51,445 nt of DNA from Candidatus Tayloriibacteriota bacterium (GTDB lineage Bacteria > Patescibacteriota > Minisyncoccia > Phycocordibacterales > CAIRYW01), in contig JAQBQZ010000007.1 of assembly GCA_028286725.1 (NCBI GenBank), positions 135,262 through 186,706 on the forward strand. Reading direction: 5' to 3'. Below are positions 1 through 51,445 of the stretch, piece after piece. The notes under the pieces are model-generated. The model had not been told where the DNA came from and made no database searches. It saw only the letters and a list, made by a program, of their open reading frames with translations. A program made the translations under genes and the position numbers. The stretch's first letter is position 1; each line of letters opens with the position of its first letter.

Positions 1-2598
1 CCAAGTGTTTCAACAAAACAAAATATCGCAAATGCAAAAAAACAACTTCTCTCATGGGGTACTGGATATGATTGGTCTCGAGAAATAAACACGACCGATC
101 CAGAATATTACAAATGGACACAAAAGCTCTTTTTGGAGTTCTATAAAACCGGACTAGCATACGAAAAGTTTGGTGAAGTGAATTGGTGCCCAAAAGATAA
201 GACAGGTCTCGCCAACGAAGAAGTGATCGATGGAAAGTGTGAACGATGTGGCACGACTGTTGAGAAGAAAAACCTTCGACAATGGTATATGAAGATCACT
301 GATTATGCAGAAAAACTTCTTGAAGGCCTTAATGATCTTCCGGAGTGGCCTCATGCAGTAAAAGTGCAGCAGGAAAACTGGATTGGCAAATCTGAGGGTG
401 CGGAAATTAATTTCGAACTCCGATTTAAAAACGAAGAAGATAATAAACGCAGAGGACCAGATGGAAAGCCTGCCCATATTCCTGTGTTTACTACTAGAGC
501 CGATACTCTTTTTGGAGTGACATACCTTGTACTTGCCCCTGAACATCTCTGGGTAACTTTGGCGACTGATGACAATCACGATGTGTTGGAAAACAAGAAT
601 GAAGTTAAAAAATATCTTGAACAAGTAAAAGCAAAAACTGATATCGAACGAAGTGCCTTAGACAAAGAAAAAACTGGAGTAGAACTCAAAGGCGTGAAAG
701 CTATTAATCCTGCAAATGGAGAAGTGATCCCAATGTTCGTTGCTGACTATGTACTTGGCGGATATGGTACCGGCGCTATTATGGCAGTACCTGCACATGA
801 CGAAAGGGATTTTGAGTTTGCAAAGAAATATAATTTGCCTATTAAAGAGGTGATAGCTCCACATTTCACGGATTGGACAAACCCACCACAGCCTGGCAAA
901 AAAGTTATCCGAAGAAAAACTATTCATGCGATCATTGAGAATGTAGAAGGTGATAAAGTGATCGGAATAAAATGGAAAAAATACAATTGGCAAACCTTTG
1001 TTATTGGTGGAGTTGAGGAAGGTGAGGATGTCATAGAGGGGGCAAAACGAGAAGCGATGGAAGAAACGGGATATATAGATCTAGAATTCGTAAAGATCTT
1101 GGGGGATGAGATCCATTCAGAATATTTTGCGACACATAAAGATGTAAACAGATATGCTGATGTTACGGGTGTGGTCTTTAGAATGAGATCAGAATCAAGA
1201 AATGAACTTTCAGAAGAGGAGTCAGACAAGCATGAAATATTATGGATTGAGAAAAATAAGATCAGAGATTTCTACAAAGGTGCAGAAGTTCATGTTTTGA
1301 TCGATAGATATTTTGGAATTGAAAAACCATTCATTGGACATGGAGAAATAAAAAATTCAGATAAATTTGACGGACTTAAGTCGGAAGTTATAAAAACAAA
1401 AATAGTTGAATCTGTAGGAGGCAAGATCGTCACTAAATACAAACTCCGAGACTGGGTGTTCTCACGACAGCGATACTGGGGCGAACCGATACCGCTCATA
1501 CATTGTCCAAAGTGTGGAATTGTACCTGTGGCCGACAAAGATCTTCCGGTGAAGCTTCCAGAGGTCAAAAACTATGAACCAACAGGGACAGGCGAGTCAC
1601 CTTTGGCTGCAATCGACAAATGGGTCAATGTAAAATGTCCTAAGTGTAAAGGAAAAGCAAAACGCGAAACAAACACGATGCCGCAGTGGGCGGGAAGTTC
1701 TTGGTACTGGCTTCGATATATGGATGCGAAGAATAAAAAAGAAGTATCAAGTCTTAAGGCTCAAAAATATTGGTCGCCCGTAGATTTGTATTTTGGAGGA
1801 ATGGAACACACGACACTTCACCTTCTTTATTCTCGATTCTGGAACCTATTCCTTTATGATCGAAAATTAGTCACCGTTAAAGAGCCATATAAAAAACGAG
1901 TACCTCACGGTATCATTCTTGGTCCTGATGGGGAGAAGATGAGTAAGAGTCGAGGCAATGTGGTAAATCCTGATGATGTCATCAAGATCTATGGAGCAGA
2001 TACGACACGACTTTATATGATGTTTCTTGGGCCACACGGTGCTCAGGTGGCATGGAATGATAAAGGTATTGTTGGAACAAGAAGATTTCTTGAGCGAGTG
2101 TGGGCAATGCAGGACTTTGTTTCCAAAAAAGAAGCTGATGATGTCACTGCAGCGCTTCACAAGACGATCAAAAAAGTGGGGGAGGATATCGAAACATTTT
2201 CTTTTAACACAGCGGTTTCTTCGATGATGATTTTTGTAAATACTGTCTACGAATCAAAATCAGTCACAAAGAAAAGTTACGAATCGTTTCTGACACTTCT
2301 TTCAGTTTTTGCTCCACATATGACAGAAGAGATCTGGAGAAATCTTGGAAATAAACAAACTATATTTAAAGGGAAGTGGCCAACATTCAAAGAAAGCTAT
2401 CTTAAATCTGAAAAAGTGACAGTTGTGGTGCAGGTAAATGGAAAGATCAAGGCAGAACTCTCTATTGACAGAGATATTGACGACGAGGCTGCGAAGACTT
2501 TAGCGCTCGAAAACCCGAAAGTCGTCGAATTTGTCGGCCAAAGCGAAATAAAGAGAGTGATCGTGGTCAAAAATCGCTTGATAAATATAGTTATTTAG
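1..2598 (+). CDS. leuS: Leucyl-tRNA synthetase, 5'-truncated, with NUDIX insert
   Basis: Charges tRNA-Leu with leucine in the cytosol. The frame is open from base 1, so the N-terminus with the HIGH motif lies outside the window; 865 residues are visible. Seen: a CPKD...CERC zinc-type pair (about 187-255), editing-domain motifs TTRADT (about 490-507) and GTGAIMAVPAHDERD (about 766-812), a second CPKC pair, and the KMSKS loop (1936-1950). The end VTVVVQVNGK is the usual C-terminal domain. A complete NUDIX box (G-x5-E-x7-REAMEETGY, 1006-1077) sits inside the CP1 editing domain, in a block of about 460 nt (roughly 862-1325). The editing domain resumes after it (EIKNSDKFDGL). Identity is certain; the role of the insert is unknown. 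Confidence 0.96.
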   Translation, partial: PSVSTKQNIANAKKQLLSWGTGYDWSREINTTDPEYYKWTQKLFLEFYKTGLAYEKFGEVNWCPKDKTGLANEEVIDGKCERCGTTVEKKNLRQWYMKITDYAEKLLEGLNDLPEWPHAVKVQQENWIGKSEGAEINFELRFKNEEDNKRRGPDGKPAHIPVFTTRADTLFGVTYLVLAPEHLWVTLATDDNHDVLENKNEVKKYLEQVKAKTDIERSALDKEKTGVELKGVKAINPANGEVIPMFVADYVLGGYGTGAIMAVPAHDERDFEFAKKYNLPIKEVIAPHFTDWTNPPQPGKKVIRRKTIHAIIENVEGDKVIGIKWKKYNWQTFVIGGVEEGEDVIEGAKREAMEETGYIDLEFVKILGDEIHSEYFATHKDVNRYADVTGVVFRMRSESRNELSEEESDKHEILWIEKNKIRDFYKGAEVHVLIDRYFGIEKPFIGHGEIKNSDKFDGLKSEVIKTKIVESVGGKIVTKYKLRDWVFSRQRYWGEPIPLIHCPKCGIVPVADKDLPVKLPEVKNYEPTGTGESPLAAIDKWVNVKCPKCKGKAKRETNTMPQWAGSSWYWLRYMDAKNKKEVSSLKAQKYWSPVDLYFGGMEHTTLHLLYSRFWNLFLYDRKLVTVKEPYKKRVPHGIILGPDGEKMSKSRGNVVNPDDVIKIYGADTTRLYMMFLGPHGAQVAWNDKGIVGTRRFLERVWAMQDFVSKKEADDVTAALHKTIKKVGEDIETFSFNTAVSSMMIFVNTVYESKSVTKKSYESFLTLLSVFAPHMTEEIWRNLGNKQTIFKGKWPTFKESYLKSEKVTVVVQVNGKIKAELSIDRDIDDEAAKTLALENPKVVEFVGQSEIKRVIVVKNRLINIVI

Positions 2599-2665
2599 AA
2601 AATATTGAAAAGCTTGACTTTATACCATAATAATGATAAAAAGTAGTATATAAACCAAACAAATT

Positions 2666-3697
2666 ATGCCAAATCTTTCATTTAAGCCAAAAATAGTCAC
2701 AAAAAAGCTCCTTCAAGCTCTTCCAGAACGAGCACGACAAGTACTTGTTAGCAGATATGGACTAGGTACAGATCCTGCAAAGCAGACTCTCGAAGCTATT
2801 GGTGATAAATATGGTATCACAAGAGAGAGAGTGCGTCAGATTGAAAACGCAGGTATTGCTAATGTTCGAAAATCTCAGGCATTCAAATCTGAAGCTGCAA
2901 CATTCGATGAGATCAAAAAACTTTTTGAAGTGTTGGGTGGAGTTATCTCAGAAGAAGATTTTCTTAATCACATCACAACAAAAGATAAGTCACTCCAGAA
3001 TCACATCCATTTTCTTTTGGTAGTTGGGACTCATTTTAAAAAACTTAAAGAAGATGACGATTTCAAGCACCGATGGCACATCAATGATGAACTCACAAAG
3101 AAAGTAGAAGAGTCTCTTCGAAAAGTATTTAAGAATCTTTCTGATGACGAGCTTCTTCCAGAAGCGGAACTTATGAAAAGCTTCCTTGAACACCTTAAGG
3201 ATGTTTCTGAAGAATACAAAAAAGAAGAAGTACTTCGACGATGGCTTTCACTTTCAAAGAAGATCGCCCGAAACCCGCTTGGTGAATGGGGAGTTGCTGC
3301 ATCAAAGAATGTTTCAGTGAAAGGTATTCGAGATTACGCATATCTTGCTATCCGAAAGCACGGATCACCGATCCACTTCAAAGAAGTTGCAAAATCTATT
3401 TCACAGATGTTCAACAAAAAGGCTCATATGGCAACAACACACAATGAGCTCATTAAAGACAAGAGATTTGTACTTGTGGGACGAGGACTTTACGCTCTCT
3501 CAGAATGGGGATACCTTTCAGGAGTGGTCAAAGATGTGATCACAAAAGTTCTCGAAAAGAACGGACCTCTCACAAAAGAAGAAGTGGTAGACAAAGTACT
3601 CAAAGAGCGATATGTAAAGAAAAACACAATTCTTGTGAACCTTCAGAACAATAAAGCATTTAAAAAGGATAAAGAAAATAAATATAGTATTGCATAG
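2666..3697 (+). CDS. Sigma-70 region 4-like / HARE-HTH DNA-binding protein
   Basis: Probable transcription regulator of 343 aa. Residues about 15-70 match sigma region 4: LPERARQVLVSRYGLG then the helix-turn-helix TLEAIGDKYGITRERVRQIE, the part that contacts the -35 box. No sigma regions 1-3 are present, so it cannot be a complete sigma factor. Residues about 215-290 (AYLAIRKHGSPIHFKEVAKS...GRGLYALSEWG) resemble HARE-HTH, the winged helix also found in the RNA polymerase delta subunit. The C-terminus looks like a second winged helix. The middle (about 80-205) is charged and helical. It may modulate RNA polymerase at -35 elements; that is inference. Start ATG has no Shine-Dalgarno. A strong hairpin terminator follows at 3729. 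Confidence 0.75.
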   Translation: MPNLSFKPKIVTKKLLQALPERARQVLVSRYGLGTDPAKQTLEAIGDKYGITRERVRQIENAGIANVRKSQAFKSEAATFDEIKKLFEVLGGVISEEDFLNHITTKDKSLQNHIHFLLVVGTHFKKLKEDDDFKHRWHINDELTKKVEESLRKVFKNLSDDELLPEAELMKSFLEHLKDVSEEYKKEEVLRRWLSLSKKIARNPLGEWGVAASKNVSVKGIRDYAYLAIRKHGSPIHFKEVAKSISQMFNKKAHMATTHNELIKDKRFVLVGRGLYALSEWGYLSGVVKDVITKVLEKNGPLTKEEVVDKVLKERYVKKNTILVNLQNNKAFKKDKENKYSIA

Positions 3698-3728
3698 AGA
3701 TAAAACAAAAAGTAGAAACAAGAATGAA

Positions 3729-3766
3729 AAATAGCATGGCACCAAAGGTGCCATGCTATTTTGTTC
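3729..3766 (+). terminator. Intrinsic terminator
   Basis: Perfect 15-bp stem (AAATAGCATGGCACC, loop AAA) followed by TTTTGTT, after the sigma4/HARE-HTH gene. Confidence 0.85.
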
Positions 3767-3787
3767 TCAATCTTTGATTTTTTATTT

Positions 3788-3814
3788 TTGATTTCTAATT
3801 TATTATTGTATACT
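3788..3814 (+). promoter_or_regulatory. Promoter predicting a leaderless mRNA
   Basis: TTGATT (3788-3793), 15-nt spacer, TATACT (3809-3814). The -10 ends 7 nt before the ATG at 3821, so transcription should begin at the start codon. Confidence 0.55.
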
Positions 3815-3820
3815 TATTCT

Positions 3821-5053
3821 ATGCTCGAATCTACATCTACATTTGGAACTGTCTTGGTTAATTCGTTTTCGTTTGCATATATTCTTCTCATTTTTATTGG
3901 ACCGCTCGTGCTCGGTTTTTTGTGTTTTGAATCTTTTAGTATTTACAAAAGAAATAAATTTCTCCACGAAAAACAAAGTGATGCAAAACTTTTGGAACTA
4001 AGGCTTCCGCAAGACATGCTCAAATCTCCTTTGGCTATGGAGCTATTTTTGGCTTCTATATACCAAACTTCTGGAGAGACGACCTGGATAGACACACTTA
4101 TTCGAGGCAAGACCCGCCCTGTATTTTCACTCGAGATATGCTCATTTGAAGGGGAGGTAAAATTTTTTATCTGGACTTGGGAATTCTGGAGGCCGGTTGT
4201 TGTGTCGCACCTTTATGCCCAGTTCCCAGAAATAGAAATAACAGAAGTAGATGATTATTCTGCCCATGTTGAATTCGATCCAAACAAGAACCAGATCTTT
4301 GCAACTGAATATCAGCTTAATAAGCCACATTTTTATCCGATTAAAACCTATGTTGATTTTGGATTGGATAAAGATCCAAAAGAAGAATTCAAAGTTGATC
4401 CAATGGTTTCTTTTATTGAATATATTTCACATATCGGCAAAGGGGAACAGATCTGGTTTCAATTCGTATTGCGATCACACAAAGGGACAAGAGGAGACCC
4501 GAATAATTTTAGAGGGACAGATGATTGGTCAGGAGCTGCGAAAGCGGAGATCAAAAAACTCAAAAGCCAAGACGTGCAAGCTGCAGGAGAGATCAAAATC
4601 TCTGGCGCATCTCTTTCCAGGGGTGAAAAGGATGTCATTGATGCAATAGAGCGAAATATTTCAAAACTCGCTTTTGATTGCGTTATTCGAGCTGTATATG
4701 TCGCAGAGAAAGATAAATTTAGACCGATCAATATCGTGGGACTTATTGGCGTTTTTAGACAATATAATACTCCACATTTAAATAATCTTGGTGTTGTGGG
4801 AAGTCATATCACGGCTTTTGACTACCCATGGCAAGACTTTAGAGATTATAGAGTGAACGGAAGAAAGCGACATCTTCTTCATTCATATAATTCACGAAAT
4901 GCATTCCATGTTCCAAACCGAGGCCACTATTTCGCTATTAATACTGAAGGTCTCGCAACGCTTTATCACTTCCCAGGTCAGGTGGCAAAGACATCGAGCT
5001 TGAATCGAATCGATGCCAAGAAAGCAGAACCGCCAGCAAATCTTCCAATTTAA
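3821..5053 (+). CDS. Membrane-anchored protein like the N-terminal part of CPR VirB4/HerA-type ATPases
   Basis: 410 aa when started at ATG 3821, chosen because the -10 box lies upstream of it; an in-frame ATG at 3761 would lie upstream of the promoter. One or two TM segments fall at residues about 10-35 (FAYILLIFIGPLVLGFL). The rest is a large soluble domain with no catalytic motif I recognise and no Walker A. The end (LATLYHFPGQ...IDAKKAEPPANLP) resembles, from memory, the stretch just before the ATPase domain in CPR type IV secretion/DUF87-like proteins. If so, this is the accessory domain without its motor. It lies 12 nt before mltG and is probably co-transcribed. Function unknown. Confidence 0.5.
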   Translation: MLESTSTFGTVLVNSFSFAYILLIFIGPLVLGFLCFESFSIYKRNKFLHEKQSDAKLLELRLPQDMLKSPLAMELFLASIYQTSGETTWIDTLIRGKTRPVFSLEICSFEGEVKFFIWTWEFWRPVVVSHLYAQFPEIEITEVDDYSAHVEFDPNKNQIFATEYQLNKPHFYPIKTYVDFGLDKDPKEEFKVDPMVSFIEYISHIGKGEQIWFQFVLRSHKGTRGDPNNFRGTDDWSGAAKAEIKKLKSQDVQAAGEIKISGASLSRGEKDVIDAIERNISKLAFDCVIRAVYVAEKDKFRPINIVGLIGVFRQYNTPHLNNLGVVGSHITAFDYPWQDFRDYRVNGRKRHLLHSYNSRNAFHVPNRGHYFAINTEGLATLYHFPGQVAKTSSLNRIDAKKAEPPANLPI

Positions 5054-5065
5054 ATTTATAAAAGA

Positions 5066-6058
5066 ATGGATCCTGTTATTTCGCCAACAATTCAATTAAG
5101 AAAACCTATCCACCCATTTGCCATAATATTAATTATTATGGCCATAGTTTTTTGCTATGTTCTATGTTTGTTTCTTCTCCCTCCGTTCGGATTTGCAAAA
5201 TCAAATCCAAATGGAGTCTATATTGATATCAAAAATGGAATGAGTGTTCGACAGGTTGGACAGGTGCTCGTTAATAATAAGGTAATTTCTTCTCCCGATG
5301 CTTTTGTTCTACTAACATCGCTTCTTCGAAATGGAAATAATATTTCAACTGGAATATATCTCTTTAAAAGTAGTGTCAGTATCTTTGAAGCAGAAAAGAG
5401 AATTATAAATGCTGACTATGGTATAGAGGCAAAGAAGATTACCTTCCCTGAAGGCTTCACTAACAAGCAAGTTGCAGAACGGCTTGAGGCGAATCTTCCG
5501 CTTTTTGATAAGAATGTTTTTTTGAGTCTTGCATCGACAACTGAAGGATATCTCTATCCAGAGACCTATTTCTTTTCACCGAATGATACTGAAACAGTGA
5601 TCTACAAAAAGATGATTGATACATTTAAAAGTGAAACAAAAGATCTCGCGTCTGATTTTGCTCAAAGTAAAAATACTCAAAATGATATCGTGATCATGGC
5701 GTCAATTCTTGAGCGAGAAGTAAAGTCAAAAGAGGATAAACAGATTGTGAGCGGAATTCTCTGGAACAGAATCAAAAACAAAATGGCGCTTCAGGTGGAT
5801 GCAACGCTCGCATATGAGAGAGATAAAGATTCATACACACTGACCTCTGCGGATCTTAAAGATGATTCACCTTATAATACCTATACAAGACGGGGGCTTC
5901 CGCCGACAGCAATCTCAAACCCTGGATATGATTCTATATATGCAGCCTTAAATCCAACTCAAAATAATTATGTCTACTTTTTGACAGATCGTGAAGGCAA
6001 AGTGTATTATGCGAAGACATATGAAGAGCATCTCAAAAACAAAGCAAAATACCTCTAA
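5066..6058 (+). CDS. mltG: Endolytic murein transglycosylase MltG (YceG-like)
   Basis: Cleaves nascent peptidoglycan glycan strands at the membrane, releasing them from the synthase. 330 aa, near family length. One N-terminal TM segment (residues about 17-42), a LysM-like region (VYIDIKNGMSVRQVGQVL), then the YceG domain with its signature EGYLYPETYFF, the catalytic glutamate in ASILEREVKS, LQVDATLAY and SPYNTYTRRGLPPTAISNPG. Substrate is membrane-proximal peptidoglycan, consistent with mraY/ftsW/murG elsewhere in the window. Start ATG 5066 follows the preceding gene by 12 nt. The end abuts or overlaps mnmA, which suggests translational coupling. Confidence 0.92.
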   Translation: MDPVISPTIQLRKPIHPFAIILIIMAIVFCYVLCLFLLPPFGFAKSNPNGVYIDIKNGMSVRQVGQVLVNNKVISSPDAFVLLTSLLRNGNNISTGIYLFKSSVSIFEAEKRIINADYGIEAKKITFPEGFTNKQVAERLEANLPLFDKNVFLSLASTTEGYLYPETYFFSPNDTETVIYKKMIDTFKSETKDLASDFAQSKNTQNDIVIMASILEREVKSKEDKQIVSGILWNRIKNKMALQVDATLAYERDKDSYTLTSADLKDDSPYNTYTRRGLPPTAISNPGYDSIYAALNPTQNNYVYFLTDREGKVYYAKTYEEHLKNKAKYL

Positions 6059-6092
6059 GATAAATCAAAAAATAAATTCAAAAAATAAAAAC

Positions 6093-7151
6093 TTGGATAC
6101 TACAGTTTTTGTTGGTCTTTCTGGCGGTGTCGATTCTTCTGTTTCTGCATATTTACTCCAGGAAGCGGGATATAACGTGGTAGGTGCATTTATCAAAATC
6201 TGGCAGCCAGAATTTGCAGAGACCTGTACTTGGAAAGAGGATCGGAGAAGTGCTATGCGAGTCGCAGCGCATCTTAATATCCCATTCGTTACCATTGATC
6301 TCTCAGATGAATATAAGCATGGTGTGATCGACTATATGATCCGAGAGTATGCTGAAGGGCGAACCCCAAATCCCGATGTGATGTGCAATCGAGAAATTAA
6401 GTTTAAGGCATTTTTAAATAAAGCGATTGAAATGGGTGCTGATATGATCGCGACAGGGCATTACGCACAAGTAAATGACGATGCAGAGCTCCTAAAGGCA
6501 GTAGATCCTGCCAAAGAACAATCATATTTTCTCTGGACGCTAAGTAAAAAAGAATTGTCTAAAACACTGTTTCCAATTGGAAATATTCCAAAAAAAGAGG
6601 TGCGCAAAATTGCAGAAAAAGCAGGACTCCATACATTTGAAAAGAAAGACAGTCAGGGACTTTGTTTTATTGGTAAAGTGGATTTCAAGGATTTTCTTAA
6701 GGAATTCATTCCTGCCAAAAAGGGAAATGTAATAGATAATGTGGGAAAGATAATCGGATATCATGACGGTGCTGCATTCCTCACGATTGGAGAGAGGCAC
6801 GGGTTTACCATTACAGAAAAAACAACAGATGACACACCGCTTTATGTAATTGATAAGGATATAGATAAAAATACTGTAACTGTAGCTCAAAAAGAAAACA
6901 AAATATTTGGAAATAGTCTTTCAAATGAATTTGTTATCAAAGACACAAATTGGATAAGTGGAATTCCAGAAAAGAATAAAAAATATGACGCGCAGGTAAG
7001 ATACCACCAAGACTATCAAAAGTGTATGATAGAAGTATTAAATGACACTGAGGCGAAGATAATATTCGATAATCCTCAAACGGGAGCAAAAGGACAGTCT
7101 GTTGTGGTATATGATAAAAATATTTGTTTAGGGGGTGGAATAATAAAATAA
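6093..7151 (+). CDS. mnmA: tRNA-specific 2-thiouridylase MnmA
   Basis: ATP-dependent 2-thiolation of the wobble uridine U34 in tRNA-Lys/Glu/Gln. Seen: PP-loop SGGVDSS near the N-terminus, catalytic cysteine in PDVMCNREIKF and the second active cysteine in SQGLCFIGKVDF, followed by the C-terminal beta-barrel. The start is uncertain. The TTG at 6093 gives DTTVFVGLSGGVDSS, the usual family N-terminus, at 352 aa. In-frame ATGs at 6021 or 5991 would overlap mltG and add a Lys/Asn-rich tail unlike the family. Sulfur donor enzymes are not in this window. Confidence 0.9.
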   Translation: MDTTVFVGLSGGVDSSVSAYLLQEAGYNVVGAFIKIWQPEFAETCTWKEDRRSAMRVAAHLNIPFVTIDLSDEYKHGVIDYMIREYAEGRTPNPDVMCNREIKFKAFLNKAIEMGADMIATGHYAQVNDDAELLKAVDPAKEQSYFLWTLSKKELSKTLFPIGNIPKKEVRKIAEKAGLHTFEKKDSQGLCFIGKVDFKDFLKEFIPAKKGNVIDNVGKIIGYHDGAAFLTIGERHGFTITEKTTDDTPLYVIDKDIDKNTVTVAQKENKIFGNSLSNEFVIKDTNWISGIPEKNKKYDAQVRYHQDYQKCMIEVLNDTEAKIIFDNPQTGAKGQSVVVYDKNICLGGGIIK

Positions 7152-7174
7152 ATATTTACGAATCGGAAGGTTGG

Positions 7175-7183
7175 TGGTAGACT
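7175..7183 (+). promoter_or_regulatory. Extended -10 promoter before 7193 gene
   Basis: TGG-TAGACT ending at 7183, 10 nt before the ATG at 7193; predicts a leader of about 3 nt. Confidence 0.4.
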
Positions 7184-7192
7184 CGAATTCTT

Positions 7193-7525
7193 ATGAGCTC
7201 TTTACTAATTGATCTACGAACTGCAGAAACTGGTTCTATTCTTGGCCAGTTTCCACTCAAAGCGTTTTTTCGCCCAAAAGATGGCTTGGACATTTGGGTC
7301 ACTCCTGTTAAATGGAAAGGAAAAGATGGGATACTGGATACTTCATTTGAAGTGAGGTGCGATGCACCAAATTATCCTGTTCAATTGGCGATTCATTGCC
7401 GTGGAGTTCGTTACCCGCTTCAGGTCAACAACATCGATCATGTTGTCCAAACGCCTGAAATTAGTTCATGCACATTAGATGATCTTATTTTGGAAATACC
7501 TGCACTATCCCTCGTCCCGGCGTGA
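7193..7525 (+). CDS. Hypothetical protein, 110 aa
   Basis: Not recognised. Soluble, no signal peptide or TM segment, two cysteines in the middle (EVRCDAP, AIHCRG) and a predicted beta-rich pattern. It has its own weak promoter. Its terminator overlaps the stop codon, so it is a single-gene transcript. Composition matches the neighbours, so it looks like a real gene of this lineage. No function can be assigned. Confidence 0.6.
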   Translation: MSSLLIDLRTAETGSILGQFPLKAFFRPKDGLDIWVTPVKWKGKDGILDTSFEVRCDAPNYPVQLAIHCRGVRYPLQVNNIDHVVQTPEISSCTLDDLILEIPALSLVPA

Positions 7526-7537
7526 GGGATTTTTTTA
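7509..7537 (+). terminator. Intrinsic terminator overlapping the stop codon
   Basis: CCCTC (7509-7513) pairs with GAGGG (7524-7528), then a T-run at 7530-7536. The TGA stop (7523-7525) lies in the stem, and the next promoter starts within two bases of the T-run. Confidence 0.75.
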
Positions 7538-7546
7538 TGCTAATAT
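7538..7546 (+). promoter_or_regulatory. Extended -10 promoter, leaderless
   Basis: TGC-TAATAT ends at 7546, exactly 7 nt before ATG 7553. Confidence 0.55.
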
Positions 7547-7552
7547 CTACTT

Positions 7553-7816
7553 ATGAAAAAAGATTTTAAACAAAAGGTATTAGAAATTGTTGCGAAGATT
7601 CCAAAAGGAAGTCTTATGACCTACAAAGGGGTGGCTACAAAAGCTGGGAATCCTAATGCATCTCGAGCGGTGGGTACTATTATGGCAGGGAATCAAGACA
7701 AGAATATTCCATGCCACCGAGTGATTCGAAGTGATGGAAAGATCGGAGAATATAATGGACTGCAAGGAACGGATAAAAGAGCGCTACTTATAAAAGAAGG
7801 GGCTATTAAAAAGTAA
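7553..7816 (+). CDS. Minimal methylated-DNA alkyltransferase (MGMT family)
   Basis: DNA repair protein of 87 aa, only the C-terminal catalytic/DNA-binding domain of O6-alkylguanine alkyltransferases (usually 160-200 aa). Seen: winged helix with the arginine finger ASRAVGTIM, the active-site motif IPCHRVI with Cys54 retained, and GKIGEYNG...LLIKEGA. Alkyltransferase-like (ATL) proteins of similar size usually have Trp in place of this cysteine. Here the acceptor cysteine is present, so direct reversal of alkyl damage is possible, though damage signalling is an alternative. Its start is set by a leaderless promoter. Confidence 0.88.
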   Translation: MKKDFKQKVLEIVAKIPKGSLMTYKGVATKAGNPNASRAVGTIMAGNQDKNIPCHRVIRSDGKIGEYNGLQGTDKRALLIKEGAIKK

Positions 7817-7865
7817 GTGCCCTCCTATTTTTTTAAGAATTTTCAAATTTAGTTATTAATGCTAT

Positions 7866-7871
7866 CATAAT
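7866..7871 (+). promoter_or_regulatory. -10 box, leaderless
   Basis: CATAAT ends at 7871, exactly 7 nt before ATG 7878. An overlapping TGC-TATCAT (7860-7868) is an alternative. Confidence 0.45.
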
Positions 7872-7877
7872 TGGTAT

Positions 7878-8165
7878 ATGAAAGAACAAGGATTTGAAGA
7901 ATTAGATTCATCACCATTACCATCTAAACTCGATAGGATTCCTGATTATATGCCGACTGATGAGCCAAAACTTCTTGAAACTAGGGAAGGCGATGTGATT
8001 GAGTATGAAAATAGACAACATGTCTTGCAAAAGGTTAAGGTAACTGACGGTGGTGATATTGCTCCTGAATTTGTTAATGTTAAAGATCTTAATACTAGTA
8101 GAGTTTTTGATATTGATTTAAGTCATCCAAAAAGAGCTCATCTATTTTCAAAAGATCCAAAATAA
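7878..8165 (+). CDS. Hypothetical acidic protein, 95 aa
   Basis: Not recognised. Acidic, soluble, no cysteines, no TM. The N-terminal third is proline-rich (DSSPLPSKLDRIPDYMP), followed by beta-strand-like segments (EGDVIEYENRQHVLQKVKV). It ends 11 nt before alaS, so the two probably share the promoter at 7866. Confidence 0.55.
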   Translation: MKEQGFEELDSSPLPSKLDRIPDYMPTDEPKLLETREGDVIEYENRQHVLQKVKVTDGGDIAPEFVNVKDLNTSRVFDIDLSHPKRAHLFSKDPK

Positions 8166-8176
8166 ATCTGATTTAA

Positions 8177-10051
8177 ATGACCACCAACGAAGTTCGAAAG
8201 AAATATCTTGAATTCTTTGCTAAAAATGGGCACAAAATAGTGCCAAGTAGCCGACTCGTGCCTGAAAATGATCCAACAACGCTCTTCACGGGTTCTGGGA
8301 TGCAGCCTATGGTGCCATATCTGTTGGGTGAAAAACACCCAGAAGGTAATCGGATTACTGACTCTCAAAAATCGTTCCGGGCAGGAGATATTGATGATAT
8401 AGGTGACAATCGTCATACTACTTTTTTTGAAATGCTTGGCAATTGGTCACTTGGTGATTATTTCAAAGAAAAACAAATTCCTTGGATGTTTGAATTTCTC
8501 ATTGATGAACTGAGGCTTGATCCAAATAAGGTTTATGTCTCAACATTTATAGGTGATGAAAAAAATGGAATTCCAAAAGACATTGAAGCTGGGACACTTT
8601 GGAAAGAACTTTTTAAATCAAAAGGAATCGATGCAAAGGAAGTAGAAATCGGAAGTGAAGAAAATGGATATAAAGTCGGCATGCAGGGTGGCAGAATATT
8701 CTACTATGATGTAAAGAAGAACTGGTGGTCACGAGCTGGAGTGCCTGACAATATGCCAGCAAATGAGCCAGGAGGACCAGATTCAGAAATGTTTTATGAA
8801 TTCACGGATGTCGAACACGATACAAAATATGGTGAATATTGTCATCCAAACTGCGATTGCGGACGATTCATGGAGATTGGAAACAATGTGTTTATGGAAT
8901 ACAAGAAGAATACTGACGGTACATTCTCAAAACTTCCTCAAAAAAACATCGACTTCGGTGGAGGTTTGGAGCGAATTGTAGCTGCTACCATGAATACAAG
9001 CGACGTGTTTCAGATTGACACTCTTCAAGGAATTGTAAAAACCCTCGAATCTCTTTCTGGCAAATCATATAATGACAAAGAATTTACATCTACATTCCGA
9101 GTGATTGCTGATCATATTCGAGCATCTACATTTCTTATTGGAGATGGGGTGACTCCGTCTAATACAGAGCAGGGGTATTTCGTGCGACGACTTCTTCGGC
9201 GTGCAATACGATTCTGGGATAAGCTCGGGATTCAAAATGAAGGAATATTTGCACTTGTAACTCCACTTCTAGAATTTTACAAAGATGCGTATCCAGAAAC
9301 GTTTGCAAAGAAAGATTTTATAGCTGATGAGATCAAAAAAGAGGAGGAGAAGTTTAGAAAGACCCTGTCTCTTGGACTCAAAGAACTCAATAAATATTTT
9401 GATCAAGGTAAAATAACAGGAGAAGAAGCATTCATTCTTTTTTCTTCTTATGGTTTTCCAATTGAGATTACTGCAGAGCTCGCAAAAGAGAAAAATATTT
9501 CGATCGATATGGAGGCATTTAATACTGAGCTCAAAAAGCATCAAGATCTTTCTCGTGTTGGATCAGAACAGAAATTTAAAGGAGGCCTAGGGGATACAAG
9601 TGACAAATCACTTCAATACCATACCGCAACACATCTTCTTCAACAGGCGCTTCGTGATGTTTTGGGTCCTGAAATAGGGCAGAAGGGATCAAATATTACT
9701 CCAGAGAGACTCCGATTCGACTTTTCATACAATGGAAAGATGACAGATGAACAGAAGAAGCGGGTTGAAGATATTGTAAATCAAAAAATTGCTGAGGCGT
9801 TGCCTGTTCAAGTGGTCTCACTTCCAAAAGAGGAGGCTGTCAAAACTGGAGCGATTCATTTCTTTGGCGAAAAGTATCCTGATACTGTGACTGTATACTT
9901 CGTAGGTAATACTGTAGCCGATGCATTCTCAAAGGAGTTCTGCGGAGGACCACATGTGAAAAATACTTCTGAACTCAAAGGAACATTCAAAATCCAAAAA
10001 GAAGAGGCGGTGTCGCAAGGAGTAAGACGAATTAAAGCAGTGTTGGAATAA
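8177..10051 (+). CDS. alaS: Alanyl-tRNA synthetase, short form without C-Ala
   Basis: Charges tRNA-Ala and clears mischarged Ser/Gly. 624 aa against about 875 in E. coli. The class II core is intact (FLAKNGH-like N-terminus, motif 2 region TTFFEMLGNWSLGDYF, motif 3 GGGLERIVA), with the tRNA-recognition part and the editing domain with zinc-site signatures TATHLLQQAL and CGGPHV. The protein stops right after the editing domain (SQGVRRIKAVLE), so the C-Ala dimerisation domain is absent. The CDCGRFMEIGN segment is a cysteine-containing insert. Start ATG 8177 gives the standard family N-terminus. Confidence 0.95.
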   Translation: MTTNEVRKKYLEFFAKNGHKIVPSSRLVPENDPTTLFTGSGMQPMVPYLLGEKHPEGNRITDSQKSFRAGDIDDIGDNRHTTFFEMLGNWSLGDYFKEKQIPWMFEFLIDELRLDPNKVYVSTFIGDEKNGIPKDIEAGTLWKELFKSKGIDAKEVEIGSEENGYKVGMQGGRIFYYDVKKNWWSRAGVPDNMPANEPGGPDSEMFYEFTDVEHDTKYGEYCHPNCDCGRFMEIGNNVFMEYKKNTDGTFSKLPQKNIDFGGGLERIVAATMNTSDVFQIDTLQGIVKTLESLSGKSYNDKEFTSTFRVIADHIRASTFLIGDGVTPSNTEQGYFVRRLLRRAIRFWDKLGIQNEGIFALVTPLLEFYKDAYPETFAKKDFIADEIKKEEEKFRKTLSLGLKELNKYFDQGKITGEEAFILFSSYGFPIEITAELAKEKNISIDMEAFNTELKKHQDLSRVGSEQKFKGGLGDTSDKSLQYHTATHLLQQALRDVLGPEIGQKGSNITPERLRFDFSYNGKMTDEQKKRVEDIVNQKIAEALPVQVVSLPKEEAVKTGAIHFFGEKYPDTVTVYFVGNTVADAFSKEFCGGPHVKNTSELKGTFKIQKEEAVSQGVRRIKAVLE

Positions 10052-10057
10052 TAATCT

Positions 10058-10094
10058 AAAATGAGCCGCACCCTTCGGGTGCAGCTCATTTTTG
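10058..10094 (+). terminator. Intrinsic terminator after alaS
   Basis: AAATGAGC and GCACCC stems with TTCG loop and one C/A mismatch, then TTTTTG. Confidence 0.85.
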
Positions 10095-10107
10095 TTACCT
10101 AAAAATG

Positions 10108-10138
10108 TTGATAAATTATATTTTTAATATGATATAAT
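10108..10138 (+). promoter_or_regulatory. Leaderless promoter
   Basis: TTGATA (10108-10113), 19-nt spacer, extended -10 TGA-TATAAT (10130-10138). The -10 ends exactly 7 nt before ATG 10145. Confidence 0.6.
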
Positions 10139-10144
10139 TTAGGA

Positions 10145-11302
10145 ATGTTATTTCCTTTTCTCAAATCAAAAAAAGAAAACAAAACCTATGCGATTTTTTG
10201 TATTGATTCCGCAAGTGTGACGCTCACGGTCCTAGAGAAGACTATTGATGATCAAGAGCATATTTCTCACATATCTCGATACTCGCTTGAGATCAATAAT
10301 ATGAAGGATACTGACAAGATGATTCGAGAAGTAAAGGAGACCCTCCAAAAAATATTTGATGGCTTTAAAAAACATAAATTATTTGATCTCATAAAACCTG
10401 ATACAGAAATAGTAATTCTTGTCGGCTCTCCATGGCATATAGGATGGGGCAATGTTGTTAAAGTAGAAAAAGAAAAAGCATTCAAAGTTACACAAAAGCT
10501 CATCGATGAATCGATCAAGAGCTCTTTTGAGAGTGTTCACCCTGATCTCTCGATTACTAATGTAAACATTATGGGACAGAGACTGAATGGATATGCAATG
10601 AAGAGTGCTATTTCAAAAATAACAAAATCTCTCGAACTTAAAGTCTATGTCAGCTCAGCGCCAAAGGTTTTTGTTAATGTTGTAGAAGTGAACATCAAAT
10701 CTGTCTTTCCACACCATGTAATGACTTTCTACTCATATAATATTGCAATATTTGATTCGATTTTAAACACTACAAACAAGAGCGATTGTCTCATTGTAAT
10801 TCCAGAAATAGAGACTACATCCCTCGTTCTCATCAAAAACAGCATCATAGAGAGTGAAGCATCAGTTCCATTTGGTGCGGCGGTACTTGCTCGAACTCTT
10901 TTTGGTGCAAAATCATCAAGCGTTCAAGAATCTCTTTTGAAGACAAAGAGATTTGTTGAAGGGACTCTCGATGTGCCTGAACTTGAAGCTATTGGTGGTC
11001 AGATCAAAATTGTAAAAGATAACTTCTTGGGGCAATTCAGAGATATTGTTTGGAAAATGAGCGACACACTCGTTCTTCCTGGAGATATCTTTGTCGTAGG
11101 AAGAAATCTCGCGACACATTTTGTGTTTGAATGGATAAACAGTGACGAATATATCAAAAACACTTTTACTGTCGATGATTTCAAAGTATCGAATCTTCGT
11201 GGCAATGATTTGATCTCAGAAAAGAAACTTAATGGAATGTTTCATCACAAATCCGTGCCTTTGAGTGTTGCGATATCAACACAATTTATTGTAAAAAAGT
11301 AA
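10145..11302 (+). CDS. PilM/FtsA-like actin-fold protein (divergent)
   Basis: 385 aa, cytoplasmic, no TM. By eye it follows the ASKHA layout of PilM/FtsA: a first strand pair at residues about 15-30 (YAIFCIDSASVTLTVLEK), an SHS2-like middle, a second nucleotide-loop region (SDCLIVIPEIETTSLVLIKN...SVPFGAAVLART) and a C-terminal adenosine-type motif (GDIFVVGRNLATHFVF). The acidic and glycine residues normally in the phosphate loops are mostly missing, so nucleotide hydrolysis is doubtful. It lies 24 nt before a membrane-anchored partner and probably forms an operon with it, as PilM does with PilN. Function inferred from layout only. Confidence 0.5.
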   Translation: MLFPFLKSKKENKTYAIFCIDSASVTLTVLEKTIDDQEHISHISRYSLEINNMKDTDKMIREVKETLQKIFDGFKKHKLFDLIKPDTEIVILVGSPWHIGWGNVVKVEKEKAFKVTQKLIDESIKSSFESVHPDLSITNVNIMGQRLNGYAMKSAISKITKSLELKVYVSSAPKVFVNVVEVNIKSVFPHHVMTFYSYNIAIFDSILNTTNKSDCLIVIPEIETTSLVLIKNSIIESEASVPFGAAVLARTLFGAKSSSVQESLLKTKRFVEGTLDVPELEAIGGQIKIVKDNFLGQFRDIVWKMSDTLVLPGDIFVVGRNLATHFVFEWINSDEYIKNTFTVDDFKVSNLRGNDLISEKKLNGMFHHKSVPLSVAISTQFIVKK

Positions 11303-11326
11303 TTTAAAAGCTAAAATTAAACACAT

Positions 11327-12640
11327 ATGAAAAGTCCATTCCAAGATATTATTCCATCAGAAAAAAGATCTATTAGAAATATTTCTCTAGGTGAAACAAA
11401 ATCCAAAGAGAGGGACGAAGATTCTTCAACTCAACATGTTGCAAGTGATGTAAAACCAAAAAGACGAAAGATCGTTAAAGAGGTTCCGTCTGTGGATGAA
11501 AATTTTGTTTTCAAAGGCCGAAGCAAGTTTGAATTATCAAATATAGTGCTTTGGGGTATTACCCTGGTTTCTGTCATTGCAGTATTTCTCGTTCTTACAC
11601 ATTTCTTGAATTCTGCTACTATCAATATCGAAGCAAAGTCTTGGTCGGTTGATCTGCCAAATAAGCTCGATCTTTCTTTGTCACCATCTGCAGGTCAGGT
11701 GGGTTATTCTACGGTAACACTTTCCGATTCTCTTTCCGATACATTAAACGCAACAGGGGAAAAGGATGTTACAACCAAATCTACAGGAACAATTATTATT
11801 TATAACAACTTTGATACTAATACTCAGAAATTGGTTGCGGGTACACGATTCGCTTCATCAAAAGGTCTCATATTCAAACTTGATAAGGCGGTAAGTGTTC
11901 CAGGTATCAAAAAAGTAGCAGGAAAGAGTGCTCCTGGCAGTATTGAGGCGACTGTAACAGCTGATGTCGCAGGTACAGACTACAATATTGCTCTCGATGA
12001 TTTTACTATTCCAGGATTTAAAGGAACTGCAAAGTCTGACAAAATATATGCAAGATCAAAGACTGTGATGGTTGGAGGAAACACAGGTAAGGTTGCAACG
12101 GTGAGCGATGATGATCTTTCAAAAAAAGTTGCCGAACTTAAATCACAACTCGATCTCAAACTCAAAGACAAGGCTTCAAAGGAATTGCCAGCAAATCAGG
12201 TAAGCTTCGACGGGCTTTCAACTACAGATTACAAAATAGGAAGTCCAACTCTTCAAAATTCAAAAGCACTCGTCCAGGTGACAGCAACCAAAAAGATGTA
12301 CCTTATTGATGGAAATACTTTGGCAGGCGCATTGCTTTCTCCTCAAAATGTTAACGTTTTACCTACTGATGAATTCATGTTTACACTAGGGAATGCGACA
12401 GGTGCTTTTGCAAGCACTACGAACGATGTTTCGGGTATAAGTTTTGCTGGCAAGGTGTCTCTTGGCTATAAGCTCGATATTGATAAATTTAAGGCGTCTA
12501 TTGCAGGAGCTAGCAAAGACCAGATTTCTGCAATCGCAGCTAAATATCCCGCAATAAATAAGGTGTCTGCAACGATCAAGCCATTTTGGAAGTCTAGTGT
12601 GCCAAATGATGTTAACAAGATAACAGTTGTGGTGAAATAA
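11327..12640 (+). CDS. Single-pass membrane protein with baseplate J-like domain
   Basis: 437 aa. A charged cytoplasmic N-terminus of about 70 residues (SEKRSIRNISLGETKSKE) is followed by one TM helix (about 73-93, IVLWGITLVSVIAVFLVLTHF) and a long extracytoplasmic beta-rich part. The segment TTKSTGTIIIYNNFDT..KLVAGTRFAS and PGSIEATVTADVAGTDYNIAL resembles the baseplate J/gp47-type fold that I recall as common in CPR genomes. Partner of the preceding actin-fold protein. Together they could form a trans-envelope assembly, perhaps pilus or surface related; no assay-level function is known to me. Confidence 0.5.
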   Translation: MKSPFQDIIPSEKRSIRNISLGETKSKERDEDSSTQHVASDVKPKRRKIVKEVPSVDENFVFKGRSKFELSNIVLWGITLVSVIAVFLVLTHFLNSATINIEAKSWSVDLPNKLDLSLSPSAGQVGYSTVTLSDSLSDTLNATGEKDVTTKSTGTIIIYNNFDTNTQKLVAGTRFASSKGLIFKLDKAVSVPGIKKVAGKSAPGSIEATVTADVAGTDYNIALDDFTIPGFKGTAKSDKIYARSKTVMVGGNTGKVATVSDDDLSKKVAELKSQLDLKLKDKASKELPANQVSFDGLSTTDYKIGSPTLQNSKALVQVTATKKMYLIDGNTLAGALLSPQNVNVLPTDEFMFTLGNATGAFASTTNDVSGISFAGKVSLGYKLDIDKFKASIAGASKDQISAIAAKYPAINKVSATIKPFWKSSVPNDVNKITVVVK

Positions 12641-12653
12641 TCTCCAAAAAAGC

Positions 12654-12682
12654 TTGTAAAATAATTATATATAATATATAAT
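12654..12682 (+). promoter_or_regulatory. infA promoter
   Basis: TTGTAA (12654-12659), 17-nt spacer, TATAAT (12677-12682). Predicted start about 12689, leader about 6 nt. Confidence 0.6.
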
Positions 12683-12694
12683 ATCTTTTACCTG

Positions 12695-12928
12695 ATGGAG
12701 AATAAAAAAAATATTGAAACAAAAGTCGGATATGTTGTGGAGGCGTTGCCTAATACGATGTTCCGGGTTGGGTTACAAAATGAAGATTCTTCAAAAGAAA
12801 ACGAGGTCATTCTCGCTTATCTTTCGGGAAAGATGCGTCTCAATAGAATCCGAGTCCTCATAGGGGACAGAGTGGAAATGGAGATAGATCCATACGGAGG
12901 AAAGGCCAGAATTATCAGACGAAATTAA
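12695..12928 (+). CDS. infA: Translation initiation factor IF-1
   Basis: Binds the 30S A site during initiation. 77 aa, single S1/OB fold with family motifs GYVVEALPNTMFRV, AYLSGKMRLNRIRVLIGDRVEME and KARIIRR. First gene of the alpha-operon cluster, with its own promoter upstream and a second promoter between it and rpmJ. The N-terminal MENKKNIETK is typical in length. Confidence 0.95.
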   Translation: MENKKNIETKVGYVVEALPNTMFRVGLQNEDSSKENEVILAYLSGKMRLNRIRVLIGDRVEMEIDPYGGKARIIRRN

Positions 12929-12954
12929 CATCAAGTATCATACACAGGCACCAT

Positions 12955-12983
12955 TTGACTCTGGAGCCCGGATGTATTATACT
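12955..12983 (+). promoter_or_regulatory. Strong ribosomal operon promoter
   Basis: TTGACT (12955-12960), 17-nt spacer, TATACT (12978-12983). Best consensus promoter in the window; predicted start about 12990, leader about 11 nt without Shine-Dalgarno. Confidence 0.75.
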
Positions 12984-13000
12984 ATTTTTTATATTTATTT

Positions 13001-13117
13001 ATGCGAGTAAAAGCTTCAGTAAAGAAAATTTGTGCAAAATGTATGACTGTTCGAAGGAACGGTGCTGTACGAATTGTTTGCAAGTCTGTAAAGAAGCATA
13101 ACCAAAGACAAGGCTAA
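13001..13117 (+). CDS. rpmJ: Ribosomal protein L36
   Basis: 38 aa component of the 50S subunit. Sequence begins [14 protein letters not shown] and ends KKHNQRQG. The zinc ribbon ligands Cys11, Cys14, Cys27 and His33 are present, so this is the zinc-binding form. It sits 4 nt before rpsM, its usual neighbour, and directly after the strong promoter at 12955. Confidence 0.95.
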
Positions 13118-13121
13118 TTAT

Positions 13122-13499
13122 ATGAGACTACTAGGTATCACAATTCCAGACAATAAAAGACTCGAGATCTCTCTCACTGCCATTTATGGTATTGGACGAC
13201 CTCTTGCACACAGTATCCTAAAACAAGCTGGTATTGATTTTGGGAAGAAGGCTTCAGAACTTAATACTGCAGAAGAAAACGAGATCAGAAAGTATATCGA
13301 ATCTTACAGACTCGAAGGAGAGCTTAAGAGAGATGTATCTGCTAACGTCAAACGACTCAAAGACATCAAGTGCTACCGAGGTACACGACACACAAAGAGA
13401 CTTCCAGCGCGAGGTCAGCGAACAAAGACGAACGCTCGAACTCTAAAGGGTGCAAAGAAGACTATGGGAAGTGGTAGAAAGAAAGCTGAAAAGAAATAA
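13122..13499 (+). CDS. rpsM: Ribosomal protein S13
   Basis: 30S head protein contacting the P-site tRNA and 50S bridge. 125 aa, full length; signatures LTAIYGIGRPLAHSI, YRGTRHTKRLPARGQRTKTN and a basic C-terminal tail. Standard order rpmJ-rpsM-rpsK-rpsD-rpoA. Confidence 0.97.
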   Translation: MRLLGITIPDNKRLEISLTAIYGIGRPLAHSILKQAGIDFGKKASELNTAEENEIRKYIESYRLEGELKRDVSANVKRLKDIKCYRGTRHTKRLPARGQRTKTNARTLKGAKKTMGSGRKKAEKK

Positions 13500-13521
13500 T
13501 CATAAATAATAATTAACTACA

Positions 13522-13950
13522 ATGGGTAAAAAGAGAATTGTTACAACTGAAGGAAAGAATGGTGATTCAAAGTCATCTGGTTCTTCTATTTCTAAAAAGC
13601 GAGCAGATATCGGTATTTTGAATATTCAATCAACTTATAACAACACAAAGGTTGCTCTTACGGATGCTAAGGGTAATATGCTTGCTTGGGGATCTTGCGG
13701 TAACTCAGGATTCAAAGGTGCAAAGAAAGGTACTCCATTCGCAGCTGCAAAGGTAGGTGAAACTCTCGGAATGAAAGCGCTTGCGATGGGCATGAGACAA
13801 ATTTCTGTTGTTGTTAACGGAGTAGGAGCGGGTCGCGAATCAGCGATCCGTGGTTTTATTTCTAAAGGAAACTTTGAAATTAGCAGTATCAAGGACGTGA
13901 CTCCAATTCCACACAATGGACCAAAGCCACCAAAGCCAAGACGAGTTTAA
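13522..13950 (+). CDS. rpsK: Ribosomal protein S11
   Basis: 30S platform protein. 142 aa; the core is typical (STYNNTKVALTDAKGN, GVGAGRESAIRG, TPIPHNGPKPPKPRRV). The N-terminus carries about 25 extra Ser/Lys-rich residues before ADIGILNIQS. Confidence 0.97.
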   Translation: MGKKRIVTTEGKNGDSKSSGSSISKKRADIGILNIQSTYNNTKVALTDAKGNMLAWGSCGNSGFKGAKKGTPFAAAKVGETLGMKALAMGMRQISVVVNGVGAGRESAIRGFISKGNFEISSIKDVTPIPHNGPKPPKPRRV

Positions 13951-13988
13951 TTTCTCATTTACTTAACACTTATACATAAAACTTTTAT

Positions 13989-14591
13989 ATGATTATCGGA
14001 CCAAAATACAAACTAGCAAGACGACTCGGAGCACCTGTGTTTGAAAAGACACAGACTCAGAAGTTCAATCTTTCAAAGGAAAGAAAGACTACTAAGTTCT
14101 CAAAGCAAAAGTCAGCTTATGGAGTTCAGCTCAATGAAAAGCAGAAGGCTCGTTTGTCTTATGGTATTTCTGAAAAGCAGTTCAAGAACTATGTAAACAA
14201 GATCCTTGCAAAGAAGTCTACTGATCCTCAGAACGCACTTTTCGTATCTCTTGAAACTCGACTTGATAACGTTGTTGCAAAGGCGGGATTCGCACGAACA
14301 CGAAGAGAAGCTCGACAGCTCGTATCTCACGGCCACATCACAGTTAACGGACGAAAGGTTAATATCCCTTCATTCGTCGTTGAAGACAAAGATGTTATTG
14401 CTGTAAAGAAAGGAAGTGACGAACGAGGTGTTATGGCAACATTCAATGACCGACAGAAGGACTTAACTCTTCCAGTATGGCTTTCATACGATAAAAACAC
14501 TAAAGGTGTAACAAAGGTTGGAGTCCCAAAATATACTCAGACTGAGCATATGTTCGATTTGGCGCAGATCATTGAATATTATCGAAGATAG
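13989..14591 (+). CDS. rpsD: Ribosomal protein S4
   Basis: Primary 16S-binding assembly protein, 200 aa. S4 RNA-binding domain LETRLDNVVAKAGFARTRREARQLVSHGHITVNG is intact. The N-terminal zinc cysteines of C+ S4 forms are absent (C- type). The first residues MIIGPKYKLARRLG fit the family start. Confidence 0.97.
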   Translation: MIIGPKYKLARRLGAPVFEKTQTQKFNLSKERKTTKFSKQKSAYGVQLNEKQKARLSYGISEKQFKNYVNKILAKKSTDPQNALFVSLETRLDNVVAKAGFARTRREARQLVSHGHITVNGRKVNIPSFVVEDKDVIAVKKGSDERGVMATFNDRQKDLTLPVWLSYDKNTKGVTKVGVPKYTQTEHMFDLAQIIEYYRR

Positions 14592-14643
14592 TTTCAATTT
14601 TTATATTAGCGAAATTTTTTATTCGTTTATTTTTTAAAATTTT

Positions 14644-15609
14644 ATGGCTGACACAACAATAGTATTGCCTTCAAAACCAAAGATTATCAAAGAAGATGGT
14701 AATAAGGGAACTTATGAAATCGATGGTCTTTACCCTGGATACGGTCATACTCTCGGAAACTCGCTTCGACGAGTAATTCTTTCATCTCTCGAAGGATCAG
14801 CGATCACATCGATCAAAATCAAAGGTGTTGGCCACGAATTTTCTGCGCTTGAAGGAGTAAAGGATGATGTCATTATGACAATCCTTAATCTTAAGAAGCT
14901 TCGATTCCACCTTTTGACTTCAGAAGCTCAAACTTTGAAGCTTTCTGTAAAGGGTCCTGCAGTTGTAACAGGTAGCGACATCAAACTCCCAGCTCAGGTT
15001 GAAATCATGAATGCTGAACAGTACATAAACGAAGTGACAGACAAGAACACAACTCTCGAGATCGAGATCGTTGTTGAAAAAGGACTTGGATACATGTCAA
15101 AAGAAATGATCCAGAAGGAACGAGTTGATATCGGTACTATTGCAATGGATGCTATTTTTTCACCAGCACGACGAGTAAGTTACGAGGTAGAAAACATGCG
15201 AGTTGGAAACCGAACAGATTTCAACCGACTCACTTTGAACATCGAAACTGATGGAAGTATTACTCCTCATGACGCACTCGAAAAATCTATCCAGATCATG
15301 ATCTCTCAGCTTAAGTCTATTGTAGGCTTCAAAGAAGAAGAGGTTATCGAAAGAATCGAAGAAAAGGCAAACAAAGCGGCTGATACTTCAGTTGACAAAG
15401 ATGCGATTGACGATATTCTAAAGACTCGAGTAGAATCACTCGACCTTTCACAACGAACAACTAACGCTCTTATCAACGCAAACATTCGAACTCTTGGAGG
15501 ACTCGCTCGAAAGAAAGAAAAGGATCTTTCTGAAATCGAAGGAATGGGTGCAAAAGGCATTGGAGAAGTAAAGAAGGTATTAAAGGAATACGACATTGAA
15601 CTAAAGTAA
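14644..15609 (+). CDS. rpoA: RNA polymerase alpha subunit
   Basis: 321 aa. N-terminal dimerisation/assembly domain (YPGYGHTLGNSLRRVILSSL, MRVGNRTDFNRLTL) and alpha-CTD (ESLDLSQRTTNALINANI...EIEGMGAKGIGEVK) with the DNA-contacting helix-hairpin region, joined by an acidic linker at about 235-260. A retained alpha-CTD means upstream AT-rich elements could be bound. Confidence 0.97.
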   Translation: MADTTIVLPSKPKIIKEDGNKGTYEIDGLYPGYGHTLGNSLRRVILSSLEGSAITSIKIKGVGHEFSALEGVKDDVIMTILNLKKLRFHLLTSEAQTLKLSVKGPAVVTGSDIKLPAQVEIMNAEQYINEVTDKNTTLEIEIVVEKGLGYMSKEMIQKERVDIGTIAMDAIFSPARRVSYEVENMRVGNRTDFNRLTLNIETDGSITPHDALEKSIQIMISQLKSIVGFKEEEVIERIEEKANKAADTSVDKDAIDDILKTRVESLDLSQRTTNALINANIRTLGGLARKKEKDLSEIEGMGAKGIGEVKKVLKEYDIELK

Positions 15610-15619
15610 CTAAATTTAT

Positions 15620-15973
15620 ATGAGACACAGCAGCAAAGTAAAAAAATTCAATAGATCAAGAAGCGCACGAATAGGACTCATGAAGTCTTTGGCTGTATCT
15701 TTTTTTGACAGAGAGAGAATCATTACTACAGAAGCGAAGGCGAAAGCACTTCGACCATATGTAGAAAAACTCATCACTCACGCAAGAGCAGAAACTGTTG
15801 CAGGAACACGATTCATTATCGCAAAGATCGGAGACAACATGGGAAGTCACAAGCTTCGAAAGGAGATTGGTCCACGATTTAAGGATCAGAACGGTGGATA
15901 CACAAGAATTATGAAGATGCCAAAGCGAGCAAAAGACGCAAGTCCAATGGCAACAATAGAACTCGTAAAGTAA
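15620..15973 (+). CDS. rplQ: Ribosomal protein L17
   Basis: 50S protein near the exit tunnel, 117 aa. Starts MRHSSKVKKFNRSRSAR and contains ERIITTEAKAKALRPYVEKLIT. Directly follows rpoA by 10 nt, as in most bacteria. Confidence 0.96.
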   Translation: MRHSSKVKKFNRSRSARIGLMKSLAVSFFDRERIITTEAKAKALRPYVEKLITHARAETVAGTRFIIAKIGDNMGSHKLRKEIGPRFKDQNGGYTRIMKMPKRAKDASPMATIELVK

Positions 15974-15986
15974 TTTAAATAAATAT

Positions 15987-16328
15987 ATGCATACAATAGA
16001 CGCAACAAATGGAAAACTAGGAAGAATCGCAACACAAGCGGCGAAGCTTCTTATTGGTAAGGATAAAACTGACTTCATAAAAAACGCTATTGTAGGCGAG
16101 AAAGTTACGATCATTAATGCTTCAAAGATGAGTATCACTGAAAAGAAAGTGAAAACTGATACTCATGCTCGTTACTCTGGATACCCAGGAGGTCTCACAA
16201 AGGAAACTTTTGATAAGGTTATTGCAAAAAAGGGCTACGGTGAACTTTTGAAGAGAGCTGTATCTGGAATGCTTCCAAAGAACAAGCTTCGAACAAAGTT
16301 TCTTCTTAATCTTACAATTACAGAATAA
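15987..16328 (+). CDS. rplM: Ribosomal protein L13, short
   Basis: 50S assembly protein, 113 aa against about 142 in E. coli. The conserved core is present (GKLGRIATQAAKLLIGK, YSGYPGGLTKETFD, AVSGMLPKNKLR); the usual C-terminal 25-30 residues are missing. Paired with rpsI as usual. Confidence 0.95.
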   Translation: MHTIDATNGKLGRIATQAAKLLIGKDKTDFIKNAIVGEKVTIINASKMSITEKKVKTDTHARYSGYPGGLTKETFDKVIAKKGYGELLKRAVSGMLPKNKLRTKFLLNLTITE

Positions 16329-16339
16329 TTTATAATACT

Positions 16340-16744
16340 ATGACTACAAAAGACGCAAGATACATAGAAGCTGTAGGACGAAGAAAGACTTCGATCGCAC
16401 GAGTTCGAATCACTCCTTCTACTAAGGCATCATTTACGATCAATGACAAAGCTGTAACTGATTTTATTCAGGTTAAGGAACTTCAGCAGGTTGCAACCGA
16501 ACCTCTCGAACAGGAAGGTGTGGATTCAAAATTTGTTATTACTGTGATGGTAAAAGGTGGAGGTATTGCATCTCAGGCTGACGCTATCCGACTCGGAGTT
16601 GCGCGAGCACTGATCGACTACAAGATCGAACTTCGAGGAACAATGAAGAAGGCAGGATTCTTGAAGAGAGATCCTAGAGTTAAGGAACGAAGAAAGTTCG
16701 GTTTGAAGAAAGCTCGAAAGGCACCTCAGTGGTCAAAAAGATAA
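16340..16744 (+). CDS. rpsI: Ribosomal protein S9
   Basis: 30S head protein whose C-terminal tail reaches the P site. 134 aa, full length: EAVGRRKTSIARVRI, GGGIASQADAIRLGVARAL and the basic end RKAPQWSKR. Last gene of the ribosomal cluster; a terminator follows. Confidence 0.97.
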   Translation: MTTKDARYIEAVGRRKTSIARVRITPSTKASFTINDKAVTDFIQVKELQQVATEPLEQEGVDSKFVITVMVKGGGIASQADAIRLGVARALIDYKIELRGTMKKAGFLKRDPRVKERRKFGLKKARKAPQWSKR

Positions 16745-16747
16745 AAC

Positions 16748-16779
16748 AATCGCTCCCATTCGGGAGCGATTTTCTTTTT
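16748..16779 (+). terminator. Intrinsic terminator after rpsI
   Basis: AATCGCTCCC, loop ATTC, GGGAGCGATT, then TTCTTTTT. Confidence 0.88.
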
Positions 16780-16804
16780 GACTACTGAGGTGGGAGAAGG
16801 GGGT

Positions 16805-16882
16805 CGGGGAAACTCCGGTTTCCCCGTGGAGGAAGGCAGCGAAGCGTCGGAAAACCGTGGGTTTCCGAGATAGCGGAGCGTC
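16805..16882. repeat. GC-rich tandem hairpin element
   Basis: First hairpin: CGGGGAAAC, loop TCCG, GTTTCCCCG (16805-16826). Second: CGGAAA with TTTCCG (16848-16867). Each is followed by a similar tail, AGCGAAGCGTC and AGCGGAGCGTC, so this looks like two diverged copies of a unit of about 40 nt. It is much GC-richer than its surroundings and resembles REP-type intergenic elements or a structured RNA. Confidence 0.5.
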
Positions 16883-16936
16883 CACATTGGAGTAAGCGAT
16901 AAAGTTAAGTTAAGGACTAGAAATCAAAACTCAAAA

Positions 16937-16973
16937 ATATACAAACAGCACCCTTTGGGTGCTGTTTGTATAT
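16937..16973. terminator. 17-bp perfect hairpin
   Basis: ATATACAAACAGCACCC, loop TTT, and its exact complement. No T-run on either side, so termination is doubtful; it may be a transcript end-protecting or processing hairpin. Confidence 0.45.
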
Positions 16974-17014
16974 TAAATTCTTGATTTTTGATTTATTATC
17001 TTTGAGTCAGTTTG

Positions 17015-17023
17015 TGCTATAAT
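17015..17023 (+). promoter_or_regulatory. grpE extended -10 promoter
   Basis: TGC-TATAAT with no clear -35 at 17 nt. Predicted start about 17030, leader about 28 nt. No CIRCE operator is visible. Confidence 0.5.
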
Positions 17024-17057
17024 TGACACCCTTCTAAAAATAAATAAAATATAAATT

Positions 17058-17636
17058 ATGAATGATGACACACAAAAAGACGATGTAATAATCGAAGAAA
17101 CTCCAGAAGCTAAAGTAGCTGACGCTCACGATGATGTTGAATATGCAGATGATAATTTAGGCGATACGGTCAAAAAGCTCAAAGAAAAGATTAAAACTCT
17201 TGAAGCGGAAAAGCTTGAATATCTCACTGGTTGGCAGCGGACAAAGGCCGACTATGTAAATGCAAAAAAAGAGGATGAGAAAAATCGTGGAGAACTTATG
17301 AAATATGCGAATATGGGCTTTGTTGAAGAGCTTCTTCCGGCACTTGATGCTTTTGATATGGCAATGGCTAACAAAGAAGCATGGGAAAAGGTAGACAAGA
17401 ACTGGCGAGCTGGAATTGAATATATTTACGGACAGATCATTGCAACACTTGGAAAGTTTGGAGTGACTCAAGAAAATCCATTAGGGCAAAAAGTAGATTC
17501 ACAAAAGCATAATCCGATGGGGACAGTGGTAACAGAAGATAAATCAAAAGAGGGAACTGTAGCAGAAGTAATCCAGAAAGGATACTTTATCAATGGAAAA
17601 GAGATCAGACCTGCTGGAGTCAAAGTTTTTGAATAA
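17058..17636 (+). CDS. grpE: Nucleotide exchange factor GrpE
   Basis: Releases ADP from DnaK. 192 aa: acidic disordered N-terminus, long coiled coil (residues about 35-90, KLKEKIKTLEAEKLEYLTGWQR), then the beta-wing domain with LLPALDAFDMAM, KFGVTQ and GYFINGKEIRPAGVKV. Upstream of dnaK and dnaJ but separated from them by two small genes. No hrcA is nearby. Confidence 0.94.
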   Translation: MNDDTQKDDVIIEETPEAKVADAHDDVEYADDNLGDTVKKLKEKIKTLEAEKLEYLTGWQRTKADYVNAKKEDEKNRGELMKYANMGFVEELLPALDAFDMAMANKEAWEKVDKNWRAGIEYIYGQIIATLGKFGVTQENPLGQKVDSQKHNPMGTVVTEDKSKEGTVAEVIQKGYFINGKEIRPAGVKVFE

Positions 17637-17669
17637 AAAAATCCTCACAGCATCACTGCTCTGAGGATT
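17633..17669 (-). terminator. Terminator of the minus-strand gene, in the convergent gap
   Basis: AATCCTCA (17640-17647) and AGCA/TGCT stems with TCAC loop. On the minus strand it is followed by a T-run (complement of 17634-17641). The minus gene stop lies in the loop. On the plus strand there is no T-run, so grpE may rely on the hairpin alone. Confidence 0.7.
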
Positions 17670-18054
17670 CCATATATCGATGGTAGAATTTTTCAGCCCA
17701 CTCTTCGGCAGCTGGACCGTCAAAGAAAGGAGTCGTCATTGAGTTTGCTTCAAGCGCAAGTATAGACATCATTGGATCATCATCACTTAGTTGCCCTTGA
17801 TGTTTGACTGCAATTGCCAAAATTCTTCCAGGCAGGATCCTACCTTCATTATCTTCGAGTTCTCCATTTTCCCGCATGATCCGCAAAGACTCGAGGATTA
17901 ATATAGGATCTCTATTGGCGGCTATTCTCAGCCATTTTGATTCCTCGCTTCTTTCGATTTTGTTTCCTTTGCAAAAGTGAAGTATCCAACCTAGGCCATC
18001 AAAATTGGTGCAAAGAATGAGAACAATTCCAGTGTTAAACTTTTTATTGTCCAT
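17653..18054 (-). CDS. Hypothetical protein, 133 aa, minus strand
   Basis: Not recognised. Start taken at ATG 18054 (MDNKKFNTG) because the only good promoter on this strand (TTGACA/TATAAT at 18124-18097) predicts transcription from about 18090, downstream of the longer in-frame ATG at 18117. Soluble, acidic C-terminus, tryptophan-containing middle (GLGWILHFCKG), no TM. One of only two minus-strand genes in the window, convergent with grpE. Confidence 0.55.
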   Translation of the reverse strand: MDNKKFNTGIVLILCTNFDGLGWILHFCKGNKIERSEESKWLRIAANRDPILILESLRIMRENGELEDNEGRILPGRILAIAVKHQGQLSDDDPMMSILALEANSMTTPFFDGPAAEEWAEKFYHRYMESSEQ

Positions 18055-18096
18055 AGTTTTATGGGTTGAAATTCTTAAGAGCGAATTCGGTTTAAG

Positions 18097-18124
18097 ATTA
18101 TATATTATTTTATTCAATTGTCAA
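18097..18124 (-). promoter_or_regulatory. Minus-strand consensus promoter
   Basis: TTGACA (18124-18119), 16-nt spacer, TATAAT (18102-18097), reading leftwards. Divergent to, and close to, the promoter at 18145. Confidence 0.65.
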
Positions 18125-18144
18125 TAGTTTACAAATAAAAATTT

Positions 18145-18153
18145 TGTTATAAT
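18145..18153 (+). promoter_or_regulatory. Extended -10 promoter, leaderless
   Basis: TGT-TATAAT ends at 18153, exactly 7 nt before ATG 18160. Confidence 0.6.
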
Positions 18154-18159
18154 TCCATC

Positions 18160-18459
18160 ATGTTAACAACCGCCCGAAAACAAATAGTTGAAAAAGTTAT
18201 CGTCAAAGACGGCGTGCTCTTTCGTGTATGGTTTGCGGTCTCTAATGAAAATGGCAAGATAGTCGCAACCCCTATCAAAGCTATAAAGCTCGGTAGTGTA
18301 GATGAAAATGAAATCAAAGTCTCTCTCCCAACTCTCAAAGTTAAAAATGTTTGCAACTTTGCACCTCAAAAAAGTTTCGTAGATAAAATAGTATCTCCAT
18401 ATTCGTCTCTTATTTTTGTAAGCGGATCTAAACCTCGAGCACCAACCTCTCTAAAGTAA
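18160..18459 (+). CDS. Hypothetical protein, 99 aa
   Basis: Not recognised. Small, basic, soluble; beta-strand pattern in the N-terminal two thirds (VIVKDGVLFRVWFAVSNENGK). Two cysteine or histidine ligands are not arranged as any motif I know. Transcribed from a leaderless promoter and placed between grpE and dnaK, without evidence of a chaperone link. Confidence 0.5.
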   Translation: MLTTARKQIVEKVIVKDGVLFRVWFAVSNENGKIVATPIKAIKLGSVDENEIKVSLPTLKVKNVCNFAPQKSFVDKIVSPYSSLIFVSGSKPRAPTSLK

Positions 18460-18568
18460 TCAAGTAACAAGTATTCAAGTTTCCAAGGAAATTTAGAATG
18501 CTGTTATTTTTTGTGTTTATTAAATTATTTATTATTCATTACTAATTACTTATTAATTCAAAAAACTT

Positions 18569-20455
18569 ATGGGAAAAATAATTGGAATTGACCTCGGAAC
18601 TACAAACTCTGCTGTCGCGATTATGGAAGCAGGAAGTCCAAAGGTGCTAGAAAACGCAGAAGGTGCACGAACGACTCCATCTATTGTTGCAGAATCAAAG
18701 ACAGGTGAAAGACTAGCAGGATTACTTGCAAAACGACAAGGAGTAACGAATCCTAAAAACACGATCTATCAGATCAAGCGATTCATCGGTCACAACTTTG
18801 ACGAAGAATCTGTACAGAAAGACAAAGCCTCAGTACCTTTCGATGTTATAAAAGGTGCTACTGGAGGAGTAGAGGTCAAAATGGGTGCAAAGAACTACAG
18901 ACCTGAAGAGATCTCAGCACAGTTCCTACAGAAGCTTAAAGCGGATGCAGAAGCGCGACTGGGTGAAAAGATAACGGAAGCAGTGATCACTGTTCCTGCA
19001 TACTTTAACGATGCACAGAGACAAGCCACAAAAGATGCTGGAAAGATCGCAGGTCTTGATGTAAAAAGAATTATCAACGAGCCTACAGCGGCGGCTCTCG
19101 CATACGGATTCAATAAAAAGAAAGATGAAAAAATAGTTGTATTCGACTTCGGAGGAGGAACATTCGATATTTCAGTTCTTGAAGTTGGTGATGATGTTGT
19201 GGAAGTAAAATCAACTGATGGAGATGCTCACCTTGGAGGAAAAGATATCGATCAGAAAATCATCGGATACATCGCAGATGAATTCAAAAAAGAAAGCGGT
19301 ATTGATGTGCGAAACGATGCGCTCGCACTCCAGCGACTTGATGAAGCTGCAGAAAAAGCAAAGATCGAACTTTCAACATCTGTGCAGACTGAGATCAACA
19401 TTCCATTCATTACATCAGATGCTTCAGGACCACGACACCTTATCCTCACGATCACTCGTGCAAAGCTTGAAGAGCTCACACAGGAATTCATTGATCGAGC
19501 GATGATGATCACAAAGCGAGCGATGGATGCTTCACCATTTAAGATCCCTGATATTAACGAAGTGATCTTGGTTGGAGGACAGACTCGAATGCCAGCGCTT
19601 CAGAAAGCGGTAAAGGAATTCTTCAACAAAGAACCAAACATTACAGTAAACCCTGACGAAGTGGTAGCACTCGGTGCTGCGATCCAAGGAGGAATCTTGG
19701 CTGGAGATGTTAAAGATGTTTTGCTTCTTGATGTTATCCCACTTGCACTCGGTATCGAGACAATGGGAAATGTTGCAACAAAGCTTATCGAAAAAAATAC
19801 CACTATTCCAACTTCACGATCACAAACATTCTCAACTGCGGCTGATAATCAGACATCTGTTGAGATCCATATTGTGCAAGGTGAACGAGCAATGGCACGA
19901 GATAACAAATCTCTCGGACAATTTATCCTCGATGGTATTCCACCAGCTCCACGTGGTATTCCTCAGGTAGAAGTAACATTCGATGTTGATGCAAACGGAA
20001 TCTTGAATGTGAAGGCGAAGGACAAGACTTCTGGAAAAGAACAGTCTATCCGAATCGAAGCATCATCAGGACTTTCAAAAGAAGAGATAGAGAAGATGCA
20101 GAAGGATGCAGAACTTCACGCTGAAGAAGACAAGAAAAATAAAGAAATGGTAGAAGTGAAGAATGTTGCAGAACAAACTATTTACACAGCAGAGAAGTCT
20201 TTGAAAGACAATGGAGACAAGATTTCAGCAGAACTTAAGACAAGTCTTGAAGCTAAAATAACAGCAACAAAGACAGCGAAAGATGGAACAGACCACGATG
20301 TGCTCAAAGCAGCGACTGAAGCTCTCGGTACAGAACTCTCAAAGATCGGAGAAGAAATGGCAAAAGCAAATCAGGCTGGAGCTGCAGGTGAGGCGCCAAA
20401 GACTGACACACCTCCTGCAACAGATGCAGAAGTGAAAGAAGAACCAAAAGCATAA
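18569..20455 (+). CDS. dnaK: Chaperone DnaK (Hsp70)
   Basis: ATP-driven folding chaperone. 628 aa, full length. ATPase domain signatures [45 protein letters not shown]; linker [13 protein letters not shown]; substrate-binding domain ([16 protein letters not shown]); helical lid and a Pro/Glu-rich acidic tail ending EEPKA. Linked to dnaJ downstream through a hairpin-containing gap of 71 nt. Confidence 0.98.
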
Positions 20456-20469
20456 ATCTTATTTACTCC

Positions 20470-20500
20470 TACATACAGCAGCTGCTTGCTGCTGTATGTA
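20470..20500 (+). other. Hairpin between dnaK and dnaJ
   Basis: Perfect 13-bp stem TACATACAGCAGC with loop TGCTT. No T-run, so likely a partial terminator or RNA-processing/stability element that sets the DnaK:DnaJ ratio. Confidence 0.5.
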
Positions 20501-20526
20501 GTCAGTTAATTTAAAATCAAAATCTA

Positions 20527-21594
20527 ATGGCAAAAAATTACTACGAAATTTTGGAAGTGGACAAATCTGCTTCTCAAGACGAAATCAAAAAAGCTTTCCG
20601 CAAAATTGCACACAAATATCATCCAGACAAAGGTGCTGGTAATGAGGCAAAATTCAAAGAGGCGAGTGAGGCCTACAGTATTTTGTCTGATGAAAAGAAA
20701 CGGCAGCAATACGATACATACGGGAGTGCAGGACCTAATCAAGGTGGAGGAGGTGGATTTAATCCTGGTGATTTTGACTTCAGTGGATTTGGAGGTGCTG
20801 AAGGATTTGATTTTGGAGATATATTCGGTGATATTTTTGGAGGTGGAGGAGGCAGACGACAGCAGCAAAAAAGAGGGCGGGATATTCAAGTAGATATCGA
20901 GCTTGATTTTAAAGATTCCATCTTCGGAACTACTCGAAAAGTATTGGTCTCAAAAGATAGCACTTGTGCAAGCTGTAAAGGAACAGGTGCAGAAAAAGAC
21001 ACAGAGACAATCACATGTGCAAAATGTGGAGGCAAGGGCCACATCAAGGAAGCTCGAAATACTTTCTTTGGACAGTTTATGACTGATACAGTTTGTAGTG
21101 AATGTAAAGGTGAAGGATGGATTCCAAAAACAAAGTGCAAAGAATGCAAAGGTGCTGGAGTGCGACATGAGCAGGAAGAAATCAATATTGAAGTTCCTGT
21201 TGGAATTGAGAATGGTGAAATGATCAGATTTCCAGGCAAAGGCGAGGCGGTGAGTGGTGGTATCACAGGAGACCTATATGTTAAGGTTCGAGTAAAGAAA
21301 CATTCTCTTTTCAGAAAAGAAGGTACTAATCTTTATGCAGATATTGATGTGAAGCTCACCGATGCGATCTTGGGAGGAGAATATAATCTCGAGACTCTTG
21401 AAGGAAATCTAATTGTTAAAATTCCAGATGGTATCCAATCAGGTGAAGTGCTTCGAATTAAAGGTAAGGGGGTGCCATATTCAAAGAATGGATCACGAGG
21501 AGATGTTTATCTCACTGTAAAGATCACAACTCCGAAGAAACTTTCAAAGGCTGCGCGTAAGACTATCGAAGAATTAAGAGAGGAGGGATTGTAG
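20527..21594 (+). CDS. dnaJ: Chaperone DnaJ (Hsp40, type I)
   Basis: Stimulates DnaK ATPase and delivers substrates. 355 aa. J domain with HPD (YHPDKGAGN), Gly/Phe-rich linker (about 75-115, GFGGAEGFDFGDIFG), four zinc-finger CxxC pairs (CASC, CAKC, CSEC, CKEC), and two C-terminal beta domains. All type I parts are present. Confidence 0.97.
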   Translation: MAKNYYEILEVDKSASQDEIKKAFRKIAHKYHPDKGAGNEAKFKEASEAYSILSDEKKRQQYDTYGSAGPNQGGGGGFNPGDFDFSGFGGAEGFDFGDIFGDIFGGGGGRRQQQKRGRDIQVDIELDFKDSIFGTTRKVLVSKDSTCASCKGTGAEKDTETITCAKCGGKGHIKEARNTFFGQFMTDTVCSECKGEGWIPKTKCKECKGAGVRHEQEEINIEVPVGIENGEMIRFPGKGEAVSGGITGDLYVKVRVKKHSLFRKEGTNLYADIDVKLTDAILGGEYNLETLEGNLIVKIPDGIQSGEVLRIKGKGVPYSKNGSRGDVYLTVKITTPKKLSKAARKTIEELREEGL

Positions 21595-21610
21595 TATTTG
21601 GTTAGAGTAT

Positions 21611-21655
21611 AAAAATAACTCAAATTAAACTAATTTTAATTTGAGTTATTTTTTA
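21611..21655 (+). terminator. Intrinsic terminator after dnaJ
   Basis: AATAACTCAAATTAAA stem with its complement around ACTAAT, then TTTTTT. AT-rich but long. Confidence 0.8.
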
Positions 21656-21728
21656 ATCCAAGTGTTATAATTAACTGATGATTTGTTATGCGCAAAATAG
21701 TTAGATTGATTTTTATAAAAAAGTGTTA

Positions 21729-21734
21729 TATAAT
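21729..21734 (+). promoter_or_regulatory. -10 box before the small membrane gene
   Basis: TATAAT ends 10 nt before ATG 21744; leader about 3 nt. Confidence 0.45.
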
Positions 21735-21743
21735 ATTGTTCGC

Positions 21744-22085
21744 ATGAAAAATTTAAACGTTTGGTTCTTAATAGCGATTGCTGTCGCAGTGGCGGTTGCA
21801 GGTAATTCGGTGGCCAGCATATGGGCAAACAAAGAAGATAAATGGACGTCTCCATGGTTCTTTCTTTTGCTTCTCGTGTCCCCACTGGTCTTCATCACTT
21901 TTGGTCTGGTTACTCCTAAACTAGGGCTTGCTGGCACTTCTGGTGTCATTGATACACTTCTTACTGTCAGTACGATTGTCATCGGGCTTTTCTTCTTTGG
22001 AGAATGGAGTACGCTCACACTGTATAAAGGTCTTGGACTTCTCCTGTGTGTTAGTGGAATTATCCTGATGCATGTAGAGAAATAA
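21744..22085 (+). CDS. Small four-TM membrane protein (SMR/EamA-like)
   Basis: 113 aa. Start at ATG 21744 because the -10 box lies between it and an upstream in-frame GTG. Four hydrophobic helices (about 6-26, 36-56, 66-86, 92-109). The size and the last helices (FFFGEWSTLTLYKGLGLLLCVSGIIL) resemble small multidrug resistance/EamA half-transporters, but the membrane Glu of EmrE in helix 1 is not seen. Substrate unknown. Confidence 0.55.
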   Translation: MKNLNVWFLIAIAVAVAVAGNSVASIWANKEDKWTSPWFFLLLLVSPLVFITFGLVTPKLGLAGTSGVIDTLLTVSTIVIGLFFFGEWSTLTLYKGLGLLLCVSGIILMHVEK

Positions 22086-22111
22086 TTTCTGACCACAATC
22101 GTAGTTAATTC

Positions 22112-22139
22112 AAAAGCCGGGGAAACCTGGCTTTTTTTA
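22112..22139 (+). terminator. Intrinsic terminator
   Basis: AAAAGCC...GGCTTTT stem with GG/CC extension and a one-base bulge, then a 7-T run. Confidence 0.75.
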
Positions 22140-22149
22140 TTTCGCTTAG

Positions 22150-22155
22150 TATAAT
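22150..22155 (+). promoter_or_regulatory. -10 box before the ALDH-like gene
   Basis: TATAAT; predicted start about 22162, leader about 15 nt. Confidence 0.45.
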
Positions 22156-22176
22156 TATCTAAACTAAAACAAATTT

Positions 22177-23985
22177 ATGACCAAACAAATAGACACAGAA
22201 GCTTACACAGTCCTTGATTTTACAGAAGTAGAGAAAGCATCATTTGCATTTGCAGATCATATTAAGAAAAACACCGAAGCAATTATTGATATCCTTCTTG
22301 AGTACGAGAGTTTTGAAGTTGCGCATGATGAGATCGGACGAACTCTCGATCTCCTCACTCACCTCAAAGAGAACGAAGCTTATTTCAAATTACGTATTGG
22401 CCGATCAATTGCTTTCATGCCAAGAAATCAACCTTTATATGCCTTCACATGTTTCGTCGTTATCCCATCACTCATGGCAAATGAAGTGCATTTTCGTATC
22501 CCGACTTCAATGAAAGAATTTCTTCCAAAGCTTTTTAAAGTTCTTGTTATTGGCAAATTTTTCCCTAATGTATTTCCAAGTGATGAAATCCACAACGTTT
22601 TTCTAAAAAAACATTCTGCCCTAAAGATCAATCCGAAGACACAAGAAACCGTCCCTGTCACAGATGCGGTGATCTTTACTGGTACACCAACCCGAGCAGA
22701 CCAGCTTCGGTCTGTTTTTGATTCTCGAACTTTATTTATAACCAATGGGTCTGGCCATAACCCTGTGATTATTGCAGAAGATGCGGATATAGAAAAAGCA
22801 GTAGATGCTGTTCTTTGTGTTCAATTATACAATCAAGGACAAGACTGTGCTGCACCAAATGCTATCCTTGTTCACAAAAAAATATTTGATGAAGTAAATG
22901 CGCTTATTCACAAAAAACTCCCATCATATAAGGTGGGTGAGTATCGAGACCGGACATGCCAAATCGGTCCCATCAGTGATCCGTTCGATCTTGTTCGAAT
23001 AGAGGAATTTCTTATTGAAAATAGACAATTTTTAGATCCAAAAACTCCTGGAATTCTTCGTGCAGCACACAGTATTGTAGAACCAACAATAATACAGCGA
23101 TCACTCAAAGATGGTGCCAATTATGTTGAAATGTTTGCGCCAATAATTTTTTTGCAGATGTATGAAGCCGATGCAGATCTCTCTACATATTTTGAAACTC
23201 ACGAATATCTTCGAAATGCAATGTACGTCACTATTTATGGAACTAGTGCCTATGGAATGTCTCTTGTTGGTAAAAAATTCAATGGTAAGCTTCTTCATGA
23301 TAAATTCACTATTCTCCATAACACCCATCTACATGCTGAAGGTATCGAGCGCGGGACTCAGCCTTATGGTGGGTATGGATACGGCGCTTCAAACTTGTGG
23401 GTTCGGGGGGAAGGTATCTCAAAGCCAACTCTTCCACAGCGAGATATTTTTCAGCAAGTAGCAGAACCGATACTTAAGCTAAATAATCTTGAACAATATA
23501 GAAAGGATCATGGTGAATATGTAGACATTGAGGAAAAAAATATTGAAAAACTTCTCCGGCTTGCAAGTCCTGCAGCCATCAAAGCTGAGATCGAAGAAAG
23601 TAGGGTTACGTCAAAATACTTTGACCTTAATTCTTTAGCCAAAGATCAGACAAAGCGGTATATAAAGATCGACCCACTTTCAACATTTGAACTTCTTGTT
23701 AAACCAAATGTTCAGTATCTCACCAATATGACTCCTGCGAGTATTAAAAATATAATTAAACTAAGAGAACTTCTTCAGAACAAGCCTGAGTCTAAGCTTG
23801 AATTTGATACAGCACTTTATGCAATTGTAGGACACTTTGAAGATGAAGCAGAGAAAAAAGCCCAACAAAAAATATTCTTTGAACACACTTACAATCTTTT
23901 GTTTGGAAAGAAAATTGGTCCAAAGCTAACAACTTTCCTCTACGAGATTCCTGTTGACCAAGTTTATGAACTGCTAAACATTTAA
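22177..23985 (+). CDS. Aldehyde dehydrogenase-like protein with class I LysRS-like C-terminal domain
   Basis: 602 aa. Residues about 20-430 follow the ALDH fold: FMPRNQPLYAF (usual PWNFP region), FTGTPTRADQL (FTGS/EVG region), HNPVIIAEDADIEKAV, and the active-site signature YNQGQDCAAP with Cys224. The general-base segment normally ELGG is NGSG (residues 190-193), so the catalytic glutamate is missing. The tail (about 500-602), with FDTALYAIVG and FFEHTYNLLFGKKIGPKLTTFL, resembles the anticodon-binding end of class I lysyl-tRNA synthetases (FxxxYxxLLGxxxGPR). Such a fusion is unknown to me. It may be a thiol-dependent acyl or aldehyde enzyme acting on an RNA-linked substrate; this is speculation. 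Confidence 0.6.
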   Translation: MTKQIDTEAYTVLDFTEVEKASFAFADHIKKNTEAIIDILLEYESFEVAHDEIGRTLDLLTHLKENEAYFKLRIGRSIAFMPRNQPLYAFTCFVVIPSLMANEVHFRIPTSMKEFLPKLFKVLVIGKFFPNVFPSDEIHNVFLKKHSALKINPKTQETVPVTDAVIFTGTPTRADQLRSVFDSRTLFITNGSGHNPVIIAEDADIEKAVDAVLCVQLYNQGQDCAAPNAILVHKKIFDEVNALIHKKLPSYKVGEYRDRTCQIGPISDPFDLVRIEEFLIENRQFLDPKTPGILRAAHSIVEPTIIQRSLKDGANYVEMFAPIIFLQMYEADADLSTYFETHEYLRNAMYVTIYGTSAYGMSLVGKKFNGKLLHDKFTILHNTHLHAEGIERGTQPYGGYGYGASNLWVRGEGISKPTLPQRDIFQQVAEPILKLNNLEQYRKDHGEYVDIEEKNIEKLLRLASPAAIKAEIEESRVTSKYFDLNSLAKDQTKRYIKIDPLSTFELLVKPNVQYLTNMTPASIKNIIKLRELLQNKPESKLEFDTALYAIVGHFEDEAEKKAQQKIFFEHTYNLLFGKKIGPKLTTFLYEIPVDQVYELLNI

Positions 23986-24004
23986 TTATTTTAAAATAAA
24001 GTTA

Positions 24005-24010
24005 TATAAT
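24005..24010 (+). promoter_or_regulatory. -10 box before the histidine kinase
   Basis: TATAAT ends 9 nt before ATG 24019; nearly leaderless. Confidence 0.45.
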
Positions 24011-24018
24011 AAACATCA

Positions 24019-25620
24019 ATGAATAAGCATCCAAAAAGATTTGGTAGATTGGTATGGTACGCAAGTGCGCTGTCTCTCATTACAGTCGCTATTGCTATAG
24101 CCGCATCATGGCTTCTCTATGATTACACGGTTAAACTTCTTACGAACAATCTTCGACAGAGACTTTTAACAATCTCAATTACTCAGGCTGCAAATATTGA
24201 TGCTAATGATCTTGCTGATCTTCAAACAAAAGATGACTGGAAAAAACCAGCATGGTCTAGGGTGGTAACTAAATTACATAAAGCAAAATACAGCAACAAT
24301 GACATTGTATTTATGTACATATTCCGTAAAGTAAAGGACGATCCGACAAAAATGGAATTCGTTGCTGATGCTGACTCGCTTGACCCATTTGCAAACGACA
24401 CTGTTAATTCTTTAAAAAATGTTGATGTTAACAGAGATGGTAAAGTTGAACCAGATGGACCTGATAAGCTTCAATGGCCAGGGCAAGCCTATGATGAAGC
24501 TGCTGATATACCTGAAACTAAAACAGCATATGACGGTCCGCTCACAGCCGCAGATCTGTATACAGATGAATACGGTACTGTGCTTACAGGTTATGCACCA
24601 ATTCGAGACAATGCTGGCAATGTGGTTGCGATTCTTGGAACTGATATTAAGGCTGATGACTTCGCATCTGTAACACGACAGACACTCTATCCTTTCGTAG
24701 GTTTTATTGGCTTTCTTGTATTTATTATTTTAGGACTTTCTCTTGTGCTTGTTTATATTTGGAGAAAACAAGCGACTGATTTGATGCAGTTGAATAAAAG
24801 ACAAGAAACCTTAAACCAGGAGCTTACAACAACTAACGAAAAATTAAAGGAGCAGGACGAACAGAAGACAGAATTTATTTCACTCGCGTCTCATCAACTT
24901 CGAGGACCGCTTACAAGTATCAAAGGATTTGCATCCATGATGCTCGAGGGAGACTTCGGCGAGCTCACGGTTGCGATCAAATCAGGTATTGAGACAATAT
25001 TCAAATCATCTCAGTCTCTGGTGGTGCTTGTGGGTGATTATCTCGACGTATCGAGAATGGATCAGGGCAGAATGAAATATGATTTTAGTGATTTTGATCT
25101 TCGAAAAGTCGCAGAACAGGTAGTGAACGAAATGAAACCGAACATTAAGATCTCTGGTCTTGAATTCAAATCTGAAGTTGATCAGACGAGTGATCTCTTT
25201 GTTCACGGGGATGAAGGAAAGATCAAACAGGTGATTTCAAACCTTATTGATAACTCAATCAAATATACTCCTAAGGGCTGGATCGATCTTACGGTAAAAA
25301 GAGACAATAGAGACAAGATTTTAATCTTGATCAAAGACAGCGGAGTTGGTATTGATGAAAAAGTAATACCAAAACTATTTGATCGATTCACTCGCGCACC
25401 AGATGCTTCAAAAACCAATATTCAAGGTACAGGACTTGGCCTCTATGTTGCGAAGAAAATGGTGGAGGCGCACAGAGGGCGAATCTGGGTTGAATCTCCT
25501 GGAAAAGGATTGGGTTCAACATTCACAATGGAACTTGATGCGCTTCACAAAGATAAAACAGAATTTAATCAAAAGATCGAAGCGAAGATAGCAGAAGTCG
25601 ATAAAGAACTGGGAGAATAA
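24019..25620 (+). CDS. Orphan sensor histidine kinase
   Basis: 533 aa membrane sensor. TM1 (about 12-36), an extracytoplasmic sensing region of about 190 residues with a Cache-like end (TGYAPIRDNAGNVVAILGTDI), TM2 (about 228-252), a short coiled coil, HisKA with phospho-acceptor His292 (SLASHQLRGPLTSIKGF), and HATPase_c with N box (NLIDNSIKYTP), G1 (DSGVGID), F box and G2 (GTGLGLYVAKKM). The sensor region carries a loop DVNRDGKVEPD that matches the EF-hand calcium-binding pattern. No response regulator gene is adjacent, so its partner lies elsewhere. Confidence 0.9.
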   Translation: MNKHPKRFGRLVWYASALSLITVAIAIAASWLLYDYTVKLLTNNLRQRLLTISITQAANIDANDLADLQTKDDWKKPAWSRVVTKLHKAKYSNNDIVFMYIFRKVKDDPTKMEFVADADSLDPFANDTVNSLKNVDVNRDGKVEPDGPDKLQWPGQAYDEAADIPETKTAYDGPLTAADLYTDEYGTVLTGYAPIRDNAGNVVAILGTDIKADDFASVTRQTLYPFVGFIGFLVFIILGLSLVLVYIWRKQATDLMQLNKRQETLNQELTTTNEKLKEQDEQKTEFISLASHQLRGPLTSIKGFASMMLEGDFGELTVAIKSGIETIFKSSQSLVVLVGDYLDVSRMDQGRMKYDFSDFDLRKVAEQVVNEMKPNIKISGLEFKSEVDQTSDLFVHGDEGKIKQVISNLIDNSIKYTPKGWIDLTVKRDNRDKILILIKDSGVGIDEKVIPKLFDRFTRAPDASKTNIQGTGLGLYVAKKMVEAHRGRIWVESPGKGLGSTFTMELDALHKDKTEFNQKIEAKIAEVDKELGE

Positions 25621-25628
25621 ATATTCCT

Positions 25629-25722
25629 TAAAATATTATCTGAAAAGCACGCATAAAATTCTACTGAATTTTTGCTCAAGTCTCGGCTACCCGCCTACGA
25701 AGTCTTTTCAGATAATATTTTA
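25629..25722. repeat. Long inverted-repeat element upstream of trpS
   Basis: A 19-bp perfect inverted repeat (25629-25647 and 25704-25722; arm core ATATTATCTGAAAAG) encloses 56 nt containing a second hairpin AAAATTC-TACT-GAATTTT. Non-coding; resembles a MITE-like or REP-like element inserted between the kinase and trpS. Confidence 0.55.
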
Positions 25723-25833
25723 CTCCATGCCGGTTGCGACCCTCTCCTGACCTCTCCATTCACAAGGGAGAGGGACTGCTTCAGGATAATTTGGTGGCTG
25801 ACAACAAAGAGTATCTTTGTTATTATATATTCT

Positions 25834-26778
25834 ATGACAAAAAAACGACTTCTTTCGGGCATAAAATCAACAGGTAGAACTCATATTGGCAATTATTTCG
25901 GTGCTATGAAGCAGTGGGTGGATCTAGTAAATGATTACGATTCATTTATTATGGTTGCGGATTACCATAGCTTAAATTTCGTTCAAAATGCTGGCGAAAT
26001 GCGTGATCTTACTTGGAATATGGTTATTGATTATCTTGCGGTAGGACTTGATCCAAAGAAAGTGGTGATTTTTAAACAATCTGATGTATCGGCTCACACT
26101 GAACTCTGTTGGATTTTTGACACGTTGATAACTATGCCGTTTCTTATGCGAGCTCATGCATTTAAAGATGCTGAAGCAAAGGATAAGGAAATAAGTGTAG
26201 GAACTTTCAACTACCCAGTCCTTATGGCGGCAGACATTCTCCTTTATGGTCCTGATGTTGTACCAGTTGGACAAGATCAAAAGCAACACGTTGAATACGC
26301 ACGAGATATTGCAGAAAAATTCAACCATATTTTTGGAGAAACTTTCAAACTTCCAAAAGAAATGATTGTTGAAAATGTGGCTGTTGTCCCAGGTATTGAT
26401 GGTCGCAAAATGAGCAAAAGCTACAATAACTACATCCCACTTTTTGCAGGAGATGACGAGATTGAAAAACTTTGCATGGCAATAGTCACAGATTCAAGCG
26501 GAGATGTGCCAACGAATGTGTATGCGATTCATAAACTATTCAGAAGTGAAGAAGAGCTTAAGGCTATCTATGATGAGCACAAAGGCAAGTACAAGATCTT
26601 GAAAGAAAAATTGATTGAAGACGTAAAAGCATTCATAAAGCCCCTCAGAGATAAGCGACGGCTCATTGCTGAAGATACTGACTATATACGACAAGTAATC
26701 AAAGAAGGTGGAGAGAGAGCGAAGGAAATTGCGAACAAAAAACTAGTTGAGGTGAAGGAGAAAATTGGAGTAAATTAA
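25834..26778 (+). CDS. trpS: Tryptophanyl-tRNA synthetase
   Basis: Class Ic synthetase, 314 aa. HIGH-type motif TGRTHIGNYFG and KMSKS loop GRKMSKSYNNYI are intact; LLYGPDVVPVGQDQKQH is the usual tRNA/ATP region. Start at ATG 25834 (MTKKRLLSGIKSTGRTH, the normal family N-terminus); an earlier in-frame start would run through the hairpin element. A TATTAT about 7 nt upstream suggests a leaderless mRNA. Confidence 0.95.
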   Translation: MTKKRLLSGIKSTGRTHIGNYFGAMKQWVDLVNDYDSFIMVADYHSLNFVQNAGEMRDLTWNMVIDYLAVGLDPKKVVIFKQSDVSAHTELCWIFDTLITMPFLMRAHAFKDAEAKDKEISVGTFNYPVLMAADILLYGPDVVPVGQDQKQHVEYARDIAEKFNHIFGETFKLPKEMIVENVAVVPGIDGRKMSKSYNNYIPLFAGDDEIEKLCMAIVTDSSGDVPTNVYAIHKLFRSEEELKAIYDEHKGKYKILKEKLIEDVKAFIKPLRDKRRLIAEDTDYIRQVIKEGGERAKEIANKKLVEVKEKIGVN

Positions 26779-26785
26779 AGTATAA

Positions 26786-26818
26786 AAATGCACCGCACCC
26801 AAAGGGTGCGGTGCATTT
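26786..26818 (+). terminator. Terminator after trpS
   Basis: Perfect 15-bp stem AAATGCACCGCACCC with loop AAA; only three T after the stem. The aspS leader promoter begins at its edge. Confidence 0.75.
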
Positions 26819-26845
26819 GCATTTAAATCTAAGTTATTACATAAT
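26817..26845 (+). promoter_or_regulatory. aspS T-box promoter
   Basis: TTGCAT (26817-26822), 17-nt spacer, CATAAT (26840-26845); predicted start about 26852, three bases before the first leader stem. Confidence 0.6.
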
Positions 26846-26851
26846 AAACCT

Positions 26852-26971
26852 TATCCAGTGACCCGATTGACGACCGGCGAGGAAAAACGTAGTAAAAGAT
26901 ACAAAGCAGGGTGGCACCGCGGAAATCCGCCCCTGAAAATTCATTTATGTGGATTTTTAGGGGCGGTTTTT
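26852..26971 (+). promoter_or_regulatory. Compact T-box riboswitch controlling aspS
   Basis: Seen: a first hairpin at 26855-26882 (CC, AGTGA, CCG, loop ATTGACGAC, CGG, CGA, GG) with two GAC aspartate triplets in the loop. Then a 24-nt linker and an antiterminator made of CAGGG (26907-26911), the 7-nt T-box bulge TGGCACC (26912-26918), GCGG-AAAT-CCGC and CCCTG (to 26935). The terminator CCGCCCCT (26927-26934) with AGGGGCGG (26959-26966) and T5 is mutually exclusive with the antiterminator. UGGC pairs with GCCA, the 3' end expected for uncharged tRNA-Asp. Known T-boxes raise transcription when uncharged tRNA accumulates. The whole leader is about 120 nt; a classical long Stem I and Stem III are absent. 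Confidence 0.88.
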
Positions 26972-26995
26972 CAATTATTATTATCTATATAGAAT

Positions 26996-28387
26996 ATGAG
27001 AACTTATATAAAGGATTTGGAATTAAAAAAAGGAGAAGAGGTTATAATTAAGGGTTGGATCGATATTCGTAGAGATCAAGGGAAGCTTATTTTCTTTGAT
27101 TTCCGAGACATGTCAGGCAAGGTGCAGGGTGTAGTACTTCCAGGCTCTGTGGCAAAGGAAACAGCAGAAAAAACTCGCCCAGAATGGGTGGTTGAAGTTA
27201 AGGGTAAGGTAAATGAGCGTCCAGAAAAGAACAGACAGGCAGACAAGCAGAATGGAAACATTGAACTTGAGATCCTTGAGATCACAGTTTTGAACGAAGC
27301 AGAAACACTCCCATTTGATATTGGTACTGATACGCGAGAAGTTGGTGAGGAAGTACGAATGAAATATCGCTATGTGGATCTTCGAAGTCAAAGAATGCAA
27401 AGAAATCTTAGAATGAGAAGTGAAGTATTTTCACTAATGAGAAACTATTTTAGAGATAGTAATTTTACAGAAGTCGAAACTCCGATTCTTACTAAATCAA
27501 CTCCAGAGGGAGCACGTGATTATCTTGTGCCATCAAGACTTGAAAAAGGCTATTTTTATGCGCTCCCACAGTCCCCTCAGCAATACAAACAACTCTTGAT
27601 GACATCAGGAATTGAGAAATATTTTCAATTTCCAAAATGTATGAGAGACGAAGATACAAGAGGCGATAGACAGCCAGAATTTACACAGCTTGACGTTGAG
27701 ATCAGTTTTGCAACCGAAGAAGAGGTTATGAATGTTACTGAAAATCTTTTGATTAAGATCGTGACAACTCTCTATCCAGAAAAGAAAATTCAACAAATTC
27801 CGTTTCCAAAAATCCCATATGCAGAAGCAATGTCTAAATATGGTGTCGATAGACCAGATCTCCGAGAAAATAAAGAGGATCCAAACCTTTTGGCATTTTG
27901 TTGGGTGATCGATTGGCCAATGTTCGAAAAAACAGATAAGGGCGGTTGGACATTTTCACACAACCCATTTTCTGGATGTAAGAAAGGTTCAGAAGCTGAT
28001 CTTGTAAATAAGTCTAATATTGAAAATATTATGGCAGCTCAATACGATATTGTACTCAATGGTTATGAGATCGGAGGTGGAAGTATTCGAAATCATCGCC
28101 CTGAAATGCTCAAAAAAGTATTTGAGATCTTGGGCTACAGCGAAGAAGATATCAATAGTAAATTTGGACACATGCTTAAAGCTTTTACTCTCGGAACTCC
28201 TCCTCATGGCGGTATTGCATGGGGAATGGATCGACTTATGATGCTTCTTCACAACGAAGCAAGTATTCGAGAAGTGATTGCATTCCCAAAGACAGGAGAA
28301 GGTAAGGACTTTATGATGGATGCACCGAGTACCGTTTCTGCTGAACAGTTAATTGAGCTTGGAATTACGGTAACCAAAAAGGCATAA
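26996..28387 (+). CDS. aspS: Aspartyl-tRNA synthetase lacking the GAD domain
   Basis: Class IIb synthetase, 463 aa against about 590 for bacterial enzymes. N-terminal OB fold (VIIKGWIDIRRDQGKLIFFDFRD), flipping loop (SPQQYKQLLMTSG), motif 2 (FRDEDTRGDRQPEFTQLD-like), and motif 3 (GIAWGMDRLMMLL) are present. The sequence runs from RPDLRENKEDPN straight to LLAFCWVIDWPMFE, where bacterial enzymes carry the roughly 120-140 residue GAD insert. Whether it charges only tRNA-Asp or also tRNA-Asn cannot be told here. Controlled by the T-box at 26852. Its stop overlaps the next start by one base. Confidence 0.95.
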   Translation: MRTYIKDLELKKGEEVIIKGWIDIRRDQGKLIFFDFRDMSGKVQGVVLPGSVAKETAEKTRPEWVVEVKGKVNERPEKNRQADKQNGNIELEILEITVLNEAETLPFDIGTDTREVGEEVRMKYRYVDLRSQRMQRNLRMRSEVFSLMRNYFRDSNFTEVETPILTKSTPEGARDYLVPSRLEKGYFYALPQSPQQYKQLLMTSGIEKYFQFPKCMRDEDTRGDRQPEFTQLDVEISFATEEEVMNVTENLLIKIVTTLYPEKKIQQIPFPKIPYAEAMSKYGVDRPDLRENKEDPNLLAFCWVIDWPMFEKTDKGGWTFSHNPFSGCKKGSEADLVNKSNIENIMAAQYDIVLNGYEIGGGSIRNHRPEMLKKVFEILGYSEEDINSKFGHMLKAFTLGTPPHGGIAWGMDRLMMLLHNEASIREVIAFPKTGEGKDFMMDAPSTVSAEQLIELGITVTKKA

Positions 28388-28776
28388 TGTTTTTCCTTTA
28401 TGTTCTTAGGGTTTTAACAAGAATGATGTTCTTGATGACAATTGCCACACTCGCACTAGTTTTGGGTGTTCAACATTTTGGTGCCCCCATAATCAAGGCA
28501 AACCTCAATACTATTTATATTGTATTTGGCGTTCTTGTTCTTCTTTGTTTTATCCCGAGGAGCAATAGACACAGGGCAGCAAGAGAAAAACTTCTGCAAA
28601 AAATTACTGATATGCATGGTGCAGAAGCTGCGGCTGCACACGATGCGGTTCATCAAGAGAGTTTAACCGCACGATATTCATCTTTCTCAATGCTTCCAAG
28701 AATTGGATTGTCAATTATGCAATTAGTTTTTATCGGTTATTCTCTTCGATTCCTTATTGGAGTTATGTTAAAATAA
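28387..28776 (+). CDS. Small membrane protein, 129 aa
   Basis: Three TM helices (about 11-29, 38-57, 104-126) with a basic cytoplasmic-type loop (RSNRHRAAREKLLQK). ATG shares its A with the aspS stop (TAATG), so it is translationally coupled. Similar in layout to the next gene, perhaps an old duplication. Function unknown. Confidence 0.6.
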   Translation: MFFLYVLRVLTRMMFLMTIATLALVLGVQHFGAPIIKANLNTIYIVFGVLVLLCFIPRSNRHRAAREKLLQKITDMHGAEAAAAHDAVHQESLTARYSSFSMLPRIGLSIMQLVFIGYSLRFLIGVMLK

Positions 28777-28780
28777 AAGT

Positions 28781-29167
28781 ATGCCTTTTTTCTTTTACAT
28801 TCAAAGAATTTTGCTCAAGACATCAATTGCAATCTCGTTACTTATGCTTGGGTTTGTTTTACTTACCGTGAGTCTAGGGCTTAGAAACGTCATTCAAAAT
28901 AAAGATACATATTTCGGTATTGCATTCGTGCTTTATATTATTTATCTATTGCCTTTAGGGAGAGCTGACAAATTTGATTCAGTAGGAAATTGGGACACGA
29001 GTACTATTGATCCGAAAATAAGAGATACGATGATCGCGATGTCTATCGAAGTCAAAAAGAGAGTGTATTCACCGGCACGATCAATACCAAGAATTATACT
29101 GATTCTTTTGCAGTTAACGGTACTTGCTTATGTCATAAAGACATTTTTACTTCCAATAATACAATGA
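28781..29167 (+). CDS. Small membrane protein, 128 aa
   Basis: Same plan as its upstream neighbour: two N-terminal TM helices (about 13-33, 42-60), a polar middle, and a C-terminal TM (about 103-126). Both share a Y-RxL-x-R-x start and an SxPRIxLxxxQLxxxxYxxxxL end, supporting common ancestry. Overlaps scpA by 4 nt (ATGA). Function unknown. Confidence 0.6.
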   Translation: MPFFFYIQRILLKTSIAISLLMLGFVLLTVSLGLRNVIQNKDTYFGIAFVLYIIYLLPLGRADKFDSVGNWDTSTIDPKIRDTMIAMSIEVKKRVYSPARSIPRIILILLQLTVLAYVIKTFLLPIIQ

Positions 29168-29904
29168 CACACCATTTCAAGATCAAAACTGAGGTATTCG
29201 AAGGTCCTCTTGACCTTCTTTTGACATTGGTTGAAAAAAGAAAGCTTACGATCAATGATATCTCGCTTGCACAAGTGACAGATGAGTATATTAAGCATGT
29301 AGAAGGCATGCCTACAACAGATATTTCTGCTCGAGCAGAGTTCATTCTTGTCGCGTCGACACTTCTTTTGATCAAATCTCGATCTCTTCTTCCATCAATT
29401 CCACTTACAGATGAAGAACAGATGAGTGTTGAAGATCTTGAAATGCGACTCAAGATCCTTCAGGTTATTCGCGAGGGAAGCGAAAATATCAGTAAACACT
29501 TTGGAAAAAATATTATTTTTGGGAGCGATAAAAGCGGGATCAAAAATCCAGTGTTTTCTCCTCACAAGAGTATTACGCTTGACGCGATCAAGCTTTCACT
29601 CGAATCGATCATTAATAGATTTCCAAAGAAAGTAGAGCTGAAAAAAGCACTTGTCCAGAAAGTAATGTCGCTTGAAGAAATGATGGATAAACTAACAAAA
29701 AAAATTCAATCAGGCCTCTCACTTAGCTTCAAGAGCTTTGCTGGGCACAAGGCAGAAAACAAAGAACAAAAAATTGAAGTTATCGTCAGTTTTCTTGCAA
29801 TGCTTGAGCTTGTAAAGCAGGGAATTTTGGATGTGATTCAGGACAATCATTTTGAAGATATAAAGATGGAAACTACAGAATCACTCGGGGTACCAAGGTA
29901 TTAA
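29164..29904 (+). CDS. scpA: Segregation and condensation protein ScpA
   Basis: Kleisin that bridges SMC heads in chromosome condensation. 246 aa; N-terminal signature FEGPLDLLLTLVEKRKLTINDISLAQVTDEYI and FILVASTLLLIKSRSLLP, and a C-terminal winged helix (VSFLAMLELVKQG). Its start lies inside the preceding gene, so it is probably on the aspS transcript and thus under T-box influence. Confidence 0.94.
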   Translation: MTHHFKIKTEVFEGPLDLLLTLVEKRKLTINDISLAQVTDEYIKHVEGMPTTDISARAEFILVASTLLLIKSRSLLPSIPLTDEEQMSVEDLEMRLKILQVIREGSENISKHFGKNIIFGSDKSGIKNPVFSPHKSITLDAIKLSLESIINRFPKKVELKKALVQKVMSLEEMMDKLTKKIQSGLSLSFKSFAGHKAENKEQKIEVIVSFLAMLELVKQGILDVIQDNHFEDIKMETTESLGVPRY

Positions 29905-29910
29905 TTTACA

Positions 29911-29919
29911 TGTTAAAAT
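29911..29919 (+). promoter_or_regulatory. Extended -10 promoter, leaderless
   Basis: TGT-TAAAAT ends exactly 7 nt before ATG 29926. Confidence 0.5.
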
Positions 29920-29925
29920 AAAATT

Positions 29926-30504
29926 ATGGAGACAGAAAAATTAGAACAACTTATTGAAGCAATACTTTTCTGGAAAGGGGAGCCTGTAAATATCAAAAAA
30001 CTGGCAGACCTCTGCAAGGTAACTGAAGAAGAAATATCTTCATCGGTTGTTCGACTTGAATCTCTACTTCAAAATAGGGGTATTGTCCTCATCAGAAATG
30101 ATAATGAGGTAATGCTCGGTACGCATCCATTTGCTGCAAAAATAATTGAGGATCTGACTCGCGAAGAGCTTTCAAAGGAGCTTTCTAAAGCAACACTTGA
30201 AACACTCTCTATCATTATTTATATGTCCCCAATTCGTCGAAGCGAGATTGATTATATAAGAGGTGTCAATTCTCAATTCAGTATTCGTCATCTAGAAATG
30301 CGAGGACTAATCCAAAAAGTAGCAAGTGAATCTGACAGCAGAGTTTATTTATATAGTCCAACCCTTGAGGCTTTGTCATTCCTTGGGGTATCAAATATTT
30401 CGGAGATTCCAGGATTTGCAGATACAAAAGTAAAGCTTGAGTCATTTAAAGAGCAGAAAGAAGAAGTTGTTTCGGAAAATAAAATAGAAGAGGAATTGGA
30501 GTAG
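29926..30504 (+). CDS. scpB: Segregation and condensation protein ScpB
   Basis: Partner of ScpA in the SMC complex. 192 aa, two winged-helix domains: LEQLIEAILFWKGEPVNIKKLADLCK and ATLETLSIIIYMSPIRRSEIDYIRGVNS, plus an acidic tail. Usually directly follows scpA; here a 21-nt gap contains its own -10 box. Confidence 0.94.
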   Translation: METEKLEQLIEAILFWKGEPVNIKKLADLCKVTEEEISSSVVRLESLLQNRGIVLIRNDNEVMLGTHPFAAKIIEDLTREELSKELSKATLETLSIIIYMSPIRRSEIDYIRGVNSQFSIRHLEMRGLIQKVASESDSRVYLYSPTLEALSFLGVSNISEIPGFADTKVKLESFKEQKEEVVSENKIEEELE

Positions 30505-30542
30505 GTGTCCCTCTTTCTTATTCCAAGAAGAGTAAAATATAA

Positions 30543-31451
30543 ATGGATAAAATAAATTTCTTTAAAAGAAGGTCAATATTTCGTCCCATTTCACTGATCT
30601 ATATCAGTGTTTTTGTTTTGATAACTGCACTCCTTGCTTACAGAGGTTATGATATTCCACCGCCGCCTGTAGAAAAGCCTCAGATTAACTATTTCGCCGA
30701 TCTACCCCTTAAAGCAAGGGCAGTGTATGTATTTGATTCAAAAGAAAACAGAATTCTTTTTGAAAAAAATGCTCGAACGCCGCTTCCTCTTGCATCAATA
30801 ACAAAACTCATGACTGTACATTGTGCACTCATGAATAATACAACGAATAATTATGTCACTGTGCCCGATAAAGTATACGCATACAATGACCATGCTACCT
30901 CTACAGGGCTCACAGAGCACTGGAAGATAGATGATCTCGCAACATACACTCTTGTTGCTTCATCGAACGCTGGAGCTGTAACGCTTGCAAATACCATGGG
31001 CGGAGAAGACAAAACTGTAGCATGTATGAATGACGAGGCACAAAAATTGAACTTGTTTGAAACAAAATTCAGCAATGTTACGGGGCTCGATATTGATGCC
31101 AATACACCTGGTGCCGTCGGTTCTGCAGAAAATGTTGTTACCTTGTTTCAAAATGTCTATTTTTCCGCTACAGAAATAATAAACAAAACTGCATTTGAAA
31201 ACTTCAATATATATTCTAAAAATGGTATAATCCACAAGGCTCAAAATACAAATATCATAGCGGAACAAATCACAGGTTTTCTCGGCTCAAAAACTGGACT
31301 TACTGATATCGCAGGAGGCAATCTCACATTTGGCATGAATGTAGGACTCAATCATATGATATTTGTTGCAATATTAGGTTCAACAGAAGAGGGTAGATTC
31401 AGTGACGCACTCACCATAAGTGATGCAGTAACCAAATCGTTTGCAAATTAA
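30543..31451 (+). CDS. D-alanyl-D-alanine carboxypeptidase (PBP5/DacA family)
   Basis: Trims pentapeptide stems in peptidoglycan. 302 aa; an N-terminal membrane anchor or signal segment (residues about 14-34, PISLIYISVFVLITALLAYRG) and the three penicillin-binding motifs: SITK (Ser85, Lys88), SSNAGA (SxN) and KTGLT (KTG). The C-terminal PBP5 beta domain and amphipathic anchor are absent. A TAAAAT about 5 nt before the ATG suggests little or no leader. Confidence 0.9.
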   Translation: MDKINFFKRRSIFRPISLIYISVFVLITALLAYRGYDIPPPPVEKPQINYFADLPLKARAVYVFDSKENRILFEKNARTPLPLASITKLMTVHCALMNNTTNNYVTVPDKVYAYNDHATSTGLTEHWKIDDLATYTLVASSNAGAVTLANTMGGEDKTVACMNDEAQKLNLFETKFSNVTGLDIDANTPGAVGSAENVVTLFQNVYFSATEIINKTAFENFNIYSKNGIIHKAQNTNIIAEQITGFLGSKTGLTDIAGGNLTFGMNVGLNHMIFVAILGSTEEGRFSDALTISDAVTKSFAN

Positions 31452-31480
31452 TTCATAATGTTTTTTAAGCACCAAGAAGT

Positions 31481-32554
31481 ATGATTGAGAATATAATTAA
31501 AGTTTTTGGACCTTCGACACTGTCTTTTTTTGTTGGTATTAGCATTACCCCTACGATCACTCATTTTTTGTATAAATATAAGCTCTGGAAAAAGAAATCA
31601 GGCAAGATTGCAACAGACGGACGTGAGACTCCAATATTCAACGAACTTCACAAAGAAAAAGAGGTGGGCACACCAAAACTTGGGGGTACAGTGATTTGGA
31701 TCAGTGTCATTATCACAGCTCTCTCAATATGGATCGTATCGAAAGTGATTCCGACACAAGATACATTAAAGCTTGATTTTATTAGCCGAACACAGACATG
31801 GATCCCGTTTGCGACTCTCATTATTGGAGCAATAGTAGGAATGATTGACGATGTGATGGAAATATACGGAACAAAAGGATACATAGCAGGAGGAATGTCT
31901 CTTCGAAAAAGACTCACGATAGTATCACTTGTTGGAATACTTTGTGGCGCATGGTTTTATGACAAGCTTGATATTTCAAGCGTTGCGCTTCCATTTGGAA
32001 ATAATCTTGACCTGGGGATTTTATTTATTCCATTCTTTGCGCTCGTGATGCTTTTTATGTATTCAGGCGGAGTGATCGATGGAATTGATGGACTCGCTGG
32101 AGGTGTGTTTACAGTATTTTTTTCTTCATATGCAGGTATTGCATTTGCTCAAAATCAGATCGACCTTGCAGCATTTTGTGCGGTGGTAGTAGGAGGCATA
32201 CTCGCATTTCTTTGGTTTAATATTCCACCCGCCCGATTTTATATGTCCGAGACGGGGACTATGGCACTCACAATGACACTGACTGTCGTTGCATTTATGA
32301 CAGACACGCTCGGCGGAGGTCATGGACTTTTAGTGCTCCCGATTGTTGCAATACCGCTTGTAATCACGACATTGTCTGACATAATTCAGCTCACTTCAAA
32401 GAGATTCCGAAATGGTAAAAAGGTTTTTCTTGTTGCTCCCGTACATCACCATTTTGAAGCTCTCGGCTGGCCATCATATAAAGTAACAATGAGATACTGG
32501 ATCCTTTCGATTGTATTTGGAGTGATCGGACTTTGCCTCGCTCTTTTAGGTTAA
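31481..32554 (+). CDS. mraY: Phospho-N-acetylmuramoyl-pentapeptide transferase
   Basis: Makes lipid I at the inner membrane. 357 aa, about ten TM helices. Catalytic aspartates in VGMIDDVMEIYG and GVIDGIDGLAGG, and the HHHFEALGW motif at the C-terminus. First of mraY-ftsW-murG; mur ligases and mraZ/W are not adjacent. Confidence 0.95.
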   Translation: MIENIIKVFGPSTLSFFVGISITPTITHFLYKYKLWKKKSGKIATDGRETPIFNELHKEKEVGTPKLGGTVIWISVIITALSIWIVSKVIPTQDTLKLDFISRTQTWIPFATLIIGAIVGMIDDVMEIYGTKGYIAGGMSLRKRLTIVSLVGILCGAWFYDKLDISSVALPFGNNLDLGILFIPFFALVMLFMYSGGVIDGIDGLAGGVFTVFFSSYAGIAFAQNQIDLAAFCAVVVGGILAFLWFNIPPARFYMSETGTMALTMTLTVVAFMTDTLGGGHGLLVLPIVAIPLVITTLSDIIQLTSKRFRNGKKVFLVAPVHHHFEALGWPSYKVTMRYWILSIVFGVIGLCLALLG

Positions 32555-32570
32555 TTAAATATTATAATAA

Positions 32571-33668
32571 ATGCACAAAAAGATAGACAAACCATTTCTC
32601 GTAAGCATCATTTTGCTTCTTGTTGCTGGCTTTTTTATTTTTAGCTCTGCATCACTCGGACTTCTTGCGACAAGCGAAAGTAAATTTACAGCTGTCGCGT
32701 TCAATCAGATTTTTTTTGGACTCGGTCTTGGAACTATTGCATGTATTGCGACCGCATGTATCCCATTTAAATACTGGAAAAAATATTCGCTTTTAATTTT
32801 TGGATTTACTGCTTTTTTAGCAGCGCTCGTGTTCGTTCCTCACATAGGCTGGAGCCATGGAGGTGCTGCGCGATGGATTGGTATTTTCGGATTTAACTTT
32901 CAACCGTCAGAACTTTTGAAGATTGGCTATGTTTTTTATCTCGCTGCAGTATTGTCAAAATACAAAGCCAGAATCAAAGAATTTAAATACGGACTTATGC
33001 CGTTTGTGATTATTACAGGAATTGTAGGAGCGCTTATTTTGACAGAACCTGATAACGACACTTTTTTTATGACCGCACTCGCTGGATTCGGAATGTATTT
33101 TGTTGCCGGAGCACGAATGAAACATCTCGCAATGCTTTTTTTGGTTGCAGTTATAGGATTTGGCTGCATTATTATGATCCGTCCCTATGTATTAAGCAGA
33201 ATAATGACTTTCATTAATCCAAGCCAAAACGCACTTACATCTGGATATCAAATTCAACAGTCGCTTATTGCGATAGGTACAGGAGGACTTTTTGGCAAAG
33301 GTTTTGGACAGAGTAGTCAGAAATTCAACTTTCTTCCAGAGCCGATTGGAGATTCTATTTTTGCTGTAGCAGGAGAAGAATTCGGAATGCTTGGATGCAT
33401 ACTCATCATATGTCTCTTTTTATTCCTTGCACTTCGAGGGCTCAAGATTGCATCAAAAATGAACGATGATTTTGGCAGGCTGGTAGCTGTTGGTATTATT
33501 ATACTCATCACCGCAGGATCGTTTTTGAATATTGCGGCAATGCTTGCGATTATTCCACTCACTGGGACTCCGCTCATATTCATAAGCCAAGGAGGAACAG
33601 CGATGTTTATTGCATTAGCTGAGGTAGGTATTATACTTAGTCTGTCTCGAAAGCAGAAACAAATTTAA
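32571..33668 (+). CDS. ftsW: SEDS glycosyltransferase FtsW/RodA
   Basis: Polymerises lipid II at the division site. 365 aa, about ten TM segments. Signatures GGAARWIGIFGFNFQPSELLKI, LTEPDN and GGTAMFIALAEVGIILSLS. Position between mraY and murG favours FtsW over RodA. Confidence 0.92.
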   Translation: MHKKIDKPFLVSIILLLVAGFFIFSSASLGLLATSESKFTAVAFNQIFFGLGLGTIACIATACIPFKYWKKYSLLIFGFTAFLAALVFVPHIGWSHGGAARWIGIFGFNFQPSELLKIGYVFYLAAVLSKYKARIKEFKYGLMPFVIITGIVGALILTEPDNDTFFMTALAGFGMYFVAGARMKHLAMLFLVAVIGFGCIIMIRPYVLSRIMTFINPSQNALTSGYQIQQSLIAIGTGGLFGKGFGQSSQKFNFLPEPIGDSIFAVAGEEFGMLGCILIICLFLFLALRGLKIASKMNDDFGRLVAVGIIILITAGSFLNIAAMLAIIPLTGTPLIFISQGGTAMFIALAEVGIILSLSRKQKQI

Positions 33669-33688
33669 ATATTTAAGAATTAACTAAA

Positions 33689-34816
33689 ATGAAAATAGTA
33701 TTAGCAGGAGGAGGATCAGGAGGGCATTTTTATCCACTGATCGCGATCACTCAAAGTATTCGAGACATTGTAAAAGAGAAAAATCTTTTGCAGGTAAAAA
33801 TATATTATCTTGCACCGGCGCCATATAACGCAGGCGTTCTTTTTGATAATGAGATCGAATTTCGAAAGATCCATGTCGGCAAGATCCGGAGATATTTTTC
33901 AATCAGAAATGTTTTTGACATTATTATAAGTATCTATGGTTTTATTGAAGCATTCTTTAAAGTATTCAGCATCTATCCCGATGTTGTGGTGAGCAAAGGA
34001 GGATTTATGAGTCTTCCTGTTGTGTTCGCTGCACACATACTTCGAATACCTATAGTTATACACGAAAATGACAGCGTTCCAGGCCGTGCCAACAAGCTCG
34101 CAAGCAAATACGCTACAAAGATTGCGCTTTCGTACGCTGAAGCAGGGGAATATTTTGACCCAAAGAAGATTGCGTGGACGGGGAATCCTCTCCGTAAAGA
34201 AATCCTCACACCTATTCATGAAGGAGTATTCGAATATATGAAACTTGAACCAGGTATTCCTGTAATCACCGTAATGGGGGGATCTCTCGGTGCAAAAACA
34301 ATTAATGAGACACTTTTGAATGCGCTTCCAGAACTCGTAACTAAATACCAGATCATTCACCAGACCGGAAAACTTAATTTTAAAGAAGTTTCATCAACGG
34401 CACAAGTTGTCTTGGAAAAATCTATAGCAAAAGAAAGATACCATCCGTTTGATTATTTAAATGAACTCTCGCTTCGAATGGTTGCGGGAATATCAGATAT
34501 CATCATTACTCGAGGAGGATCAACTATTTTTGAAATTGCAGCATGGGGTACACCGTCAATTATTATACCGATCACAGACAGTAATGGTGATCATCAAAGA
34601 AAGAATTCGTATAACTATGCGCGAAGCGGAGGGGCGATCGTGATCGATGAGAACAACCTCACGTCTGAAATACTTGTCACAGAGATCAAAGACATTCTCG
34701 AAAACCCAGAGAGAATGAAAAAGATGAAAGAAGGTGCACTTTCTTTTGCAAAGACCGATGCTTCTTACAAGATTGCACAAGCTGTGATGGACATAGGAAT
34801 GGAGCATGAGAAGTAA
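33689..34816 (+). CDS. murG: UDP-GlcNAc transferase MurG
   Basis: Converts lipid I to lipid II on the cytoplasmic face. 375 aa, GT-B fold: N-terminal GGGSGGHFYP, HENDSVPGRANK, and donor-site GGSLGAKTINE and RGGSTIFEIAAWGTPSIIIP. Last gene of the lipid II cluster. Its stop codon lies in the left arm of the inverted-repeat element at 34815. Confidence 0.95.
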   Translation: MKIVLAGGGSGGHFYPLIAITQSIRDIVKEKNLLQVKIYYLAPAPYNAGVLFDNEIEFRKIHVGKIRRYFSIRNVFDIIISIYGFIEAFFKVFSIYPDVVVSKGGFMSLPVVFAAHILRIPIVIHENDSVPGRANKLASKYATKIALSYAEAGEYFDPKKIAWTGNPLRKEILTPIHEGVFEYMKLEPGIPVITVMGGSLGAKTINETLLNALPELVTKYQIIHQTGKLNFKEVSSTAQVVLEKSIAKERYHPFDYLNELSLRMVAGISDIIITRGGSTIFEIAAWGTPSIIIPITDSNGDHQRKNSYNYARSGGAIVIDENNLTSEILVTEIKDILENPERMKKMKEGALSFAKTDASYKIAQAVMDIGMEHEK

Positions 34817-34992
34817 TAGAACTTATACACTCATGAAAATAAGGATGAATGCCAAGAGTATTTTCATTCACCCTAAAGGGTTCGCCAAATTTCGTCGTCT
34901 TTTTTCAGCATGATTTTTCAACGTATATTTAATACGTCTGCAAATCCCGCTTCAAAAATACTTAGAAATTTGGCGAATGCGTAAGTTCTATT
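34815..34992. repeat. MITE-like nested inverted-repeat element
   Basis: Outer arms AATAGAACTTA (34815-34825) and TAAGTTCTATT (34982-34992). Inner perfect 12-bp arms TTCGCCAAATTT (34881-34892) and AAATTTGGCGAA (34966-34977). Small hairpins ATGAAAAT/ATTTTCAT and ACGTAT/ATACGT lie inside. Non-coding, 178 bp, no transposase; consistent with a non-autonomous element or a large structured RNA. Confidence 0.6.
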
Positions 34993-34998
34993 AAACAT

Positions 34999-35019
34999 GT
35001 CGCGCCCTTTGGGTGCGAC
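34999..35019 (+). terminator. Weak terminator hairpin
   Basis: GTCGCGCCC, TTT, GGGTGCGAC (one G-T pair), followed only by TCTTTA. Confidence 0.5.
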
Positions 35020-35048
35020 TCTTTATAGTAGTAAAAACGACCTTTTTT

Positions 35049-35057
35049 TGCTATATT
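35049..35057 (+). promoter_or_regulatory. gltX extended -10 promoter
   Basis: TGC-TATATT ends 8 nt before ATG 35065; leaderless or nearly so. Confidence 0.45.
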
Positions 35058-35064
35058 ATCCAAC

Positions 35065-36423
35065 ATGACAGATAAAAATATTAAAGTAAGATTCCCTCCA
35101 TCTCCAACAGGGGAGTGGCATTTTGGTAACATTCGAACCTTTGTTTTTAACTACCTATTTGCCAAGAAAAACGGTGGTGAAATCGTGATGCGATTTGAAG
35201 ACACAGATATCGCACGTAACAAACCAGGATCAGACATTCTTCAACTTGAACTACTAAAAAAGATGGGTATGGATTTTGATGAAGGTCCATATTATCAATC
35301 ACAAAGAAAGGATATTTACAAAAATGAGCTTCAAAGACTAATTGATAATGGTACAGCATACGAAGCCGAAGAAAATCAGGCGGGTACAGGAAAACTCATA
35401 AGAATCAAAAATCCAAAAAAGGATATTGTATGGAATGATTTAATAAAAGGTGAGATAACTATCGCCTCAGATTCATTTAAAGATGAAAAAGGTAATTTTG
35501 ATTTCATTATTGCAAGGTCAATTAATGATCCTCTATATCATTTTACCGTTGTGGTAGATGATTGGCTTATGGGTATCACCCATGTTCTTCGAGGTGAAGA
35601 TCATGTAACCTCGACACCTAGACAAATGGTAATCTTCGAAGCACTAGGGGCCCCTGTGCCATTATTTGGACACCTACCTACCATTTTAAGTAGTGAGAAC
35701 AAAAAGAAGCTAGGAAAACGAAATGGTGCTATACCAGTCCGTGAATACCTCGACCAAACATATCTCCCTGACGCTATCTTAAACATGATCTCGCTTTTAG
35801 GCTGGAATCCAGGAGGTGATCAAGAGATCTTTACAAGAAAAGAGCTCATAGAAAAATTCTCTCTTGAAAAAGTTCAGAAAAGTCCCGCTATTTTTAACGC
35901 AAGTAAACTTGATTGGCTCAACAAAGAGCACATGAAGCTATTGGGGGATGAAGTTTTTGCAAAAGAAATCAAAGATCGACTTTCAAAAAGATTCACCAAT
36001 GAGTCAATTATTGAAAAACTTATTCCTTCTATTAAAGAGAGAATAGTAAAATGGCTTGATATAGACACCATGTTAGAAGCAGGCGAATTTGATTTTGCTT
36101 TCAAATCTCCATCTTTCGACAAGCAGATGCTTATTTGCGATGAAAGAATGCGAAAGGGAACTGAAGTCACAGATGAAACTGTTTCAAATCATCTTAAAAA
36201 CATTGTTACAAAACTAGAAACAATTCCTGAAGAAAAGTTTGATGCCGAGACAGTCAAAACGACTCTCTGGGACTACGCAACAGAAAATGGCCGGGGGATC
36301 GTACTTTGGGCTATGCGTATTGCACTTTCGGGACGGGAAAAGTCACCTGACCCATTTCAAATATCTGCTATAATTGGTAAGACGGAAACTACAGTTCGTC
36401 TCACTAATGCATCAAAACTTTAA
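35065..36423 (+). CDS. gltX: Glutamyl-tRNA synthetase
   Basis: Class I synthetase, 452 aa. Recognised by FPPSPTGEWHFGN at the HIGH position (here HFGN), RFEDTDIAR, LRGEDHVTSTPRQ and the KMSKS-equivalent KKLGKRNGAIPV, where the usual serine is glycine. The C-terminal helical anticodon-binding domain is present. Likely non-discriminating if no GlnRS exists, which the window cannot show. The downstream peptidase gene starts inside its last codons. Confidence 0.94.
   Translation: MTDKNIKVRFPPSPTGEWHFGNIRTFVFNYLFAKKNGGEIVMRFEDTDIARNKPGSDILQLELLKKMGMDFDEGPYYQSQRKDIYKNELQRLIDNGTAYEAEENQAGTGKLIRIKNPKKDIVWNDLIKGEITIASDSFKDEKGNFDFIIARSINDPLYHFTVVVDDWLMGITHVLRGEDHVTSTPRQMVIFEALGAPVPLFGHLPTILSSENKKKLGKRNGAIPVREYLDQTYLPDAILNMISLLGWNPGGDQEIFTRKELIEKFSLEKVQKSPAIFNASKLDWLNKEHMKLLGDEVFAKEIKDRLSKRFTNESIIEKLIPSIKERIVKWLDIDTMLEAGEFDFAFKSPSFDKQMLICDERMRKGTEVTDETVSNHLKNIVTKLETIPEEKFDAETVKTTLWDYATENGRGIVLWAMRIALSGREKSPDPFQISAIIGKTETTVRLTNASKL
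36366..36374 (+). promoter_or_regulatory. Extended -10 inside the gltX 3' end
   Basis: TGC-TATAAT; predicted start about 36381, 26 nt before the M23 peptidase ATG at 36407. Confidence 0.4.
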
Positions 36424-37711
36424 AAAAATTCAAAAAACAATTTTATATACTGTAATCAGTATCTGCAGTTTTGTTTTAATGCCTTTTTTTCAAAATCTTG
36501 CCTACGCAGATCTTGCAACGGATCTCCAAAATAAAATTCAATCAACAAATGATCAGATTCAAAAACTGGAGGATGAGATTAAAATTTACCAATCAAGCTT
36601 GAACCAAACAGCAGGACAAGCAGCGAGTCTCAAAAACGAACTCGATGCTCTCAACACTTCAAAGAAAAAACTAGAAACTGAGCTCAAGCTCACAAATAAG
36701 AATCTAGACAAAACAACTCTCACCATAGGTACAATCGCGAGTCAGATTAAAGATACTGAAAGCCAAATTGACCTCAAAAGGAGGGCTATAATGGCTTCTC
36801 TTAGTGATTTAAGAGATGTCGAAACGGTAAGTCCTGTTGAGCAGTTTCTTGCATCAAACAATCTTACCGAGGTATCAAAATACTTCGTACAAACTGAGAC
36901 AATAAACGGATCAATCAGCGATAATATTGCAGAACTACAGAATCTTGATCAAAAACTAGGTGGTCAAAAATCGGATCAAGAAAGCAAGAAAAATGAATTG
37001 AAGAAGCTTCAATCGGAACTTTCTGGTCAACAAAAAGCTGTTGCAGATACAGCAAGTCAAAAAAATAAACTTCTGACAGATACCAAAAACCAGCAGAGCG
37101 AATATCAAAAAATACTGGACGACAAAGTAAAACAGCGTGCCGCATTCGAAAAAGATCTTTTTGACTTTGAATCCCAGCTCAAAATTGCTATTGATCCATC
37201 CAAACTCCCAAGTAAAAAAACAGGAGTGCTTTCTTGGCCACTCGATAGTATTTCAATTACACAACAATTTGGTAAGACCTCTTCTTCTGGACGATTGTAT
37301 GCATCAGGAACACATAACGGAGTAGACTTCCGAGCAACAGATGGAACAAAAGTCATGGCGGTACTTAATGGTACTGTCACCGCAATTGGAAATACTGACG
37401 CCAAAAAAAGTTGCTACTCTTATGGTAAATGGATACTTATTAAGCATCCAAATGGGCTTTCATCGCTCTATGGACACCTCTCATCAATCAGTGTAAATCC
37501 AGGAGACTCTGTATCAACAGGGCAGATCATCGCATATAGCGGAAGAACAGGGTATGTCACAGGACCACATCTTCACCTCACTGTACTTGCAACAGAGGGT
37601 ATTCAAGTGACACCAATACCTACAGCGACTCCGTGTAATGGTGTGATTATTCCGATTGGAACTCCACAAGCTTTCTTGGACCCACTACTTTATCTGCCTG
37701 CCCTCAACTAA
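36407..37711 (+). CDS. EnvC-like coiled-coil M23 metallopeptidase
   Basis: Secreted peptidoglycan endopeptidase or amidase activator. 434 aa from ATG 36407 (MHQNFKKIQKTILYTV), which gives a signal peptide ending near AYADLA. Long coiled coil (about 35-265, KIQSTNDQIQKLEDEIKIYQ and onward), then a LytM/M23 domain with metal ligands in HNGVDFRA (HxxxD) and PHLHLTV (HxH), and YGHLSSI. The ligands are intact, so it may be active, unlike EnvC itself. Probably works in daughter-cell separation with the ftsW/murG products. It overlaps gltX by 17 nt. Confidence 0.9.
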   Translation: MHQNFKKIQKTILYTVISICSFVLMPFFQNLAYADLATDLQNKIQSTNDQIQKLEDEIKIYQSSLNQTAGQAASLKNELDALNTSKKKLETELKLTNKNLDKTTLTIGTIASQIKDTESQIDLKRRAIMASLSDLRDVETVSPVEQFLASNNLTEVSKYFVQTETINGSISDNIAELQNLDQKLGGQKSDQESKKNELKKLQSELSGQQKAVADTASQKNKLLTDTKNQQSEYQKILDDKVKQRAAFEKDLFDFESQLKIAIDPSKLPSKKTGVLSWPLDSISITQQFGKTSSSGRLYASGTHNGVDFRATDGTKVMAVLNGTVTAIGNTDAKKSCYSYGKWILIKHPNGLSSLYGHLSSISVNPGDSVSTGQIIAYSGRTGYVTGPHLHLTVLATEGIQVTPIPTATPCNGVIIPIGTPQAFLDPLLYLPALN

Positions 37712-37776
37712 TATCATAAGGTAATCAATGTTTGGATCTGAATTTAACATTCAAAGAGAATGATGCGAAATATCTT

Positions 37777-37805
37777 TTGCGTTTAAGAAAAAAATATAAT
37801 ATAAT
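37777..37805 (+). promoter_or_regulatory. Promoter, leaderless or nearly so
   Basis: TTGCGT (37777-37782), 17-nt spacer, TATAAT (37800-37805), ending 8 nt before ATG 37813. Confidence 0.5.
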
Positions 37806-37812
37806 TTTATTC

Positions 37813-38073
37813 ATGTTAAAAAACAATCTTGATGGACGAGGAAGTAAAGGTTTTATCAAATCAATTATCCTTATCATCATCGCTCTTGCATTACTCAAAT
37901 ATTTCTTTGGTATTACACTCAAAGATATTGCAAATAGTCAGGTCGTTCAGGATCTCTGGTCAATCACTGTTTCGTTCTTCAAATCTATCTGGGAAATTAT
38001 TTTACTCCTATTAGATTTTCTTAAAGAACTTATAGGAACTGCAAAAGACTTTATTATAGGCCTAAAGCACTAA
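37813..38073 (+). CDS. Small membrane protein, 86 aa
   Basis: Start at ATG 37813 (MLKNNLDGRG), set by the promoter just upstream; an earlier in-frame TTG would lie before it. Two hydrophobic helices (about 17-37 and 50-80). No motif recognised. Only 7 nt before the nuclease gene, so probably co-transcribed. Confidence 0.5.
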   Translation: MLKNNLDGRGSKGFIKSIILIIIALALLKYFFGITLKDIANSQVVQDLWSITVSFFKSIWEIILLLLDFLKELIGTAKDFIIGLKH

Positions 38074-38080
38074 AAATATA

Positions 38081-38929
38081 ATGAATCCGCCAAAGGACAA
38101 ATATAGCGCCGTTTGGGTGTCTCATTCATCGATGGGAGATTTTTTGAAGTGTCCACGACTGTATTATCTCCACAACATGTACAAGAGTCCTGAAACTCGC
38201 AACAAAATGTCTATCGTTTCTCCTCATATGTCACTCGGTATTGCAGTGCATGAAGTGCTTGAAGGGCTAGGGGATTACAAGGCAGAAGACAGACTCAAAC
38301 GAGATCTGCTCGCGGACTTAGAAACTGCATGGAGCAAGGTCACAGGTATTCGAGGAGGGTTTAAAACACCAGAAGAGGAGGCGGAATTCAAGGCTCGAGG
38401 AATTGCAATGATTCAGAATGTGATTAAGGATCCAAAATTCCTTGGCAATAAAATCATAAAGCTCAAGAGAGAAACGATGAATCCAAACTACCTGATCGAC
38501 GAAGATCAAAATATTATTTTGAATGGGCTTATAGACTGGATCGAATACCTTCCAGAATCTGATTCGCTTCATATTGTAGACTTTAAAACTGGCAAAAGAG
38601 AAGAGTCTGATTCATCACTCCAGCTCCCTATATATTTACTCCTTTGTAATGCATTGCAGAAACGACCTGTCACAAAAGCAAGCTACTGGTATCTCGAGAG
38701 CGACAAAATAGTAGAAAAAGAACTTCCGGATTTGAAACAATCAGAAAAGAATGTGCTTGAAGTTGCGCACAAAGTAGCTGAAGCGCGTGCCAAAAACGAA
38801 TTCAAATGTCCAAATGGAGAAGATGGATGTTTTCAATGTCTTCCATATGAAAAAATACTTCGCAAAGATCCATCGCTCAAATTTGTTGGTATTGGAGGAT
38901 TCAATCAGGATTTGTATGTTCAGATCTAA
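38081..38929 (+). CDS. RecB/Cas4/AddB-type PD-(D/E)XK nuclease with Fe-S cysteines
   Basis: 282 aa DNA nuclease. N-terminal SHSSMGDFLKCPRLYYL is the RecB-family start; active site in GLIDWIEYLP and HIVDFKTGK (D...DxK), then the QLPIYLLLCNAL motif. One cysteine (KCPRLYY) plus a C-terminal trio (CPNGEDGCFQC) is the four-cysteine pattern that holds a 4Fe-4S cluster in AddB and Cas4. There are no cas genes nearby, so a recombination-repair role, perhaps with the PIF1-like helicase downstream, is more likely than CRISPR. Confidence 0.85.
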   Translation: MNPPKDKYSAVWVSHSSMGDFLKCPRLYYLHNMYKSPETRNKMSIVSPHMSLGIAVHEVLEGLGDYKAEDRLKRDLLADLETAWSKVTGIRGGFKTPEEEAEFKARGIAMIQNVIKDPKFLGNKIIKLKRETMNPNYLIDEDQNIILNGLIDWIEYLPESDSLHIVDFKTGKREESDSSLQLPIYLLLCNALQKRPVTKASYWYLESDKIVEKELPDLKQSEKNVLEVAHKVAEARAKNEFKCPNGEDGCFQCLPYEKILRKDPSLKFVGIGGFNQDLYVQI

Positions 38930-39321
38930 ACCAAAAATTGGAAATCAAAACTCAAAAATTGTTTAAAAATCAATTTATTTTTGATTCTTGATTTTTGAGT
39001 TATACTTTTCATCCCTACAATTTTATCTATTCCAATGAGCGAGGAGCGCGTGGGTGAGTACTCTCATACACAGCGTCCGAGTCGAAATTGGACTATAATT
39101 TTTATATCGTTATGCAATTATAGCTGCATCAGTTAACTAAAATGTATACTAATTCTACACTATCTACAAAAATATAAACTATGCAATCTAATATTGCATA
39201 ACAAGAAAAGTTGGTCTATTTTACAATTAAATATACCTATAGATCTTCGTGCTCGGGTAAGCAATATAAGATATAATGTGTCTATGACCAACTTTTTAAT
39301 AGATAAAATTTTCTAGGATAA
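38930..39321 (+). other. 392-nt intergenic region with repeats, hairpins and a promoter
   Basis: Contains the 19-base repeat (38941-38959), whose AACTCAAAAAT pairs with ATTTTTGAGTT (38991-39001). A GC-richer patch follows at about 39035-39090. Then a hairpin TATGCAAT-CTAAT-ATTGCATA (39180-39200), an 11-bp inverted repeat AAAGTTGGTC/GACCAACTTT (about 39207-39217 and 39286-39296), and a -10 box (39272-39277) with a 10-codon frame. No tRNA or known RNA family recognised. Confidence 0.6.
39272..39316 (+). other. -10 box plus 10-codon leader frame before PIF1-like gene
   Basis: TATAAT (39272-39277) ends exactly 7 nt before ATG 39284, which opens MTNFLIDKIF and stops at 39316, 5 nt before the helicase ATG. 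Either a leader peptide or a chance frame in the 5' leader. Confidence 0.3.
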
Positions 39322-40983
39322 ATGACCCAACAAGAAGCACTCGATATTCTAAAAACTGGCGCCAATGCATTTCTCACGGGAGAACCTGGGGCTGGTAAGA
39401 CATATACAATCAATAGCTTTGTTCGATATCTCCGCGAACACTCTGTTGAACCTGCGATCACCGCATCAACAGGTATCGCTGCGACCCATATCCATGGAAT
39501 GACTATTCATTCTTGGGCGGGAATCGGCATCAAAGACACTCTTACGGCGTTTGATCTTGATCATCTTTCTCAAAACAAAACACTCTATACTCGGATTTCA
39601 AAAACAAAAGTTCTCATTATTGATGAAATCTCGATGCTTTCTGCACGAACATTTTCTATGGTGGATATGGTCTGTCGAGTTATAAAGGGATCAAGCGATC
39701 CATTTGGTGGAATTCAGATCATTTGTGTAGGAGACTTTTTTCAGCTTCCTCCGGTCTCTCGAGCGACTAGGGAACAATTCGCATTCGAGTCAATGACATG
39801 GAAAGATTCAAAATTTATCACTTGCTATCTCGACTCACAGCACCGACAAGACGACCGAACATATCTTGGAATCCTTGATGCGATCCGTCGAGACGAATTC
39901 AACGAAGATCATCTCGAAACATTAAGTGACCGACTCATTACTCGTGAGACAATGCCTGAAAATATCACCAAACTTTTTCCGCACAATGTTGATGTCGACA
40001 AAATAAATACTGGAGAGCTCGCAAAGATTGATGCACCTGCACAGACATTCGTCATGACATCAAAAGGACGAGATCTTCTTGTGGCTGCACTCAAAAAAAG
40101 CTGTCTCTCGCCAGAACACCTGATTATCAAACTTGGAGCAACAGTAATGTTCACAAAAAATAATTCTCAGGAGAATTATGTAAACGGAACATTAGCGACT
40201 GTCATAGGATTTGATCCGCTGACCTCAAACCCAATCGTGGAAACTGTCACTGGGCGAAAGATCACAGTGATGCCTATGGAATGGAGTATTGAAGAAGATG
40301 GCAAGATTAAAGCCCAAATCACCCAGCTTCCGCTTCGTCTCGCCTGGGCTATCACAGTCCACAAAAGCCAAGGAATGACCTTAGATAAGGCTATAATGGA
40401 CCTTTCACTCTCATTTGAATACGGACAAGGATATGTGGCTCTGTCGCGTGTTAAAAACCTCTCAGGGCTTCATATATTGGGCTGGAATCAGATAGCATTC
40501 AAGGTGCATCCGACCATTATTGATAAAGACGACTATTTTCGAAGCAACTCACTTGATGCTGAAACGAGATTTGGATCTCTTGAGATAGATGAGTTAGATC
40601 TAATGCACAGGAATTTTATCCTTGCATCAGGCGGCAAACTCGAAAAGAAAGAAGTGGATGCTGCAAATAATAAAGCAATCAAAATATCAACTCACGAAGA
40701 AACTTTAAAATTATTTAAATCCGGAAAATCATTTCGAGAGATTGCGACCATAAGAGGAATGGTGCTCGGCACTATTCTTCAGCATATTGAAGACCTCAAA
40801 GAAGAGCAAAAAATTACATTAGATGAGATTAAAAATGTGTTCGACAAGGAGACGGTTAAGAAATCAAAAGCAATTCACAAAATATTTGATAAATTAGGCA
40901 CAAGTCCGCTCAAACCAGTCTTTGAAAAGCTTGGGGGCAAACAGTCCTATGACGATCTCCGTATCGCTAGGCTTTTATACTAA
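39322..40983 (+). CDS. PIF1-like SF1B DNA helicase
   Basis: 553 aa 5'-3' helicase. Walker A GEPGAGKT (about 20-27), Walker B VLIIDEISML, motif III ICVGDFFQLPPV, and the late motifs AWAITVHKSQGMTLDKAIMDL and GQGYVALSRVKNLSGL. The C-terminal 130 residues hold a helix-turn-helix like that in RecQ tails (TLKLFKSGKSFREIATIRGM), a second DNA contact. Roles in family: G-quadruplex/R-loop clearance and replication restart. Follows a long regulatory gap after the nuclease gene. Confidence 0.9.
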   Translation: MTQQEALDILKTGANAFLTGEPGAGKTYTINSFVRYLREHSVEPAITASTGIAATHIHGMTIHSWAGIGIKDTLTAFDLDHLSQNKTLYTRISKTKVLIIDEISMLSARTFSMVDMVCRVIKGSSDPFGGIQIICVGDFFQLPPVSRATREQFAFESMTWKDSKFITCYLDSQHRQDDRTYLGILDAIRRDEFNEDHLETLSDRLITRETMPENITKLFPHNVDVDKINTGELAKIDAPAQTFVMTSKGRDLLVAALKKSCLSPEHLIIKLGATVMFTKNNSQENYVNGTLATVIGFDPLTSNPIVETVTGRKITVMPMEWSIEEDGKIKAQITQLPLRLAWAITVHKSQGMTLDKAIMDLSLSFEYGQGYVALSRVKNLSGLHILGWNQIAFKVHPTIIDKDDYFRSNSLDAETRFGSLEIDELDLMHRNFILASGGKLEKKEVDAANNKAIKISTHEETLKLFKSGKSFREIATIRGMVLGTILQHIEDLKEEQKITLDEIKNVFDKETVKKSKAIHKIFDKLGTSPLKPVFEKLGGKQSYDDLRIARLLY

Positions 40984-41130
40984 TTTGTGGTAGTGTCACG
41001 ACCAGAATAGGTTGTAATAAGATCGCACACTTTGCGTCTACTAAAAGTATGACCAAGAATTATGCCGTTTTTTCGACATTTTTCTATTGTTTTGTCAAAT
41101 TATTAGAAATTATTATTAACGTAGGTAAAC

Positions 41131-41136
41131 TACAAT
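41131..41136 (+). promoter_or_regulatory. -10 box before surface protein
   Basis: TACAAT, ends 11 nt before ATG 41147; no good -35. Confidence 0.35.
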
Positions 41137-41146
41137 TTAGAAATTT

Positions 41147-43177
41147 ATGAAAAAATATTTAACAACAAGCTTGATTGCATTTTCTCTCTTGCTTGCATCT
41201 GCATCGGCATTTGCAGCTGGTGAAAATCCAACAACAAATGGTGCAACAGGTATCACAGAAACAGATGCAACATTGAATGCAACTAATGGAACATCAGATG
41301 CAATAGGACATTCTTTCTGGGCATCTCTTAATACATTTGATACTTCAAGTCCAACACTTCCTTCTGGCGTATTTTCTACTCCAGACCTTGGACCAGTATC
41401 ATCAAGTACTCCATTTTCAGCACTTCTTTCTACGGTAAGTGGACTTGGACCGATTTCATCAAGTACGACTTATTACTTCGCAGGATGGTCTAACGTTTCT
41501 GGTACATGGTACCCTGGAGCGGTTACATCTTTCGCAACTCTAAGTCCGAACGTTGCAGTCACAGGAGTAACTATGAATGACGCTTCTGCATCAATTGCAG
41601 TAGGTGGCACTCATCAGCTCGTAGCATCAACAACACCTTCAAATGCAACTAACAAAAATGTTACTTGGGTTTCAAGTAATATCGCTGCAGCAACTGTAGA
41701 TTCTACAGGACTTGTAACAGCGGTCGCAGTAGGTACTACAACTATCACAGCAACAACACAAGACGGTGGATTTACAGCAACTTCTGATATCACAGTTACT
41801 GCGGTATCTTCAGGCTCTTCAGCTTGTAATGGAAGCACTTTTGACACATTCAATCTTGGATCAATTAATGGTCAGGGAGGATGGTCATCAACAGGTGGTT
41901 TTGACGAAGGTGTTGTAGACAACACTTACGGATATACTAGTTTCGGATGTAAAGTTTTCCGATTGTCTAACGCTATAACAAGCGATGGATTCGGAAACCA
42001 GACATTTACACCTTCTATTGCTAACGAAGCAGGAGAGACTGGCGCTACAAATGCGGGTCTTTCAGGTGGAACACGACAGAGTCACTTTGAAGCACAGTTT
42101 GATTTTACTTCAGCATCGGCTTTGGTTCAGCCAAACCTTTCTGTAAGTGTATCTCCAGATCGTGGAGATGGTTCACGAATGAGTTACCTCGCATTCAACG
42201 ATACTGTAGGAGGAATTGATGTTGTCTTTTATGATGTTCAGGGTACAACTACTCCTGCAAACTTCGTAGCGACAACAGTTGCAACAGGTCTTTCACGAAC
42301 AGCAGTTCATACAGCAAAGTTCGTTATCGATTATGTTGATGGTCCTTCAAACGATATCGTGAAGATTTATATCGATGGAACTTTGGTTCACACAGGTACA
42401 ACTTGGGAGAACTACTACCGATACGATTCAGAAGCGAGTGCAGAACAGACAACACGAACAACAGATAGTCTTATTTTCCGAGTAAAAAATCCAGCTCAAG
42501 TAGCTAACTCTGGAAAAGGATTCCTCTTTGACAACTTTGAAGCTGCAAATACTGCAATTCAGACAACTCACACACTCACCTATACAGCAGGAGCTCATGG
42601 ATCAATAAATGGAAGTACAACTCAGATGGTTGTAGACGGTGGTAACGGTACATTGGTAGGAGCAATTGCAGAAGCAAACTACAAATTTGTTGGATGGAAC
42701 GACGGTGTTAACACAGCAGAACGAACAGACCTAAATGTAACTACAGACCACAATGTTGTAGCTAACTTCGAAGCACTTCCAAGTGCATCAGGATCAACAG
42801 CAACCCATTCTTATGGAGGTGGAGGATTCTCTTCAGGAACATCAGGGGGACAGGTTTTGGGACTTTCAACTGATGATGATGTAAATGCGGGATGTTTGCC
42901 AGGAGCACTCTTTAGCTCATCAACAGGACGACCATGCATCAACATTTCAACTTCATTCAAGTTTAATGTTGACCTAAAACTTGGAACAACAAGTGAGTTC
43001 GTAGCAGAACTACAAGCAAGACTACGAGCAGAAGGATTCTTCACTTATCCTTCAAACACAGGATACTTTGGACCAATCACTTTCGCAGCAGTTAAAGCAT
43101 ACCAGGCTGCACATCCAGAAATTGGATATGTAACTGGATTTGTAGGACCACTCACAAGAGCAGTTCTCAACAAATAA
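41147..43177 (+). CDS. Secreted Ig-like surface protein with peptidoglycan-binding domain
   Basis: 676 aa. Signal peptide MKKYLTTSLIAFSLLLASASAFA. Then a Thr/Ser-rich N-terminal domain, a BIG2 Ig-like domain (about 140-225, ASIAVGGTHQLVAST and VTAVAVGTTTITA), a lectin/laminin-like beta region (about 230-465), an InlB-type bacterial repeat (about 475-545, GSINGSTTQMV...FVGWNDG), a Gly/Ser linker and a C-terminal PG_binding_1 domain (LKLGTTSEFVAELQARLRAEG). Probably anchored to the wall and facing outward; host or neighbour contact is inference from CPR lifestyle. Confidence 0.8.
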   Translation: MKKYLTTSLIAFSLLLASASAFAAGENPTTNGATGITETDATLNATNGTSDAIGHSFWASLNTFDTSSPTLPSGVFSTPDLGPVSSSTPFSALLSTVSGLGPISSSTTYYFAGWSNVSGTWYPGAVTSFATLSPNVAVTGVTMNDASASIAVGGTHQLVASTTPSNATNKNVTWVSSNIAAATVDSTGLVTAVAVGTTTITATTQDGGFTATSDITVTAVSSGSSACNGSTFDTFNLGSINGQGGWSSTGGFDEGVVDNTYGYTSFGCKVFRLSNAITSDGFGNQTFTPSIANEAGETGATNAGLSGGTRQSHFEAQFDFTSASALVQPNLSVSVSPDRGDGSRMSYLAFNDTVGGIDVVFYDVQGTTTPANFVATTVATGLSRTAVHTAKFVIDYVDGPSNDIVKIYIDGTLVHTGTTWENYYRYDSEASAEQTTRTTDSLIFRVKNPAQVANSGKGFLFDNFEAANTAIQTTHTLTYTAGAHGSINGSTTQMVVDGGNGTLVGAIAEANYKFVGWNDGVNTAERTDLNVTTDHNVVANFEALPSASGSTATHSYGGGGFSSGTSGGQVLGLSTDDDVNAGCLPGALFSSSTGRPCINISTSFKFNVDLKLGTTSEFVAELQARLRAEGFFTYPSNTGYFGPITFAAVKAYQAAHPEIGYVTGFVGPLTRAVLNK

Positions 43178-43194
43178 GCATTATTTGAGAGATT

Positions 43195-43233
43195 TAAATG
43201 CACCGCAACCTTTGGCTGCGGTGCATTTTTTGC
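43195..43233 (+). terminator. Terminator after surface protein
   Basis: AAATGCACCGCA ... TGCGGTGCATTT with inner CC/GG and a T-run. Near-copy of the trpS terminator stem. Confidence 0.85.
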
Positions 43234-43269
43234 TGTCCACTCCAAGTGATATACTATCTTCAATTTGTA

Positions 43270-43278
43270 TGGTATAAT
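43270..43278 (+). promoter_or_regulatory. Extended -10 promoter, leaderless
   Basis: TGG-TATAAT ends exactly 7 nt before ATG 43285. Confidence 0.6.
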
Positions 43279-43284
43279 TCTTTT

Positions 43285-44283
43285 ATGTTTAAGACGCTTC
43301 GAAACTTCTTCTTCACACACGAAGACAACAATCACCATCCGCACATCTGGAGACTTCCAGGAACTTTTGCTTTTATCGGTGCAGTCATTCTCGTTGAAAC
43401 ATATTTCTTCACAGGTTCGTATCTCCTCATAAGTGGCAACAGTTTTCTCGCATCAGTATTCCCAAACGCACTTGTTGCATTTACAAACGATGTTCGAGAA
43501 GGCAAAAATATTGCTCCACTAAAAGAAAATGATACGTTAGCAAAGGCTGCCCAAATCAAAGCGAACGACATGGCAGCTCGAGGGTATTTTTCACACTACA
43601 CACCAGAGGGGCTTCCACCGTGGACATTCATATCACAAGCAGGGTACCAATATTCACATGCAGGAGAAAATCTTGCGGTGAATTTCGTTGATTCAAAAGA
43701 TGTTGTTGATGCGTGGGTCGCATCACCGACACATTATGCCAACCTCATCAAAGACGAGTACAAAGAAATCGGGATCGCTACAGCAGAAGGTAATTACCAA
43801 GGCAAAAAAACAATCTTCATTGTAGAATTTTTTGGTACACCAAAATCACCTTCGTCTGAGAGCATTCTTGCTGTAAATACTCAAAAAGCGACAACAACGG
43901 TCGCAAAAGTTATCAAAAAGATCACTCCTGAGCCTCAAATTTTGCATACAGACGCTCCAAGTGTGGAGATCGGAACAACTACCGCAGCATCAACAACAGT
44001 AGCTACAACAGCCTCTACAACGCCTGTTGTTGCAGGTCTTGAATCAGATACTGACCCACAGGATCTACATGCATCTCCAGCATTTTTTCTTACATATCCA
44101 CGACACGTTGTTTCAATCATCCTCAGTCTATTTGCTCTCTTGATCACAATACTTGTTGCAGTTGCAATAAAGACTCACAACAAAGAACATCACTGGCACA
44201 TTTTGAGCATTGCGTTGTGGTTCTTGGTCATTGTCGGACTTGCACTACTTCTTAACTTCGTCTTTGCAGCAGGAGTGATCTAA
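43285..44283 (+). CDS. Membrane-anchored CAP/SCP-domain protein
   Basis: 332 aa from ATG 43285 (MFKTLRNFFFTHED); earlier in-frame starts would cross the terminator at 43195. TM1 at about 25-48, an extracytoplasmic CAP domain (about 60-190) with family motifs YFSHYTPEG, AGENLAV and VVDAWVASPTHYANLIKDEYKEIGIA including both histidines, a Thr-rich spacer, and two C-terminal TM helices (about 270-292, 302-325). CAP proteins are secreted cysteine-rich/PR-1-type domains of varied function. Ligand unknown. Confidence 0.85.
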   Translation: MFKTLRNFFFTHEDNNHHPHIWRLPGTFAFIGAVILVETYFFTGSYLLISGNSFLASVFPNALVAFTNDVREGKNIAPLKENDTLAKAAQIKANDMAARGYFSHYTPEGLPPWTFISQAGYQYSHAGENLAVNFVDSKDVVDAWVASPTHYANLIKDEYKEIGIATAEGNYQGKKTIFIVEFFGTPKSPSSESILAVNTQKATTTVAKVIKKITPEPQILHTDAPSVEIGTTTAASTTVATTASTTPVVAGLESDTDPQDLHASPAFFLTYPRHVVSIILSLFALLITILVAVAIKTHNKEHHWHILSIALWFLVIVGLALLLNFVFAAGVI

Positions 44284-44296
44284 CTTTATTTCAACA

Positions 44297-45277
44297 ATGC
44301 CTATTATTATCTTTTTTATTTTTGTTGTTTTTGCAGCCTTCTTTGCAGCATCTGAGACTGCTTTTTTCAGCCTACATCCATCAGCAATTCAGCTTTTAAA
44401 AAAGAAAAAATCTTTTAATGCGGGACTCATCGAAACTCTCAAAAAAGATTCCGAAAAACTTCTCACTACGATCCTCATCGGGAGCACTGTGGTCAACCTC
44501 GGAGCCGGAGCATACACAACAGAAGTAGCAGTAACTCGTTTTGGATCACTCGGTATTGGGATTGTGGCAGGACTTACAACCATCATCATTCTTCTTGTGG
44601 GAGAAATAATTCCAAAGTCATTTGCATACAACAACAACACAAAAGTTGCGCAATATTTCGCATATCCACTTTACTTTTTTGTACTGCTCTTTACTCCAAT
44701 ATCTTTTGTATTGAATGCGATCAACAAAAAGCTAGGTTCTAGTCATGGTAAACATGGGCACATCAGTGAAGACGAAGTACTTATCATGTCTCGAATGAGT
44801 GTGGAGAAAGGGGGTATTGGATATGACGAACATCAGCTGATCGAACGAATATTCAGATTCAACGATATTACCGTAGGGCAGATCATGACCGCAGAACCGC
44901 GAATCCACTTCGTAAATGGAGAGGTCAAAGTCGATCAGATCGCTCACTATGTCTCAAAAACAGAACACTCACGATATCCTGTATATGTAGGCAACAATCA
45001 CAATATCATTGGCTACATCCACATCAACACAGTCATGAAAGCCTTGAATTCTAAAGATCGAGATCTACCAGTATCTGATTTTGTTTCACCAATTCAAAAG
45101 ATAGATGAGAACATGCAGCTTGATCGAGCATTCAGAGCCATGAACAAAAAGCAGGCACATATGTATCTTGTCCATAAACACAAACATCCAAAGGATATTA
45201 TTGGACTCATCACACTCGAAGACATTCTCGAAGAATTAGTAGGGGAGATTGAAGATGAAACGGATTTGGGAAAATAA
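44297..45277 (+). CDS. CNNM/CorC-type transporter (DUF21 plus CBS pair)
   Basis: 326 aa. N-terminal DUF21 membrane domain with three or four TM helices (IIFFIFVVFAAFFAASETAFFSL signature), then two CBS domains (ITVGQIMTAEPRIHFVNG and FVSPIQKIDENMQLD...IIGLITLEDILEELVGEIEDE). The C-terminal CorC-HlyC domain is absent. Family members move Mg2+ and related cations or sense adenine nucleotides. Follows the CAP gene by 13 nt. Confidence 0.9.
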   Translation: MPIIIFFIFVVFAAFFAASETAFFSLHPSAIQLLKKKKSFNAGLIETLKKDSEKLLTTILIGSTVVNLGAGAYTTEVAVTRFGSLGIGIVAGLTTIIILLVGEIIPKSFAYNNNTKVAQYFAYPLYFFVLLFTPISFVLNAINKKLGSSHGKHGHISEDEVLIMSRMSVEKGGIGYDEHQLIERIFRFNDITVGQIMTAEPRIHFVNGEVKVDQIAHYVSKTEHSRYPVYVGNNHNIIGYIHINTVMKALNSKDRDLPVSDFVSPIQKIDENMQLDRAFRAMNKKQAHMYLVHKHKHPKDIIGLITLEDILEELVGEIEDETDLGK

Positions 45278-45296
45278 AAACTTCGCTTGTTGGAAA

Positions 45297-45325
45297 TAAA
45301 AAACTCCCTCGAAAAAATCGGGGAG
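45297..45325 (-). terminator. Terminator of minus-strand gene
   Basis: Imperfect CTCCCTCGA/TCGGGGAG stem around AAAAA. Read on the minus strand it ends in a T-run (complement of the A-run at 45296-45302). Confidence 0.55.
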
Positions 45326-45664
45326 CTAGTAGGGAACGTTGATCTCAACATAGAGCGCCATGAAGGACTGTCGATGATTAGTTCTCGAATAATCGATATG
45401 AACTTTCATTCCTTTGGCGAACGCAGAAAAGATTGCATAAGCCGATTTGGGAATCACCTCAGGCTTTTTCAGATTGGCATAAGCTGCGATCCCGTCACGT
45501 GCGGCAGAGAGCAGGATATCCTTTTGCGCACTGTCACCAAGTCTTTTGGTGAGCTCAGCGATATGATGTTCGGTGCAGGTTGCACTGAACAGAACTTCAA
45601 GGAAGTTGCGGTTTGGCAACCTGTCGAGATCGACAGGAATCTCATCGGTGGGTAGTGGGTGCAT
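45326..45664 (-). CDS. Hypothetical protein, minus strand, 112 aa
   Basis: Chosen over overlapping plus-strand and other minus frames because its translation looks protein-like: LPNRNFLEVLFSATCTEHHI, IAELTKRLGD, DGIAAYANLKKPEVIPK. Start ATG 45664 (MHPLPTDEIP); a TTG 9 nt further upstream is possible. Soluble, mostly helical, two histidines next to one cysteine. A hairpin AAGTGGTA/TACCACTT (45673-45700) sits just before the start. Not recognised. Confidence 0.5.
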   Translation of the reverse strand: MHPLPTDEIPVDLDRLPNRNFLEVLFSATCTEHHIAELTKRLGDSAQKDILLSAARDGIAAYANLKKPEVIPKSAYAIFSAFAKGMKVHIDYSRTNHRQSFMALYVEINVPY

Positions 45665-45772
45665 AAATAACAAGTGGTAATCTTCTGCACAATACCACTT
45701 GAATCGATTTTAATCAAGATATAAAAAGCATAACAAATCTAAAGTTAGTTATCGAAATGACTGAACTCATTG

Positions 45773-45781
45773 TGTTATAAT
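45773..45781 (+). promoter_or_regulatory. Extended -10 promoter, leaderless
   Basis: TGT-TATAAT ends exactly 7 nt before ATG 45788. Confidence 0.6.
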
Positions 45782-45787
45782 GTAATC

Positions 45788-46186
45788 ATGAACCGTGCAT
45801 ACACTTGGTACAATTCACTTATAAAACCAACTTGGGCGCCTCCACAGTGGCTTTTTGGACCTGTATGGACTGTGCTCTATATATTAATTACACTTTCATT
45901 TGGTAAGGTGTTTATCATGCTTGCACAAGATCAAATATCTTTTATGATCGCGCTGCCATTTATATTAAATCTTGTTTTCAATTTCATCTTCACACCAATA
46001 CAATTCCGACTCAAAAATAATCTCCTCGCAGCCCTCGATATTCTCCTCGTTCTTGCGATGCTTATTTGGGCAATGATCCTAATATTTCCAATTGCACCCT
46101 GGATCACATACATAAATATCCCATATTTACTCTGGGTATCGTTTGCAACAGTTCTACAACTCACAATCACATATCTCAATCGATAG
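45788..46186 (+). CDS. TspO/MBR family membrane protein
   Basis: 132 aa, five TM helices. Start at ATG 45788 (MNRAYTWYNSLIKPTWAPP). Family signature WAPPQWLFGPVWTVLYILI, and the aromatic residues of the porphyrin-binding groove. TspO homologues bind tetrapyrroles or cholesterol-like lipids; the ligand here is unknown, and no tetrapyrrole genes are in the window. Confidence 0.9.
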   Translation: MNRAYTWYNSLIKPTWAPPQWLFGPVWTVLYILITLSFGKVFIMLAQDQISFMIALPFILNLVFNFIFTPIQFRLKNNLLAALDILLVLAMLIWAMILIFPIAPWITYINIPYLLWVSFATVLQLTITYLNR

Positions 46187-46189
46187 ATC

Positions 46190-46474
46190 ATGAGTTATTA
46201 CGCATCCAAATCGAACAAATATCCTCAAATCGCTGAAGCTGTTTTTGACTTTCACGGAATGACCACAAGCGAGTGCAAGCTTGAGCTCGAAGACATAATC
46301 CAAAGTGGAGAATATTCCCATATCCGCATCATAGTAGGCAAGGGAACTCGTAGTCCAAACGGCCCGGTCCTTCCAGACTTTGTGACCAACTACCTCATCT
46401 CCCACAACATTCGCTTTTCGTCTTCAAAACCTCAGAATGGAGGAGAGGGAGCACTGGAGGTGTATTTAGCCTAG
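46190..46474 (+). CDS. Stand-alone Smr-domain protein
   Basis: 94 aa. The Smr domain of MutS2/SmrA type: FDFHGMTTSECKLEL (DxHG), IRIIVGKGTRSPNGPVLPDFV (GxGxHS-like) and GALEVYL. Family members nick DNA or cut mRNA on stalled ribosomes. It starts 3 nt after the TspO gene, so they are co-transcribed. Confidence 0.85.
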   Translation: MSYYASKSNKYPQIAEAVFDFHGMTTSECKLELEDIIQSGEYSHIRIIVGKGTRSPNGPVLPDFVTNYLISHNIRFSSSKPQNGGEGALEVYLA

Positions 46475-46494
46475 AAAAAACCTTAATTTTATTG

Positions 46495-46547
46495 TATAAT
46501 TCATGCGTGAAAAAACTAATAAATTGCAAACAAACCAAATACAATAA
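46495..46547 (+). other. -10 box and short leader frame before the helicase gene
   Basis: TATAAT (46495-46500) is followed by ATG 46503 (MREKTNKLQTNQIQ, stop at 46547) and by a GTG 46507, exactly 7 nt after the -10 (15 codons, stop at 46554). The helicase ATG is at 46556. Either frame could be a coupled leader peptide; neither is proven. Confidence 0.3.
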
Positions 46548-46555
46548 ACTTTAAT

Positions 46556-47269
46556 ATGTCTGAAATAAAAACTTTTGCTTTTGAAAAGAGTGACTTTGCT
46601 AAAATAAAAGAATACAGATTTGGCCAAAACTGGCCAGCAGTTTATATAATTGAAGACGGTAAAGAAATTTATATAGGTGAGACTACCTCTATACACTCTC
46701 GTTGCCAACAACATTACGATAAACCAAATAGAAAAAAATTAGAAAAAATTCATATTATTACAGATGATGAATTTAATAAATCAGCAGCTCTCGATATTGA
46801 ATCTCGACTTATACAGTTCATGATAGCAGACCAGAAATTTGTACTTCAAAATGGAAACTCAGGATTAAGAGGGCATAATTATTTTGATAAAGAAAAATAT
46901 GAAGCAAAATTTGAAATTGCTTGGGAAAATTTAAGAGAAAAGGGTTTGGTTATAAATTCACTTAGTGATTTGTTTAAATATTCACCGTATAAATCACTAA
47001 ACGAAGATCAGTTTTTCGTTGCAGGAAAAATTTACAAAGATATAAAAGATAATGTAAGCAATGCTTATATAATAAATGGAAAGCCAGGAACAGGCAAAAC
47101 CATTCTTGCAACATATTTATTTAAGTACCTGAAAGAAAAAGATGAGACAAAACATCTTAATATCGGACTCGTTGTTCCAATGTCGAGTTTGAGACAGACA
47201 ATAAAAAAAGTATTTAGTAAAATCAAACATGGTTATAGGACCAAACGATGTTGTACGGCAAAAATATGA
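46556..47269 (+). CDS. GIY-YIG nuclease / DUF2075 helicase, N-terminal fragment
   Basis: 237 residues. GIY-YIG domain at about 20-100: AVYIIEDGKEIYIGET, catalytic Arg in SIHSRCQQH and Glu in ALDIESRLIQF. Then a linker (SDLFKYSPYKSLNEDQ) and helicase Walker A INGKPGTGKTILATYL (about 172-180). Family-like sequence ends at LRQTIKKVFSKIK; the last ten or so codons (HGYRTKRCCTAKI) are out of frame. The Walker B half continues in another frame from 47229. AT-richer than neighbours, so possibly acquired. Either a frameshifted gene, an assembly error or a recoded gene. Confidence 0.75.
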   Translation: MSEIKTFAFEKSDFAKIKEYRFGQNWPAVYIIEDGKEIYIGETTSIHSRCQQHYDKPNRKKLEKIHIITDDEFNKSAALDIESRLIQFMIADQKFVLQNGNSGLRGHNYFDKEKYEAKFEIAWENLREKGLVINSLSDLFKYSPYKSLNEDQFFVAGKIYKDIKDNVSNAYIINGKPGTGKTILATYLFKYLKEKDETKHLNIGLVVPMSSLRQTIKKVFSKIKHGYRTKRCCTAKI

Positions 47270-48545
47270 TCTGCTTATTGTGGACGAATCTCACAGACTT
47301 CAACGACGTAAGAATATTATGGGTTATGGAGCCTATGATACAGTCAACAAAAATCTTGGTTTAGACAAAGATGCAACACAGCTTGAGTGGATCATGAGAT
47401 CATCTAAGCATCAAATATTCCTTTACGACAAAAATCAAAGTGTAAAACCCTCAGATATTCGACCTGAAGATTTTCAAAAACTTAATGCTAAAGAATATAC
47501 CCTCAATACTCAAATGCGAGTTGAAGCTGGTGAGGAATACATCAAGTTTATTGAGGATATATTTGATCTAAGAAAACCTGAGAAAACGGAGTTCAAAAAC
47601 TATGATTTCAAAATATTTGATAATATTGTAAGCCTCGTAAAAGAAATAAAAACAAAAGAAGATGAATACAAACTTTCTCGAGTTGTGGCTGGTTATGCAT
47701 GGCCATGGCATACAAAATCAGGGAGTAAATCGATTCAAAAACATGATATTGAAATAGATGGAATGAAACTAATGTGGAATTCAACAGCACAGGATTGGGT
47801 CAATTCACCTAATGCAATTAACGAAGTTGGGTGTATTCATACAGTACAAGGATATGATCTAAATTATGTTGGAGTAATTATTGGTCCAGAATTTTCATAT
47901 AATCCAATAACCAAGAAATTCAATGTAGATAAGAGCAAATACTTTGATACAAATGGACGAAATGGTATTACAGATCCAAATGAATTGGAAAGGTACATTA
48001 TCAATATCTACAAAACCCTACTTACAAGAGGTATCAAAGGTACTTATGTTTATATTGTCGACGAAAATCTAAGAAATTATATTAAACGAGTTTTAAATCC
48101 TGTTATTGTGGTGACACAAATTCAATTCAATAAAGAAGAAGTGAAATCACCGTATCAAATGGAAACAATCAAAATTCCTTTAGTGGGATCGGCTCCATGT
48201 GGTAACCCACTTATGGGAGAAGAAAATATTGAGGAATATATAGATGTGTCAAAAAACAAGATCAGACCAGGTGCAAAGTATTTTATAGTGAGAGCTGATG
48301 GAGATTCTATGAATAAAGCAGGTATTAATGATGGAGATTTGGTTCTTTGTAGATGGGCAGAGAAAGGGGAAACAGGAGATCGAGTTGTTGCACTTCTAGG
48401 AGGGGAAAATGTAACAATTAAATATTATGACAAACGAGACGGTAGAAGAATATTATTACCAAAAAGCACAAACCCACAGCATCAACCAATAATTCCTGAA
48501 GAAGGAGATAGTGTGCAAGGAATAGTACAAGAGATAATAAATTAA
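47229..48545 (+). CDS. DUF2075 helicase C-terminal part fused to LexA/UmuD-like S24 peptidase
   Basis: 438 residues from ATG 47229. Continues the helicase: MVIGPNDVV, Walker B YDLLIVDESHRLQRR, IHTVQGYDLNYVGVIIG and LLTRGIKGTYVYIVDE. From about 315 an S24 domain: cleavage-type Cys324-Gly325 (SAPCGNPLMG), nucleophile Ser360 in RADGDSMNKAGINDGD and Lys398 in NVTIKYY. Cleavage site to Ser is 36 residues and Ser to Lys 38, close to the UmuD layout (36 and 37). So the domain is probably active in self-cleavage, as in LexA/UmuD. With the preceding fragment it forms one nuclease-helicase-peptidase polypeptide split by a +1 shift. Confidence 0.75.
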   Translation: MVIGPNDVVRQKYDLLIVDESHRLQRRKNIMGYGAYDTVNKNLGLDKDATQLEWIMRSSKHQIFLYDKNQSVKPSDIRPEDFQKLNAKEYTLNTQMRVEAGEEYIKFIEDIFDLRKPEKTEFKNYDFKIFDNIVSLVKEIKTKEDEYKLSRVVAGYAWPWHTKSGSKSIQKHDIEIDGMKLMWNSTAQDWVNSPNAINEVGCIHTVQGYDLNYVGVIIGPEFSYNPITKKFNVDKSKYFDTNGRNGITDPNELERYIINIYKTLLTRGIKGTYVYIVDENLRNYIKRVLNPVIVVTQIQFNKEEVKSPYQMETIKIPLVGSAPCGNPLMGEENIEEYIDVSKNKIRPGAKYFIVRADGDSMNKAGINDGDLVLCRWAEKGETGDRVVALLGGENVTIKYYDKRDGRRILLPKSTNPQHQPIIPEEGDSVQGIVQEIIN

Positions 48546-48555
48546 TAATACAAAT

Positions 48556-49560
48556 ATGAGTTTACAAGATACTAAAAACCAGATAATTAAGCTAGTTGAT
48601 CAAATTTCAAACTTAGACATATCAAGATTATCACCCGAAGGACCAAACGTTTCCACATGGAATAACATGGACAGTAATGAAATAAGTATATTCGTTGATG
48701 ATATTATTCTTGTACTTGCTAAAATAAAGACAGATACACATATTCTAGATACCCTACTTCCAAACCATCTTAATGAACTTAAGAATAATTTAGATCAATT
48801 CACTGCTCAATATAATAATCTTTTAGCAATACAGCCCAATCAAATCACTAGCCACCACCATAACCTACTAAACATAGTAAACACTATCGGCATAATACTC
48901 CGATCCACAGGACTCTATACACAGTTAAAATTAACACCAGGTTTTAATAAAATTACCAAGAATCTTAATGAGGCAAATGTTACACTTAAACAATTTAATC
49001 TTGAAGATTTTAATAAGGCCATTGTTTTAGTTAATGATTTAATTAAGAGCAAGGTTTCTTTTGAAGATAAAACAATTAAAGAGCATTTAGGAACATTCAT
49101 TAACAGTGCGAACGAACACAAAATACATAGAAAAGAAAAATTTTTTTCAATAAAATTTAGTGGGCAATGGTGGTGGTTATTCTCAGCAATGATGATGGGA
49201 AGTATTGTCGCACTAATTGTAACATCCTTCATTTCTGTTCTTGAAAAAAATTCAAGCATTTCAGCAGGTGCAGCAATTCTCAGAATTTCATCATTAATCA
49301 TTCCATCATATTTTACATTCTTTTTCATTTCTCAATTTAATTATCATAAAAAAATGTATGAGGTTTACAGCTTTAAAAATACATCCTTAAATACAATGAC
49401 AGAATTAATGAAAATTAATCAAGCCAAATCTGATTATATTTTAGAAAAGGGGTTACTTGTTTTATTTAATGAACCCCAATTAAAAGATGAGGGAAAATAC
49501 GACAAACAATTAGTAAGCGACATGCTTGGGATAATTAAAAACCAATTAGGGAATAAATAA
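48556..49560 (+). CDS. Two-TM protein with long helical N-terminal region
   Basis: 334 aa. Residues 1-200 are soluble, helical and Asn/Leu-rich with coiled-coil tendency (LNELKNNLDQFTAQYNNLL). Two TM helices follow (about 208-232 and 243-262, WWWLFSAMMMGSIVALIVTSF), then a cytosolic tail of about 65 residues. Starts 10 nt after the helicase/S24 gene and shares its low GC and codon use, so it is probably the second gene of the same operon. Possible effector or anchor; not recognised. Confidence 0.6.
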   Translation: MSLQDTKNQIIKLVDQISNLDISRLSPEGPNVSTWNNMDSNEISIFVDDIILVLAKIKTDTHILDTLLPNHLNELKNNLDQFTAQYNNLLAIQPNQITSHHHNLLNIVNTIGIILRSTGLYTQLKLTPGFNKITKNLNEANVTLKQFNLEDFNKAIVLVNDLIKSKVSFEDKTIKEHLGTFINSANEHKIHRKEKFFSIKFSGQWWWLFSAMMMGSIVALIVTSFISVLEKNSSISAGAAILRISSLIIPSYFTFFFISQFNYHKKMYEVYSFKNTSLNTMTELMKINQAKSDYILEKGLLVLFNEPQLKDEGKYDKQLVSDMLGIIKNQLGNK

Positions 49561-49574
49561 TTTAAATTATTTAA

Positions 49575-49583
49575 TGCTATAAT
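49575..49583 (+). promoter_or_regulatory. Aquaporin extended -10 promoter
   Basis: TGC-TATAAT; predicted start about 49590, leader about 32 nt. Confidence 0.45.
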
Positions 49584-49621
49584 TTACTAATTATTTAGTT
49601 ATTAATTATTTGTAAGTATTT

Positions 49622-50218
49622 ATGTTCAAAAAATATCTCGCAGAATTTATCGGTACATTTACTCTTTCGTTTGCGGTGCTTGTAGCGCTCGCATTCACAG
49701 GAGCACTACCAATCGGAGTTCCACTTATTGCAGGGCTCGTTCTAGGATTATTTGTTTATAGTATTGGAAGTATTTCAGGGGCGCATATCAACCCTTCAGT
49801 AACAATAGGGCTTTATTCAATCAAAAAGATCTCGCTTTATGATGCAATACACTATATTGTAGCTCAGATATTGGGAGCACTTCTTGCGATACTTATTGCC
49901 AACATGCTTGATATAACAAGCCCGATCACTCCGGATAACTTTAGTTGGGCAATCTTCCTTGCAGAAATGCTCGGAGCGTTCATCTTCAACTTTGGTATCG
50001 CATCTGTGGTATACGGAAAGGTGTCTGACATGGCTTCAGGACTTGTGATCGGAGGATCATTGGCTCTTGGTATCATTGTCGCATCTCTCTCGGGTGCAAA
50101 TGGAATCTTGAACCCTGCAGTAGCACTCGCACTCAACTCACTCACGATCCTTTACATTGTTGCACCGATTGCGGGATCACTTGTGGCATATCAGGTGTAC
50201 CGATATTTGGTTAAGTAA
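49622..50218 (+). CDS. Aquaporin-like channel (MIP family)
   Basis: 198 aa, six TM helices, somewhat short for the family (about 230). Two pore motifs: GAHINPSVTIGL (NPS in place of NPA) and GILNPAVALAL (NPA). N-terminal AEFIGTFTLSFA is typical. NPS variants occur in some aquaglyceroporin-like members, so water or small neutral solutes are possible. Confidence 0.9.
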   Translation: MFKKYLAEFIGTFTLSFAVLVALAFTGALPIGVPLIAGLVLGLFVYSIGSISGAHINPSVTIGLYSIKKISLYDAIHYIVAQILGALLAILIANMLDITSPITPDNFSWAIFLAEMLGAFIFNFGIASVVYGKVSDMASGLVIGGSLALGIIVASLSGANGILNPAVALALNSLTILYIVAPIAGSLVAYQVYRYLVK

Positions 50219-50242
50219 TTATTGTTTGAAAGAAGAATAGGG

Positions 50243-50275
50243 AAAGCCCCGATCCTAGAGGATTGGGGCTTTTTG
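50243..50275 (+). terminator. Intrinsic terminator after aquaporin
   Basis: AAAGCCCC-G-ATCC, loop TAGA, GGAT-T-GGGGCTTT and a T-run. Confidence 0.88.
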
Positions 50276-50322
50276 GTACTTGTAAGACAATCCTCGACAA
50301 TTCGTCTTTAATACATATAAGG

Positions 50323-50328
50323 TATAAT
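50323..50328 (+). promoter_or_regulatory. -10 box before the last gene
   Basis: TATAAT ends 10 nt before ATG 50338; leader about 3 nt. Confidence 0.45.
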
Positions 50329-50337
50329 AAAAACTAT

Positions 50338-51378
50338 ATGAATAGAAACGCAATATATGCAATCATAATCATCATCTTTGCTTTTTTGGGTATTTTGACA
50401 TTAAGCAAGATTCCAGCAAAACCAATAACGACTTACGAAGAATGTACCGCTGCTGGGTATCCAGCGTTAGAATCGTATCCTGAACAATGTAAAACTCCAG
50501 ATGGAAAAACATTTGTCAAAAGTGTCCAAGGACCGTCTACTACCAATAACGATGCAGACCTATCTGATCTCATCGTTATTGATTCACCAAAGTCTAACGA
50601 CACAATCAAAAGTCCAGTAACAATTACGGGTCGCGCACGAGGCTCGTTTTATTTCGAAGGATCACTCCCAGTTAAACTACTTGATAGTGCAGGCAAAGTA
50701 ATCGCCGAAGCTCCAGCAAAAGCACAAAGTGATTGGATGACGAGTGAATTCGTACCATTCAAAGTTACTTTGAATTACACAGAGCCGACAGCAGCAACGA
50801 GTGCAACATTGTCATTCCACAATGATAATCCGTCAGGATTGCCAAAGAATGATAAAGAATACAAAATGGCCATAATCCTCGCACCGAGTGCAATTACAGG
50901 TTTTAATATTCCATTCCCTTTGAATATTGGAGACAAAGTGAGCTTCTCTGACACACTCACTGTCACACTTAAATCAGTTGAAGACTCAAGATGTAAGCCA
51001 AATGTTCAATGTATTTGGGCAGGAGAATTGTCACCAATACTTCTTGTAGGCAAAGCTCAAAGCGAAGTTCGCCTCGGAACAGCCACAAAGAAATCAGTTA
51101 CTTTCGGTAATTACACCTTTACTCTCACTGATGCGACTGCAACAACAGCGACAATAATCGTAAAGAAAAATAATCCGCCAACCGTAAGCCAGGGTGCATG
51201 CTATGTTGGAGGTTGCAGTAGTGAAGTGTGTTCAGATCAAAAGGGGATAGTCTCAACATGTATATACCGAGAAGAATATGCCTGCTACAAAACTGCAACA
51301 TGTGAACGCCAGACAAATGGAAATTGCGGATGGACAGAGACCACTGCTCTAACTACATGTATAAATAATGCAAAATAA
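50338..51378 (+). CDS. Gmad2-domain and eight-cysteine-cluster exported protein
   Basis: 346 aa. Start ATG 50338 (MNRNAIYAI), because the -10 box lies between it and an upstream in-frame start. N-terminal TM or signal anchor (about 5-25), a short Cys-pair segment (EECTAAGYPA...EQCKTPDG), a Gmad2 Ig-like domain (about 75-150, IDSPKSNDTIKSPVTITGRA), a further beta domain, and a C-terminal cluster of eight cysteines (about 290-343: GACYVGGCSSEVC and ACYKTATCERQTNGNCGW). The cysteines point to disulfides outside the membrane. Function unknown. Confidence 0.8.
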   Translation: MNRNAIYAIIIIIFAFLGILTLSKIPAKPITTYEECTAAGYPALESYPEQCKTPDGKTFVKSVQGPSTTNNDADLSDLIVIDSPKSNDTIKSPVTITGRARGSFYFEGSLPVKLLDSAGKVIAEAPAKAQSDWMTSEFVPFKVTLNYTEPTAATSATLSFHNDNPSGLPKNDKEYKMAIILAPSAITGFNIPFPLNIGDKVSFSDTLTVTLKSVEDSRCKPNVQCIWAGELSPILLVGKAQSEVRLGTATKKSVTFGNYTFTLTDATATTATIIVKKNNPPTVSQGACYVGGCSSEVCSDQKGIVSTCIYREEYACYKTATCERQTNGNCGWTETTALTTCINNAK

Positions 51379-51395
51379 TAGATAGGGTAATTTAA

Positions 51396-51428
51396 AAAAA
51401 GCCTCAACGCTACGCGTTGAGGCTTTTT
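51396..51428 (+). terminator. Intrinsic terminator
   Basis: Perfect 15-bp stem AAAAAGCCTCAACGC, loop TAC, with T-run. Confidence 0.9.
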
Positions 51429-51445
51429 ACTAAATATATATTTAT

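Follow-up and report, generated by a model that had tools for sequence, protein, structure and literature searches.

The leader of aspS in the window, as we call the whole 51,445-nt stretch of DNA analysed here, belongs to the T-boxes as judged by its core, specifier, discriminator pairing and kink-turn. It is likely (we put the probability somewhat below 0.8) that it acts as a T-box that attenuates transcription in response to tRNA-Asp and has been cut to the anticodon and acceptor-end contacts. On comparison with other T-boxes, its most unusual feature is the lack of both Stem II and the IIA/B element together with an ultrashort Stem I. The window comes from a 0.9-Mb genome in 14 contigs, in which this leader is the only T-box candidate of note; named organisms related to it belong to Patescibacteria/Paceibacterota. 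Four elements lie on the plus strand in the gap of about 215 nt between trpS and aspS: a promoter-like site, a hairpin of 28 nt, a T-box antiterminator and a terminator that overlaps it. The aspS gene (26996-28387, plus strand) encodes a bacterial-type aspartyl-tRNA synthetase (AspRS) of 463 aa that is matched above cut-off by PRK00476 (626 bits) and TIGR00459 (573 bits). The protein matches the family models, which are about 590 aa long, in two separate stretches, and its central insertion domain seems to be missing. The sigma-70-type promoter-like site (26817-26845) consists of TTGCAT (26817-26822), a 17-nt spacer and CATAAT (26840-26845), and was entered by the promoter scan as TTTGCA with an 18-nt spacer; it matches 9 of 12 positions, and chance matches are common (6 found versus 3.7 expected). 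A TATACT-like box lies just 5' of Stem I in many relatives. A GC-rich 15-bp hairpin located 3' of trpS (26786-26818) extends into the -35 region of the aspS promoter and was scored as a minus-strand terminator.

The antiterminator (26907-26935) comprises helix A1 (CAGGG 26907-26911 with CCCUG 26931-26935), a 7-nt bulge UGGCACC (26912-26918) that matches the T-box consensus UGGNACC exactly, and helix A2 (GCGG 26919-26922 with CCGC 26927-26930). An intrinsic terminator (26927-26971) is formed by an 18-bp stem (26927-26966) and a T run (TTTTT) that ends about 25 nt 5' of the aspS start codon. The terminator overlaps the 3' strands of A1 and A2, and because positions 26927-26935 are common to both structures, antiterminator and terminator are mutually exclusive. 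The minimum fold of the full transcript is the terminator (-40.2 kcal/mol, versus -28.2 kcal/mol with the antiterminator enforced), and the antiterminator is present in the minimum-energy fold of a transcript stopped 12 nt past it. The initial annotation had proposed a T-box on aspS with an expression platform of the transcription-attenuation type, and the exact antiterminator, the competing, overlapping terminator and the best Rfam match all bear this out. Comparison with the Rfam T-box model, which it had suggested as a check, agreed in part: RF00230 is the best match to the leader (E 2e-4), but at 27.1 bits it falls far below the gathering score of 93, and the alignment is poor, with a real fit at the core only. 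At the gathering score, Rfam returns nothing in the window and no T-box in 20 related loci either. Since these loci are likewise missed, absence from Rfam is no evidence against a T-box.

The ultrashort Stem I (28 nt, 26855-26882), recognised from the sequence, a kink-turn scan and covariation in 32 leaders, reads 5' to 3' CC / AGU / GA / C / CCG / AUUGACGAC / CGG / C / GA / GG. Its base consists of a C-helix (CC/GG) and a 3-nt bulge (AGU, 26857-26859), followed by a tandem G-A/A-G (26860-26861 with 26879-26880) with an adjoining C-C mismatch; an NC-helix (CCG/CGG, 26863-26865 with 26875-26877) then carries a 9-nt loop (26866-26874). The arrangement CC-AGU-GA...GA-GG, together with the consensus across relatives, predicts a kink-turn at the base of Stem I. 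Alignment with relatives places the specifier GAC, an Asp codon, at 26869-26871 in the terminal loop, where it is complementary to the GUC anticodon of the genome's tRNA-Asp; a second GAC follows directly (26872-26874). Folded on its own, Stem I has little stability (-1.4 kcal/mol), and a different pairing is favoured by the nearest-neighbour model. Given this thermodynamic weakness, its reality rests on comparison with relatives. Only 3 kink-turn hairpins with GAC in the loop occur in the 51-kb window, both strands summed, so one lying within 30 nt of a T-box core is not expected by chance. A chance hairpin is ruled out by this low density and by the leader shuffles described below.

A linker of 24-25 nt (26883-26906) takes the place of Stem II and IIA/B, as read from its motifs and from comparison with relatives. 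It contains an RRRxG motif (AAACG, 26885-26889), the conserved A26904-A26905 near its 3' end and a possible Stem III of only 3 bp (26889-26891 with 26900-26902), so that a very short Stem III with flanking RRRxG...AA is probably present at 26885-26905. A motif scan detected no S-turn motif in the 24-nt linker, and between promoter and core there is no structure beyond the 28-nt Stem I and no long, elbow-binding Stem I. The description of the hairpin as the sole upstream structure holds as far as Stem II and IIA/B are concerned, but it has to be amended for the tiny Stem III and its RRRxG...AA flanks that are probably present. Measured from Stem I through the antiterminator, and without the terminator, the window RNA comes to about 81 nt, the smallest among the leaders collected.

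What follows on the start of transcription, the binding of tRNA, the response to its charging and antitermination is inferred. RNA polymerase would start just 5' of 26855, and the first 28 nt would fold into the kink-turned hairpin, offering its GAC loop to the GUC anticodon of tRNA-Asp. The purine-rich linker of 24 nt, with a Stem III of at most 3 bp, would join this hairpin to the antiterminator, in which the UGGC bulge would pair with the GCCA end of the same tRNA-Asp when uncharged. This pairing would hold the antiterminator and let transcription proceed into aspS, while charged tRNA would be unable to pair at the bulge and the more stable terminator would form. Among the features counted against an attenuating T-box are the marginal stability of Stem I alone, and a G-C pair where an aminoacyl-sensing G-U wobble is expected. 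A G-U wobble at the base of A2 is held to sense 3'-aminoacylation, and the pair that replaces it in the window leader is G26919-C26930. As in the window, this position is C in 37 of 46 asx leaders; it is U in all serS leaders.

Leader loci were gathered from AspRS homologues in the genome collection and from an order-wide search for the core RGGTGGNACCGCG, which was positive in 129 of 397 genomes. The proteins encoded 3' of the collected leaders cluster as AspRS (bacterial and archaeal type), ThrRS, SerRS and IleRS, and regulation by tRNA is the presumed function of the leaders in this set. The kink-turn scan (C-helix, 3-nt bulge, GA, optional mismatch, helix, loop of 5-9 nt, GA, C-helix) detected a hairpin in 45 of 57 asx, serS and ileS leaders (thrS excluded), versus a mean of 4.5 and a maximum of 10 in dinucleotide shuffles, a control to which the same selection was applied. 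The codon of the leader's own gene stands in the terminal loop in 42 of these 45 hairpins, as GAC (20) or AAC (12) for AspRS, AGC for SerRS (7 of 7) and AUC for IleRS (3). Only one of these cognate-codon loops also holds the triplet of another class, and mononucleotide shuffles gave cognate triplets in 0.75 of 71 leaders. Among 49 hairpins, the base 5' of the loop triplet is U in 39 and the base 3' of it is A in 41. Stem I helix positions are paired in 186 of 192 cases (32 leaders), versus 134 on average and 151 at most with the 3' arms permuted among leaders, and as many as five pair types occur at a single position; these figures are biased toward structure by the partial choice of hairpins on pairing. 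For these counts the arms were anchored on the GA dinucleotides, as MAFFT alignment sets the 3' arm of Stem I wrongly where loops differ in length. All 71 leaders have an A at position -5 before the core and 67 have one at -4, in agreement with the published RRRxG-Stem III-AA motif.

Sequence comparison shows that the elements exist, that they covary and that specifier and discriminator base agree with gene and tRNA. An Asp specifier in a terminal loop and a Stem I kink-turn had both been claimed for the window in the initial annotation, which named conservation of the short hairpin in related genomes and agreement of the GAC loop with gene identity among the points to check; the hairpin proved conserved and covarying among relatives, its loop triplet follows the downstream gene, and these claims stand. 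The Asp specificity that it pointed to is not where the novelty lies, as the order holds a large population of such leaders with several specificities.

The survey also yielded leaders of other form. In thrS leaders (L032, L043, L047, L112, L115 and others) Stem I differs, with ACC in the terminal loop (e.g., CUACCAA), a 3-nt 5' bulge without the tandem GA and, at times, an outer AGAUU/AAUCU helix around it; these stems are missed by the kink-turn scan. Loci L033, L049 and L051 have cores and terminators after a common GGGUUGGGC... leader, and the gene downstream of L033 encodes a carboxylate-amine ligase or glutamate-cysteine ligase-like protein and no synthetase. Elsewhere in the phylum, L188 consists of a short hairpin with a GUGGCUC loop containing GGC (Gly) and then a UGGA core, followed by an ORF that by eye resembles glycyl-tRNA synthetase. 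L027 has a core and terminator ahead of an AspRS-like gene, and about 40 nt upstream, where Stem I would be expected, there ends an ORF that by eye is GIY-YIG-like; this locus is possibly a broken T-box or an insertion.

The variable base of the UGGN bulge is C in 43 of 46 AspRS and 7 of 7 SerRS leaders, A in 14 of 14 ThrRS leaders and U in 4 of 4 IleRS leaders. In the window's genome, tRNA-Asp(GUC), tRNA-Asn(GUU) and tRNA-Ser carry G73, tRNA-Thr(GGU) carries U73 and tRNA-Ile(GAU) carries A73. Taken gene class by gene class, bulge and discriminator base match in all but 3 of 71 leaders, the tRNAs being read in the window's genome alone and assumed alike for the others; the exceptions (L110, L119 and L133) are AspRS leaders with UGGU instead of UGGC. 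For the window, the C of UGGC matches G73 of tRNA-Asp read in the genome, as predicted at the outset. No asparaginyl-tRNA synthetase (AsnRS) above the curated cut-off was detected in 34 genomes tested, and GatB was present in 6 of 6 genomes tested, so that both Asp and Asn triplets on AspRS genes make sense. Gene content thus suggests that AspRS probably charges both tRNA-Asp and tRNA-Asn, in which case either would be a sensible signal. AAC on aspS as a mismatch was ruled out by the absence of AsnRS above cut-off and the presence of GatB.

By motif scan, 23 of 32 AspRS leaders carry a Stem II, marked by the S-turn motif AGUAGA, after Stem I and ahead of the core; one of the 23 (L105) is a loose match that was discounted and counted as Stem II-less. 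The 18 Stem II-less leaders comprise 11 on AspRS genes (the window, L061, L062, L077, L078, L082, L086, L088, L101, L105 and L107) and 7 on SerRS genes, and the cognate codon is kept in 10 of the 11 aspS leaders by scan, in L062 by eye, and in 7 of 7 serS leaders. A maximum-likelihood AspRS tree (33 rows) requires 6 changes of the Stem II trait, and its well-supported branches force at least 5 of these; a change may be a loss or a regain, and T-boxes may also move between genes. With at least 5 changes, the absence of Stem II is no single decay event or assembly fault. An assembly deletion of Stem II is also unlikely because L077, L078 and L101, from other families, have linkers just as short (23-32 nt). 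A phylum-wide search for a GAGG-linker-core pattern was positive in 16 of 380 genomes, mostly by chance or in leaders with longer structures, and the Stem II-less form appears to be found mainly in this order. We somewhat favour the view that T-boxes of Patescibacteria have repeatedly been reduced to two short contacts (specifier-anticodon and UGGN-3' end) and a short linker, without either clamp (the elbow-gripping long Stem I, or Stem II), while sensing charging.

Published structural work calls Stem II and IIA/B essential for a short Stem I, and deletion of IIA/B removes most tRNA binding in a short-Stem-I T-box. These deletions lend weight to the idea that the window leader is a vestigial T-box, with Stem II lost and tRNA no longer usefully bound, that serves as a fixed-strength attenuator of aspS, as do the loss of Stem II and IIA/B, the minimal Stem III, the weak Stem I and the cores of relatives L027, L056 and L104, in which the scan found no Stem I. 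We consider this unlikely, as the kink-turn, specifier, UGGC and AA flank of the window leader are all intact, Stem II-less leaders of several families keep the cognate codon (11 aspS, 7 serS), and a fixed 18-bp terminator ahead of an essential gene would be costly. It has also been argued that Stem II is dispensable where the codon is GC-rich (GGC in glycine T-boxes). GAC and AGC, found in most Stem II-less leaders, form two G-C pairs each with the anticodon and fit this argument in part; AAC (L061, L062) forms one and does not fit it. A working T-box in which a helper replaces Stem II would be consistent with the strong conservation of the kink-turn among leaders, and L7Ae/YbxF-type proteins, which bind kink-turns, can stabilise those of T-boxes in Bacillus (PMC7583486); such a helper is a candidate to which we give still less credence. 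Leader-peptide attenuation, with translation of a short ORF sensing aspartate supply, is very improbable, as the 44-codon GTG ORF across the leader (26858-26992) has no Asp codon, the GAC triplets lie in another frame and a complete T-box core is present.

The preferred reading, a working T-box of minimal size, can be set against known systems. The canonical RF00230 T-box (e.g., Bacillus tyrS) shares with the window leader the antiterminator sequence, competing terminator, kink-turn, C-ending specifier codon and RRRxG...AA flanks, but has a long Stem I, an internal specifier loop and an elbow-binding double T-loop, none of which the window leader has. A long Stem I with double T-loop is usual in T-boxes and not universal, varying within the family. 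Actinobacterial ileS T-boxes with an ultrashort Stem I (Mycobacterium, Nocardia) share the short, kink-turned Stem I and the UGGN-bulge discriminator, and like the window leader do without the elbow-binding end of a long Stem I. Sherwood and colleagues reportedly placed their specifier in the terminal loop in 2015. These ileS T-boxes keep the Stem II S-turn and IIA/B, whereas the window leader has neither, and they control translation, whereas the leader on aspS has a transcription terminator and no Shine-Dalgarno sequestrator platform. The glyQS type, like the window leader, lacks Stem II and IIA/B and has a flexible linker to the discriminator, but combines a GGC codon with a long, elbow-gripping Stem I, in contrast to 28 nt here. 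Patescibacterial leaders with Stem II (L007, L016, L046, L073 and others) have the Stem I, core and terminator of the window leader and sit on genes of the same kind, but keep the AGUAGA S-turn stem and mostly a IIA/B-like element.

A 2008 survey recorded T-boxes in Firmicutes, Actinobacteria, Chloroflexi, Deinococcus/Thermus and a few Proteobacteria (PMC2494555). TBDB dropped sequences below 100 nt and ran its short-Stem-I model on Actinobacteria and truncated class I model hits (PMC7778990), and with this length filter and model scope it may have missed such leaders. No report linking T-boxes to Patescibacteria, Parcubacteria or the Candidate Phyla Radiation was found in open full text, a search that did not extend to subscription literature or TBDB, so any priority for T-boxes in Patescibacteria would be provisional. 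What appears to be new is that both tRNA clamps are missing in a transcription-attenuating T-box, which, if true, would contradict the view that one of the two is required.

The window leader would be the smallest natural RNA known to us that reads both the identity and the charging of a tRNA, and would make the contacts truly needed by a T-box directly testable. T-boxes, mainly known from Firmicutes and Actinobacteria, would be extended to a large uncultured phylum that the Rfam model has missed. In genomes with no recognisable AsnRS, the switch between Asp and Asn specifiers on AspRS genes suggests that a dual AspRS allows either of its product tRNAs to be monitored. Leaders with Stem II, without it and nearly without Stem III would form a natural series for RNA reduction beside genome reduction.
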